A stretch of 42,292 bases of DNA from Fretibacterium sp. (lineage in GTDB: Bacteria; Synergistota; Synergistia; Synergistales; Aminobacteriaceae). Numbering within the stretch: the first letter of the stretch is position 1; each line of letters starts with the position of its first letter. This document shows positions 1 through 42,292 of this stretch, piece after piece. The position numbers and the translations under genes are program-made. Where the stretch lies: the NCBI GenBank assembly GCA_024695065.1, contig JAILIX010000093.1, forward strand, positions 1 through 42,292, read 5' to 3'. The notes beneath the pieces were generated by a model. It saw nothing but the letters and a program-made list of their open reading frames with translations. It searched no databases and was not told the origin of the DNA.

Positions 1-201
1 GAACGTCACAGAACCGGAAGCGGTTTTGTCGTTCTTAATAAAGCTCACAACCTCCATCTTCTCCGCCGGGGTCTGCATGGAGGCCGTCCAGCCGTCAGGA
101 ATATCGAACGTGTAGTCACCGAAATCCTGAACCGCCGCAAAAGCCATCGACGCCGTCATTACCATCACCGCTGCCGCAACAAAACCAAAAACACGCTTCA
201 T
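1..201 (-). CDS. Exported protein, N-terminal part only
   Basis: The ATG is at 199-201 and an AGGAGG ribosome site lies about eight bases upstream of it. The frame stays open to the window edge, giving 67 residues. The first ~23 residues form a signal peptide: MKR, a hydrophobic stretch rich in Ala, Val and Met, then an AFA cleavage-like site. The mature part begins VQDFGDYTFDIPDGW, a pattern seen in small secreted proteins that open with a 'fdIPdGW' beta segment. The C-terminal part is missing, so no family is assigned. It follows another exported protein gene on the same strand after 57 bp and may be cotranscribed with it. The gene is not broken, only cut by the window. Confidence 0.75.
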   Translation of the reverse strand, partial: MKRVFGFVAAAVMVMTASMAFAAVQDFGDYTFDIPDGWTASMQTPAEKMEVVSFIKNDKTASGSVTF

Positions 202-258
202 TACAAAAACCTCCTCTATGTGTCGCGCAAAGATCATTCTCCGCGCGTGGTGCCAAAT

Positions 259-816
259 TTATTTTCTGCACTTCTCAACCGCATCTTTTGGGATGACATC
301 GCTGAACAACATGTCCTTTATCCCAGGCAAATAGCGGTTGAACATATTGAGTCCCACCCAGAGGCTGTTCCCAATGACCTCCTCCGAAGGAACACACTCC
401 CCGGAACAATCCACAAAACTCTTGTAGCGAATCTCTCCATCGCTGAAATCCAGCTCAAAGTTCCCGTTCAACATCCCATAATTGGCGCGGCAAATGAACT
501 CTGCCAGTCTTGACATCTTTGCCGTGTCTCCAGGATCGGCTCCGATAGGACTGATAAAATAAGAGATGAAATGGGCATTTCCAATCTCAATCTGAAAGCC
601 TAAAAGCCGTACTTCCCCCTTGCTGCTCAGGGTGCCGCGAAAGATACCCCGAGCCTTGTCAAACGTGAACACCTTGTCCCCGCCCTCTATATACTTCCCA
701 AGAAACGCATGAACCGCCTGCGCGACATTTTCGGAGTAAACATCATCAGCCCACACTGCCGCACTCCCTGACATCCCCAAAAAGAGCAGCACAGCCAAAA
801 CTTTCCTGAACTTCAT
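259..816 (-). CDS. YbjN-like exported protein
   Basis: This 185-residue protein has a clear signal peptide (MKFRKVLAVLLFLGMSGSAA, probable cleavage near VWA-DD). The middle and C-terminal part resemble the YbjN family: a segment with ANYGMLNGNFELDF and GEIRYKSFVDC, then a helix reading NSLWVGLNMFNRYLPGI. YbjN domains have a type III secretion chaperone-like fold and no settled biochemical role. An export signal on a YbjN-like domain is somewhat unusual, since many family members are cytoplasmic. Three cysteines lie in the mature part (one in FICRANY, two in DCSGEC). The start has a strong GAGGAGG site. The family call comes from recalled motif similarity and is moderate; the exported nature is well supported. 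Confidence 0.7.
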   Translation of the reverse strand: MKFRKVLAVLLFLGMSGSAAVWADDVYSENVAQAVHAFLGKYIEGGDKVFTFDKARGIFRGTLSSKGEVRLLGFQIEIGNAHFISYFISPIGADPGDTAKMSRLAEFICRANYGMLNGNFELDFSDGEIRYKSFVDCSGECVPSEEVIGNSLWVGLNMFNRYLPGIKDMLFSDVIPKDAVEKCRK

Positions 817-860
817 GATTCTTCCTCCTCATTCCTGCCGACCTGACGGCACAGGAATAT

Positions 861-889
861 ATTCTGAACATTGGCATCTTTTTTTTCAA
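861..889 (-). promoter_or_regulatory. Candidate promoter of the YbjN-like gene
   Basis: On the minus strand TTGAAA (884-889) and CAGAAT (861-866) are 17 bp apart, about 45 bp before the start codon. The -35 is good and the -10 is weak. A GAATATATTC palindrome overlaps the -10. Confidence 0.4.
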
Positions 890-911
890 GGGAGTTTTGC
901 TGATTTTTTTT

Positions 912-942
912 TACAAGAAAGCCCACCTCCGGGGAGGTGGGC
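912..942 (-). terminator. Rho-independent terminator after the DUF3798 gene
   Basis: A 10-bp GC-rich stem (GCCCACCTCC pairing with GGAGGTGGGC, 921-942) is followed on the minus strand by TTTCTTGT. It lies 26 bp past the stop codon of the upstream gene and separates it from the YbjN-like gene. Confidence 0.75.
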
Positions 943-967
943 TGCAAACCTCAGATTTCCCGAAGGG

Positions 968-2158
968 CTACTTAATCCCGTAGTACTTCTCCGGAACCTC
1001 AACGTCCGTCAGGTGCAGATACCCCTTCCCGAAGACGTAGGTGTCCTGATAGACCATGATCATTTTCTTGTTGCGCACACCGGTTCCTGCATCGGTGTAG
1101 TAGCTTGCGTTCCACTTTGCGCCGGGGGTGAACTCATTGTAGCAGTCCAGAAGGTCCTTCAGGCTGTCCACCTTCGCTTTGCCCTCGACAACACGCTTTC
1201 CAAACTCTGCCAGAGCCGCGCTGTTTGTGTAGCCATAGGAGTAGGCCCAGGTTCCCATGCGGTCCTTCGCCCCCTTAGCGACCACCGCGTCCTCCACCTT
1301 CTTCAGGATGGCCGGCCAGTTGCCGCTCTCCTTGGACAAATCAATGCCCAGCGCGCCGGGATAGCCCATAACCGGTGAGGGAAGAGACGCCTCGACGAAC
1401 ACGCCGCCCACCTCGGCGATACGCTTCAGCATGGGCTCGACGTGGGCGTCATTGGTGGCAAAGAACGCCGCGTCCTTGCCGTACTTCTCAACCCACGTGG
1501 GAGTGCTCTCCAGAATGTACTGCTGAGCGCCGGCTACACCGACATCGCCGGTGGGGTCCGGAGCCGTCTCGAACACGAACTTAATCCCAAGATCCTTGCA
1601 GGCTTCCTCCATGATGAAACGGCGGCGGCCCAGGACTTCCATGCTCATATGACGCGGGAAAGAAACATGGACAAAGGTCTTGGATCCCAGCATTTTCGCG
1701 CCCAGCGGAATCAGGTAGCCGCGGCTGATGTTGTCAACCATAATAGCCAAATCAGAAGCGGCGGTGATCACTGCGGGGTCCTCATGAGGCTGACCGGCAA
1801 AAAGCAGAATATCCGGCCGCTTCTCGCGAACCCGGCGGAACCCCTCAGTGGTTCCGGGAATACCCTGGTTCACAACAATGACCTTCATCTTTGGGTCATC
1901 CGCCAGACCGACGATCTGGCTGACCGTCGTCTCGGCCTCGGAGGTGAAGTTGTCAGGGTACGTGACATGAGTGATCATACCACCCCGGCTCGTATCCCCA
2001 TAGCGCTCGATCATCAGCTCCGCGCCTCGAAGATCGTCCTCGCTCTGCGAGACAGTTCCCGTCACGATACCGACATGGAACGCCGGTTCATCCGCACCAG
2101 CAGCGGATACGAACAGGACACTCACCAGCAAAACCAACAGCAAAGACTTGAACTTCAC
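968..2158 (-). CDS. DUF3798 family periplasmic protein
   Basis: This 396-residue exported protein has a signal peptide of about 22 residues (hydrophobic LLLVLLVSVLFVSAAGA, then DEPAFHVGIVTG). It matches the DUF3798 family, whose members look like type 1 periplasmic binding proteins and are found mainly in Synergistota and Fusobacteria. Recognisable parts are an early VGIVTGTVSQSEDDLRGAE segment, a central ISRGYLIPLGAKMLGSKTFV segment and FATNDAHVEPMLKRI. The fold suggests ligand binding, but the ligand is unknown and no permease gene is adjacent. The GTG start is preceded by AAGGAGG at eight-base spacing. The gene stands as its own unit, with a terminator at 912-942. Confidence 0.88.
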   Translation of the reverse strand: MKFKSLLLVLLVSVLFVSAAGADEPAFHVGIVTGTVSQSEDDLRGAELMIERYGDTSRGGMITHVTYPDNFTSEAETTVSQIVGLADDPKMKVIVVNQGIPGTTEGFRRVREKRPDILLFAGQPHEDPAVITAASDLAIMVDNISRGYLIPLGAKMLGSKTFVHVSFPRHMSMEVLGRRRFIMEEACKDLGIKFVFETAPDPTGDVGVAGAQQYILESTPTWVEKYGKDAAFFATNDAHVEPMLKRIAEVGGVFVEASLPSPVMGYPGALGIDLSKESGNWPAILKKVEDAVVAKGAKDRMGTWAYSYGYTNSAALAEFGKRVVEGKAKVDSLKDLLDCYNEFTPGAKWNASYYTDAGTGVRNKKMIMVYQDTYVFGKGYLHLTDVEVPEKYYGIK

Positions 2159-2222
2159 AAAAAACGCCTCCTTCGTCCAAAGCTGGACATGATTTAGGGC
2201 CAGAGACCCTGCAGATAGAATC

Positions 2223-2246
2223 AGCCCCTTAATGAGAGAAAGGGCT
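2223..2246 (-). terminator. Weak hairpin after the SurA-like gene
   Basis: AGCCC and GGGCT arms with one internal mismatch flank an A-rich loop, 9 bp past the stop codon at 2255-2257. The T-run that follows is poor, so this may be only a 3' end stabiliser. Confidence 0.3.
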
Positions 2247-2254
2247 ATCCGCCT

Positions 2255-3721
2255 TTATTGAGCCGCGTCCGCTGAAGCAGGAGCGACAGCCTTCTCATCC
2301 GCCGGAGCCGGAGCTGCGGCCTTCTCGTCCGCTGAAGCAGGAGCGGCAGTCTTCTCATTCACCGGAACCGGAGCTTCGGCTTTCTCATCCGCTGAAGCAG
2401 GAGCAGCAGCCTTCTCATCCGCCGGAGCCGGCGCTGCGGCCTTCTCGTCCGCTGAAGTAGGAGCGGCAGTCTTCTCATTCACCGATGCCGGAGCTTCGGC
2501 TTTCTCATCCGCTGAAGCAGGAACGGCGGCCTTCTCATTCACCGGAACCGGAGCTTCGGCTTTCTCATCCGCTGAAGCAGGAGCGGCAGCCTTCTCATTC
2601 ACCGATGCCGGAGCTTCGGCTTTCTCATCCGCTGAAGCAGGAGCGGCAGCCTTCTCATTCACCGTTGCCGGAGCTGTGGCCTTTTTATCTTCCGAGACCG
2701 GCTTCGGGAAGAGGGATGTGTCGTAAATCTCGACTTCAGCATTCTCGCGCAGACGCCGCTGGAAATCCGTCGTCCGCTGCTGAAGCTCCTGCTCACGGAG
2801 CATGACCCGAATATCTCCGCTCACCTCGTCGTAGCTCCGGACGGATTCCTGCCTGTGCTCCGTCTTAAGGCCAAGGGCAAAGTCATCGCTGGACATGGAG
2901 AACACGGGACTGACCTGCCCGACATCAAGGGACGCCATGGGCGAAAACGCACCGCGGAAAGCAGAGACCGGCAGGAACATAGGCTCCTTCGTCACATTGG
3001 CAATATCTCTGGAGGAAAGCCTGTCGTCTGAAATCGCCAGCATCCAGTCCGCACTGGTAACGGGACCCTCCAGCGCAGCCAGACGGCTGTGCAGAGCCTC
3101 AGCGTCCGCACTGCTCTTAAAGTCAGCGAAATGAACCATGAATCCCTCAGGCGTGCGGTAGAATATATTCTTCATCACATCGTAGAAATTAAGGGCCTGA
3201 TCCTCGCTGGCCACAACCTCTCCAAGCTCCATACGGTAGAGCTGCTGGACCGCCATCTGGCGCGCAACGTCCTTCTTATAGTCCTCCACCTTAATCCCTG
3301 ACATCTGAAGGGCCTGATAGAACGCCTCACGCGTGGGGAAATATGTGTCAGCGTATTCCTTCATTGCCAGCTCGGCCTCGGCATCGGAGACCTCAATCCC
3401 CCGGTCGCTCACCTCGCGTTCCGTCTGGACCTCAAGGACGTACTGGTCAAGAATAGACTGATAAAGGGCAGGCACATCCACGGAAACAAGGCTGCGCTGG
3501 TTCATACGCTCCAGCGTACCGCGAAGAAGCCGCTCCAGTTCCGAGCGCATCAGGATGCGGCCGTTGATACTGGCCACCTCATAGTCTGCCATCGTGCCAT
3601 CCGCGTTGCGGCGTGGCCCCCGGGAACTCCGTCCCTCATACATCAGAAACGTCGAGAGCAGAAAAGCCACCACGATTACAATCATGATCCACTTCATCTG
3701 CTGCCTCAGCCTCTTCATCAT
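2255..3721 (-). CDS. SurA/PpiD N-terminal-like membrane-anchored protein with repeat tail
   Basis: This 488-residue protein starts with a short basic segment and one membrane helix (about residues 9-27, WIMIVIVVAFLLSTFLMYEG), so the bulk should face the periplasm. Residues ~45-330 resemble the SurA_N/PpiD chaperone architecture: VASINGRILMRSELERLL, then an extended helical region with EVSDAEAELAMKEY. I see no convincing parvulin isomerase domain, so a chaperone-like role is more likely than proline isomerisation. Residues ~347-488 are a low-complexity tail of about fourteen 10-residue repeats of the type APASADEKAE/APASVNEKAA. The start has AAGGA nine bases upstream. The neighbouring polA gene is read in the same direction but ends 97 bp earlier. 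Confidence 0.8.
   Translation of the reverse strand: MMKRLRQQMKWIMIVIVVAFLLSTFLMYEGRSSRGPRRNADGTMADYEVASINGRILMRSELERLLRGTLERMNQRSLVSVDVPALYQSILDQYVLEVQTEREVSDRGIEVSDAEAELAMKEYADTYFPTREAFYQALQMSGIKVEDYKKDVARQMAVQQLYRMELGEVVASEDQALNFYDVMKNIFYRTPEGFMVHFADFKSSADAEALHSRLAALEGPVTSADWMLAISDDRLSSRDIANVTKEPMFLPVSAFRGAFSPMASLDVGQVSPVFSMSSDDFALGLKTEHRQESVRSYDEVSGDIRVMLREQELQQRTTDFQRRLRENAEVEIYDTSLFPKPVSEDKKATAPATVNEKAAAPASADEKAEAPASVNEKAAAPASADEKAEAPVPVNEKAAVPASADEKAEAPASVNEKTAAPTSADEKAAAPAPADEKAAAPASADEKAEAPVPVNEKTAAPASADEKAAAPAPADEKAVAPASADAAQ
2262..2681. repeat. 60-bp tandem repeat coding for the Ala/Pro/Glu/Lys tail
   Basis: About seven copies of a 60-bp unit lie in register. Each is made of two related 30-bp halves, coding for SADEK-type and VNEK-type decapeptides. 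Copies differ by a few substitutions and none breaks the frame. Copy number is likely to vary between strains. Confidence 0.9.
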
Positions 3722-3781
3722 CTCAACCAGTCCTTCTTTTCTTTTTTCAAATATAGCGGGTATCCTCCATGAGCCCGGACC

Positions 3782-3790
3782 ATTTTAACA
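3782..3790 (-). promoter_or_regulatory. Candidate extended -10 for the SurA-like gene
   Basis: The minus strand reads TGTTAAAAT, an extended -10 with one mismatch, about 60 bp before the start codon and just past the end of polA. No good -35 is seen. Confidence 0.35.
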
Positions 3791-3818
3791 TATTTCATCC
3801 AGCGGGAACAGCACTCTT

Positions 3819-6266
3819 TTAGACTTCGGCCAGCGAACTTCCCGTTTTGAGCTCGACCTCCAGCGGCAGGGAGAGCCGGGCAGCCCCCATCATAATCTCA
3901 CGGAGGGAACGCCCCACGTCCTCCAACCTCTCCGGCGGGCACTCACAGACCAGAGAGTCGTGAACCTGGAGGAACAGGTGAACATCCCCGTCTTCCGCGA
4001 AGGCGCGGTCAAAGTCCACCATCGCCCGGCGGGCAATGTCCGCGGCCGTCCCCTGAATGGGAGTGTTCACCAGTACACGGTCCAGTCCCCCCCTGCCCTG
4101 AGCTGTTATCTCCTCCAGAGGACGGATCCTCCCCGCAAGGGTGCGGGTAAAACCGGCGTTGCGGGCCTCGGCCACAATTCCCTTAAGAAAGCTCTGCACA
4201 CCGGGAAGGGCATCAAAATACCGCTTCACGATCCCTGCGGCCTCTGCACGGGGCATGTCCAGCCGCTCCGCAAGCCCAAAGGAGCTCATTCCATACAGCA
4301 GCCCGAAGTTGATCATCTTCGCCACCCGCCGCAGCTCCGGGGTTACAAATTCCGGATCCACGGAGAAGACCCAGGAGGCCGTCTCACGGTGGATATCCCG
4401 TCCCCTCCGAAAAGCCTCCAGAAGCCTCGGCTCCTGAGACAAATGAGCCAGAACCCGCAGTTCAATCTGTGAGTAGTCCGCCGCCACAAACACATCTCCC
4501 GGCCTCACCGGGATCAGCCCCTCCTTAATTCTGTCCGCCCAGTGGCCAAAGGTGGGGATGTTCTGAAGGTTCGGGTCGCGGCTGCTGAGCCGCCCTGTGC
4601 CGGTGAGCGCCGCCTCAAACGTCGTGTGAATAACGCCATCGGTCCCGGCGGCCTGCTGAAGAGGCACAACAAAGCCGCTGAGCATTTTGGAGAGTTCCCG
4701 ATGCTCAAGGATCAGCCCGGGCACTTCCCCCCCCGGCAGGCGCGCCAGGTGCTCAAGGACAGACGCACTGGTGGAATAGCCGGTTTTGCCCTTTGTGCGG
4801 GTCTCAGGAGTAAACCCCAGCTTCTCAAAGAGGAGCCCCGCCACCTGCTGAGGAGAGTTCAGATTAATCTCAAGGCCAGCCTGCTCCGCGATCTCCCCGC
4901 TGATGTCAGAAATCCTCTTCTCCAGCTCCCCCTGAAGCGAAACAAAATGCTCCTGCTCAAGGCGCACTCCCCAACGCTCCATCCTGTCCAGCACAGGCAG
5001 AAGCGGCAGATCGATGTCCTCCATCACAGCCCGCAGCCCCTCATGACTTTCAATCTCCGCATCCAGATCATTCCAGAGCGACACCACGGTGGGGTCCGCA
5101 GCCGGATCATCGCTCATGACCGCTCCGACTCCGACAAATTCCTCCGGCAGCAGGCTGGGGAACTCTCTGGCTGAAGTATCCGGGTGCAAAAGATAGTGCG
5201 CCGTGTGGAAGTCCCACAGAGGGGGCAGGGGCTCCCCCCCGGAGCCGCTGAGCTTCCCCTGTTTTAGAAGCGCTTTGGCATCGGCCGTGAGAAGCCGGGC
5301 AGGACGGGAGAGAGCCACCCTCACTTCCTTCCTGGGCCGGTCCGGCCCGGAGGCAGGATGATTCTCCCCAAGACGTTTGGCCAGCTTCGACAGCCCCAGA
5401 CGCACAGCAAGCTCCCGCGCGGCAGCCAGGTCCGGCTGAAAAGTCAGACAGGCATCCAGATCCACAGGCACGTCCAGCTTCAGTCGGATCAGGCCTCGGC
5501 TCCTGAACGCGTCCTCCCTCCCCGCCTCCAGTTTCCTGCGTGCAGCAGGCTTCAGTTCATCCAGAGATCCAAAGAGAACCTCCAGCGTCTGATAGTTCGA
5601 AATCAGCTGCATAGCTGTCTTCTGCCCCACCCCCGCCACCCCGGGCACGTTGTCCGCAGCGTCTCCCAGCAGCGCAAGGTAGTCCGGCACTGAGGAGGGC
5701 GGAAATCCGTACTCCGCCTCAAAGCCCGCGGCGTTGTAGGATACCGCCGCTGAGACCCCGCTTTTAAGGGGACGCAGCATCGTAACGCCATCCCCAAGAA
5801 CCTGCTGAAGATCCTTGTCTGACGACAGGATGACCGCTTCATGCCCCGCACGGACCGCGCAGAGCGCCAGCGAACCGATCACATCGTCCGCCTCCACCTG
5901 AAGGGTCCCCGACTCTCCCTCTGTCGTCCCCCCCACAAGAACAGGGTACCCCATTTTCCGCAGAAGCTCATGGAGAAGGGGAATCTGCCGCTTAAACTCA
6001 TCCGGACTGGGTTTGCGCGTGGCCTTGTACTGGGGCAGAAGCGCATGGCGGAACGTCGGCCCCGGCGCGTCGAACACAGCGACACAACAGAGCCGGTCCT
6101 CTGCGCCGCGTGGATGCGGCAACAGATCCTCCTCCGCCCGGGAAAGCATATTCATAAAACCTGTGATTGCGTTGGTCGGCGTTCCGTCGGGCGCGTTCAG
6201 CGGAGGGACAGCATAGAAAGCCCTGTACGCCAGTCCATGTCCGTCAATGATTAATATCTTTTCCAT
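3819..6266 (-). CDS. polA: DNA polymerase I
   Basis: This 815-residue enzyme fills gaps and removes primers in replication and repair. The N-terminal 5' nuclease domain (about 1-290) shows IIDGHGLAYRAF, SSDKDLQQVL and the helix-hairpin-helix GDAADNVPGVAGVGQKTA. The polymerase domain carries motif A (DYSQIELR, Asp ~597), motif B (RRVAKMINFGLLYG, Lys ~650) and motif C (QVHD, Asp ~770). Between them, residues ~300-430 are a shortened remnant of the 3'-5' exonuclease fold: WDFHTAHYLLHPD remains, but the usual DxE metal-binding signature is not visible. Proofreading is therefore probably absent, as in Bacillus and Thermus polymerase I. At 815 residues it is shorter than the E. coli enzyme (928). 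The start has an AAGGGGA site. Confidence 0.97.
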   Translation of the reverse strand: MEKILIIDGHGLAYRAFYAVPPLNAPDGTPTNAITGFMNMLSRAEEDLLPHPRGAEDRLCCVAVFDAPGPTFRHALLPQYKATRKPSPDEFKRQIPLLHELLRKMGYPVLVGGTTEGESGTLQVEADDVIGSLALCAVRAGHEAVILSSDKDLQQVLGDGVTMLRPLKSGVSAAVSYNAAGFEAEYGFPPSSVPDYLALLGDAADNVPGVAGVGQKTAMQLISNYQTLEVLFGSLDELKPAARRKLEAGREDAFRSRGLIRLKLDVPVDLDACLTFQPDLAAARELAVRLGLSKLAKRLGENHPASGPDRPRKEVRVALSRPARLLTADAKALLKQGKLSGSGGEPLPPLWDFHTAHYLLHPDTSAREFPSLLPEEFVGVGAVMSDDPAADPTVVSLWNDLDAEIESHEGLRAVMEDIDLPLLPVLDRMERWGVRLEQEHFVSLQGELEKRISDISGEIAEQAGLEINLNSPQQVAGLLFEKLGFTPETRTKGKTGYSTSASVLEHLARLPGGEVPGLILEHRELSKMLSGFVVPLQQAAGTDGVIHTTFEAALTGTGRLSSRDPNLQNIPTFGHWADRIKEGLIPVRPGDVFVAADYSQIELRVLAHLSQEPRLLEAFRRGRDIHRETASWVFSVDPEFVTPELRRVAKMINFGLLYGMSSFGLAERLDMPRAEAAGIVKRYFDALPGVQSFLKGIVAEARNAGFTRTLAGRIRPLEEITAQGRGGLDRVLVNTPIQGTAADIARRAMVDFDRAFAEDGDVHLFLQVHDSLVCECPPERLEDVGRSLREIMMGAARLSLPLEVELKTGSSLAEV

Positions 6267-6298
6267 TCTCTCTTCCCCTTGTCCTATGCTGGTTTAAG

Positions 6299-6386
6299 CC
6301 GCTTTTGCGGGGGCATGGCCTCTTTTTGCACATACATCGCCCCCGCGGCGGCAGGCGTCGCGGGGGCGAAAGCCGAATATTTCGGC
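6299..6386. other. Cluster of three hairpins between the dehydrogenase gene and polA
   Basis: Three inverted repeats lie in this 136-bp gap: CCGC-TTTT-GCGG (6299-6310), a 9-bp CGCCCCCGC/GCGGGGGCG stem with a 13-base loop (6338-6368), and GCCGAA-TAT-TTCGGC (6372-6386). None has a clear T-run, so they are more likely mRNA stabilisers or Rho-related sites than intrinsic terminators. Confidence 0.5.
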
Positions 6387-6402
6387 AGGTCCGGTCCTTC
6401 GA

Positions 6403-7437
6403 TCAATACTCAATGACGCCCTTAACCACGTTGCGAATATCCTTGGTGCAGGTGGCGAAGGCATTGATGGTATCGTCGAAGGTGAACCGATGAGACACGA
6501 TGGCGCCGACGTCGATCCTGCCGTCCGCAATGGCGTTAATGGCGGTAGGATAGAGGTTGCGATAGCGGAAGATGGATTTCACGGTCAGCTCCTTCGTGGA
6601 CATGATGGAGGTATTGAAGCCGTTCACGCGATCCTCCCCCATACCGACAATGACCACCATGCCCGCGGGCCTGGCGGCAGAAAGACAGCTGTCCACAGTA
6701 GGCGTGAAGCCCGCACAGTCAATGCACACATCCGCACCGCGGCCGCCAGTGAGCTCCATCACTTTCTGCGCGAGATCAGTTTCCCTGGTATTGACCGGAA
6801 TCGCGCCCAGTTCGCGAGCCTTGTCGAGCCGCTTTTCCAGCACGTCGCCCACGATAATCTGCGTTGCGCCGTAGGCTTTGGCCGCCAGCAGCGTCACCAG
6901 TCCGATGCAGCCTGCGCCTACGATGACCACTGTCTGTCCCAGCTTGACGCCGCCCGTGTTGCAGGCATGAAGACCGATGGCCAGCGGCTCCACCAGCGCC
7001 CCCTCGGTGAAGGACATATTATCCGGAATCCTGAAGGTGAACGCCGCCGGATGCGACACATATTCACTCAGCACGCCGTCATAGGGCGGAGTGGCCCAGA
7101 ACTTCACATCCTTGCACAGATTGTAATGGCCGGTCAGGCACTCTTCACATTTCATGCAGGGAATGCCAGGCTCCATGCAAACCCGATCGCCCGTCTTGAG
7201 CGTCTTTACGTTTTCGCCCACCTCGGTAACGATGCCGGCCGCCTCGTGGCCCAGTACGAAGGGGAACTTCACAATGAAATTTCCGATAGAGCCCTTGCTG
7301 TAGTAGTGCAGGTCGGATCCGCACACCCCCACGGACTGTATCCTGATGATTACATCGTCCGGGCCCATCACGGGCATCGGGGCCTCACGGACCTCCATTT
7401 CCTCAAGTTTCGTGAGGTAAAAGGTCTTGTTGGACAT
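6403..7437 (-). CDS. Zinc-dependent polyol (sorbitol-type) dehydrogenase
   Basis: This 344-residue medium-chain dehydrogenase probably oxidises a polyol or sugar alcohol with NAD(P)+. The N-terminal catalytic part shows the zinc site [11 protein letters not shown] (Cys, then His) and [12 protein letters not shown] with the catalytic His-Glu. A structural zinc loop follows, with four Cys in [16 protein letters not shown]. The Rossmann motif is [17 protein letters not shown]. The SDLHYY and GHEAAG wording fits the sorbitol/xylitol/threonine dehydrogenase branch. I chose the ATG at 7437, which has AAAGGA about eight bases upstream, over an in-frame ATG 27 bases earlier. It is the last gene of the sugar ABC transporter operon, so it likely acts on the imported substrate. 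Confidence 0.9.
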
Positions 7438-7468
7438 AGTCGTTTCCTTTCTCGTCATCTTCAAACCC

Positions 7469-7514
7469 GGAGGCCGCCCGGGACGGCTGCGTCAACCGAT
7501 CCGTGGCGGCCTCC
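7469..7514. other. Long hairpin between binding protein and dehydrogenase genes
   Basis: The perfect arms GGAGGCCGCC (7469-7478) and GGCGGCCTCC (7505-7514) enclose a 26-base loop that can pair further. It lies inside the operon, after the binding-protein stop codon, and has no T-run. It probably protects the 3' end of the abundant binding-protein message. Confidence 0.65.
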
Positions 7515-7542
7515 GTCTGATGGGAAGTTCAGCGCCTGTGAA

Positions 7543-8505
7543 TTACTTCAGCGCGCCGGCCTTCACGTGGATTTCACGCAGCTCAGCCACGTTGTCAATG
7601 GTGTAAAGGGGATTGCCGACGTCGGTGTCAATCTGGGTCTCCGCGCCAGTCAGCAGCTTGTGGGCGGTGCTCAGCAGCAGCTCGGACAGCTCATAGGCGT
7701 TCTGCAGGCAGGTGGCGGTCATACGGCCTTCCTCAATCAGCAGGCAGGCCTCAGCAGTTCCGTCAACTCCGAAGGACAACACGCCCTTATAATCGGGGTT
7801 GCCCTTGATGACTTCCAGGGCGCCGGCGCACATATTGTCGTTCATGGAGGCAATCAGGCCGATGGGCTTGTCCACCTTGGTCACCCAGTCTTCCATCAGG
7901 GCCATGGCCTCGTCCTTGTTCCAGTTGGCATAGTCATCGCCAACGATCTTGACGTCGGGCCTCTTGTCAAAGAACTCAGCCTTCCAGGCCTTCAGGCGCT
8001 CATCCGCGTGGAAGTTGCCGGCGGGGCCGCGAAGGATAACGGCGGTAGCGCCCTGTGGCACAACTTTCAGCGCCATACGGGCATTGACAGCGGCCTGCTC
8101 ATAGGGCTGAGCGTCAACGGTGGACGCACCCTTGATGCCGTCGATGCGGGCATTAGTGGTGATACAGATGATGCCGGCGGCAACGACCTTCTCGGCATAG
8201 GGGCGCTGTGCTTCGCCGTTGTTGGGCTGGATGATAATGCAATCATACTTGTTGGTAATCGCGTTCTCAATCAGGGAGTTTTCAGTTTCGTCGTTGGCCT
8301 GACCGTCGAACACATCCACGGTAATGTCGGGATACTTCCCGGCCTCTTCCTTTACACCGTTGGCGAGCCACGCGGCGAACGAGTCCGCCTGGGCGCGGGC
8401 GATGTAGGCAACCCGGTATTCCTTGGCAAAGGCAACGGAACACAAGGTGAGGGACAGCGCCAGAATCAGCGCCAGGGACAGAACTTTCTTTACTGCTCTC
8501 TTCAT
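7543..8505 (-). CDS. Sugar ABC transporter substrate-binding protein (RbsB-like)
   Basis: This 320-residue periplasmic binding protein has a signal peptide (KKVLSLALILALSLTLCSVAFA). It has the type 1 binding-protein fold (Peripla_BP_4): EYRVAYIARAQADSFAAWLANGVKEEA at the start, IIIQPNNGEA, a central AVILRGPAGNFHADERLKAW hinge, and LIASMNDNMCAGALEVI. The family binds ribose, galactose, xylose, inositol or autoinducer-2; the exact sugar cannot be told. It follows the permease gene by 46 bp, with a hairpin at 8530-8547 before its ribosome site. It is the third gene of the ATPase-permease-binding protein-dehydrogenase operon. Confidence 0.92.
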   Translation of the reverse strand: MKRAVKKVLSLALILALSLTLCSVAFAKEYRVAYIARAQADSFAAWLANGVKEEAGKYPDITVDVFDGQANDETENSLIENAITNKYDCIIIQPNNGEAQRPYAEKVVAAGIICITTNARIDGIKGASTVDAQPYEQAAVNARMALKVVPQGATAVILRGPAGNFHADERLKAWKAEFFDKRPDVKIVGDDYANWNKDEAMALMEDWVTKVDKPIGLIASMNDNMCAGALEVIKGNPDYKGVLSFGVDGTAEACLLIEEGRMTATCLQNAYELSELLLSTAHKLLTGAETQIDTDVGNPLYTIDNVAELREIHVKAGALK

Positions 8506-8529
8506 TATTGTAATACCCTCCTTTTATTT

Positions 8530-8547
8530 CAACGGCCTTGGCCGTTG
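8530..8547. other. Palindrome upstream of the binding-protein gene
   Basis: CAACGGCC-TT-GGCCGTTG is a perfect 8-bp inverted repeat just before the AGGAGGG ribosome site of the binding-protein gene. It may be a processing or stabilising hairpin that raises binding-protein output relative to the permease. Confidence 0.55.
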
Positions 8548-8551
8548 GGTT

Positions 8552-9559
8552 CTATTTCTTGGCTTTATCCTCTATGTTGCCCATCTTCTTGCGGGTGCGC
8601 TGGTTCTTGGCGTAGATATCGTACATGACCGCCAGAGCGATGATCGCCCCTTTGATAATCTGCTGGATGTACGAATTGACGCTGGTCAGGTTCATGATGT
8701 TGTTGAGAAAGCCGATGATAAACGCACCGACGATGGTCCCCCCCGCAGTGCCGATGCCGCCGGTGAAACTGGTTCCGCCGATGATAGCGGTGGTCAGCGC
8801 CTCAGTTTCATAGCCAATCGCACCATTGGGCAGACCGGCGTTAACGCGGGACATAAACAGCACCGCCGCCATGCCCACCATGACACCGTTGACCAGATAG
8901 GCCATGGTTTTAACCTTGTTCACCGCAATGCCTGAGGCATTGGCCGCGGCCTCGTTGCCGCCGATGGCGTACAGCGAACGCCCAAGGCGTGTATCACTGA
9001 GTATGTATCGCGTAATCAGGAAGAAGAAGATCATGAACAGTATGGGTATGGGAATAATCCATATCGATCCCTGGCCGAGAACCGTGTAATTGCCAATCTG
9101 ATAGACATTCTGGCCCGCCGTCAAAAACAACGCCGCGCCGCGTGCCATGGCCTGCATGGCCAGGGTAACAATGAAAGCCGGTGCCCGAAAGGTGGTGACC
9201 ATCAGGGCATTCAGCGCGTTGCAGAACACCGCAATGGCGATGGCCACCAGTATGGCCACGATCATCGAAACGTACGTGTCCCCCATAGCTTTGTAGCACA
9301 TGACCGAAAGCGTGCCGGAAAAAGCCATGACCGCACCGCTGGAAAGATCCAGCAGCCCCGAGATAATCAGTATTGTCTCGCCGAAGGCGAGGATTGTCGT
9401 CACGGAGATCTGCCGGGAGATATTCGTCAGGTTCCTCCATGTGAGGAAGTTGCTGTTCAGCAGCGAACAGATAATAAACAGCACCACCAGCACCAGGAAA
9501 ATGGCATATTTGCTCTTGAGCGTTTCCCACAGATTTGCCCTGCCTTGCCCTAACTGCAT
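8552..9559 (-). CDS. Sugar ABC transporter permease (RbsC-like)
   Basis: This 335-residue inner-membrane protein of the BPD_transp_2 family has about eight to ten hydrophobic segments. Typical marks are NLTNISRQISVTTILAFGETILIISGLLDLSSGAVMAFSG read in pieces along the first third, an ALMVTTFRAPAFIVTLAM stretch, and the late EALTTAIIGGTSFTGGIGT coupling region. It forms the channel of the importer with the ATPase gene just upstream (33 bp). I prefer the ATG at 9559, which follows AAGGAG, over a TTG 30 bases earlier. It ends 46 bp before the binding-protein gene. Confidence 0.92.
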   Translation of the reverse strand: MQLGQGRANLWETLKSKYAIFLVLVVLFIICSLLNSNFLTWRNLTNISRQISVTTILAFGETILIISGLLDLSSGAVMAFSGTLSVMCYKAMGDTYVSMIVAILVAIAIAVFCNALNALMVTTFRAPAFIVTLAMQAMARGAALFLTAGQNVYQIGNYTVLGQGSIWIIPIPILFMIFFFLITRYILSDTRLGRSLYAIGGNEAAANASGIAVNKVKTMAYLVNGVMVGMAAVLFMSRVNAGLPNGAIGYETEALTTAIIGGTSFTGGIGTAGGTIVGAFIIGFLNNIMNLTSVNSYIQQIIKGAIIALAVMYDIYAKNQRTRKKMGNIEDKAKK

Positions 9560-9592
9560 AAGACAACTCACTCCTTGCTGTACTTTCAATGG

Positions 9593-11092
9593 TCAGGCCT
9601 TGTCGGTTCCAATGGCATAATGCATGATCTGCTCCGCCGAGAACTGCTCCCTCGAAAGCTCACCTGTGATTCTGCCCTGGCACAGAACATAGATTCTGTC
9701 ACACATGCCCAGCAGCTCCGGCAGCTCCGATGAAACCATCAGCAGGGCCTTACCCTTGCGAGCAAGGGCGATCATCAATTTGTAAATTTCAAACTTCGCC
9801 CCCACATCAATGCCGCGGGTCGGCTCGTCCATCAGCAACACGTCGGGGTCCACTTCCATCCACTTGGCCAGAACCACCTTTTGCTGGTTGCCGCCGGAAA
9901 GTGCCTCCACGGTGGTTTCCAGCGAGGAGGTCTTCACGTTCATGCGCCGGCACTGCTCGGCAACAGCATCGCGTTCCTCCCTGCGGTGCAGGCGGCCCTT
10001 ATAGATAAATTTTTTCAGATTCGCCAGCGAAACGTTCTCCAGAACGGATCGTATGGGCACCAGACCATAGCGCCGCCGGTCCTCCGAAAGCATCACCAGG
10101 CCGTCCGCGATATTGCCCTGAACAGTGAGCCTCTGCTTCTTCCGGCCCTTGATGAACACCTCTCCGCCGTCAGATGGATCGAGCCCGAACAGCGCGCGCA
10201 CCACTTCCGTGCGGCCCGCGCCCATCAGCCCGGCAAAGCCCACAATTTCCCCCGCGCGGATGTGGAAGTTGATATCGTTGAACACCCCGGCGGAGGAAAA
10301 ATGCTTTACGTCCAGCAGTACATCCCCCTTAGGCACATCCTCCCAGGGGTACTTGTTTTCCATTCTGCGGCCCACCATCAGTGCGATAGTCTCGTCCACG
10401 TCCAGTTCCGATGCCGGTCGGCTGTCCACCATTGTACCATCGCGCAGCACGGTGATATCGTCCGCGATGCGGAAAATCTCATCCATTTTATGGGAGATAT
10501 AGATGACGCACGCGCCGCGTTCCTTCAGCATGCGAATCATATCGAACAGTTTTTCGATTTCCTTGTCGGTAATAGCGGATGTGGGCTCATCCATGATAAT
10601 AATCCGTGGATTGTTGGATACCGCTTTGATGATTTCCAACATCTGGATATCGGAAACCGAAAGGTTTTTCAACTGCTCATAGGGCGAATAATGCAGCCCC
10701 TCCCGTTCCATCAGTGCCTGCGTCTGCCGGAACATCTCCGCCTTGTCCACCCGGCGGAACCGGTCCATCGGCCAGCGACCCAGAAAGATGTTCTCCGCCA
10801 CGGTCATCTCCGGAACAAAGCTCAGCTCCTGAAAAATCATGGAGATACCCAGACTGCGGGCATGGATGGGATTGTCAATCTTCACAGGCTGGCCGTCAAG
10901 CAGAATTTCACCCTCATCCGGCTTATAGATGCCATTGATAATCTTCATCAGCGTCGATTTGCCTGCGCCATTTTCCCCGCAAAGTACATGGGTTGTACCC
11001 CTGCGCACCTTGAAGGAGATATGATCCAATGCCTTTACACCTGGAAATGATTTGGAAATATTCCGCACTTCCAGCTTGATATCCGTCTGCAC
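9593..11092 (-). CDS. Sugar ABC transporter ATPase, two-cassette (RbsA-like)
   Basis: This 499-residue cytoplasmic ATPase has two fused ABC domains. The first has Walker A GENGAGKST, a weakened signature LSVSDIQ and Walker B IIIMDEPTSA. The second has a degenerate Walker A (GLMGAGRTEV), as is normal in this family, a full LSGGNQQK signature and Walker B VLLMDEPTRGID. It powers sugar uptake through the RbsC-like permease. The start is a GTG preceded by a G-rich ribosome site. It heads a four-gene operon with a strong promoter at 11159-11187. Confidence 0.94.
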   Translation of the reverse strand: MQTDIKLEVRNISKSFPGVKALDHISFKVRRGTTHVLCGENGAGKSTLMKIINGIYKPDEGEILLDGQPVKIDNPIHARSLGISMIFQELSFVPEMTVAENIFLGRWPMDRFRRVDKAEMFRQTQALMEREGLHYSPYEQLKNLSVSDIQMLEIIKAVSNNPRIIIMDEPTSAITDKEIEKLFDMIRMLKERGACVIYISHKMDEIFRIADDITVLRDGTMVDSRPASELDVDETIALMVGRRMENKYPWEDVPKGDVLLDVKHFSSAGVFNDINFHIRAGEIVGFAGLMGAGRTEVVRALFGLDPSDGGEVFIKGRKKQRLTVQGNIADGLVMLSEDRRRYGLVPIRSVLENVSLANLKKFIYKGRLHRREERDAVAEQCRRMNVKTSSLETTVEALSGGNQQKVVLAKWMEVDPDVLLMDEPTRGIDVGAKFEIYKLMIALARKGKALLMVSSELPELLGMCDRIYVLCQGRITGELSREQFSAEQIMHYAIGTDKA

Positions 11093-11158
11093 CGATTATC
11101 CCCCCCCACTTTGCTGCATACATTCCCTATTTTTAGAACAACTTATGAACTGCTTGTC

Positions 11159-11187
11159 ATTATGCTATCATCAGGACGAAATGTCAA
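11159..11187 (-). promoter_or_regulatory. Promoter of the sugar ABC operon
   Basis: On the minus strand TTGACA (11182-11187) and CATAAT (11159-11164) are exactly 17 bp apart, giving a leader of about 60 bases. This is one of the best sigma-70-type promoters in the window. Confidence 0.7.
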
Positions 11188-11200
11188 TCATTCAGATCAG

Positions 11201-11222
11201 GTTATCGTTGGTCTGTGATAAC
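11201..11222. promoter_or_regulatory. Candidate operator upstream of the sugar ABC promoter
   Basis: GTTATC and GATAAC form a 6-bp inverted repeat with a 10-base centre, 14 bp upstream of the -35 element. The position suits an activator. The regulator is not in this window. Confidence 0.35.
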
Positions 11223-11318
11223 ATCCTCCCCTGACGGACCGCCGGAAGCCACGGCTCCATCCTGAGGTTAATCCATTTGTTTATAATTCTTTATGCCAAT
11301 ATCCACACATTGTGAACT

Positions 11319-12416
11319 TCAGTATCGAAAGAGACTCTTCAGCCCACGGACCCTCGACAAAATCAGGACCGACGAGAGAGAACAGAGCCAGACCGCGGCA
11401 AACAAAAGAAGGATATATGCCAGAGGCCGCATGGCAGAACCACACAGCCACGTCATAAAGGCGTCGTAGGGCATCAGAACACGGCTGAATATCTCCAGAA
11501 AGGCTACATGGACGGCATATATCCCAAAGGCGGCACCGGAAAGCGTCTTCGTCAGAGCCCCCTCCGTCACGGCGTCACCACAAAGGGCGGAGATGAGGAC
11601 GAACACAGCAGCCCCTGCCACAAACAGATGAAGCGAAAACACATCATAAAGATAAGCCCTGATGCCCGGGATATCCGCGATGAGCCGCTGCACAGCGATC
11701 GTGGACGCAACGGCCAGAAACAGCCCAAGGATATACAGTCCGGCCCGATACAGCCACGAAGGCGGGAAAACGGACAGATACCAGCCCAGCAGCAGATAAC
11801 CTGTGAAGCCCGTCACACTTTGCATATAAAATTTCTTCATGAAGCCGTTTAAGGTCGGATAACAGCCGATTGTCAGAAAGTCCAGCATATTCGGGATAAA
11901 CTGAACGACAACCGCAGTCAGGATGAAGCCCAGAATGTAAGTCCGGTTCTCCCTCCTCACAAACAGCCGCAGAAACGGGACAGACAGATAGACTCCCACC
12001 GTCATGAACATATACCACAGATGAGGATATTTCGACCCCTTAAAGCCCAGAATATAGTCCGCAAAATCTCCGGCATTCGCCGCTTTTCCAAGCACAGCGG
12101 GCAGGATAAAGGCGTAAAACACCCCGTAGAAGGACAGCCAGAACACTGTCAGCAGAGCAAGAGGCAACAGCCTGCTTTTATAAAAAATGCGGGGCTCAAC
12201 GCGCTTATCTTCATCCAACAGCAGCGCGCCTGTAATCATCAGAAAAACAGGGACAGCCGCTCCCCGCCGCAGTCCATTGAAGATATTTCCCACAATAAAA
12301 TCCATTTTATCCGTGGCCGGATAATTGAGGACAATATAGGCGCTGATGTGCCCCATCAGGACCATAGCAATCGCAGCAATCCTCATAACATCATATTTCA
12401 GAAGCCTTTGTTTCAT
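11319..12416 (-). CDS. Acyltransferase 3 family membrane protein
   Basis: This 365-residue integral membrane protein has about ten hydrophobic helices. It opens with the acyltransferase-3 pattern YDVMRIAAIAMVLMGHISAY, including the conserved active-site-like His. An LRRGAAVPVFLMITGALLL segment with the family's conserved Arg follows. Members O-acetylate or O-succinylate surface glycans and peptidoglycan (OatA, WecH, NodX types). It lacks the extracellular SGNH domain of OatA, so it is closer to the WecH type. The substrate cannot be told. I prefer the ATG at 12416, which has GGGGGAG upstream, over a start 78 bases earlier. Confidence 0.85.
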   Translation of the reverse strand: MKQRLLKYDVMRIAAIAMVLMGHISAYIVLNYPATDKMDFIVGNIFNGLRRGAAVPVFLMITGALLLDEDKRVEPRIFYKSRLLPLALLTVFWLSFYGVFYAFILPAVLGKAANAGDFADYILGFKGSKYPHLWYMFMTVGVYLSVPFLRLFVRRENRTYILGFILTAVVVQFIPNMLDFLTIGCYPTLNGFMKKFYMQSVTGFTGYLLLGWYLSVFPPSWLYRAGLYILGLFLAVASTIAVQRLIADIPGIRAYLYDVFSLHLFVAGAAVFVLISALCGDAVTEGALTKTLSGAAFGIYAVHVAFLEIFSRVLMPYDAFMTWLCGSAMRPLAYILLLFAAVWLCSLSSVLILSRVRGLKSLFRY

Positions 12417-12450
12417 TCCGCACTCCCCCTGCCGATGATGGACTCCATAT

Positions 12451-12480
12451 ATAATAACGGCTTCGGCTCCTGTGCTGCAA
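12451..12480 (-). promoter_or_regulatory. Candidate promoter of the acyltransferase gene
   Basis: On the minus strand TTGCAG (12475-12480) and TATTAT (12451-12456) are 18 bp apart, about 35 bp before the start codon. The -10 is good, the -35 only half matches. Confidence 0.35.
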
Positions 12481-12585
12481 AATAAGGATAACATAAAAAA
12501 TCATATTGCGGCATAAGTCTGAACTCAAAAAATCCATCGAATAGCAGATACCGGACAGTGGACTGGCAGATTATCTCTCCCGCCA

Positions 12586-13056
12586 TTAATCCTGCGGCGG
12601 TGAATCGGAAATGCACACTTTCCCCTGACCCGACAGGATAAGGAAGAAGACGTCTCCTCCCGGTCCTCCAACCTGAACGGTCAGAGCAGGGGTAAAGGTC
12701 CCCCACACAGGAGAATAGGTCACAAAGGTCCCCGCTTCACCCACCACCCTGCCCCGACGCTTAAAGGAACACCCCACACTGGCCGCCAGACGTTCCGGCG
12801 CGCCTCTCCATTCCACAACAAGGTCCGTCTCTCCCTCAACACGCAGCGAGAACTTTCTCCCCGTCCGGTCCGCTCTCAAAAGAACGCTGTACAGCCAGTG
12901 CATGGCGCGTTCCGCCTCCTGCTTAGCCGTCTGGCGGGTCAGTGCGCTCATTCCCAGACTGCCCATCGTTCCCAGAATAGCCAAAACAGCCACGACCACC
13001 AGAAGTTCCGTCAGTGTAAAGGCACGGTGCGCCCGCTGGGCCCGGTATCCTTTCAT
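12586..13056 (-). CDS. Prepilin-like protein with type IV N-terminal methylation motif
   Basis: This 156-residue protein has a short basic leader ending in HRA, followed by FTLTELLVVVAVLAILGTMG. That is the class III signal of type IV pilins and type II secretion pseudopilins: Phe +1, Glu +5, then a hydrophobic helix. The residue before the cleavage point is Ala where Gly is usual, which prepilin peptidases can tolerate. The rest resembles GspH/FimT minor pseudopilins, with beta-strand-rich sequence ending SDSPPQD. No pilus assembly genes are nearby, so the machinery must lie elsewhere. The ribosome site is GGAGGG. Confidence 0.82.
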   Translation of the reverse strand: MKGYRAQRAHRAFTLTELLVVVAVLAILGTMGSLGMSALTRQTAKQEAERAMHWLYSVLLRADRTGRKFSLRVEGETDLVVEWRGAPERLAASVGCSFKRRGRVVGEAGTFVTYSPVWGTFTPALTVQVGGPGGDVFFLILSGQGKVCISDSPPQD

Positions 13057-13377
13057 CTCTGTCCACTCCCTCCGTTTTCAGTGTGTCAGCTTATAAACAA
13101 GGTATCATTAATATTATATGATGATATACTGCACGACCTGCACACAAAATTGAACAGAAGAGAAGTCAGGGGGAGCCTGAGCATCGTGCCAGGGCTCTGG
13201 ACTGGAATTGCCGGAAATTTCTCCGCCTGGCCAGGGTTCACACACTGATTCGCACTGTCTTGCTGAATCAATTCCATCCTCCCACCTGATACTATCAGTG
13301 ATTTCTCTTTTTTTCCGGCCAGGACACAAAATATTGAGAAAGAGTTACAATATTAAAAAATGAGAGGGAGTGCAGCG
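13057..13377. other. Divergent intergenic region
   Basis: These 321 bp separate the prepilin gene (minus) from the Cys/His protein gene (plus). No ORF with a ribosome site was found. It holds AT-rich stretches near 13105-13130 (minus-strand TATAAT) that may be promoter material for the prepilin gene. It also holds a perfect CTGATA-C-TATCAG inverted repeat (13286-13298) followed by a T-rich run on the plus strand. Nothing else was recognised. Confidence 0.4.
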
Positions 13378-13992
13378 ATGCAGGAAGTTTCAGGCACCAT
13401 ACAGGAGCTGGATTACATTTGTATCGGAGAATCCCTGGGCGGCAATCAGGACTGGCTCCCGGAATGGGACATGAACCGCGGGGGCTGTGCAGCGGTAACG
13501 GCCTGCGACCTCTGCATTTACCTTGCCATGAGAGAAAATTTTCCCGAGCTCTGTCCTTTTAGCCTGAACAGCCTCGATAAGGAGAACTTCATCCGCTTTA
13601 CGCGGGTCATGAAACCCTTCCTCGCCCCGCGCTCCCATGGCATCGATTTCCTTGAGACCTATCTCGCCGGGCTTACGGACTACTGGCGCAGCACAGGGTA
13701 CAGGGGCCTGCGGGCGGAGGGGCTGTCCGGCACAGTCTCCTGTGAAACCGCGGAGGCCCTTATCCGCCGCCAGCTCGGCTCAGGGCTCCCTGTCCCCTTC
13801 CTGATGCTGCGCCACAGCGACCCCTCCCTTGAGGACCTTGAATGGCACTGGTTCAATCTGGCAGGGTATAAAGAAACTCCGGAAGGACTGTCCGTAAAGG
13901 CCGTCACCTATGGAGCCGGGCAATGGCTGAACCTGAGGAGGCTGTGGGACACAGGGGAGAAACGGCGGGGGGGAATGATCCGCCTGTCCTGA
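13378..13992 (+). CDS. Conserved protein with putative Cys/His active site (C39-peptidase-like)
   Basis: This 204-residue protein has no signal peptide and no membrane segment. The striking parts are GGNQDWLPEW, then GGCAAVTACDLCIYLA with a Cys at the start of a helix, and a late EWHWFNLAGY with a His, followed by a GAGQWLNL strand. This Cys-helix then His-strand layout is that of papain-fold or C39-like cysteine peptidases. Similar proteins of unknown role exist in gut Clostridia, by recall. I prefer the ATG at 13378, which has GAGGGAG seven bases upstream, over the ATG at 13360. It stands alone between divergent and convergent neighbours. Function is inferred only from the residue pattern. 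Confidence 0.75.
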   Translation: MQEVSGTIQELDYICIGESLGGNQDWLPEWDMNRGGCAAVTACDLCIYLAMRENFPELCPFSLNSLDKENFIRFTRVMKPFLAPRSHGIDFLETYLAGLTDYWRSTGYRGLRAEGLSGTVSCETAEALIRRQLGSGLPVPFLMLRHSDPSLEDLEWHWFNLAGYKETPEGLSVKAVTYGAGQWLNLRRLWDTGEKRRGGMIRLS

Positions 13993-14009
13993 ACAAAAAT
14001 AATCGGCCC

Positions 14010-14029
14010 CCTGCCGGAGACCGCGCAGG
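14010..14029. terminator. Possible hairpin between convergent genes
   Basis: CCTGCCGG and CCGCGCAGG can pair with one bulged base, in the 70-bp gap between the Cys/His gene and the CDF transporter gene. On the minus strand a T-rich run follows after about ten bases. Weak. Confidence 0.3.
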
Positions 14030-14062
14030 AATCTCCCGCTGGTTTTCCATCCGGCTGTCTGC

Positions 14063-14968
14063 TCAGTGACTGGCCCTTCCTTTCTCATCCTCCGTGTGAA
14101 TGACGCAGCTGATGCGCCTCCCCAAACACTCATTGAGGCGTGCCTCAATACGGTGCGTCATAGCGTGGACATCCTTCAGTTTCATCTCGGGGTCACACTG
14201 CACATGAAAGTCGGCATAAATCACATCCCCAGACCGGCGGGAGCGTATTTTATGAATGCCGAGCACGTCCGGGTCGCTCAAAACGACTTCCGCGATACGC
14301 TCTGGGGCAATGGCAATGTGATCCGTCAGCTCGTCCGCCGCAACATGAAAGATCTCATAAGCCGCCTTGAGGATCACCAGACCAATAAAAAAGGAAATCA
14401 CAGAGTCTGTCCATGCGGGGAAGCCCATATACTTGATAAGAACGGCGGAAGCCAGAACGCCGCATGTGACGTAAATATCGGAGAAAGTATGCCGGGCATC
14501 CGCCGTCAGGATGGAGGAAGCGAACCTCCGCCCCGCCAGCTGCTCCACAAAGGCAACAAAGATATTAAAGGCCAGAGTCGCAAAAATAAGCGACAACTCC
14601 ACGCCGGAGAGCACACGAAAATCCGGATTTGACAGATTTTCAAAGCTTCGCTCAAAAACGCTGATCCCCAGATAAAACAACAGCGCAACGATAGCCAGGC
14701 TTGCCAGTGTCTCATAGCGGGCATGCCCGTAGGCGTGGTCAGCATCCCCAGGCTTACGGGCAATACGTATTCCGATGAGTCCCACAACATTCGAAAAACC
14801 ATCCGTGATGGAATGGCAGCCATCGGCGATTACGGACTGCATTCCCGTCATAAGGCCGACAGCAATCTTGATGACGGAGACCAGGAGGTTACACAACAGG
14901 ACAATCACCAGCACCGTCTGGACCCCTTTTGTGTTTTCCGAGGGCAATACCTCCTGCATTTTCCTCAC
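14063..14968 (-). CDS. Cation diffusion facilitator (CDF) metal exporter
   Basis: This 301-residue membrane protein of the CDF family exports divalent metals (Zn, Fe, Mn, Co or Cd) in exchange for protons. It has about six helices. The two metal-binding pairs are visible as DGCHSITD (second helix) and DARHTFSD (fifth helix), in the HxxxD form found in Zn/Cd and Fe transporters. The cytoplasmic C-terminal dimer domain (~210-301) includes GIHKIRSRRSGDVIYADFHV. It is the last gene of the AsmA-MATE-birA-bioY operon, 10 bp after bioY. The GTG at 14968 follows GGGAG. The exact metal cannot be told. Confidence 0.93.
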   Translation of the reverse strand: MRKMQEVLPSENTKGVQTVLVIVLLCNLLVSVIKIAVGLMTGMQSVIADGCHSITDGFSNVVGLIGIRIARKPGDADHAYGHARYETLASLAIVALLFYLGISVFERSFENLSNPDFRVLSGVELSLIFATLAFNIFVAFVEQLAGRRFASSILTADARHTFSDIYVTCGVLASAVLIKYMGFPAWTDSVISFFIGLVILKAAYEIFHVAADELTDHIAIAPERIAEVVLSDPDVLGIHKIRSRRSGDVIYADFHVQCDPEMKLKDVHAMTHRIEARLNECLGRRISCVIHTEDEKGRASH

Positions 14969-14978
14969 CGGGCTCCCT

Positions 14979-15557
14979 TCAGGCTTGCTCCGGAATCGAA
15001 TCCATGTGCAAGAATACGCGAAGCCTCCGGAAGATCAGGGCCGCAGCCAGACAGGAGACGAGGTCCCCCGGCAGGGGCATCAGCACAAAAGTCCACAGCA
15101 GCACATCAGCCCCCAGCGTTTTGCCCAGATACCAGCGGGCCACAACATAATAGTAAGGAATCCCGATGGCGTAAATCAGGACGATAGCCGCAACCCCTGC
15201 CAGCGTCCAGCTCCACAGTCCCGGCTTCAGCCGTCCGGCCAGAAAGCCCGCCAGCCAGGCCCCGGCTATAAAGCTCACAATGTACCCAAACGTGGGGTTC
15301 AGCACATAGCCCAGCCCCCCGCCCTGTGTGAACACCGGCAGACCGATGAGCCCTGCCGTCACGTAGACAGCCACAGCCACAGCGCCCCGCCGGCTCCCCA
15401 GCACAAGGCCGGACAGAACCACTGAGAGCGTCTGCAGCGTCAGCGGCAGAAGCGGCGTCGGTATCCTGATAAACGTCCCTGCGGCCACCAGCGCCGCGAA
15501 CAGCGCGCAGAGCACAAGGTCCCGGATGTTCACAGACTTTTTTTTCACCGTTCTCAT
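14979..15557 (-). CDS. bioY: Biotin transporter BioY
   Basis: This 192-residue membrane protein is the S component of the energy-coupling-factor biotin importer. Family marks are ALFAALVAAGTFIRIP, LPLTLQTLSVVLSGLVLG and LNPTFGYIVSFIAGAWLAG, with about six helices. The ATG at 15557 lies four bases after the birA stop codon and has AAGG within the overlap. An upstream in-frame extension of 45 residues lies inside birA and is rejected. No ECF ATPase or T component is next to it, so it either uses shared EcfAT or works alone. The pairing with birA ties uptake to biotin attachment. Confidence 0.96.
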   Translation of the reverse strand: MRTVKKKSVNIRDLVLCALFAALVAAGTFIRIPTPLLPLTLQTLSVVLSGLVLGSRRGAVAVAVYVTAGLIGLPVFTQGGGLGYVLNPTFGYIVSFIAGAWLAGFLAGRLKPGLWSWTLAGVAAIVLIYAIGIPYYYVVARWYLGKTLGADVLLWTFVLMPLPGDLVSCLAAALIFRRLRVFLHMDSIPEQA

Positions 15558-15561
15558 CCTT

Positions 15562-16428
15562 TCAGTCTCTGACAGGCCGGATCTGACAGACCTCCCCGGA
15601 CCGGAGCGTGAGCCGGTCTCCCGTCTCCGTCTCCACCACCAGCCCGGCCTGAGCATCGATATCCACAGCGCGGCCCCGGAATGTCTCGCCATTCTGCTGA
15701 TAGGTGATACCGCACCCGATGAGCAGCGACCGCGCCCGATAGGCCACCATCAGTTCCGGGTCCTCCAGCCGCCCGGCAAAGTCCATCAAACGCTCCGCAA
15801 TGCCAGCCGCAATCTGTGCCCGGCTCGCGGTCCCGGGAACGCCCTCCGGGAAAAGTGAGCCTGCGATATCCGACAGCCCGCCAAAGTCCCGTGTTGTCAC
15901 GTTGACCCCAAGGCCCACTACCACGCTTTCCACGCCACCGGTCGCAGGGCTGTTCACAGCCTCGCTCAGAATGCCGCACACCTTGCGTTCCCCCTGCCCC
16001 CGCCGGAGGTAAATATCATTCACCCACTTGATGAGCGGCCTTTCCTCCGTCATTTCCTCCAGTGTCAGACACACGGCGACAGCAGCAGCGGCTGTGATCA
16101 TCTGGAACTGTTCCATAGCTGCCGTCGGACGCAGGATCAGCGTCATATAAATCCCTGTTCCCGGCGGAGAGGCAAAGCTGTGTCCCCGCCGTCCCCTGCC
16201 CGCCGTCTGCCGGTCGGAGGTCACAAGGGTTCCGGTTTCAGCTCCGCCCAGCGCCAGCCGCTTTGCGTAATTGTTGGTGGAGTCAACAGTTTCCAGACAT
16301 ATCACCCGGCGGACCGGGCTGTCCTCAGACAGGTACGCACGGATGGCCTCCTCTGTCAGGATATCGGGTTCCCCCCCGCAAAGCGGGCTTCCTGCCGGCC
16401 CGCAAAGCGGGTTCCCTACCATGGACAT
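15562..16428 (-). CDS. birA: Biotin--[acetyl-CoA-carboxylase] ligase with repeat-derived N-terminus
   Basis: This 288-residue enzyme makes biotinyl-AMP and transfers biotin to carboxylase carrier domains. Visible motifs are DSTNNYAKRLA, the biotin/ATP loop GRGRRGHSF, KWVNDIYL and KVCGILSEA, then the small C-terminal domain. There is no N-terminal helix-turn-helix, so it is a monofunctional (group I) ligase and not a repressor. I chose the ATG at 16428, which follows AAGGGG at about eight bases. A GTG 66 bases upstream would lie inside repeats. The first ~16 residues (SMVGNPLCGPAGSPLCGG) are coded by two copies of the 24-bp palindromic repeat and are not part of the usual ligase. Confidence 0.95.
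   Translation of the reverse strand: MSMVGNPLCGPAGSPLCGGEPDILTEEAIRAYLSEDSPVRRVICLETVDSTNNYAKRLALGGAETGTLVTSDRQTAGRGRRGHSFASPPGTGIYMTLILRPTAAMEQFQMITAAAAVAVCLTLEEMTEERPLIKWVNDIYLRRGQGERKVCGILSEAVNSPATGGVESVVVGLGVNVTTRDFGGLSDIAGSLFPEGVPGTASRAQIAAGIAERLMDFAGRLEDPELMVAYRARSLLIGCGITYQQNGETFRGRAVDIDAQAGLVVETETGDRLTLRSGEVCQIRPVRD
16375..16422 (-). repeat. 24-bp palindromic repeat, two tandem copies inside birA
   Basis: Two 24-bp units (16375-16398 and 16399-16422) each hold CCCGCTTTGCGGG on the minus strand. They are in frame with birA and code for its first residues. They differ from the main array by a matching pair of stem changes (A-T replaced by G-C). The orientation is the same as in the other arrays. 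Confidence 0.92.
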
Positions 16429-16442
16429 TCTGTTCGCCCCTT

Positions 16443-16561
16443 CCCACAAGTGAGTTTCCTGCCGACCCACAAAGTGGGTTTCCTGCCGACCCACAAAGTG
16501 GGTTTCCTACCGACCCACAAAGTGGGCTTCCTGCCGACCCACAAAGTGGGCTTCCTGCCGA
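16443..16561 (-). repeat. 24-bp palindromic repeat, five tandem copies between MATE gene and birA
   Basis: The units start at 16443 (23 bp, one base lost), 16466, 16490, 16514 and 16538. Each holds CCCACTTTGTGGG followed by TCGGCAGGAA-type sequence on the minus strand. The last two copies are identical. The array begins seven bases after the MATE stop codon and fills most of the gap to birA. There are no unique spacers, so this is not CRISPR. Confidence 0.95.
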
Positions 16562-16568
16562 TCTTACT

Positions 16569-18038
16569 TCAGGAGTCCATTATACTCCGGACGTCGTTCA
16601 TGCCCCTCCAGACGGACCAGGTCATGGGGACGGCGAGGAGAAAGGAGCAGATGTCCGAACAGGGCTGCGCCGTCTCAACGCCGAAAAGCCCAAGGAGCCT
16701 GGTAAGGATAAGGAGGGACGGGATGAAGAAAATACCGGAGCGCGCTGAGGCGATGACCGTAGCCCTCACGCCCTTGCCAATGGACTGAAGCAGCATATTG
16801 GAGAGGGTGAACGAAGCGTTCAGGGGGAGGGTAGCCATCTGCCAGCACAACGCGGTACCGCCGATGGCAATAACCTCCGGGTCGCTGCGGAAGAAGCGGA
16901 CAATAGCTTCCGCATAGGCCGAGCACAGGATGGCCACGAACACAAGGAACAGTGTCCCGTACCGCACGCAGAATTTGTACGCGTCCTTGACACGCCCGTG
17001 CAGCCCCGCACCGTAGTTGTAGCTGCAAACGGGCTGAAAGCCCTGCCCAAAACCGATGAGCGCGGAGTTTGCAAACAACATCACCCTGTTGACCACGGAC
17101 ATTCCGGCAATGGCGGCATCCCCGCCCAGCGTCCCGGCCATGTGGTTCAGCAGGACCGTGGAGAAGCTCATCAGGCCATTCCTGAAGAGAGAGGGTGAGC
17201 CCCCGTTCACAATCTCCAGCAGGTAGTGGAGGTTCAGGCGGATATTACGGGGCCGGAGACGGAGGTTGGGGCCCCGTGTGCTGCCAAAGAGCAGAATGCA
17301 GAAGCTCACACACTGACTCAGGGTTGTCGCCCAGGCCGCGCCGGCCACCCCCATCCCAAAGACAAAGATGAACAGCGGGTCCAAAGCAGTGTTCAGCACA
17401 GCCCCGCTCACCAGGCCCATCATAGCGTAAACCGCACTGCCCTGATAACGGAGCTGATTGTTCACCACAATCTGAGAAGTCATCAGCGGTGCTCCGTACA
17501 GGATAATCCTCATGTAGTTCTGCGTATCCTGCACGATGGTTTCTGTCGCCCCCAGCGCATAGGAGAGCGCCTCCAGTCTGAGGAGTCCGGCGAGCAGGAT
17601 GCCCGTCCCCAACAGAAACGCCAGAGAAAAGCCCGTTGCGGCCATCTCCTCCGCCTCCCGCATTTCTCCGGCCCCCAGCCTGCGCGACAGGTAATTTCCA
17701 GAACCATGTCCACAGAAGAAGCCCACAGCCTGGATGATATTCATCACTGGCAGGACAACGCCAACGGCAGCAGTGGCCTGGGTGGAAATACGCCCGACAA
17801 AGAAGGTGTCCGCCATGTTGTAGAGGTTCGTAACCATCATGCTGATGATTGTCGGAACCGAAAGGGCCCCAATCAATGCAGGAATAGCCGTCTCCGTCAT
17901 GTATTTATGGCGCGCTGCCAGGGATTGGGAGGCAAACCGCCGGATCTGCCCGTCCCACAAAGTGGGCTTCCTACCGGCCCCGGATGCGGCTTCCCGGCTG
18001 TCCCCGGCTCGGGCCTGCCGTGTGGATACCTGTGTCAT
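16569..18038 (-). CDS. MATE family efflux transporter with repeat-derived N-terminus
   Basis: This 489-residue membrane protein has about twelve helices. MATE proteins export drugs or metabolites in exchange for Na+ or H+. Family marks are PTIISMMVTNLYNMADTFFVGRIS, VGFFCGHGSGNYLSRRLGAG, and in the second half LIGFGQGFQPVCSYNYGAG. The normal domain begins near residue 47 (HKYMTETAIPALIGAL). The first ~29 residues are coded by three diverged copies of the 24-bp repeat. The ATG at 18038 has a strong GGGAGG six bases upstream, so the extension is probably translated. It lies 16 bp after the AsmA-like gene in the same operon. Confidence 0.94.
   Translation of the reverse strand: MTQVSTRQARAGDSREAASGAGRKPTLWDGQIRRFASQSLAARHKYMTETAIPALIGALSVPTIISMMVTNLYNMADTFFVGRISTQATAAVGVVLPVMNIIQAVGFFCGHGSGNYLSRRLGAGEMREAEEMAATGFSLAFLLGTGILLAGLLRLEALSYALGATETIVQDTQNYMRIILYGAPLMTSQIVVNNQLRYQGSAVYAMMGLVSGAVLNTALDPLFIFVFGMGVAGAAWATTLSQCVSFCILLFGSTRGPNLRLRPRNIRLNLHYLLEIVNGGSPSLFRNGLMSFSTVLLNHMAGTLGGDAAIAGMSVVNRVMLFANSALIGFGQGFQPVCSYNYGAGLHGRVKDAYKFCVRYGTLFLVFVAILCSAYAEAIVRFFRSDPEVIAIGGTALCWQMATLPLNASFTLSNMLLQSIGKGVRATVIASARSGIFFIPSLLILTRLLGLFGVETAQPCSDICSFLLAVPMTWSVWRGMNDVRSIMDS
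17954..18025 (-). repeat. 24-bp palindromic repeat, one clear and two decayed copies in the MATE gene
   Basis: The clear unit is 17954-17977 (CCCACTTTGTGGG on the minus strand). The next two 24-bp windows (17978-18001 and 18002-18025) keep the spacing and a CCG/CGG or CCC/GGG palindromic core but have diverged. All are in frame with the MATE protein. Confidence 0.75.
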
Positions 18039-18054
18039 TGAGCGCCTCCCGTGC

Positions 18055-21000
18055 TTACCTCTTGAAAAGCCCGCCCAGGCCCTTCTGAATTTCCTTGCTC
18101 AAATCCTCCCTGAGCTTATTCCTGAACTGTTCTTCCCTGCTCCTGCCGGACTCCTGCCGGGCCTGCTGCTGATTCTTGTTCCCCTGAGGCTGCGGCGACG
18201 GCTGTGTATTTCCTTTGGGGATGATTGCGTCAATCAGCTTGTCCGCTGCCTTATCACTCGCTTTCTTCACGACATCCTCTTTCTTAACGTTCTGCTTGGG
18301 AGCCGACGGCTGCTGGTTCGCTTCCTGCTTTGCCTGCGCAGACCTGTCGTCCTTCCTTGTGGAGTCACCAATTTTGATATTGGAGAATGAAGGAGACTTT
18401 GCCTTGCCCGTAATCCTGAGGCTCATGACTCGGAAGTCCGCTTCCGATCCGGCCTCCTTCGCTCCCCTCCAGCCGCTGCCAAAGACCAGCTTCAGGCTGT
18501 TCTCAAGGCTTTTTCCACCTTTCAGGACAGATTTCAGCCCGTCAAAGGAGCCCTTGCCGCCACCCACCAGCGCGTTGATGAGCTGGTAGTTCAGACTGCC
18601 CTCCGCGGTGAGGCTGAGCGTTGAGTCAAAGTTGACAGCCCCGTCCTGCGGCAGCCTGGCATAGATATAAAGCGGATTGTTCTTCGACGCTTTGATAATG
18701 CTTCCGGCCTTCAAAATCAGCTTGCCGGTCTGGATGGAGAATGGCGCTGTGACGCTGGCGTACTGGATGCCCTTCGTGCCGTAAAGGCTCGTGGCAAGGT
18801 CCAGCCACTTGAAGCCCGTGATAGCCCCGGCTCCCATGGAGAACTGTCCGCTGCCGGAATAGCTCAGCTGTTTGGCCGTGCTGCCGGAGAGCTTCAGGCT
18901 CAGTTTGCCCAGCCCCGTGATTTTCCCTCCCAGTCCCCCAGTTGCATCCTGAATCAGCGCGTTGACATCCACGCCGCTCGCCTCGAGCTGATTCGTGAAG
19001 GTGGACTTTGACAGGTCACAGGTCAGATTGTTCTTTGCCGTACCCCCGTAAGCTTTCGCCGTACCTCCCGTGGAAGCGAAGGTATTCCCCGCCAGGGACA
19101 GCGGCAGACTGACATTGGAGAGGTTCAGTCCAAAGGCTTTGACCCCGGCCGATGAGATTGTCCCCTTGCCGGAATTGCCTTTGGCGTCGCTGATGAGATT
19201 AAAAGTCAGATCCGCCTTGCCGGAAAGCTGCCCCTTCAGATCGGGGAGGTTCTTCGTCAGAGCCGCAAGATCCAGCCCCTTTCCTCGAACAGCGATATCT
19301 GCCTTCACTTCCGGACTGGTCTGTACCGTGCCCGATGCGGTCAGGGGGGCACCCCCCACTTCGGCCGAGAAACTGTTGAGCTTCAGGTTCTGCGCTGTGC
19401 CGGAGACGTCCGCCGCCAGATTGCTGAGCGTGAGGCCGCTGGCCGTGAGGCTCTCCGCACTGGCATCCAGCGTGATCTTCTCAAGTTTTTTCAGGTCGCC
19501 GCCCAGTGCCGCTGTCACCTCGATGTCCTTAACCGCAAGCATATTCAGTGCCTTAAGGCTCGCTGAGGAAATCAGGAGTCTGACGGACGGATTAGGCAGT
19601 TTGCCCTGAATTTTTACGCCAGCGTTGACGTTTCCCTTGAGAGCATAACTGTCGATGTCGGGAACGTAGGCCTTCAGAGCTGCGGGGGAGGCCGTCACTG
19701 TCGCATTGATGCTGACATCCGGCGTGGATGAGGAGACAGGCCCCACCGTGCCGGAGACGTTGATGGGCATTCCATTCAGCGTCCCGCTGCTCTTCTGGAG
19801 GGAGAGAACATTGTTCGCGAATGAAAAAGTCAGAGAGGGTTTATCCAGCGTCTGTCCCCAGCCGGAGAACGAGGGGCTGCTGATCGTTCCGGAGACAGCC
19901 GGGTTCGACAGGCTACCCTTAACAGCAAGAGAAGCCGAGACCTTGCCTCTGAGACTGTACTGCGATGCGTCCGGAATCATATCTGACACTCGCTCGATGT
20001 CAAGATCCCTGAGGTCAGCTGTCATGTCCAGCTTCGGAGCCACGGGGAGAGAAGCGATTTTTCCCTGAAGGTACCCCTGCGCCCCCTCGAAATTAAACTT
20101 GCTGTTGATGGACGCTGTCTCGCCCTTGCTGAGCTTGCACTGCACCGCAATGTTGGTAACGGCCCGGTCCTGATAGCTGATTTTGGGAGCGGAGAGGTTT
20201 ACCGTCCCGTTCAGGGCATTTGCCGGGCCCTGGATGTTCATATTGAAAGACGCTATACGTCCGCCCAGCCCCTTCAGCTCCGGAAGGCGAAGGGCCTTGT
20301 CCAGACCCTCCAGCACCGCGTCGCCCGCATCCAGTTTCAACATAATGGAAGGGACCTTCCCCGGGTGCGTCGCGATGGCTATCTCTCCGTTGATTGGAAT
20401 ATTCAGGATGGAAGACTGAATATCGCTGACGGTGACACGCCCCCCCGAATAGCTCACCCTGGCCGCAACCCGCTCGACTGGATAACCGCTGATCTTCGTC
20501 CCATTATAACTCAACGTGCCCTTGATTTTGAGCGTCTCACTGGTCCCGGTGGCCTCAAGGTTCAGGCTGGCCGTCCCGTCGTAATCCTTCGCCTTAAGGA
20601 AGGAAGGCCACAGTGCGGTGAGTTCTTTCAGGTCAAGCCCCTGCACTGAGCCCTGAAGGTTGAGCTCATTGGTCTTATCAGTGGGAGAGACAGGCTGAAT
20701 ACCGCCGATCGCCAGTATTTTTCCCTTCCCGAAGTTCACGTCCGACCGATGGATGACGACTCCGCTGCCCACATCCAAATCCGCGCCGCCCTTAACGGGC
20801 ACACCATTGACACGGCCATTCACGTCCACAGCCAGAGCCGTACCCTGAATGCCAGCTCCCACCTGAGAGACCTCCACCGTCCCCCATCGGGAGGTGAAGC
20901 GGCTGTCCACCAGACGGATATGGTCGATGGGAATCCCGGAACTCCCGTCCCCGCCTTCCGGCAGCCTGATCTTCTGAATGTCCCTGATGAAACTGTCCAG

Positions 21001-21372
21001 ATCCATCTCAATGCCGCCGACGGCAACATCCGCCAGGCGAATCGCCCCGCGGAACAGCGCGCCGAAACTGACTCTGGCAGCAAGCGACTTCCCGGCAAGA
21101 ATCTTTGTGCTCCCCGCCGCAGCAAGGGTGAAGTCATGCATCTCATAGCCTTTAACGGGGTTTCCGCTGACACCGGCAGCCTCAAGCTCCAGATTCAGCT
21201 GCTCCAGGAGAGCTTTCCGGGCAATGCTCAGAATCAGTTCACCGCCGAAATCGATGTACGAAAGGATGCCGCCCGCCACAACCAGAAGAAGGGCAAGCCC
21301 AAGCAGGCATTTCAGCAGGACATGGCCTCTCCTTCCCCCTGTGCCGCGCTCCTGACCTTCTGTGTGCATCAT
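18055..21372 (-). CDS. AsmA/TamB-like envelope protein
   Basis: This 1105-residue protein has one N-terminal membrane helix (LLKCLLGLALLLVVAGGILSY) and a long beta-rich periplasmic body. The body has repeated GxxVxxLxA-type strands and phrases such as LDLKELTALWP and GSLSNPAVSGTISSPSFSGW. It ends in an AsmA_2/DUF3971-like region (QFSMGAGAITGFKWLDLATSLYG) and a charged, Gln-rich tail after about residue 1000. AsmA-like proteins bridge the periplasm and are thought to move phospholipids to the outer membrane, so it supports a diderm envelope. I prefer the ATG at 21372, which follows AGGGAG, over a GTG 12 bases earlier. It heads the operon with MATE, birA, bioY and the CDF gene. Confidence 0.85.
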   Translation of the reverse strand: MMHTEGQERGTGGRRGHVLLKCLLGLALLLVVAGGILSYIDFGGELILSIARKALLEQLNLELEAAGVSGNPVKGYEMHDFTLAAAGSTKILAGKSLAARVSFGALFRGAIRLADVAVGGIEMDLDSFIRDIQKIRLPEGGDGSSGIPIDHIRLVDSRFTSRWGTVEVSQVGAGIQGTALAVDVNGRVNGVPVKGGADLDVGSGVVIHRSDVNFGKGKILAIGGIQPVSPTDKTNELNLQGSVQGLDLKELTALWPSFLKAKDYDGTASLNLEATGTSETLKIKGTLSYNGTKISGYPVERVAARVSYSGGRVTVSDIQSSILNIPINGEIAIATHPGKVPSIMLKLDAGDAVLEGLDKALRLPELKGLGGRIASFNMNIQGPANALNGTVNLSAPKISYQDRAVTNIAVQCKLSKGETASINSKFNFEGAQGYLQGKIASLPVAPKLDMTADLRDLDIERVSDMIPDASQYSLRGKVSASLAVKGSLSNPAVSGTISSPSFSGWGQTLDKPSLTFSFANNVLSLQKSSGTLNGMPINVSGTVGPVSSSTPDVSINATVTASPAALKAYVPDIDSYALKGNVNAGVKIQGKLPNPSVRLLISSASLKALNMLAVKDIEVTAALGGDLKKLEKITLDASAESLTASGLTLSNLAADVSGTAQNLKLNSFSAEVGGAPLTASGTVQTSPEVKADIAVRGKGLDLAALTKNLPDLKGQLSGKADLTFNLISDAKGNSGKGTISSAGVKAFGLNLSNVSLPLSLAGNTFASTGGTAKAYGGTAKNNLTCDLSKSTFTNQLEASGVDVNALIQDATGGLGGKITGLGKLSLKLSGSTAKQLSYSGSGQFSMGAGAITGFKWLDLATSLYGTKGIQYASVTAPFSIQTGKLILKAGSIIKASKNNPLYIYARLPQDGAVNFDSTLSLTAEGSLNYQLINALVGGGKGSFDGLKSVLKGGKSLENSLKLVFGSGWRGAKEAGSEADFRVMSLRITGKAKSPSFSNIKIGDSTRKDDRSAQAKQEANQQPSAPKQNVKKEDVVKKASDKAADKLIDAIIPKGNTQPSPQPQGNKNQQQARQESGRSREEQFRNKLREDLSKEIQKGLGGLFKR

Positions 21373-21468
21373 AAACAGCCCCACTCCCTTTTAAAATTCA
21401 AATCCCGTGGTATATTTTACATTAAGGCTCTGATGTCTGAGCCTAAAAAAACGGAGGTGCGGCAAGAC
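21373..21468. promoter_or_regulatory. Divergent promoter region
   Basis: These 96 AT-rich bases separate the AsmA-like operon (minus) from the nuclease gene (plus). TATATT near 21411 on the plus strand and TAAAAT on the minus strand are possible -10 elements. No clear -35 was found for either. Confidence 0.35.
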
Positions 21469-22152
21469 ATGGCCCCAAAACGTCAAAGTCAGAAACGTCA
21501 AAATCGAGGCCTCTCACGGCTGACCGGAATGAGCCCCAAACAGCTCCTTGTTTTTCTCCTGATCCTTTTGGCAGGATGGGGCGCGGCCAGATTGACAGGA
21601 CAGAACGTCTCTCTGGAAGACCTTTTTTATTCACTCCTTGGGGAAACTCAGTCGGAACAGCCTAAAGCCCCCGGAACCACCGGGAACGGCGGCGGATCCG
21701 CTCCAATGGAGGTCCGGACCGGAGACAAACTGGAGGGAACTGTCAGCCGCGTGGTGGACGGCGACACCCTTGTGGTTGATGTGGACGGTCAGTCCCGCCG
21801 GGTGAGGCTGATTGGCGTGGACACGCCGGAGACCGTTCATCCAAAGAAAAAGGTGCAGACCTACGGCCCGGAGGCCAGCGCTTTTACAAAGAAGGAACTG
21901 GCAGGACGACACGTCTGGCTGGAGTATGACGTCGCGCCCCTGGACCGGTACCAGCGGCATCTGGCCTACCTCTGGCTGGAAGCTCCTTCCGGTGGAGAGG
22001 ACGCCATACGGCGCGGAATGTTCAACGCCCGGCTGCTGCTCGGCGGCTACGCCAAAGTGATGACCATCCAGCCCAACTCACGCTACGCGGACCTGTTCGC
22101 ACGCTTTCAGGAGGAGGCCCGCAAAGCGAAGCGCGGGCTTTGGGGAAAATAG
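21469..22152 (+). CDS. Thermonuclease-family (SNase) nuclease, membrane anchored or secreted
   Basis: This 227-residue protein has a basic N-terminus and one hydrophobic helix (QLLVFLLILLAGWGAARL), then a linker rich in Gly, Ser and Pro. The staphylococcal-nuclease fold begins near residue 85. Catalytic and calcium-site residues are present: DGDT, RLIGVDTPE (Arg, Asp, Glu) and LDRYQRHLAYLWL (second Arg). The C-terminus ends with the family's EARKAKRGLW. It likely degrades DNA or RNA outside the cytoplasmic membrane. The ATG at 21469 follows GGAGGTG at nine bases. The frame stays open far upstream across the AsmA gene, but that part has no ribosome site and is antisense. Confidence 0.92.
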   Translation: MAPKRQSQKRQNRGLSRLTGMSPKQLLVFLLILLAGWGAARLTGQNVSLEDLFYSLLGETQSEQPKAPGTTGNGGGSAPMEVRTGDKLEGTVSRVVDGDTLVVDVDGQSRRVRLIGVDTPETVHPKKKVQTYGPEASAFTKKELAGRHVWLEYDVAPLDRYQRHLAYLWLEAPSGGEDAIRRGMFNARLLLGGYAKVMTIQPNSRYADLFARFQEEARKAKRGLWGK

Positions 22153-22165
22153 CCCAGACCGCCGC

Positions 22166-23917
22166 TCAGTTCCGCCGCTTCAGCTCCGCGGCCAGGGCGC
22201 GCATTTCCGTCAGGTCCTCCGCGGTGGCCTCCCCCCGCTTCATTCTGGCGTCCAGCTCCCTCAGCCTCCCCTCATCCCGGCGGCGTCTGAGGGCAGCGCA
22301 CACCACCTCCCAGGGGGTGGTGCCAGACGGAGCTGTGCGGGAGGAATCTGTGAGCTCGTCGCAGAAAGCATCCCCGCCGGAGATAATCGACAGGGGCCAG
22401 CTGTCACCCAGTGAGAGCCAGCGTGCTTCCAGCGTTTCCGGCGATTCCATCAGGATGGCCATCGCCACCTCTCTGACGCGCTCGCTGCTCAGCAGGCCCA
22501 GAATCTCCTCAGGACGGACACGACGGCGAAGCTCTCCGCCGCGCCACAGGAGGGAACAGAGGGCGGATTCCAGAGGATCCGGGGCAGGCTTCTTTTCCTC
22601 CTCTTCTGAGTCATCCCGTTCGGGGGCCGGCACAGGGCGGAGGACCCCGCCTCCTTTCCGCCGAAAGGTCTCCAGCTCCCGCCAGAACTCGTGCGGATAG
22701 AGCCCAAGAGCCCCGGCCAGCTCCGCCCCGTATGGGGCAATGGACGAGGGGTCCAGCTGGATGAGCCCCCCCATCAGGGATTCGACCCCCGCCCGCCGCG
22801 TCTGAGGTGAGGCCAGCGACTCCCGGACAGACACGAGATGCTGAAGGATCAAAGGCCGCGCGTTTTGGAGAGCCTCCTCAAAGGCCAAGCTGCCGCCGGG
22901 GGAGGACAATAGTTCATCGGGATCCTTGCCGGAGGGCACGGTGACGACCTGCACGTCCAGCCCCAGTCCCTGAAGGATGTACATTCCCCGGATGGCAGCC
23001 TCCTGCCCTGCCGCATCGCTGTCATAACAGATGAAGCACCGGTCGCTGAAGCGCTTGAGCAGCCGTGCCTGGTCCTCCGTCAGCGAGGTTCCCAGCGAGG
23101 CCACCGTCTCAGGAAAGCCGCACAGATGGAGCCGCAGCGCGTCCATGTATCCCTCCACCAGAATGGAACGCCCCCGTTCCCGAATGGCCTTCCGCGCCTC
23201 GTGCAGCAGGTAGAGGGTCCGCCGCTTGCTGTAGATTTCCCCCTCGGGACTGTTGATGTACTTCGCGCCCTCCCCGTCCACCAGCCGGCCGCCAAAGGCA
23301 ATGACCCGCCCGGCAATATCGCGGATAGGGAACATCAGCCTTCCCCGGAAACGATCATAGAGCCCCCCCCGCTGCCCCTCCACGGCCAGTCCGGTAGCCA
23401 GAATCTGCCGGTCACTGACGCCCGCTTCCCTCAGATGCCTCAGCAGCGAATCCCATGAGCTGGAACTCCAGCCCAGGCCAAAGCGCGCAGCGTCCCGTTC
23501 GGTGAGAGCCCTTCGTTCCATGTAAGCCCTGCCGGCGGCCCCCTCCGGAGCACGAAGCTGGGCACTGAAGAACCGGGCCGCCAGATCCGTCACCTCATAG
23601 AGGCTGCCATCCCGCTTTTTCTTCCCCGTCCCCTTTGAGAGGGTCACACCGGCGCGGGCGGCCAGAAGCTCCAAAGCCTGCGGAAAATCCAGCCCCTCCG
23701 TCTCCATAACGAAGGTAAAAACGTCCCCCCCCCTGCCGCAGCCAAAGCAGTGGTAGTTCTGTCTCTCCTGACTGACATGAAAGGATGGGGTCTTCTCGTT
23801 GTGGAAGGGGCAGAGGCCGATGTAGTTTCTCCCACTCCGGCGCAGGCGTACCCTGTCGCCAATAAGGTCAACGATATCCAGCCGCTCCTTGATGAGTTGA
23901 ATGTCACTGCTGCTCAA
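22166..23917 (-). CDS. dnaG: DNA primase
   Basis: This enzyme lays RNA primers for replication together with the DnaB helicase coded at 27104. The N-terminal zinc-binding domain reads LCPFHNEKTPSFHV then YHCFGCGRGGDVFTF (Cys-His and Cys-Cys pairs). The Toprim core shows ILVEGYMDALRLH and CYDSDAAGQEA. The C-terminal helicase-binding part is less conserved. The start is uncertain: the frame is open to 24070, but conserved sequence begins at LSSSDIQLIKERLDIVDLIGD, and an extended -10 lies at 24005-24013. I use the TTG at 23917 (583 residues), although its ribosome site is weak. A GTG at 24055 is the alternative. Confidence 0.93.
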   Translation of the reverse strand: MSSSDIQLIKERLDIVDLIGDRVRLRRSGRNYIGLCPFHNEKTPSFHVSQERQNYHCFGCGRGGDVFTFVMETEGLDFPQALELLAARAGVTLSKGTGKKKRDGSLYEVTDLAARFFSAQLRAPEGAAGRAYMERRALTERDAARFGLGWSSSSWDSLLRHLREAGVSDRQILATGLAVEGQRGGLYDRFRGRLMFPIRDIAGRVIAFGGRLVDGEGAKYINSPEGEIYSKRRTLYLLHEARKAIRERGRSILVEGYMDALRLHLCGFPETVASLGTSLTEDQARLLKRFSDRCFICYDSDAAGQEAAIRGMYILQGLGLDVQVVTVPSGKDPDELLSSPGGSLAFEEALQNARPLILQHLVSVRESLASPQTRRAGVESLMGGLIQLDPSSIAPYGAELAGALGLYPHEFWRELETFRRKGGGVLRPVPAPERDDSEEEEKKPAPDPLESALCSLLWRGGELRRRVRPEEILGLLSSERVREVAMAILMESPETLEARWLSLGDSWPLSIISGGDAFCDELTDSSRTAPSGTTPWEVVCAALRRRRDEGRLRELDARMKRGEATAEDLTEMRALAAELKRRN

Positions 23918-24004
23918 TCTAAGCTCAGAGGGGCTTTGACCGTCCGCGGTGCCATCCCCCCAGAAACCCCCTTCCCCACACTCTGTTTCTCCCGTGTCGG
24001 GAAC

Positions 24005-24013
24005 ATTATAGCA
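24005..24013 (-). promoter_or_regulatory. Extended -10 promoter of dnaG
   Basis: The minus strand reads TGCTATAAT, a perfect extended -10. No TTGACA-like -35 is seen, which extended -10 promoters can do without. Transcription from it would begin about 75 bases before the TTG at 23917. Confidence 0.55.
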
Positions 24014-24157
24014 TTTACCCCACAGGCAGCCTCCACTCCGGGTGAAGCTCTGCACCCGCTCCTGTTCCAAACTCCTGTTATCCGGGATGTGACAGTTTCT
24101 CAGAACACTTATTGGATGAAATTATCACAGAACCGTGATGTCCCCCTGTCCGGCCCC

Positions 24158-24186
24158 TTGTTCTTTGTGAAATTTCACGCTATAAT
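24158..24186 (+). promoter_or_regulatory. Promoter of the rpsF operon, with palindrome in the spacer
   Basis: TTGTTC (24158-24163) and TATAAT (24181-24186) are 17 bp apart. The spacer holds a perfect 12-bp palindrome, GTGAAATTTCAC (24167-24178), which could be a repressor site. The leader to rpsF is about 120 bases. Confidence 0.72.
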
Positions 24187-24204
24187 ATCAAAGTTTTAAG
24201 CCCT

Positions 24205-24282
24205 GCCTCTCCGAACCCAGCCCCGCGGCGGGAGCGTTTCAATCACCCGAACGGCGGGAACGATTCAAAATGCGGGAGAGGC
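24205..24282 (+). promoter_or_regulatory. Structured leader of rpsF mRNA, candidate S6:S18 autoregulatory site
   Basis: An outer stem (GCCTCTCC 24205-24212 with GGAGAGGC 24275-24282) encloses two related hairpins. Each is CCCG, a short loop, then CGGG (24222-24232 and 24246-24258), followed by AGCGTTTCAA and AACGATTCAA. The two hairpin arms form a 17-base direct repeat with 15 matches, 26 bases apart. S6:S18 leader motifs are known upstream of rpsF in many bacteria. Assignment to that class is inference from position and structure. Confidence 0.5.
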
Positions 24283-24311
24283 CATTAGACCATAGGGAGG
24301 AGGTGGAAGTC

Positions 24312-24593
24312 GTGCGGCACTACGAGATGCTGACCATCCTGAGTCCTGACCTTGAGGACCCCAGGGAGGAAGCCGGAAAGATCGAGGAGGTCGTGCGCAG
24401 CCTTGGCGGCAATGTCACCAAGGCAGATGTTTGGGGGAAGAAGCCGTTGTCTTATCCCATCCGGAAGAAGTCCGAGGGGAACTATGTGCTCTTCAATTTT
24501 GATCTGGAACCCGCTCAGACCTTTGAGCTGCGGCGTGTTCTTGGACTGCGTCCAAACGTCTATCGCCAGATGATGCTGGTTCTGGACGAATAG
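24312..24593 (+). CDS. rpsF: 30S ribosomal protein S6
   Basis: This 93-residue protein binds the 16S rRNA central domain together with S18, coded two genes downstream. It begins RHYEMLTILSPDLEDPREE and contains VTKADVWGKKPLSYPIRKKSE and the LRPNVYRQMML segment of the family. The GTG at 24312 has GGAGGAGG eight bases upstream, whereas an earlier in-frame ATG at 24270 does not fit the family start. First gene of the rpsF-ssb-rpsR-DUF2232-rplI-dnaB operon. Confidence 0.97.
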   Translation: MRHYEMLTILSPDLEDPREEAGKIEEVVRSLGGNVTKADVWGKKPLSYPIRKKSEGNYVLFNFDLEPAQTFELRRVLGLRPNVYRQMMLVLDE

Positions 24594-24625
24594 CCCGCTG
24601 GACGTGTGAACAGGAGGATGACGTG

Positions 24626-25168
24626 ATGGCCAGAGGATTTAATAAGGTCGTCCTGATGGGGAACCTCACGCGCGACCCGGATGTGCGTTATACGGTGGAG
24701 AGGCGGGCCTGGGCCCGTTTCACGGTGGCCGTAAGCTATTCCTGGAAGAACAAGAACGGTGAGTTTCAGGACGGGGCGGATTTTGTGCCCGTCGTCGCCT
24801 GGGGCCCCCTGGGAGAAAACTGCGGCCGCTATTTGAAAAAGGGGCGGCCTGTCCTTGTGGAGGGCAAAATTCAGACGCGCAGCTATGACGCTGCAGACGG
24901 CTCCGGCAAGAGGTACGTCACGGAGGTCATCGCGAACGACGTCGTCTTCCTTGGCGGCCGGAAGGACAACGAGAGTTCTTCTTATGACGCCCCGCCGCCG
25001 CCCGCGGGTCAGAGGGGCGGTGCGTCGTCGCCGTCGTTCCCCGGCGACGAGGATTTTGGCAAGAGTATCAACGAGAAGGGGTTTGACAAGGATTTCGGCA
25101 GTTTCCCGGATGATTTTGCCGAGATGGAAAAGGACTCCGGAAATCCGGAGACGGACATCCCCTTCTAA
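24626..25168 (+). CDS. ssb: Single-stranded DNA-binding protein
   Basis: This 180-residue protein coats single-stranded DNA in replication and repair. The OB fold (about 1-113) opens with [20 protein letters not shown] and has the [12 protein letters not shown] strand and [19 protein letters not shown] flexible linker rich in Pro, Gly and Ser follows, then an acidic C-terminal tip ending ETDIPF that docks partner proteins. The AGGAGG site supports the ATG at 24626; a GTG directly before it is also possible. The gene lies between rpsF and rpsR, the usual arrangement. Confidence 0.97.
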
Positions 25169-25203
25169 ATAAGTTTTTTACATCTCCTGAGAGGAGGATA
25201 TCA

Positions 25204-25479
25204 ATGAACGAGAGAGAAGCCAGACCGGCACCCGCCGGTGCTCCGCGCGGCAACATGCGCAGGGGGACCCGGCGTCGTCCGAAGTTCTGCTATTATTGCG
25301 TGGAAAAGCAGGAAAAGGTGGATTACAAGGACGTGGAGAAGCTGAGGAAGTACATCAGCGAGAGGGGCAAGATTATTCCCCGCCGTGTCACGGGCAACTG
25401 CGCCAAGCACCAGAGGCTTTTGACGGAGGCCATCAAGAGGGCGCGCTACATGGCCCTGTTGCCTTACTCGATGGACTAA
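25204..25479 (+). CDS. rpsR: 30S ribosomal protein S18
   Basis: This 91-residue protein pairs with S6 on the 30S subunit. The core reads [20 protein letters not shown], then [18 protein letters not shown] and [12 protein letters not shown], all typical of S18. The Cys residues (two in CYYC, one in GNCAKH) with the His make a likely zinc-binding C+ type. The N-terminal ~20 residues are a basic disordered extension. The ribosome site is GAGGAGG. Confidence 0.97.
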
Positions 25480-25507
25480 GCGCGAGTTTCGGCGGACTGA
25501 AATTTAT

Positions 25508-25537
25508 GAGGGGAGGCCGGACGGCTCTCCCCTCTTT
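25508..25537 (+). terminator. Partial terminator after rpsR
   Basis: GAGGGGAG (25508-25515) pairs with CTCCCCTC (25527-25534), followed by TTTAGTT. It probably trims expression of the downstream DUF2232-rplI-dnaB part instead of ending it fully, since no strong new promoter follows. Confidence 0.6.
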
Positions 25538-25578
25538 AGTTAAGAACTATTAGTTAAGAACTGAAGGAGGGGACCCCC

Positions 25579-26535
25579 ATTTTTAAGGACGGGCGTGGCG
25601 CGCCTCTGGGTCGCGCAATCTTTTTTTCCGTTTTGACGAGCCTCCTCATCGGCGTGGGGATGCTCTTCCCGCTGCTGAGCTTCTGGGGACTGCTGCTCTG
25701 CCCGCTGCCACTGGCCCTTCTGGGCTGCCTGGACGGGGGGCGGTGGCTGGGGGCCGGAATATTTCTGACGGAGGGTCTGCTGCTGACCCTCTCTCCTTCC
25801 CTGTCCTTTTACTTCCTGCTGGGCTGCTCCCCCCTGTCCGTGGGGCTTTTCCTCCTTGCGGAGAAGCGGGAGAAGCTGCAGTGGACCGGCGGCGAATCTC
25901 TGTTCGGGGCCCTGATTGTCTCCATTCTGTCGAAGCTGGCGCTTCTGGCCTTCTTCTGGGTGCTGACGGGACGCAACATTCTTGTCCCCGACCTGGCGCA
26001 GATTGAGCTCCTTTTTTCGGAGACAGGAACGCTTTCACTGGAACAGCGTCAGGGTTTTCAGGAGGCTCTGCGCCAGACGGCCGCGCTTCTGCCCTATATG
26101 ACCCCCGCGATGATCCTCCTGTGGTCCGGGCTGGAGTCCCTTGTCAACTATCAGTTTTGCGGGCGTTTTCTGCGCCGCCGCGGCACCGAACGGTGTCTCC
26201 CTGCCCTGCCGCCCTTTGCGGAGTGGCGTCTTCCCGCTTCCCTTCTGCCCGCGATGATTCTGTCCATTATTGCGGGCTTCTTTCTGGACACGGACCAGTG
26301 GTTCAGGGCCTCGATGTTCGTGGTCAACCTGAGGCTGGTGCTCAACGTCCTCTTCTTCATTCAGGGGCTTTCTCTGGCCTTCTGGTGGATGACCTACAGG
26401 GGATTCCGTCCCCTTACGCGCTTTCTGCTGTTCCTCCTTGCGCTGTTCCCGCTGACGTGGATCTGGCTTATCCTCCTGGGAATGATAGACATGACCTTCG
26501 GCATCAGAGCGCGGGTGAGACGGCGGGGACCGTAG
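25579..26535 (+). CDS. DUF2232 (YybS-like) membrane protein
   Basis: This integral membrane protein has about eight hydrophobic helices and belongs to the DUF2232/YybS group, which sits between rpsR and rplI in many Gram-positive and Synergistota genomes. The function is unknown. Marks include FWVLTGRNILVPDLAQIE, a long amphipathic loop, and late SLAFWWMTYRGFRPLTRF. The only good ribosome site (AAGGAGG) is followed after eight bases by ATT at 25579, in frame. That would give 318 residues, FKDGRGAPLGRAIFFSVLT opening into the first helix. The next usual start is a TTG at 25633 with no ribosome site. I annotate from the ATT, with the TTG as the alternative. Confidence 0.82.
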   Translation: MFKDGRGAPLGRAIFFSVLTSLLIGVGMLFPLLSFWGLLLCPLPLALLGCLDGGRWLGAGIFLTEGLLLTLSPSLSFYFLLGCSPLSVGLFLLAEKREKLQWTGGESLFGALIVSILSKLALLAFFWVLTGRNILVPDLAQIELLFSETGTLSLEQRQGFQEALRQTAALLPYMTPAMILLWSGLESLVNYQFCGRFLRRRGTERCLPALPPFAEWRLPASLLPAMILSIIAGFFLDTDQWFRASMFVVNLRLVLNVLFFIQGLSLAFWWMTYRGFRPLTRFLLFLLALFPLTWIWLILLGMIDMTFGIRARVRRRGP

Positions 26536-26647
26536 CGGAGCGGATGCAGCCTCCAGCGCATTCGGGGAGAGTCCACGTCCTGATCAGTCCTCATCAGGAA
26601 GCGCGGGGCGTCAAAAGGCGCAGTCAATATCGAAAGGAGATTTTCTC

Positions 26648-27100
26648 ATGCAGGTAATTCTGAAGGCGGACGTCAACAAGTTGGGTGCAGCGGGAGCTCT
26701 GCTGAACGTGAGCGATGGCTATGCCCGCAATTTTCTCTTCCCCCGGGGGCTGGCTGAGGAGGCCACGCCGAGCCGGATAGCGGCCTGGAAACAGGAGCAG
26801 GCCCACAAGAAGGCAAAGGATGAGAAGAAGCGTCAGGAGGCCGAGCAGGCACGCAAGGGGCTTCAGGGCAAGACGGTGCGCATAGAGGCCAAGGCCGGTG
26901 AGAACGGCAAGCTTTTCGGCAGCATCACCACGGCTCAGGTGGCCGACGCTCTGGGGGAACAGTTCCAGCTCACGGTGGACAAGCGCGATATCAAGATGGA
27001 GGACGCGGTCAAGCAGTCCGGCAGTTATCCCTTCTCCCTGAAGCTCTACACCGGCATTCAGGCTGAGATGACACTGACCGTCGCCGTCAAAAACAGCTGA
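26648..27100 (+). CDS. rplI: 50S ribosomal protein L9
   Basis: This 150-residue rRNA-binding protein of the 50S subunit has the N-terminal domain MQVILKADVNKLGAAGALLNV with SDGYARNFLFPRGLAEEAT, the signature of L9. A long charged connecting helix (about 41-75) and the C-terminal domain with GKLFGSITTAQVADAL follow. The ribosome site is AAAGGAGA. It ends three bases before dnaB. Confidence 0.98.
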   Translation: MQVILKADVNKLGAAGALLNVSDGYARNFLFPRGLAEEATPSRIAAWKQEQAHKKAKDEKKRQEAEQARKGLQGKTVRIEAKAGENGKLFGSITTAQVADALGEQFQLTVDKRDIKMEDAVKQSGSYPFSLKLYTGIQAEMTLTVAVKNS

Positions 27101-27103
27101 TTC

Positions 27104-28447
27104 ATGCCGCTTTACGACAGGATTCCTCCGCAGAATCTCGATGCGGAGCGCGCCGTGCTGGGCGCGTGTCTTTTGGAACACGAGGCCCTTGGGACCGCCA
27201 TTGAGACGCTCCAGCCGGAGGACTTCTACGACCTGAACCACCGCACGCTCTACGAGGCCATGACCGCTATGTATGCGGCCAACCGCCCCGTGGACCTTGT
27301 GACAATCAAGGATGATCTGGACCGGCGGGGCGTGTTTGAACGGCTGGGGGGGCAGCCCTTCCTCGCGGGTCTGGTGGCCGGTGTCCCCACCACGGCCAAT
27401 GTGGGCTACCACGCCGGAATTGTCAAGGAGCGCTCCATCCGGCGGCGGCTCATCGACGCAGGGAGCAAAATCGCCAGCCTGGCCTACTCCAGCGACATGG
27501 AGAGCGTTATGATCCTTGATGAGGCGGAGAGGATCATCTTTGAGGTGGCCCAGGACCGAAACCGCGTGGACTTCCGCCCTGTCAGCGAAATTTTAGGCAC
27601 GGCCTTCCAGAAAATTGAGCAGCGCTACAACCAGAGCGGCTCGGATGTCAGCGGGTTTGAGTCCGGATTCGCAGACCTGGACAGCCTGACGGCGGGTTTT
27701 CAGCCGGGCAGCCTGAATATTGTGGCCGCCCGGCCCTCCATGGGAAAGACGGCCTTCGCCCTCAACATCGCCCAGTTTGGCGGCGGCGGCAGCAACGCAG
27801 CGGTCCTGATCTTCAGCCTGGAAATGTCAGCGGAGCAGCTTGTGCAGCGTATGCTGGCTTCCCAGGCGGAGGTGGACATTCAGGCGATGAACACAGGGAC
27901 AATGGGACGGAGCGAGTGGGACGACCTCACCAACGCGGCGGGGGTTCTCACCCGACGGCCCATTTTCATCGACGACAGCTCCATGCTGACAACGATGGAC
28001 TTCCGCGCCCGGTGCCGCCGGTTCAAAGCCCGCTACCCCAGTCTGGGGCTCATTGTGGTGGACTACCTTCAGCTCATGAGCTTCGGCGGACGGCAGACGG
28101 ACAACCGGCAGCATGAAGTGGCGGAGATATCCCGGATGCTGAAGGGCGTGGCCAGGGAGCTGAACTGCCCGGTGATTGCCCTGTCCCAGCTCTCCCGCGA
28201 GTCGGAGAAGCGGCCGACCAAGAAGCCCGTGCTCTCCGACCTTCGTGACTCCGGCGCCATCGAGCAGGATGCGGACACGGTCATGCTCCTTTACCGCGAG
28301 GACTACTACGAGGAAACCCAGCCCGGCCTGGACAGCGAGGCGCAGGTCAATCTCGCAAAGAACCGCAACGGCCCCACAAACACCATCCGGCTCATCTTCC
28401 AGCGGAACATCACACGCTTCCGCAACGCAATCGGAAATTACCAATAA
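27104..28447 (+). CDS. dnaB: Replicative DNA helicase
   Basis: This 447-residue hexameric helicase opens the replication fork and recruits DnaG primase. The N-terminal domain begins PPQNLDAERAVLGACLLE. The RecA-like domain carries Walker A (ARPSMGKT, about 209-216), Walker B-region LIVVDYLQLM (about 315-323), SQLSRESEKRP and SDLRDSGAIEQDADTVMLLYR, and the late AKNRNGPTNTIRLIF. There is no intein. It starts three bases after rplI, so translation may be coupled, and it is followed by a terminator at 28449-28473. Confidence 0.98.
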   Translation: MPLYDRIPPQNLDAERAVLGACLLEHEALGTAIETLQPEDFYDLNHRTLYEAMTAMYAANRPVDLVTIKDDLDRRGVFERLGGQPFLAGLVAGVPTTANVGYHAGIVKERSIRRRLIDAGSKIASLAYSSDMESVMILDEAERIIFEVAQDRNRVDFRPVSEILGTAFQKIEQRYNQSGSDVSGFESGFADLDSLTAGFQPGSLNIVAARPSMGKTAFALNIAQFGGGGSNAAVLIFSLEMSAEQLVQRMLASQAEVDIQAMNTGTMGRSEWDDLTNAAGVLTRRPIFIDDSSMLTTMDFRARCRRFKARYPSLGLIVVDYLQLMSFGGRQTDNRQHEVAEISRMLKGVARELNCPVIALSQLSRESEKRPTKKPVLSDLRDSGAIEQDADTVMLLYREDYYEETQPGLDSEAQVNLAKNRNGPTNTIRLIFQRNITRFRNAIGNYQ

Positions 28448-28448
28448 A

Positions 28449-28473
28449 AAAAGGGCCCCTGTGGGGCCCTTTT
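28449..28473. terminator. Bidirectional terminator between dnaB and the TRAP operon
   Basis: GGGCCCC-TGT-GGGGCCC (28453-28469) is flanked by an A-run on the left and TTTT on the right, so it works for dnaB (plus) and for the TRAP binding-protein gene (minus). Confidence 0.88.
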
Positions 28474-28492
28474 CATTCCTGAGGTTTTTCAG

Positions 28493-29455
28493 TTACTTCG
28501 GCAACACGCCCGCCTCGGCATAGTATTTCTTTGCGCCGGGATGGAGAGGAAGCCCCGCGATATCCTTCACGGCCGCTGCGGCAGTCAGGCCGCGCAGGTT
28601 CACCTGGGCCTCGCCCAGGGCGCCGATGTTCTCCCAGAGGGTCTTCGTCAGGTCATAAACAGTCTCCTCGTCCAGGTCCCCGCGGCAGAACATCACCATC
28701 TTGATGGCAGTGGTGTGGACGTCCCTGTCCTGGTTGGGATAGGTCCCGGCAGGGATGGTGAAAGCGGCATACCAGGGGAACTTCGCCTGAAGCGCGGAGA
28801 GAATGGAGGCATCAATATCCACCAGGCGGCAGCCCGCGGTGGCGGCCTGGGTCACGGCTGAGGCAGGGGCGCCGGACATGATCCACGCGCCGTCGATGGT
28901 CCCGTTCTGAAGCATCTCGGCGGCATCGGTAAAGGTGATGTATTCGCAGAGGATGTCGCTCGGGAACTTCAGGCCCGCGGCCGTGAAATGGTTGTCGCAC
29001 TCGCCGTAGACACTGGAACCCGCGGAGGCCACGGCAAACCGGTGCCCCTTCACGTCCTTCAGCGTGCTGATGCCGGACTTCTCCGTCACTACCACCTGAT
29101 TCGGGTTGAAGTACAGCCCGGCAATGACCTTCAGGTCCTTGTAGGCATAGCCTTCAAAGTTGTCCGTCCCGTTCAGGCACTGATAGCAGTTGCTGGAGAT
29201 GGCAATGGACACCTGAGCCTCCCCCTCAGAGACCAGACCCAGATTCGCGATTCCTCCGGCGGACGCCTGACTGGACGCCTTCACATAGTCAATCTTCGTG
29301 TCCCACAGGTTCGTGATGGCGGCTCCCACCGCGTACAGCGCCCCGGAGGCGGAGGCCGTCGGGAAATTGATCACCACAGGCTCATGGGCCAGCGCCGGCG
29401 CGGAAAGCAGCGCCAGCACAGCAAGGACAGACAAAATTCTCTTAACACCACTCAT
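28493..29455 (-). CDS. TAXI-family TRAP transporter substrate-binding protein
   Basis: This 320-residue exported protein has a signal peptide (SVLAVLALLSAPALA). It belongs to the TAXI group of TRAP binding proteins: INFPTASASGALYAVGAAI at the mature start, VKASSQASAGGIANLGLV, GHRFAVASAGSSVYG and DGAWIMSGAPASAV. Family members bind organic acids or amino acids such as glutamate; the ligand here is unknown. It lies 25 bp after the fused permease gene, in the same operon, and its end shares a bidirectional terminator with dnaB. Confidence 0.92.
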   Translation of the reverse strand: MSGVKRILSVLAVLALLSAPALAHEPVVINFPTASASGALYAVGAAITNLWDTKIDYVKASSQASAGGIANLGLVSEGEAQVSIAISSNCYQCLNGTDNFEGYAYKDLKVIAGLYFNPNQVVVTEKSGISTLKDVKGHRFAVASAGSSVYGECDNHFTAAGLKFPSDILCEYITFTDAAEMLQNGTIDGAWIMSGAPASAVTQAATAGCRLVDIDASILSALQAKFPWYAAFTIPAGTYPNQDRDVHTTAIKMVMFCRGDLDEETVYDLTKTLWENIGALGEAQVNLRGLTAAAAVKDIAGLPLHPGAKKYYAEAGVLPK

Positions 29456-29480
29456 CGATAAGAACTCCTTTACAGAGAAA

Positions 29481-31448
29481 TCACACGCCGCTTCGGCGTG
29501 AAAAACACTGAAAGAAAATCACGGCGGCCAGCACAGCGAAGCCGGCGGCGTCCGTCACAAGGCCGGGATAGAGCATCAGAGGGGCCACGGCAATAAGGAT
29601 AAAACGTTCCGGCCAGGAGCACCGGCGCATGAACCAGCCCTCAAGCCCCCCCACCAGCGCAACCGTCCCGGCAGAGGCGGTGAATACAGCCCACAGGCTC
29701 GCCGCCAGAGTAATGGAGGGATCAGCCCCGATAAGCAAAATGGGATTGTCGAGGAAGAAGAACGGGAGGATAAACCCGATCAGGCCCAGGCGCACGGACA
29801 GCAGCCCTGTCAGGGTCTGATTGGAGCCCGCAATCCCCGCAGCCACGTAGCTGCTCATGGCGACAGGCGGCGTGATGTTGGACAGGCAGGCATAAATGAG
29901 GCAGAACATATGCGCCGCGACAGGCAGTACCCCCACCCGGATAAGGACCGGAATGGCCACCGCCTGAACGATGACATAGGCGGCCACGCCGGGCACGCCC
30001 ATCCCCAGGATGGTGGAAAGGATCATCACCAGAACCCCTGCCGTGTAGACGCTGCCCTCCTGTACGACGGAGAGAATAAGATACCCCACGTTCAGCCCCA
30101 GGCTCGTGAGCGTCACAGTGCCGATGATGACGCCGATAATGACGCAGCACACCCCCACTGCGACAGCTCCCCGCGCCCCCTCCGCCGTGGCGGCCACAAT
30201 CTTGTCCCAGGTCATGCGGGTGTCCCTGCGCAGCCAGCTCGCGGCGACCGTGGCAAAGAGGGCGATGACGGCGGCAAACAGCGGCGTGTAGCCCACGGAC
30301 ATCAGCGCAATGAGAACCACAAGTGGGATGAGCAGGTGTCCCTGCTCCCGGATGACCTTCACGGCGTTCGGGATGTTCTCCTTCGAGAGGCCGGAGAGCC
30401 CCAGCCGTTTCGCCTCAAAATGCACGGCAAAGAGCAGTCCCAGGTAATAGAGAAACGCGGGGACAACAGCGGCCAGCATTACCCATGTGTAGCTCACGTT
30501 GAGAAACTCCGCCATGACGAACCCAACCGCCCCCATAATGGGAGGACAGAACTGCCCGCCCGTGGAGGCCACAGCCTCCACCGCCCCGGCAAATTCCTTC
30601 CGGTAGCCCGTCCGCTTCATCAGGGGAATGGTGAAGGTCCCCGTCGTGGCAACGTTGGCAATGGCCGAGCCGTTGATCATGCCCATCAGCGCAGAGGCCA
30701 GCACCGATACCTTGGCCGGACCGCCCGGCGTGCGCCCCACCAGCGTCAGGGAAAAGTCGTTGATGAATTTGGAAAAGCCGCTGTACTTCAGGAAAGCTCC
30801 AAACACCACGAACAGGAAAATATACGTCGCGGAGACGCCGATGCCCGTGCCCAGAATCCCCTGCGTGCCCCAAAACAACATGGACAGCACGCGCTTCAGG
30901 GTGAAGCCGTTGTGGCCCAGCTGCCCCGGAAGATACTGGCCGAACCAGTTGTAAGCCAGAAAGATGGCCGCCAGAATCATCAGGTTCCCCGACGTGCGCC
31001 GGGCCGCCTCGAAGACCAGCAGCACCCCCAGCGCCGCCACCGCCAGCTCAAACGGAGTGAGCCGCCCGCCGTTCATGGCAATGCGTGGGTAGTTTATTAT
31101 AAGATAGCCCAAGGCAAAGCACGTCAGTGCGATAAGGAGGATATCCCTCAGCGGGGGCAGCCTCCGCACCCGGAGTTCCCGGCGGGAGGCCGGGTACAGC
31201 AGAAAAGCAAAGCACAGCAGAAAAGTACAGTGAAAGGCCCGCAGGTTGACGGCGCTGATCACGCCAAGGGTCGTGAAGTAAATCTGGAAGGCCGCCCAGG
31301 CGCACAGCAGAAACGTTACCACTGCAGCCAGAGCCCCCTGATATGTTCGGGTCCGGGACTCCGCTTCCTTCTCCTCCAACAGGGCCTGGGCTTTCTGTTC
31401 CGTCCCGGCACGCGCCTCTTTGATGTCCTTGCCTTCCATTTCTGTCAT
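29481..31448 (-). CDS. TRAP transporter fused permease
   Basis: This 655-residue inner-membrane protein joins the small (DctQ-like) and large (DctM-like) TRAP subunits, as is usual with TAXI binding proteins. After a ~38-residue charged cytoplasmic start there are about 15 to 17 hydrophobic helices. DctM marks are FGAFLKYSGFSKFINDFSL, MGMINGSAIANVATTGTFT, ASTGGQFCPPIMGAVGF, ILGMGVPGVAAYVIV and SNITPPVAMSSYVAAGIA. It drives Na+-coupled uptake of an organic acid delivered by the neighbouring binding protein. The start codon at 31448 has only a weak ribosome site; an ATG nine bases later is possible. Confidence 0.94.
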   Translation of the reverse strand: MTEMEGKDIKEARAGTEQKAQALLEEKEAESRTRTYQGALAAVVTFLLCAWAAFQIYFTTLGVISAVNLRAFHCTFLLCFAFLLYPASRRELRVRRLPPLRDILLIALTCFALGYLIINYPRIAMNGGRLTPFELAVAALGVLLVFEAARRTSGNLMILAAIFLAYNWFGQYLPGQLGHNGFTLKRVLSMLFWGTQGILGTGIGVSATYIFLFVVFGAFLKYSGFSKFINDFSLTLVGRTPGGPAKVSVLASALMGMINGSAIANVATTGTFTIPLMKRTGYRKEFAGAVEAVASTGGQFCPPIMGAVGFVMAEFLNVSYTWVMLAAVVPAFLYYLGLLFAVHFEAKRLGLSGLSKENIPNAVKVIREQGHLLIPLVVLIALMSVGYTPLFAAVIALFATVAASWLRRDTRMTWDKIVAATAEGARGAVAVGVCCVIIGVIIGTVTLTSLGLNVGYLILSVVQEGSVYTAGVLVMILSTILGMGVPGVAAYVIVQAVAIPVLIRVGVLPVAAHMFCLIYACLSNITPPVAMSSYVAAGIAGSNQTLTGLLSVRLGLIGFILPFFFLDNPILLIGADPSITLAASLWAVFTASAGTVALVGGLEGWFMRRCSWPERFILIAVAPLMLYPGLVTDAAGFAVLAAVIFFQCFSRRSGV

Positions 31449-31495
31449 ACACCACTTGCCGCTGAGATTCTCTGAAGCAATATTACCTTTATTTT

Positions 31496-31525
31496 ATTCT
31501 ATCATGTTTTTTTTACGGGCGTCAA
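31496..31525 (-). promoter_or_regulatory. Promoter of the TRAP operon
   Basis: On the minus strand TTGACG (31520-31525) and TAGAAT (31496-31501) are 18 bp apart, each with one mismatch to consensus. The -35 overlaps the stop codon of the Nudix gene. Confidence 0.68.
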
Positions 31526-32187
31526 TAACGCGCAGAGGGGACACAGTTCTGCGCCATCCCTGCTGCATAGTTCAAAATTATCGTGCTCCGCGCCTGATCG
31601 ACAGCGCTGGACCGGAACACAGGCCGGGACTCCTTTCCCCACTCCCCTGCCAGAGTCCGGGCGAAATCCCCCGGCGCACAGCGGGACTTCAGAGCCCCCC
31701 GCCCCAGGACCTCCCTCCCATGACAGACGCAGACCATGACGTAATACCCGCCCTGCCCCGCGGGGGCGGCGGGAGGGTTTCCGACGGGCACGTCAGAGTG
31801 ACTGGTGCGCGGCGTTATCCCAAGGATGGTATCCTTATATCCCTGAGGCATAGGGAGCCCGCTGAGGCTCTCCGGCGCAGCCCAGTGCAGGGTTCCCCCA
31901 TCCCTGTCGAACAGACGCTCCGGGATTGCTGCCGCGCGGCACACGAAAGGAACGATAAGGACTTCCCCTGCCCCGATTTCGTAGAGCCAGGGCTCCCTTG
32001 CCCCACCCACCTCCACCGATATCCCGGATTCCTCCAGGAATTCTGTGATGAGCCGCTGTTCCGCGGAGACATCCTCCTTCTCAAGATGACCGCCCAGAAG
32101 CTCAAATTCCTGCCGCTCATTTTTCCGCAGCAGCAGTTTTCCATCCAATTCCAAAACGCCCTTAACAGAGACGCTGAAAGAGTCCAT
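31522..32187 (-). CDS. Nudix-like hydrolase with altered Nudix box
   Basis: This 221-residue cytoplasmic protein has a Nudix-like first half. SVSVKGVLELDGKLLLRKNE leads into GGHLEKEDVSAEQ and TEFLEESGI. Compared with the standard box (G-x5-E-x7-REUxEExGU), the first spacer is two residues longer and the Arg is Thr, but the EExG metal-binding core is intact. The second half has no clear family. Nudix enzymes cleave X-linked nucleoside diphosphates; the substrate here is unknown. The ATG at 32187 with AGGGGA is preferred over a start 39 bases upstream. It is divergent to the acetyltransferase gene. Confidence 0.8.
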   Translation of the reverse strand: MDSFSVSVKGVLELDGKLLLRKNERQEFELLGGHLEKEDVSAEQRLITEFLEESGISVEVGGAREPWLYEIGAGEVLIVPFVCRAAAIPERLFDRDGGTLHWAAPESLSGLPMPQGYKDTILGITPRTSHSDVPVGNPPAAPAGQGGYYVMVCVCHGREVLGRGALKSRCAPGDFARTLAGEWGKESRPVFRSSAVDQARSTIILNYAAGMAQNCVPSARY

Positions 32188-32219
32188 ATCTGCCCATCCC
32201 CTGCCTGTTCCGCTGCCTG

Positions 32220-32250
32220 TTGACACAGAGATACAGTTTAAGGTACCTTA
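32220..32250 (+). promoter_or_regulatory. Candidate promoter with palindrome upstream of the acetyltransferase gene
   Basis: TTGACA (32220-32225) is a perfect -35, but the -10 at 18 bp (TACCTT) is poor. It overlaps a perfect 12-bp palindrome TAAGGTACCTTA (32239-32250), placed between the divergent Nudix and acetyltransferase genes and therefore a possible shared operator. Confidence 0.35.
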
Positions 32251-32282
32251 TTCAGAATAACAAGCCAGGGGGGGCAGAAGTG

Positions 32283-32957
32283 GTGACAAACAGCGAAAGG
32301 CGCGACAGCGGAATGCTGTACATCGCCGACGGGGCCGTGATGCAGGAGCAGGCCGCGGCGCGGCGGCTGACACAGAAACTCAACACGATGGACAGGGCGG
32401 ACTTCGAAGGGCTGAAGGCGGTCGTCAGGCAGCTGCTGGGCAGGTCGGACGGGGCAGTCATCAATCCGCCCTTCTACTGCGACTATGGAAAGAACATCGA
32501 AGTGGGCAAAAACTTCTTCGCCAACTACAACTGCACTCTCCTCGACGTGAGGAGGATCCTCATCGGGGACAACTGCCAGCTGGCCCCCAATGTGGCCATC
32601 TACACCGCCGGGCACCCCATCCATCCCGCCAGCCGGAACACCCTTTTTGAGTACGGCGCAGAGGTCGTCATCGGCAGCAACGTCTGGATTGGAGGGAACA
32701 CCGTCGTCTGTCCCGGAGTGCATATCGGCGACAACACGGTGATCGGGGCGGGCAGTGTCGTCACGAAAGACGTTCCTGACTGGACCGTCTCCGCCGGGAA
32801 CCCCTGCAGAGTGATCCGGGAAATCACAGAGGAGGACCGCTGGGTTTATTTCAGGGGGCAAAGGGCCGACGAGGAGGCCGCGCGGGAGATGCAGCGCCTC
32901 TGGCGGGAGGAGCCCGACGGGATACGCTTCCCGACAAAGACGGAGCCGCAGGGGTAA
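32283..32957 (+). CDS. Maltose/galactoside-type O-acetyltransferase
   Basis: This ~224-residue left-handed beta-helix acetyltransferase transfers acetyl groups from acetyl-CoA to sugar hydroxyls. The N-terminal Mac domain (MLYIADGAVMQEQAAARRLTQKLN in outline) is followed by PPFYCDYGKNIEVGKNFF, NYNCTLLDV, the catalytic His region YTAGHPIHPASRN and hexapeptide repeats VIGSNVWIGGNTVVCPGVHIGDNTVIGAGSVV. The end, SAGNPCRVIREI, is typical. The start is one of two adjacent GTG codons (32280 or 32283) after a G-rich ribosome site. The true substrate is often uncertain in this family. Confidence 0.92.
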   Translation: MTNSERRDSGMLYIADGAVMQEQAAARRLTQKLNTMDRADFEGLKAVVRQLLGRSDGAVINPPFYCDYGKNIEVGKNFFANYNCTLLDVRRILIGDNCQLAPNVAIYTAGHPIHPASRNTLFEYGAEVVIGSNVWIGGNTVVCPGVHIGDNTVIGAGSVVTKDVPDWTVSAGNPCRVIREITEEDRWVYFRGQRADEEAAREMQRLWREEPDGIRFPTKTEPQG

Positions 32958-33004
32958 TTTGACAGAGATATGGAGCGCCGCGGGAAAAATCCCTATTTTT
33001 TATT

Positions 33005-33034
33005 ATTGATTATCCTTGACCTTCATTATAGAAT
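33005..33034 (+). promoter_or_regulatory. ctsR-clpC promoter with CtsR-box-like operator
   Basis: TTGATT (33006-33011) and TAGAAT (33029-33034) are 17 bp apart. ATTGATT-ATC-CTTGACC (33005-33021) matches the layout of a CtsR box, two heptads separated by three bases. The second heptad is 6/7 and the first 4/7 to TTTGACC. The site covers the -35, which fits autorepression by CtsR. Confidence 0.62.
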
Positions 33035-33039
33035 GGGTA

Positions 33040-33079
33040 GCTGAAAAATGCGGCGCTCTTCTTCCGGAGCGTCTTCAGC
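33040..33079 (+). promoter_or_regulatory. Hairpin at the 5' end of the ctsR leader
   Basis: GCTGAA (33040-33045) pairs with TTCAGC (33074-33079), and inside it CGCTC (33054-33058) with GAGCG (33067-33071). The expected transcription start is near 33040, so the mRNA would begin with this hairpin. Confidence 0.45.
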
Positions 33080-33114
33080 AAAATGAGGATGATCAATAAT
33101 AAGAGGGAGGAAAT

Positions 33115-33594
33115 ATGCCCAATTTAACGCGAGCCATTGAGAAGTATATTCACGATCTTCTGGAGTCCGGGGAGGCGGCTTCCGTTTCCCTGCGGAGGAA
33201 GGAGCTGGCGGAGTCCTTCGGCTGCGTGCCCAGCCAGATCAACTACGTGCTCCGCAGCCGCTTCACGCCGGAGCGGGGTTTTCTGGTGGAGAGCCAGCGC
33301 GGCGGCCATGGCTACATCCGCATCCTGCGCATCGCCTTCGAGGATCCGGAGGAGAAGATGAACCACATTGACGACATCGTGGGGGACTCCATCTCGGACC
33401 AGGAGGCTCACCGCCTTCTCCAGATTCTCCAGGAGCGGGACCTGATCACCGCCCGGGAGCGGCTGATCATCGAGGTGGCCCTTCGGCACTCCGATGAAAT
33501 GGGACAGAGCGACTTTGACCTGTCCCAGCACAAGCGCAACACCATTCAGGCCGAGCTGCTGAAGCGCATGCTGCGCAGCCTGATGCTGGCTTAA
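33115..33594 (+). CDS. ctsR: Transcriptional repressor CtsR
   Basis: This 159-residue repressor controls class III heat-shock genes such as clpC. The N-terminal winged helix-turn-helix reads LTRAIEKYIHDLL, then LRRKELAESFGCVPSQINYVLRSRF and the Arg/Gly-rich wing VESQRGGHGYIRI, which enters the minor groove. The C-terminal dimer domain includes a segment that ends KRNTIQAELLKRML. An operator-like site overlaps its own promoter at 33005-33021. It is followed by clpC after 15 bp. The modulators mcsA and mcsB, usually found between them in Bacillus, are absent here. Confidence 0.96.
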   Translation: MPNLTRAIEKYIHDLLESGEAASVSLRRKELAESFGCVPSQINYVLRSRFTPERGFLVESQRGGHGYIRILRIAFEDPEEKMNHIDDIVGDSISDQEAHRLLQILQERDLITARERLIIEVALRHSDEMGQSDFDLSQHKRNTIQAELLKRMLRSLMLA

Positions 33595-33609
33595 AGGGGG
33601 GAAATCAAT

Positions 33610-36207
33610 ATGTGGCAGTTTTTTACGGAACGGGGCAAGAGAGTTATCCAGCTTGCTCACCATGAGGCTCTCAGGATGGGGCACCCGATGGTGGAGCCTG
33701 AACATCTGCTGCTTGGCCTTGTCCAGGAGGGCGGCGGAATGGCGTGCCAGGCCCTGATCGAGCTCGGCATCGAACCGGACCAGCTCTGCGCGCGCATCCG
33801 GGAGATTATGGGACGCTCTCAGCCCACATCCCAGCCCATTGACCTGCCCCTGAGCCCGCGCCTCCGCAAGGTTCTGGAGCTCTCTATGATTGAGGCCCGG
33901 AAACTGGGAGTCAATTACGTGGACACGGAACACATTCTGCTGGGCATTCTGGCGGACGAGGGCAGTCTGGCCGTCCAGCAGCTTCTGACGATGGGCATCA
34001 CCCCTGACGCCGTACAGAATCAGGTCAATAAACTCACGAAGGAGAACGCCGCCGGGAACCGGGGGCCTGCCCCCCATGGGGGCAGCGCCGCCTCCGACCG
34101 CGACAGGCACAGAGGCAAGGGGAACGGGAAGGCCAAAACCCCGACGCTGGACCAGCTCGGCGATGACCTGACCCAGCGGGCGCGCAGCGGCGACCTGGAC
34201 CCGGTCATCGGGCGCGACAAGGAGATCCGCCGCGTCATGCAGGTCCTTTGCCGCCGCACCAAGAGCAATCCCGTCCTCGTGGGCGACCCCGGCGTGGGCA
34301 AAACGGCGGTGGTGGAGGGCCTGGCCCAGCAGATTGCCTCCGGCGCCGTGCCGGACCCCCTGAAGGACAAGCGCATCGTCCAGCTCAACACGGGCAACCT
34401 CGTCGCGGGCACAAAGTATCGCGGGGAGTTTGAGGAGAGGCTGCGCCGAATCGTCAAGGAACTCACGGACTCCGGCGAGGTCATCCTGTTTGTGGATGAG
34501 GTGCACACCATCATCGGCGCGGGCAGCGCGGAGGGCACGACGGACGCGGCCAACATCCTCAAACCCAGCCTGTCCCGCGGGGCCTTCCAGATGATTGGGG
34601 CCACAACCCAGGACGAGTACCGCCGCTACGTGGAGCGCGACGCAGCCCTTGAGCGGCGTTTTCAGCCCATTCATGTGGAGGAACCCAGCGTGGAGGATGC
34701 CATCAAAATCCTCCGGGGGCTGCGTGACCGCTACGAGGGCCATCATGACGTGACCATCACGGACGACGCTCTGGACGCGGCGGCACGGCTTTCCTCCCGC
34801 TATGTCCAGGACCGTTTCCTGCCGGACAAGGGCATTGATCTGATCGACGAGGCGGGGGCCCGGACACGGCTCCTCGCCATGGACCCGCCGGAGCCCCTTC
34901 AGGCCCTCCAGAGGGAACTGGAGGACGTGCAGAAGCGGAAGGAACAGGCCGTGATGGATGAGCAGTACGAGCGCGCCACGGAGCTGCGCGACGAGGAGCA
35001 CACCCTGTCCGACCGGCTGGACGCCGCCATGAAGGAGTGGCGGGAGCACCGCGCCACGGAGAAGGGCCGGGTGACCTCCGAGGAGATCGCCGCAGTGGTG
35101 GCGGAGCAGACCGGCATTCCCGTCCGGCAGCTCACGGAAGCGGAGACGGAGCGTCTTCTGCGGATGGAGGAGGAGATATCCTCCCGGCTCATCGGCCAGG
35201 AAGAGGCGGTCAGCGCCGTGGCCCGGGCCATTCGCCGCGCACGCACGGGGCTTCGGGACCCGCGTCGTCCCATCGGGAGCTTTCTCTTTATGGGCCCCAC
35301 GGGGGTGGGCAAGACGGAGCTGGCGCGCTGTCTGGCCCGTTTCCTCTTCGGCCGTGAGGACGCGATGATCCGCATCGATATGAGCGAATTCATGGAAAAG
35401 CATGAGGTTTCAAAGCTTCTGGGGGCCCCCCCCGGCTACGTGGGGCACGAGAGCGGCGGCAAGCTGACAGACCAGATCCGCCGCCGGCCCTACTCCGTCG
35501 TCCTCTTTGATGAGATTGAAAAGGCTCACCCGGAGGTCTACAACGTCCTGCTCCAGATACTGGACGACGGGCGCCTGACCGACAGCCAGGGGCACAAGGT
35601 GGACTTCCGCAACACTGTCATCATCATGACCAGCAACGTGGGGGCCAAAGAGGCACAGCAGGGCAATTCCCTTGGCTTCGGCATGGCGGAGGAAAAAACC
35701 CAGCGGGACTGGGAACGCCTGAAGTCCGTCATCCTGGAGGAGGCCAACAAGACCTTCCGCCCGGAGTTTCTGAACCGCATTGACGACATGGCCGTCTTTC
35801 GCCCGCTCTCCCGCGACAGCCTGATGCGCATCATCGACACAATGCTCTCCGAGCTTTCCGGCCGTCTGGAGGGCAGGGGGCTGAGCCTCGACGTCAGCGA
35901 GGACGCAAAGGCAAAAATTCTGGAGAAGGGCTTTAAGCCAAAGTACGGCGCCCGCCCGCTGCGCCGGGCCATTCAGTCTCTGCTGGAGGACCGGCTGGCG
36001 GACTTTCTGCTGGACCGCTCCCGTCATGAGGCGGGGTTGTCTGGAAAGTTTGACCTGATTCCTGACGGCGCGGTTTCCGACGGGACGGAGGGACAGAGCC
36101 GTCTCCCCGTCAAAATCTGCGTCGGCGCCGGTGCAGATGGCTCTGATGAGCTCTCCATCTCGGCGCTCTCCCCTGCTTCGCCGGAAGCAGACTGTTTGGA
36201 TGTATAA
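33610..36207 (+). CDS. clpC: ATP-dependent Clp protease ATP-binding subunit ClpC
   Basis: This 865-residue AAA+ unfoldase feeds proteins to ClpP. It has the N-domain double repeat (about 1-150, [26 protein letters not shown] in outline), D1 with Walker A GDPGVGKT (~224) and Walker [11 protein letters not shown] (~294), a middle domain with a UVR-like segment ([20 protein letters not shown]), and D2 with Walker [12 protein letters not shown] (~560) and Walker [14 protein letters not shown] (~633). The C-terminal ~50 residues are a diverged tail. The IGF/LGF ClpP-binding loop is not obvious by eye. It is cotranscribed with ctsR and followed by a terminator. Confidence 0.96.
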
Positions 36208-36215
36208 TAGTTAAA

Positions 36216-36241
36216 AGGAGTAAAAAACTCCTGGGTTTTTT
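36216..36241 (+). terminator. Terminator after clpC
   Basis: AGGAGT-AAAAA-ACTCCT (36216-36232) is followed by GGG and a six-T run, nine bases past the clpC stop codon. Confidence 0.75.
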
Positions 36242-36269
36242 GCCCGCAGTTACACAGGAGGTGAGGGTA

Positions 36270-36656
36270 ATGAGGATTGGCAGCGAAGGCGGGGCCGGGT
36301 CGCTCTTCGACCTGATGAGTTCCCGGTCAAACAGCGAAGCGTCCAGGGCTGATACCACAGCCGGGAAGGTGCCGGCCACGGCAGAAGAGGGACTGGAGCG
36401 CGTGGAGGAGGCAAAGGAGAACGCCTACAACACGACTATGCGCACCTGGGACAAGCACACCGACATGGTGGAGAAATCCCAGAAACTTCGTCAGATCCGT
36501 AACCGCAAGGAGGCCATTGAACGCCAGAACACGGAGCGCAGGGAAGAGCAGACGGAACTCATGGCGAAGATTGCCATTGAGAATGCCAACCGTTCCAGTC
36601 TCCTTGAGGCCGATGCCATGAAACGCAAGGCCAAGGAGAGTTCTCTTGCGGCATAG
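36270..36656 (+). CDS. Small charged helical protein of unknown function
   Basis: This 128-residue cytoplasmic protein matches no family I recognise. Residues 1-40 are Gly/Ser-rich and probably disordered. Residues ~42-115 are a charged, helix-forming stretch rich in Glu, Lys, Arg and Gln (EEGLERVEEAKENAY, then QKLRQIRNRKEAIERQ), consistent with a coiled coil. There is no Cys. The ATG at 36270 follows GGAGGTG and is preferred to a start 30 bases earlier. It sits between the clpC terminator and its own terminator at 36661-36687, so it is a single-gene unit. The length and composition recall small structural or flagellar-type helical proteins, but this is not evidence of function. Confidence 0.72.
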   Translation: MRIGSEGGAGSLFDLMSSRSNSEASRADTTAGKVPATAEEGLERVEEAKENAYNTTMRTWDKHTDMVEKSQKLRQIRNRKEAIERQNTERREEQTELMAKIAIENANRSSLLEADAMKRKAKESSLAA

Positions 36657-36660
36657 GCAC

Positions 36661-36687
36661 GCCGGGGCTGAGCCCCGGCCGGGTTTT
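36661..36687 (+). terminator. Terminator after the helical protein gene
   Basis: GCCGGGGC-TGA-GCCCCGGC (36661-36679) is followed by CGGGTTTT, five bases past the stop codon. Confidence 0.8.
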
Positions 36688-36727
36688 CGTATGAATTATT
36701 CAGAACTGAAAAGGAGTATGAACCGCC

Positions 36728-37609
36728 ATGAAGGACTTTTTTGAGCTCCCCACACCGAGCTATACCTTTGAAATATTCCCACCCAAGGGGGCTAAGAGCC
36801 TGGACGGGACCTACGCCACCATCGACAACCTGGCCAGCCTCAGCCCTGACCTCATCAGCGTCACCTACGGCGCGGGGGGCAGCAGCCGGGACAACACCGT
36901 CCAGATCGCCTCGGGCATCCAGAACAAGTACGGCATTTGCGGCGTGGCGCACCTGACCTGCGTGGGCAGCACGCGTGAGAACATCCGCGCCATTTTGAAG
37001 GAGCTCAGGACCAATGGTGTCCGCAACATTTTAGCCCTGCGCGGCGACCTGCCGGAGGGGGAGGCCAGTCTGGGCGACTTTCATCACGCCTCGGAGCTGA
37101 TCTCTTTTATCAAAGAGGAGGAAGGGGACAATTTTGACCTCTTCGCCGCCTGCTACCCGGAGAAACATCTGGAGGCCCCCAGTCTGGAGGAGGACCTGTT
37201 CCATCTCAGGGAGAAGTGCCGCCTGGGCGTGAAGGGCCTCATCACCCAGCTTTTCTACGACAACGACATCTTCTGCCGCTGGAGGGATCAGGCACGCGCG
37301 GCCGGCATCACCCAGCCCATCATCGCCGGCGTCATGCCCATTACCTCCGCCAGCCAGATTGACAAGATTGTCACTCTCTGCGGGGCCTCAGTGCCCACGC
37401 GGGTGCAGCGTTTTGTGGACGCTTACCGGCACAACTCCGGCGCCATCCGGGAGGCTGGCATCGCCTACGCGACAGAGCAGATCATCGACCTTCTGGCCCG
37501 CGGGGTGGACGGCATTCACCTCTACACCATGAACCAGGCGGACGTCGTTCACAGAATCGACGAGGGCATCCGGGCCGTTCTATACTCCATGAGGGTCAAG
37601 AGGGCCTGA
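36728..37609 (+). CDS. metF: Methylenetetrahydrofolate reductase
   Basis: This 293-residue FAD enzyme reduces 5,10-methylene-THF to 5-methyl-THF, the methyl donor for methionine synthesis. The TIM-barrel marks are YTFEIFPPKG (with the catalytic Glu), ISVTYGAGGSSRDNT, AHLTCVGSTRENI, NILALRGDLPEG, AACYPEKHLEAP and TQLFYDNDIFCRW. The C-terminus has GIHLYTMNQADV, the family's 'hfYtlN' strand. The ribosome site is AAGGAG at eleven bases. It is followed after two bases by the cobalamin-linked reactivation protein and then trmFO. Confidence 0.96.
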   Translation: MKDFFELPTPSYTFEIFPPKGAKSLDGTYATIDNLASLSPDLISVTYGAGGSSRDNTVQIASGIQNKYGICGVAHLTCVGSTRENIRAILKELRTNGVRNILALRGDLPEGEASLGDFHHASELISFIKEEEGDNFDLFAACYPEKHLEAPSLEEDLFHLREKCRLGVKGLITQLFYDNDIFCRWRDQARAAGITQPIIAGVMPITSASQIDKIVTLCGASVPTRVQRFVDAYRHNSGAIREAGIAYATEQIIDLLARGVDGIHLYTMNQADVVHRIDEGIRAVLYSMRVKRA

Positions 37610-37611
37610 AT

Positions 37612-38268
37612 GTGAACCCAACTCCGCGGATGACCGGAGACGCGCTGCGTTTCATGCGCGTCCCCCCGGAGGGGCGGACCCCGGAACTGACCGCCGCTGT
37701 GCAGGCCGCGTTTGAGAAACTGGAAGGGTACGTCCGGCCCCGGTGGGTTTGGGGCCGTTTTTATGTTTCCTCTGACGGGGAGGGCATCCGCATCGCCGGG
37801 GCAGAGTTCAAAAGCAGGAACCTGGCCAAGCTCATGACCCGGTCGCAGGAATGCTGCCTCATGGCCGTCACGCTGGGACCTGAGGTTGACCGTCAGATTC
37901 TTCTGGCCCAGAAGCGCGGCATGATGGAGGGGCTGATGCTGGACGCCTGCGCCTCCGTACGGGCTGACGTGCTCTGCGATGAGGCACAGAGTGAGATTGC
38001 CGGGAGCCTCAGGCCGGGAGAACACCTGACCATGCGCTTCAGCCCCGGCTACGGCGACGCGCCCCTCAGCGTCTCAGAGGACATCATCAGCCTTCTGGAC
38101 GCCACCCGGCGCATTGGGCTTTCCATGACGCGTTCACTCATGATGACGCCCGTCAAGTCCATCACCGCTCTGCTGGGCATAACGGAGCAGGAGGAAAAAT
38201 CTGCCGGCGGCTGCGCCCTCTGCTCAAACCGGGATACCTGCCCGTACCGTGCAGGTTCCAATCCCTGA
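37612..38268 (+). CDS. Cobalamin-dependent methionine synthase activation-domain protein
   Basis: This 218-residue protein resembles the B12-reactivation domain of MetH found as a separate gene in many anaerobes. Typical parts are a MAVTLGPEVDRQI segment, LDACASVRADVLCDE, the SAM-binding signature RFSPGYGD, and a C-terminal Cys cluster CALCSNRDTCPY of the kind seen in stand-alone versions. It would transfer a methyl group from S-adenosylmethionine to inactive cob(II)alamin of a split MetH coded elsewhere. The GTG start lies two bases after the metF stop codon, so the two are translationally linked. Confidence 0.88.
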   Translation: MNPTPRMTGDALRFMRVPPEGRTPELTAAVQAAFEKLEGYVRPRWVWGRFYVSSDGEGIRIAGAEFKSRNLAKLMTRSQECCLMAVTLGPEVDRQILLAQKRGMMEGLMLDACASVRADVLCDEAQSEIAGSLRPGEHLTMRFSPGYGDAPLSVSEDIISLLDATRRIGLSMTRSLMMTPVKSITALLGITEQEEKSAGGCALCSNRDTCPYRAGSNP

Positions 38269-38317
38269 AAAACGGGAGTTTTACGGTGCGAAGTGATATC
38301 TAAAAGAAGGGGAAAAA

Positions 38318-39649
38318 ATGCACAAAATTACTGTCATCGGAGGCGGGCTGTCCGGCTGTGAGGCTGCCTGGCAGATTGCGGAGCGCGAAGGGCTCCCGGT
38401 CCGTCTTGTGGAAATGCGCCCCCTTGCCACAACTCCGGCGCACACCACCGCGCTGCTGGCGGAAGTGGTGTGCAGCAACTCCTTCGGCGGAGTCATCGAC
38501 CCGGGACCGGAGGAGCACATCACTGCCGCGGGCATCCTCAAGGAAGAGCTGGAACTGGGGGGATCGCTCATCCTCTCCTGTGCCCGGGCGTCCCGGGTCC
38601 CGGCGGGCGGGGCGCTGGCCGTGGACCGGGAACGTTTCTCCTCCCTTGTGACAGAGAAAATCACGTCCCACCCCAAAATTCAGCTTGTCCGCGAGGAGGT
38701 TGCGTCGCTCCCGGAGGGCCCGGCCATCATCGCCACAGGCCCCCTGACAGCCCCCGCGCTGGCGGAGGCGCTGAGGTCCGCGCTGGGGAAGGAGTATGTC
38801 GCCTTCTTCGACGCCGTGGCCCCCATTGTGACCCGCGAGTCCATCAATATGGGAAAGGCTTTCGCCGCGGGACGCTACGGGCGCGGGGGGGACAGCTACA
38901 TCAACTGCCCCATGAACAGAGAGGAATACAGCGTCTTCTACAACGAGCTGATTCATGCACAACGGGCTTTGCCCCATGATTTTGAGCGCGGGATGTACTT
39001 CGAGGGCTGTATGCCCATTGAGGCAATTGCCGAGCGCGGAACCGATACCATGCGTTTTGGCCCCCTGCGGCCCGTCGGGCTTCCTGACCCGCGCACGGGG
39101 CGTGAGAGCTGGGCTGTGGTTCAGCTTCGCCAGGACAACGCGGAGGGGACGCTGTACAACCTGGTGGGGTTCCAGACAGCGTTGAAGTGGGGAGAGCAAA
39201 AGCGCGTTTTCTCCCTCATCCCCGGCCTTGAGAAAGCAGAGTTTGTGCGCTTCGGCGTCATGCACCGCAATACGTCCGTCAACGCGCCCGCCGTGCTGGA
39301 CCCCTGGCTCCGCCTCACCTCCGCAGGCCGCGGAGATATCTTCCTCGCCGGCCAGATCACCGGCGTGGAGGGCTACATGGAGAGCACAGCCATGGGACTG
39401 GTGGCCGGAATCAATGCCGCCCGGCTGCTTCGCGGCCGTCCCCTGCCCGACTGGCCGGAGACGACGGCGATTGGTTCTCTGCTGCACTACCTCCGCTCAG
39501 CCGACCCGGCGCACTTCCAGCCCATGAATATGAACCTCGGCATTTTCCCGCACCTGGAGAACCGCATCCGCGACAAACGCCAGCGTGCCGCCGGGTACCG
39601 TGAGCGCGCGGCCACGGCCATGAAGGATTTTCTCAACTCTCTGGACTGA
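38318..39649 (+). CDS. trmFO: Methylenetetrahydrofolate--tRNA-(uracil-5-)-methyltransferase TrmFO
   Basis: This 443-residue FAD enzyme makes 5-methyluridine at position 54 of tRNA using 5,10-methylene-THF. It opens with the FAD fold ITVIGGGLSGCEAAWQIA, then VRLVEMRP, VVCSNSFGG, YINCPMNREEY, FEGCMPIEAIAERG and FLAGQITGVEGYMESTAMG, all typical of TrmFO. Cys residues of the catalytic site are present (SNCPMN-type and EGCMP). The ribosome site is AAGGGG. Its substrate is the one MetF consumes, so the two genes share a folate pool. Confidence 0.97.
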   Translation: MHKITVIGGGLSGCEAAWQIAEREGLPVRLVEMRPLATTPAHTTALLAEVVCSNSFGGVIDPGPEEHITAAGILKEELELGGSLILSCARASRVPAGGALAVDRERFSSLVTEKITSHPKIQLVREEVASLPEGPAIIATGPLTAPALAEALRSALGKEYVAFFDAVAPIVTRESINMGKAFAAGRYGRGGDSYINCPMNREEYSVFYNELIHAQRALPHDFERGMYFEGCMPIEAIAERGTDTMRFGPLRPVGLPDPRTGRESWAVVQLRQDNAEGTLYNLVGFQTALKWGEQKRVFSLIPGLEKAEFVRFGVMHRNTSVNAPAVLDPWLRLTSAGRGDIFLAGQITGVEGYMESTAMGLVAGINAARLLRGRPLPDWPETTAIGSLLHYLRSADPAHFQPMNMNLGIFPHLENRIRDKRQRAAGYRERAATAMKDFLNSLD

Positions 39650-39676
39650 AAAGTCGTGCACTAAAGGAAAGTTTGT

Positions 39677-39716
39677 TATATAATCATTTCCTGAAGTTCA
39701 AACCTGACCGGAACTT
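39677..39716 (+). promoter_or_regulatory. Possible promoter and hairpin upstream of the aminotransferase gene
   Basis: The 144-bp gap after trmFO has TATAAT (39677-39682) without a clear -35, then an AAGTTC/GAACTT hairpin (39693-39716) followed by TTTTAA. It could be a weak terminator for trmFO or part of the next leader. Confidence 0.35.
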
Positions 39717-39793
39717 TTAAGGGGCTCCGGTGAATTTCAGCTCCCGCGCCGGCACCGCGGAACATCATTATTTGGAATTTGGAGGTCTTAACT

Positions 39794-40870
39794 TTGAACA
39801 TCGCAATCACGAAAAACCCCAACCCCGGCAAGCTGCCCCCGTCGGACACGCTGGGATTTGGATCCATCTTCACGGACCACATGTTCGTGATGGATTACAC
39901 GGACAAGGAAAAGTGGCACAACCCGCGTATCGTCCCCTTTGCGCCCATCTCCCTGTCCCCGGCAGCCAGCGTCTTTCACTACGCGGCGGAGGTCTTTGAG
40001 GGGATGAAGGCTTACCGCTGGAAGGACGGCAGCATTCACCTGTTCCGGCCCATGGAGAACGCACTGCGGCTGAATACCTCCTGCGAGCGTATGGCTCTGC
40101 CGCAGTTGGATCCCAGGGACACGGTTGAGGCCATCCGCGCCCTCGTCGAGGTTGATCAGGGGTGGGTGCCCTCTGACCCCGGCACGTCGCTCTACATCCG
40201 GCCCTTCGTGTTTTCCATTGACCCGGAGCTGGCGCTTCACGGCATTCATCAGGCGATGTTCATCATCATCCTGTCCCCCGTGGGCAGCTACTTCAGCGAG
40301 GGGCTGAAGCCCGTCAAGATCATGCTGGAGACTGAGGACGTGCGCGCCGTCCGGGGCGGCACGGGCTACACAAAATGCGGCGGGAACTACGCGGCCAGCA
40401 ACCGGGCCGGCGACCGCGCGATGGAAAAAGGCTACTCTCAGGTTCTGTGGCTGGACGGCGTGGAGCGCAAGTATATTGAGGAGGTCGGCGCGATGAACGT
40501 TATGTTCAAGATTGCCGGCAAGGTCGTCACCCCCGCGCTCACCGGCTCCATCCTGCCCGGCATCACGCGCAAATCCATCATTGAGCTGATGAAGTCCTGG
40601 GGGACCCCTGTCGAGGAGCGTCTGCTGAGCGTCGACGAACTCATCGGCAGCGCAAAGGACGGCTCCCTGGAGGAGGCCTGGGGCGTGGGCACGGCCGCCG
40701 TCATCTCCCCCATCGGCGCTCTGGCCTATGAGGGGAAGGAATACACCGTCAATGGTTTCAATATCGGGGCTGTGTCGCAGAAACTCTACGACGAGCTGAC
40801 CGGCATTCAGTGGGGCACAAAGCCGGATCCCTTCGGCTGGACCGTTCCCGTTACAGAGAAGAGGTCATAA
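39794..40870 (+). CDS. ilvE: Branched-chain amino acid aminotransferase
   Basis: This 358-residue PLP enzyme moves amino groups between 2-oxoglutarate and leucine, isoleucine or valine. It is of the long bacterial class: FGSIFTDHMFVMDYT, FHYAAEVFEGMKAYR, the catalytic Lys in GGTGYTKCGGNYAASN, QVLWLDGVERKYIEEVGAMN and the late GTAAVISPIG. The start is the TTG at 39794, with GGAGG eight bases upstream; the frame remains open 15 bases earlier without a ribosome site. The NSS symporter gene follows after three bases, so amino-acid uptake and transamination are probably coupled. Confidence 0.94.
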   Translation: MNIAITKNPNPGKLPPSDTLGFGSIFTDHMFVMDYTDKEKWHNPRIVPFAPISLSPAASVFHYAAEVFEGMKAYRWKDGSIHLFRPMENALRLNTSCERMALPQLDPRDTVEAIRALVEVDQGWVPSDPGTSLYIRPFVFSIDPELALHGIHQAMFIIILSPVGSYFSEGLKPVKIMLETEDVRAVRGGTGYTKCGGNYAASNRAGDRAMEKGYSQVLWLDGVERKYIEEVGAMNVMFKIAGKVVTPALTGSILPGITRKSIIELMKSWGTPVEERLLSVDELIGSAKDGSLEEAWGVGTAAVISPIGALAYEGKEYTVNGFNIGAVSQKLYDELTGIQWGTKPDPFGWTVPVTEKRS

Positions 40871-40873
40871 GCA

Positions 40874-42256
40874 ATGGAAAAACAGAGTTCCAGAGAGACT
40901 TTTGGCAGCCGGCTGGGTTTTATCTTCCTGTCGGCGGGGTGCGCTATCGGTCTTGGAAACGTGTGGCGTTTCCCCTTCATCACAGGACAGTACGGCGGCG
41001 CGGCTTTTGTGCTGATTTACATCCTGTTCCTTCTGCTTCTGGCGCTGCCCATCATGGTGATGGAGTTCACCGTGGGGCGCGCGTCGCAACAGAGCGTGTC
41101 GCGGTCCTTCGCGGTCCTTCGGCCGGAGCATAAAATCTGGCACCTGTGGGGCTACGCAAGCTGGTTCGGCAACTACGTCCTGATGATGTTCTACACGGTC
41201 GTGACGGGCTGGATGCTGGCCTACGCGTGGTACTCCGTGGCTGGGAATCTGGACGGCGTCCCTGCCGAGCAGATTGGCGCCACATTTGGAGGACTGCTGG
41301 CTAACCCCCAGGAGCTTGTCTTCTGGATGGGTCTGGCGGTGCTGATCGGATTCATGATCTGCGTCCTGGGGCTTCAGAAAGGCGTTGAGCGCATCACAAA
41401 GGTGATGATGTGCGGACTGCTGGCGATTATGATTGCGCTGGCTGTCCGGAGCGTGACATTGCCCGGCGCGGAGAAGGGCCTGGAGTTCTATCTGAAGCCC
41501 GACTTCAGCAAACTCGTTTCCAGCGGCCTGTGGACCTCCATCTACGCCGCCCTGGGACAGGCCTTCTTCACGCTGAGCCTCGGCATCGGCAGCATGGCCA
41601 TCTTCGGCAGTTACATCGGCCGTGACCGCAGCCTGATGGGCGAGTCCCTGATTATTACCGGGCTGGACACCTTCGTGGCCCTCACGGCGGGGCTCATCAT
41701 CTTCCCGGCGTGCTTTGCCTACAACATTGACCCCGGCGCGGGCCCCGGCCTCATCTTCGTGACACTGCCCAACATGTTCAACTTCATGCCCAACGGCCGG
41801 ATCTGGGGGGCGCTGTTCTTCCTGTTCATGAGCTTTGCCGCGCTGTCCACGGTCGTCGCCGTGTTCGAGAATATCCTCGCTTGCTTCATGGACCAGCTGG
41901 GCTGGACCCGTAAACGCGCCACCATCTTCATGGCCGTTTCCGTCTTCATCCTCTCCATACCCTGTGCGCTGGGCTTTAACGTCTGGAGCAATTTCCAGCC
42001 TCTGGGCGCCGGGACCTGCGTGCTGGACCTGGAGGATTTCATCGTCAGCAACAACCTGCTTCCCATCGGCTCCCTCATCTATCTGCTGTTCTGCGTAACG
42101 CGCTACGGCTGGGGCTGGGATAACTTCCTCAAAGAGGCAGACCAGGGCAGGGGAGTGAAGTTCCCCGTCGCTCTGCGCGCCTATTTCACCTATGTCGTCC
42201 CGGTCATTATGCTGGTCATTCTGGTGGCGGGCTACTGGCAGATCTTCGCAAAATAA
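40874..42256 (+). CDS. Sodium:neurotransmitter symporter (NSS) family amino-acid transporter
   Basis: This 460-residue membrane protein has eleven to twelve helices and imports an amino acid with Na+. The first helix carries the family signature GFIFLSAGCAIGLGNVWRFP, followed by YGGAAFVLIYILFLLLLALP, with FTLSLGIGSMAIFGSY in helix 6 (an unwound substrate-site helix). Marks of the bacterial LeuT/MhsT type include MVMEFTVGRA and LSTVVAVFENI. The substrate is unknown; the neighbour suggests a branched-chain amino acid. The AGAGG ribosome site overlaps the end of ilvE. It is complete, and 36 bp remain after it. Confidence 0.95.
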   Translation: MEKQSSRETFGSRLGFIFLSAGCAIGLGNVWRFPFITGQYGGAAFVLIYILFLLLLALPIMVMEFTVGRASQQSVSRSFAVLRPEHKIWHLWGYASWFGNYVLMMFYTVVTGWMLAYAWYSVAGNLDGVPAEQIGATFGGLLANPQELVFWMGLAVLIGFMICVLGLQKGVERITKVMMCGLLAIMIALAVRSVTLPGAEKGLEFYLKPDFSKLVSSGLWTSIYAALGQAFFTLSLGIGSMAIFGSYIGRDRSLMGESLIITGLDTFVALTAGLIIFPACFAYNIDPGAGPGLIFVTLPNMFNFMPNGRIWGALFFLFMSFAALSTVVAVFENILACFMDQLGWTRKRATIFMAVSVFILSIPCALGFNVWSNFQPLGAGTCVLDLEDFIVSNNLLPIGSLIYLLFCVTRYGWGWDNFLKEADQGRGVKFPVALRAYFTYVVPVIMLVILVAGYWQIFAK

Positions 42257-42292
42257 ACATCCGCCCGTTTGAGGAAAGTTTCAGGGCGCCGC

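Follow-up and report, generated by a model that had tools for sequence, protein, structure and literature searches.

Palindromic repeats of the GTAG REP type are linked to RAYTs, some of them lie inside genes, and a TAG stop often results from their GTAG termini (PMC3733652); the same source does not list Synergistota among the phyla with GTAG or CGTC repeats. The Rickettsia palindromic elements (RPEs), of ~100-150 bp and with long stems, likewise occur inside genes and in frame (PMC3767692, PMC2229807). No earlier report of palindromic repeats in Fretibacterium or Synergistetes was found in the open-access literature. Here we analyze a family of 24-bp palindromic units in a window of 42,292 nucleotides, which is a contig of the 1.98-Mb draft genome (133 contigs) of a relative of Fretibacterium. 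The unit consists of a hairpin, CCCRC NNN GYGGG (5-bp stem, 3-nt loop), and an 11-nt tail, N-TTCC-Y-R-S-CG-N. On the opposite strand it reads NCG-SYRG-GAA-N-hairpin, i.e. NCG-tag-GAAN-hairpin. Among 78 units the tag was GCAG in 34, CTGG in 27, CCGG in 11 and GTAG in five, half of them fitting GYAG and few carrying GTAG itself (TTCCTACCG).

This build resembles that of GTAG REPs (PMC3733652), which share with the unit a short hairpin tagged at one end, stem positions with alternative complementary pairs, short loops, the occurrence as dimers and arrays, and some genic copies; a stem of 5 bp is known from Thauera GTAG-1. With 24 bp and ~101 copies the unit lies within the range of high-copy stem-loops of 20-40 bp, and its many GCAG tags fit the degenerate GYAG form. 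However, most GTAG REPs carry a GTAG/GYAG tag, whereas about half of the tags here are CTGG or CCGG and a 4-nt GAAN spacer separates tag and stem. Head-to-tail arrays are rare in REPs (PMC3733652) and common here, and the unit is exactly eight codons long and commonly in frame in genes, with no RAYT found in four genomes. GTAG-type REP palindromes look closer to it than the other elements described, and since the tag and RAYT tests failed despite the similar build, we refer to the unit as REP-like rather than as a REP.

A previous sequence-only reading of the window had compared the repeats with RPEs. The likeness holds for in-frame insertion: RPEs and the Wolbachia WPEs are palindromic repeats present in frame in conserved genes and in intergenic regions, and apparently selfish (PMC3767692, PMC2229807). 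It does not hold for size, the unit being 24 bp long with a 5-bp stem, 1/4 to 1/6 of the length of RPEs, which reach ~100-150 bp and have a long stem of terminal inverted repeats. The R. japonica study reported an insert at one and the same locus in every orthologue (PMC3767692, PMC2229807), whereas here the sister species often have an empty site. RPEs and WPEs also come from another phylum, and the unit, set against them by description, works like an RPE but is not one. CGTC-tagged REPs (including RPE-4/RPE-6) are likewise short hairpins that have no transposase of their own and are in part genic (PMC3733652). They are marked by a CGTC tag, stems of 8-9 bp that begin with A-T pairs, and CCA tails, none of which is present in the unit. 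The coding palindromes of Nematomorpha mitochondria are inverted repeats in translated genes with arms kept complementary, although they are long and perfect and do not form a dispersed family of one sequence (PMC6649704).

Distribution of the units and structure of the stem

The window belongs to one (G000) of four same-genus genomes, the other three being sister species (G001-G003); all genomes compared are drafts, with 81-100% completeness. Eight clear and two degenerate units were identified in the window (Table 1), with the consensus CCCRC-NNN-GYGGG-N-TTCC[T/C][A/G][C/G]CG-N. They form three groups, a pair at 16375-16422, an array of five at 16443-16561 that opens with a 23-bp variant, and a trio at 17954-18025 made up of a clear unit and the two degenerate ones, in agreement with the ten copies (two, five and three) counted by the sequence-only reading. 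Searching with the 19-base pattern CCCACAAAGTGGGNTTCCT (up to 3 mismatches) gave 7 matches in the window against 0.06 expected, and none of 100 shuffles reached 7. The window also holds a 60-bp tandem repeat (6.8 copies, 2268-2675) inside a gene for a putative membrane-anchored protein, where it gives an Ala/Glu/Pro-rich tail of the EKAEAPASVNEKAAAPASAD type, and two copies of a 14-bp AT-rich repeat, TTAGTTAAGAACTA, at 25536-25562.

Table 1. Palindromic units, inserts relative to G001 and host genes in the window.
Feature	Position	Strand	Remarks
birA-type biotin protein ligase gene	15562..16428	-	with 48-bp insert
24-bp unit CCCGCAAAGCGGGCTTCCTGCCGG	16375..16398	+	in frame in birA, which runs on the opposite strand
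48-bp in-frame insert in birA	16376..16423	-	versus G001; ATGTC, insert, then GAT ATC CTG...
24-bp unit CCCGCAAAGCGGGTTCCCTACCAT	16399..16422	+	in frame in birA, immediately past the start codon
Degenerate 23-bp unit CCCACAAGTGAGTTTCCTGCCGA	16443..16465	+	first of five-unit array
130-bp insert, MATE-birA spacer	16444..16573	-	without counterpart in G001, whose whole spacer is ~20 bp
24-bp unit, MATE-birA spacer	16466..16489	+	
24-bp unit, MATE-birA spacer	16490..16513	+	CTACC, i.e. the GTAG-tag form
24-bp unit, MATE-birA spacer	16514..16537	+	
24-bp unit, MATE-birA spacer	16538..16561	+	
MATE-family efflux gene	16569..18038	-	with 72-bp insert
72-bp in-frame insert, MATE N-terminus	17944..18015	-	versus G001; exact edges can slide
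24-bp unit CCCACAAAGTGGGCTTCCTACCGG	17954..17977	+	in frame, N-terminal part of MATE gene
Degenerate unit CCCCGGATGCGGCTTCCCGGCTGT	17978..18001	+	within 72-bp (3 x 24) insert
Degenerate unit CCCCGGCTCGGGCCTGCCGTGTGG	18002..18025	+	within 72-bp (3 x 24) insert

At the level of the whole genome, the 22-bp core with up to 2 mismatches had 70 matches in G000, and its reversed control had none. A looser pattern detected ~101 copies, 50 of them in the forward and 51 in the reverse orientation, so the single orientation noted in the earlier reading is true of the window and not of the genome. With the same looser pattern the three other genomes of the genus gave 6, 14 and 18 copies, and each of the remaining 179 genomes of the class at most one, reversed-pattern controls giving 0-1. 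Several genomes of a neighbouring genus (g16) had one exact match each, with other loops. An exact search for the 22-bp core in 84,980 species, which may omit the records of the window's own genome, returned a Fretibacterium MAG contig as its sole match. Head-to-tail arrays of the unit are common.

The stem was analyzed in units collected by their tail and right arm, the left arm not being used for selection. Stem position 4 was A-T in 40 units of G000, G-C in 22, A.C in 6 and G.T in 3 (Fisher p = 5e-10, ignoring the relatedness of copies). In the sister species it was G-C in 17, A-T in 4 and G.T in one (Fisher p = 7e-4, the copies being related). The pattern is one of compensatory A-T/G-C change, which template-switch correction of imperfect palindromes could also yield. 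The 13-nt hairpin has a predicted folding energy of -5.5 to -7 kcal/mol. A sharp target consensus was sought around isolated copies, and there is a weak tendency alone, to CCG- on the left and GCCC on the right, flanks that resemble the junction between units. Three tandem units in G003 (L113, 2565-2635) differ from one another in their loops and in a compensatory swap within the stem, which suggests serial insertion or hairpin-guided correction.

A second palindromic family, formed by a CAGGGGG...CCCCCTG hairpin followed by AGCTTNAATCCGG, was found intermixed with the 24-bp units (arrays L034, L036 and L033; L040 near 3971; hisF at L114). It has 55 matches in G000, is also present in other genera of the family and occurs in frame in genes, adding 42 bp to GGT, and a similar insert adds 39 bp to hisF of G003.

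Units in reading frames and at orthologous sites

Gene calls were made with a home-made, simple codon-model gene finder and are approximate; some N-terminal ORF extensions may be untranslated, and gene names lacking Pfam or PDB matches rest on our reading of the protein sequences. Among the G000 stretches examined, 35 of 90 copies fell within ORFs, and recF, missed by the gene finder, adds eight, about half in total. With a coding fraction of ~87%, copies in genes are still under-represented in G000, while in the sister species most copies are inside ORFs. Gene-borne copies use all six orientation/frame classes, which argues against a protein motif, and in some genes their predicted translation is (A)GNPLCG or PQSGLPG. 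The consensus is stop-free in all six frames, as had been claimed from the sequence, while a single TAG arises in the CTACC form. Stop-free sequences also made up 12% of shuffled units and 39% of the shuffles that preserve the palindrome, so this property was rejected as weak evidence on its own.

Comparison with orthologues gives support to the earlier proposal that the element can spread through coding sequence without harm. In at least 13 genes a filled site corresponds to an empty one in a close relative, and the insert is nearly always in frame and 24 bp or a multiple thereof; the unit in this respect behaves like miniature selfish DNA. The conserved genes affected include lpxC, era, hisF, aspC, potA, recF, GGT, a heavy-metal ATPase gene, birA and MATE. 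The three inserts of the window (in birA, in the MATE gene and in the spacer between them) are all missing in G001. The N-terminus of BirA reads MSMVGNPLCGPAGSPLCGGEPDIL in G000 versus MSDEIDIL in G001 (~80% DNA identity), and the lack of 3 x 24 bp in the MATE gene of G001 supports counting 17978-18025 as two degenerate units.

Elsewhere in G000, lpxC carries an insert of exactly 24 bp at a site that is empty in G001 and G003 (predicted peptide of the region, ...GGAAGNPLCGQEL...). There is also a 24-bp insert in GGT, one of 63-72 bp in a cysteine desulfurase gene and several, among them 24 and 72 bp, in an sbcC-like gene, and ~240 bp (~80 residues) of recF have no counterpart in four relatives. 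In the sister species, 24-bp inserts were found in era, whose site is empty in three relatives, in two potA paralogues, in a SpoIIE-like gene and in hisF; a GltA-like gene has 48 bp. Independently of this comparison, the HisF protein has exactly 8 extra residues at the insert site when aligned with solved structures from the PDB, and the predicted peptide of the region is ...AGSPGNPLCGAGE.... In aspC the 24-bp insert is common to G001 and G002 and the site is empty in G000 and G006, indicating that some inserts are old. The heavy-metal ATPase gene of G002 (L127) also carries a 24-bp insert, and the 14-15 bases that flank the empty site on either side are identical. This gene contains a further in-frame insert of 156 bp, of a different kind and without counterpart in G000 and G001.

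At clean sites (SpoIIE-like, aspC, potA, era) no target duplication was found, save for one ambiguous base, which does not fit a MITE with a DDE transposase. Nor do the copies, being 24-bp insertions with respect to orthologues, fit a DNA uptake or chi-like signal, which accrues by substitution.

Probable mode of spread and alternative explanations

The unit is most probably a short, non-autonomous, REP-like mobile palindrome, new copies of which would be added in steps of 24 bp, a mobility that we read from the comparison between species. New copies would be made from existing ones and would enter the genome blunt and in either orientation, alone or beside copies already present, which would give rise to head-to-tail arrays. 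Insertion would not be aimed at genes. Because the unit is eight codons long and its usual forms are stop-free whichever frame is read, an insertion into a protein loop or terminus may often survive, adding 8, 16, 24 or more residues to a conserved protein. Selection would retain the insertions that fall between genes or in protein regions able to tolerate them. The inserts may be nearly neutral, and copying could proceed via a single-stranded hairpin with an enzyme acting in trans.

As for this enzyme, no match to the Y1 transposase/RAYT family (PF01797) was obtained in the four draft genomes, while controls and other family members were positive; a reverse transcriptase, as required for a retron, group II intron or DGR route, was not found in them either, and viral_contigs had no exact match to the unit. 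A RAYT can be lost from REP-bearing genomes. Its apparent absence suggests another mobiliser, and the mobilising enzyme is probably not a RAYT. It is conceivable, though we hold it only tentatively, that this is a coding-compatible REP lineage in which the GTAG tag drifted to GCAG, CTGG or CCGG with loss of the TAG stop, and whose eight-codon unit, fitting any frame, colonised protein genes and was copied by machinery other than a RAYT or a reverse transcriptase. That a tag change opened reading frames to the element is an attractive idea, still hypothetical.

The main rival to a mobile element is spread with no enzyme of its own, through template switching during replication or through recombination of GC-rich hairpins over short homologies, a process that would also correct the arms and multiply tandem units. 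The lack of a RAYT or reverse transcriptase in the four genomes and the frequent head-to-tail arrays are in line with it, as is the partial resemblance of some targets to the unit (CCAGCGG in the GltA-like gene, CCCGCGCAGCGG in the heavy-metal ATPase gene); the junction-like flanks of isolated copies could also mean homology-driven spread. However, clean sites in the SpoIIE-like gene, aspC and lpxC have no obvious homology to the unit, and inserts of exactly 24 bp, with fixed ends and in both orientations, are the rule, so we give this explanation a minor, though real, chance. It is less probable, and on the whole unlikely, that the palindromes serve the host as signals in RNA or DNA (attenuators, hairpins at transcript ends, palindromes bound by proteins) and were kept between genes for this use, with genic copies as by-products. 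The conserved stem and the intergenic arrays (MATE-birA spacer, L034, L036) would fit such a role, but no T-run site of the terminator kind was found at the copies and no Rfam family scored above the gathering threshold, and the spacer array of the window is missing at the orthologous spacer. In addition, the non-standard stem pairs have no clear strand bias (6 A.C vs 3 G.T), unlike what RNA function would produce.

The small GC-rich hairpins in genes also resemble the bypassing elements of yeast mitochondria (mentioned in PMC6649704), and ribosomes might skip the inserts, or these might be cut out of the RNA; single-unit inserts are nevertheless in frame and stop-free, which skipping does not need, and we regard this as very improbable. 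Hardly any weight can be given to the two remaining explanations. A repeated peptide motif or conserved domain of a few proteins would agree with the translations predicted for some genes, but the unit is present in six frames and both orientations, in unrelated proteins and between genes, and orthologues without it exist, so that the frame and empty-site comparisons refute it. An artefact of composition, assembly or binning could be suspected in a draft of 133 contigs, yet shuffle and reversed-pattern controls were near zero and the inserts lie inside contigs, between orthologous flanks ~75-94% identical, in four separate genomes.

In-frame selfish palindromes have so far come mainly from Rickettsia and Wolbachia, along with scattered REP cases. 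The four related genomes, whose copy numbers range from 6 to 101, and the many clean pairs of filled and empty sites in conserved genes constitute a natural experiment that bears on how the units move, which sites in proteins are tolerant and how short peptides enter proteins.
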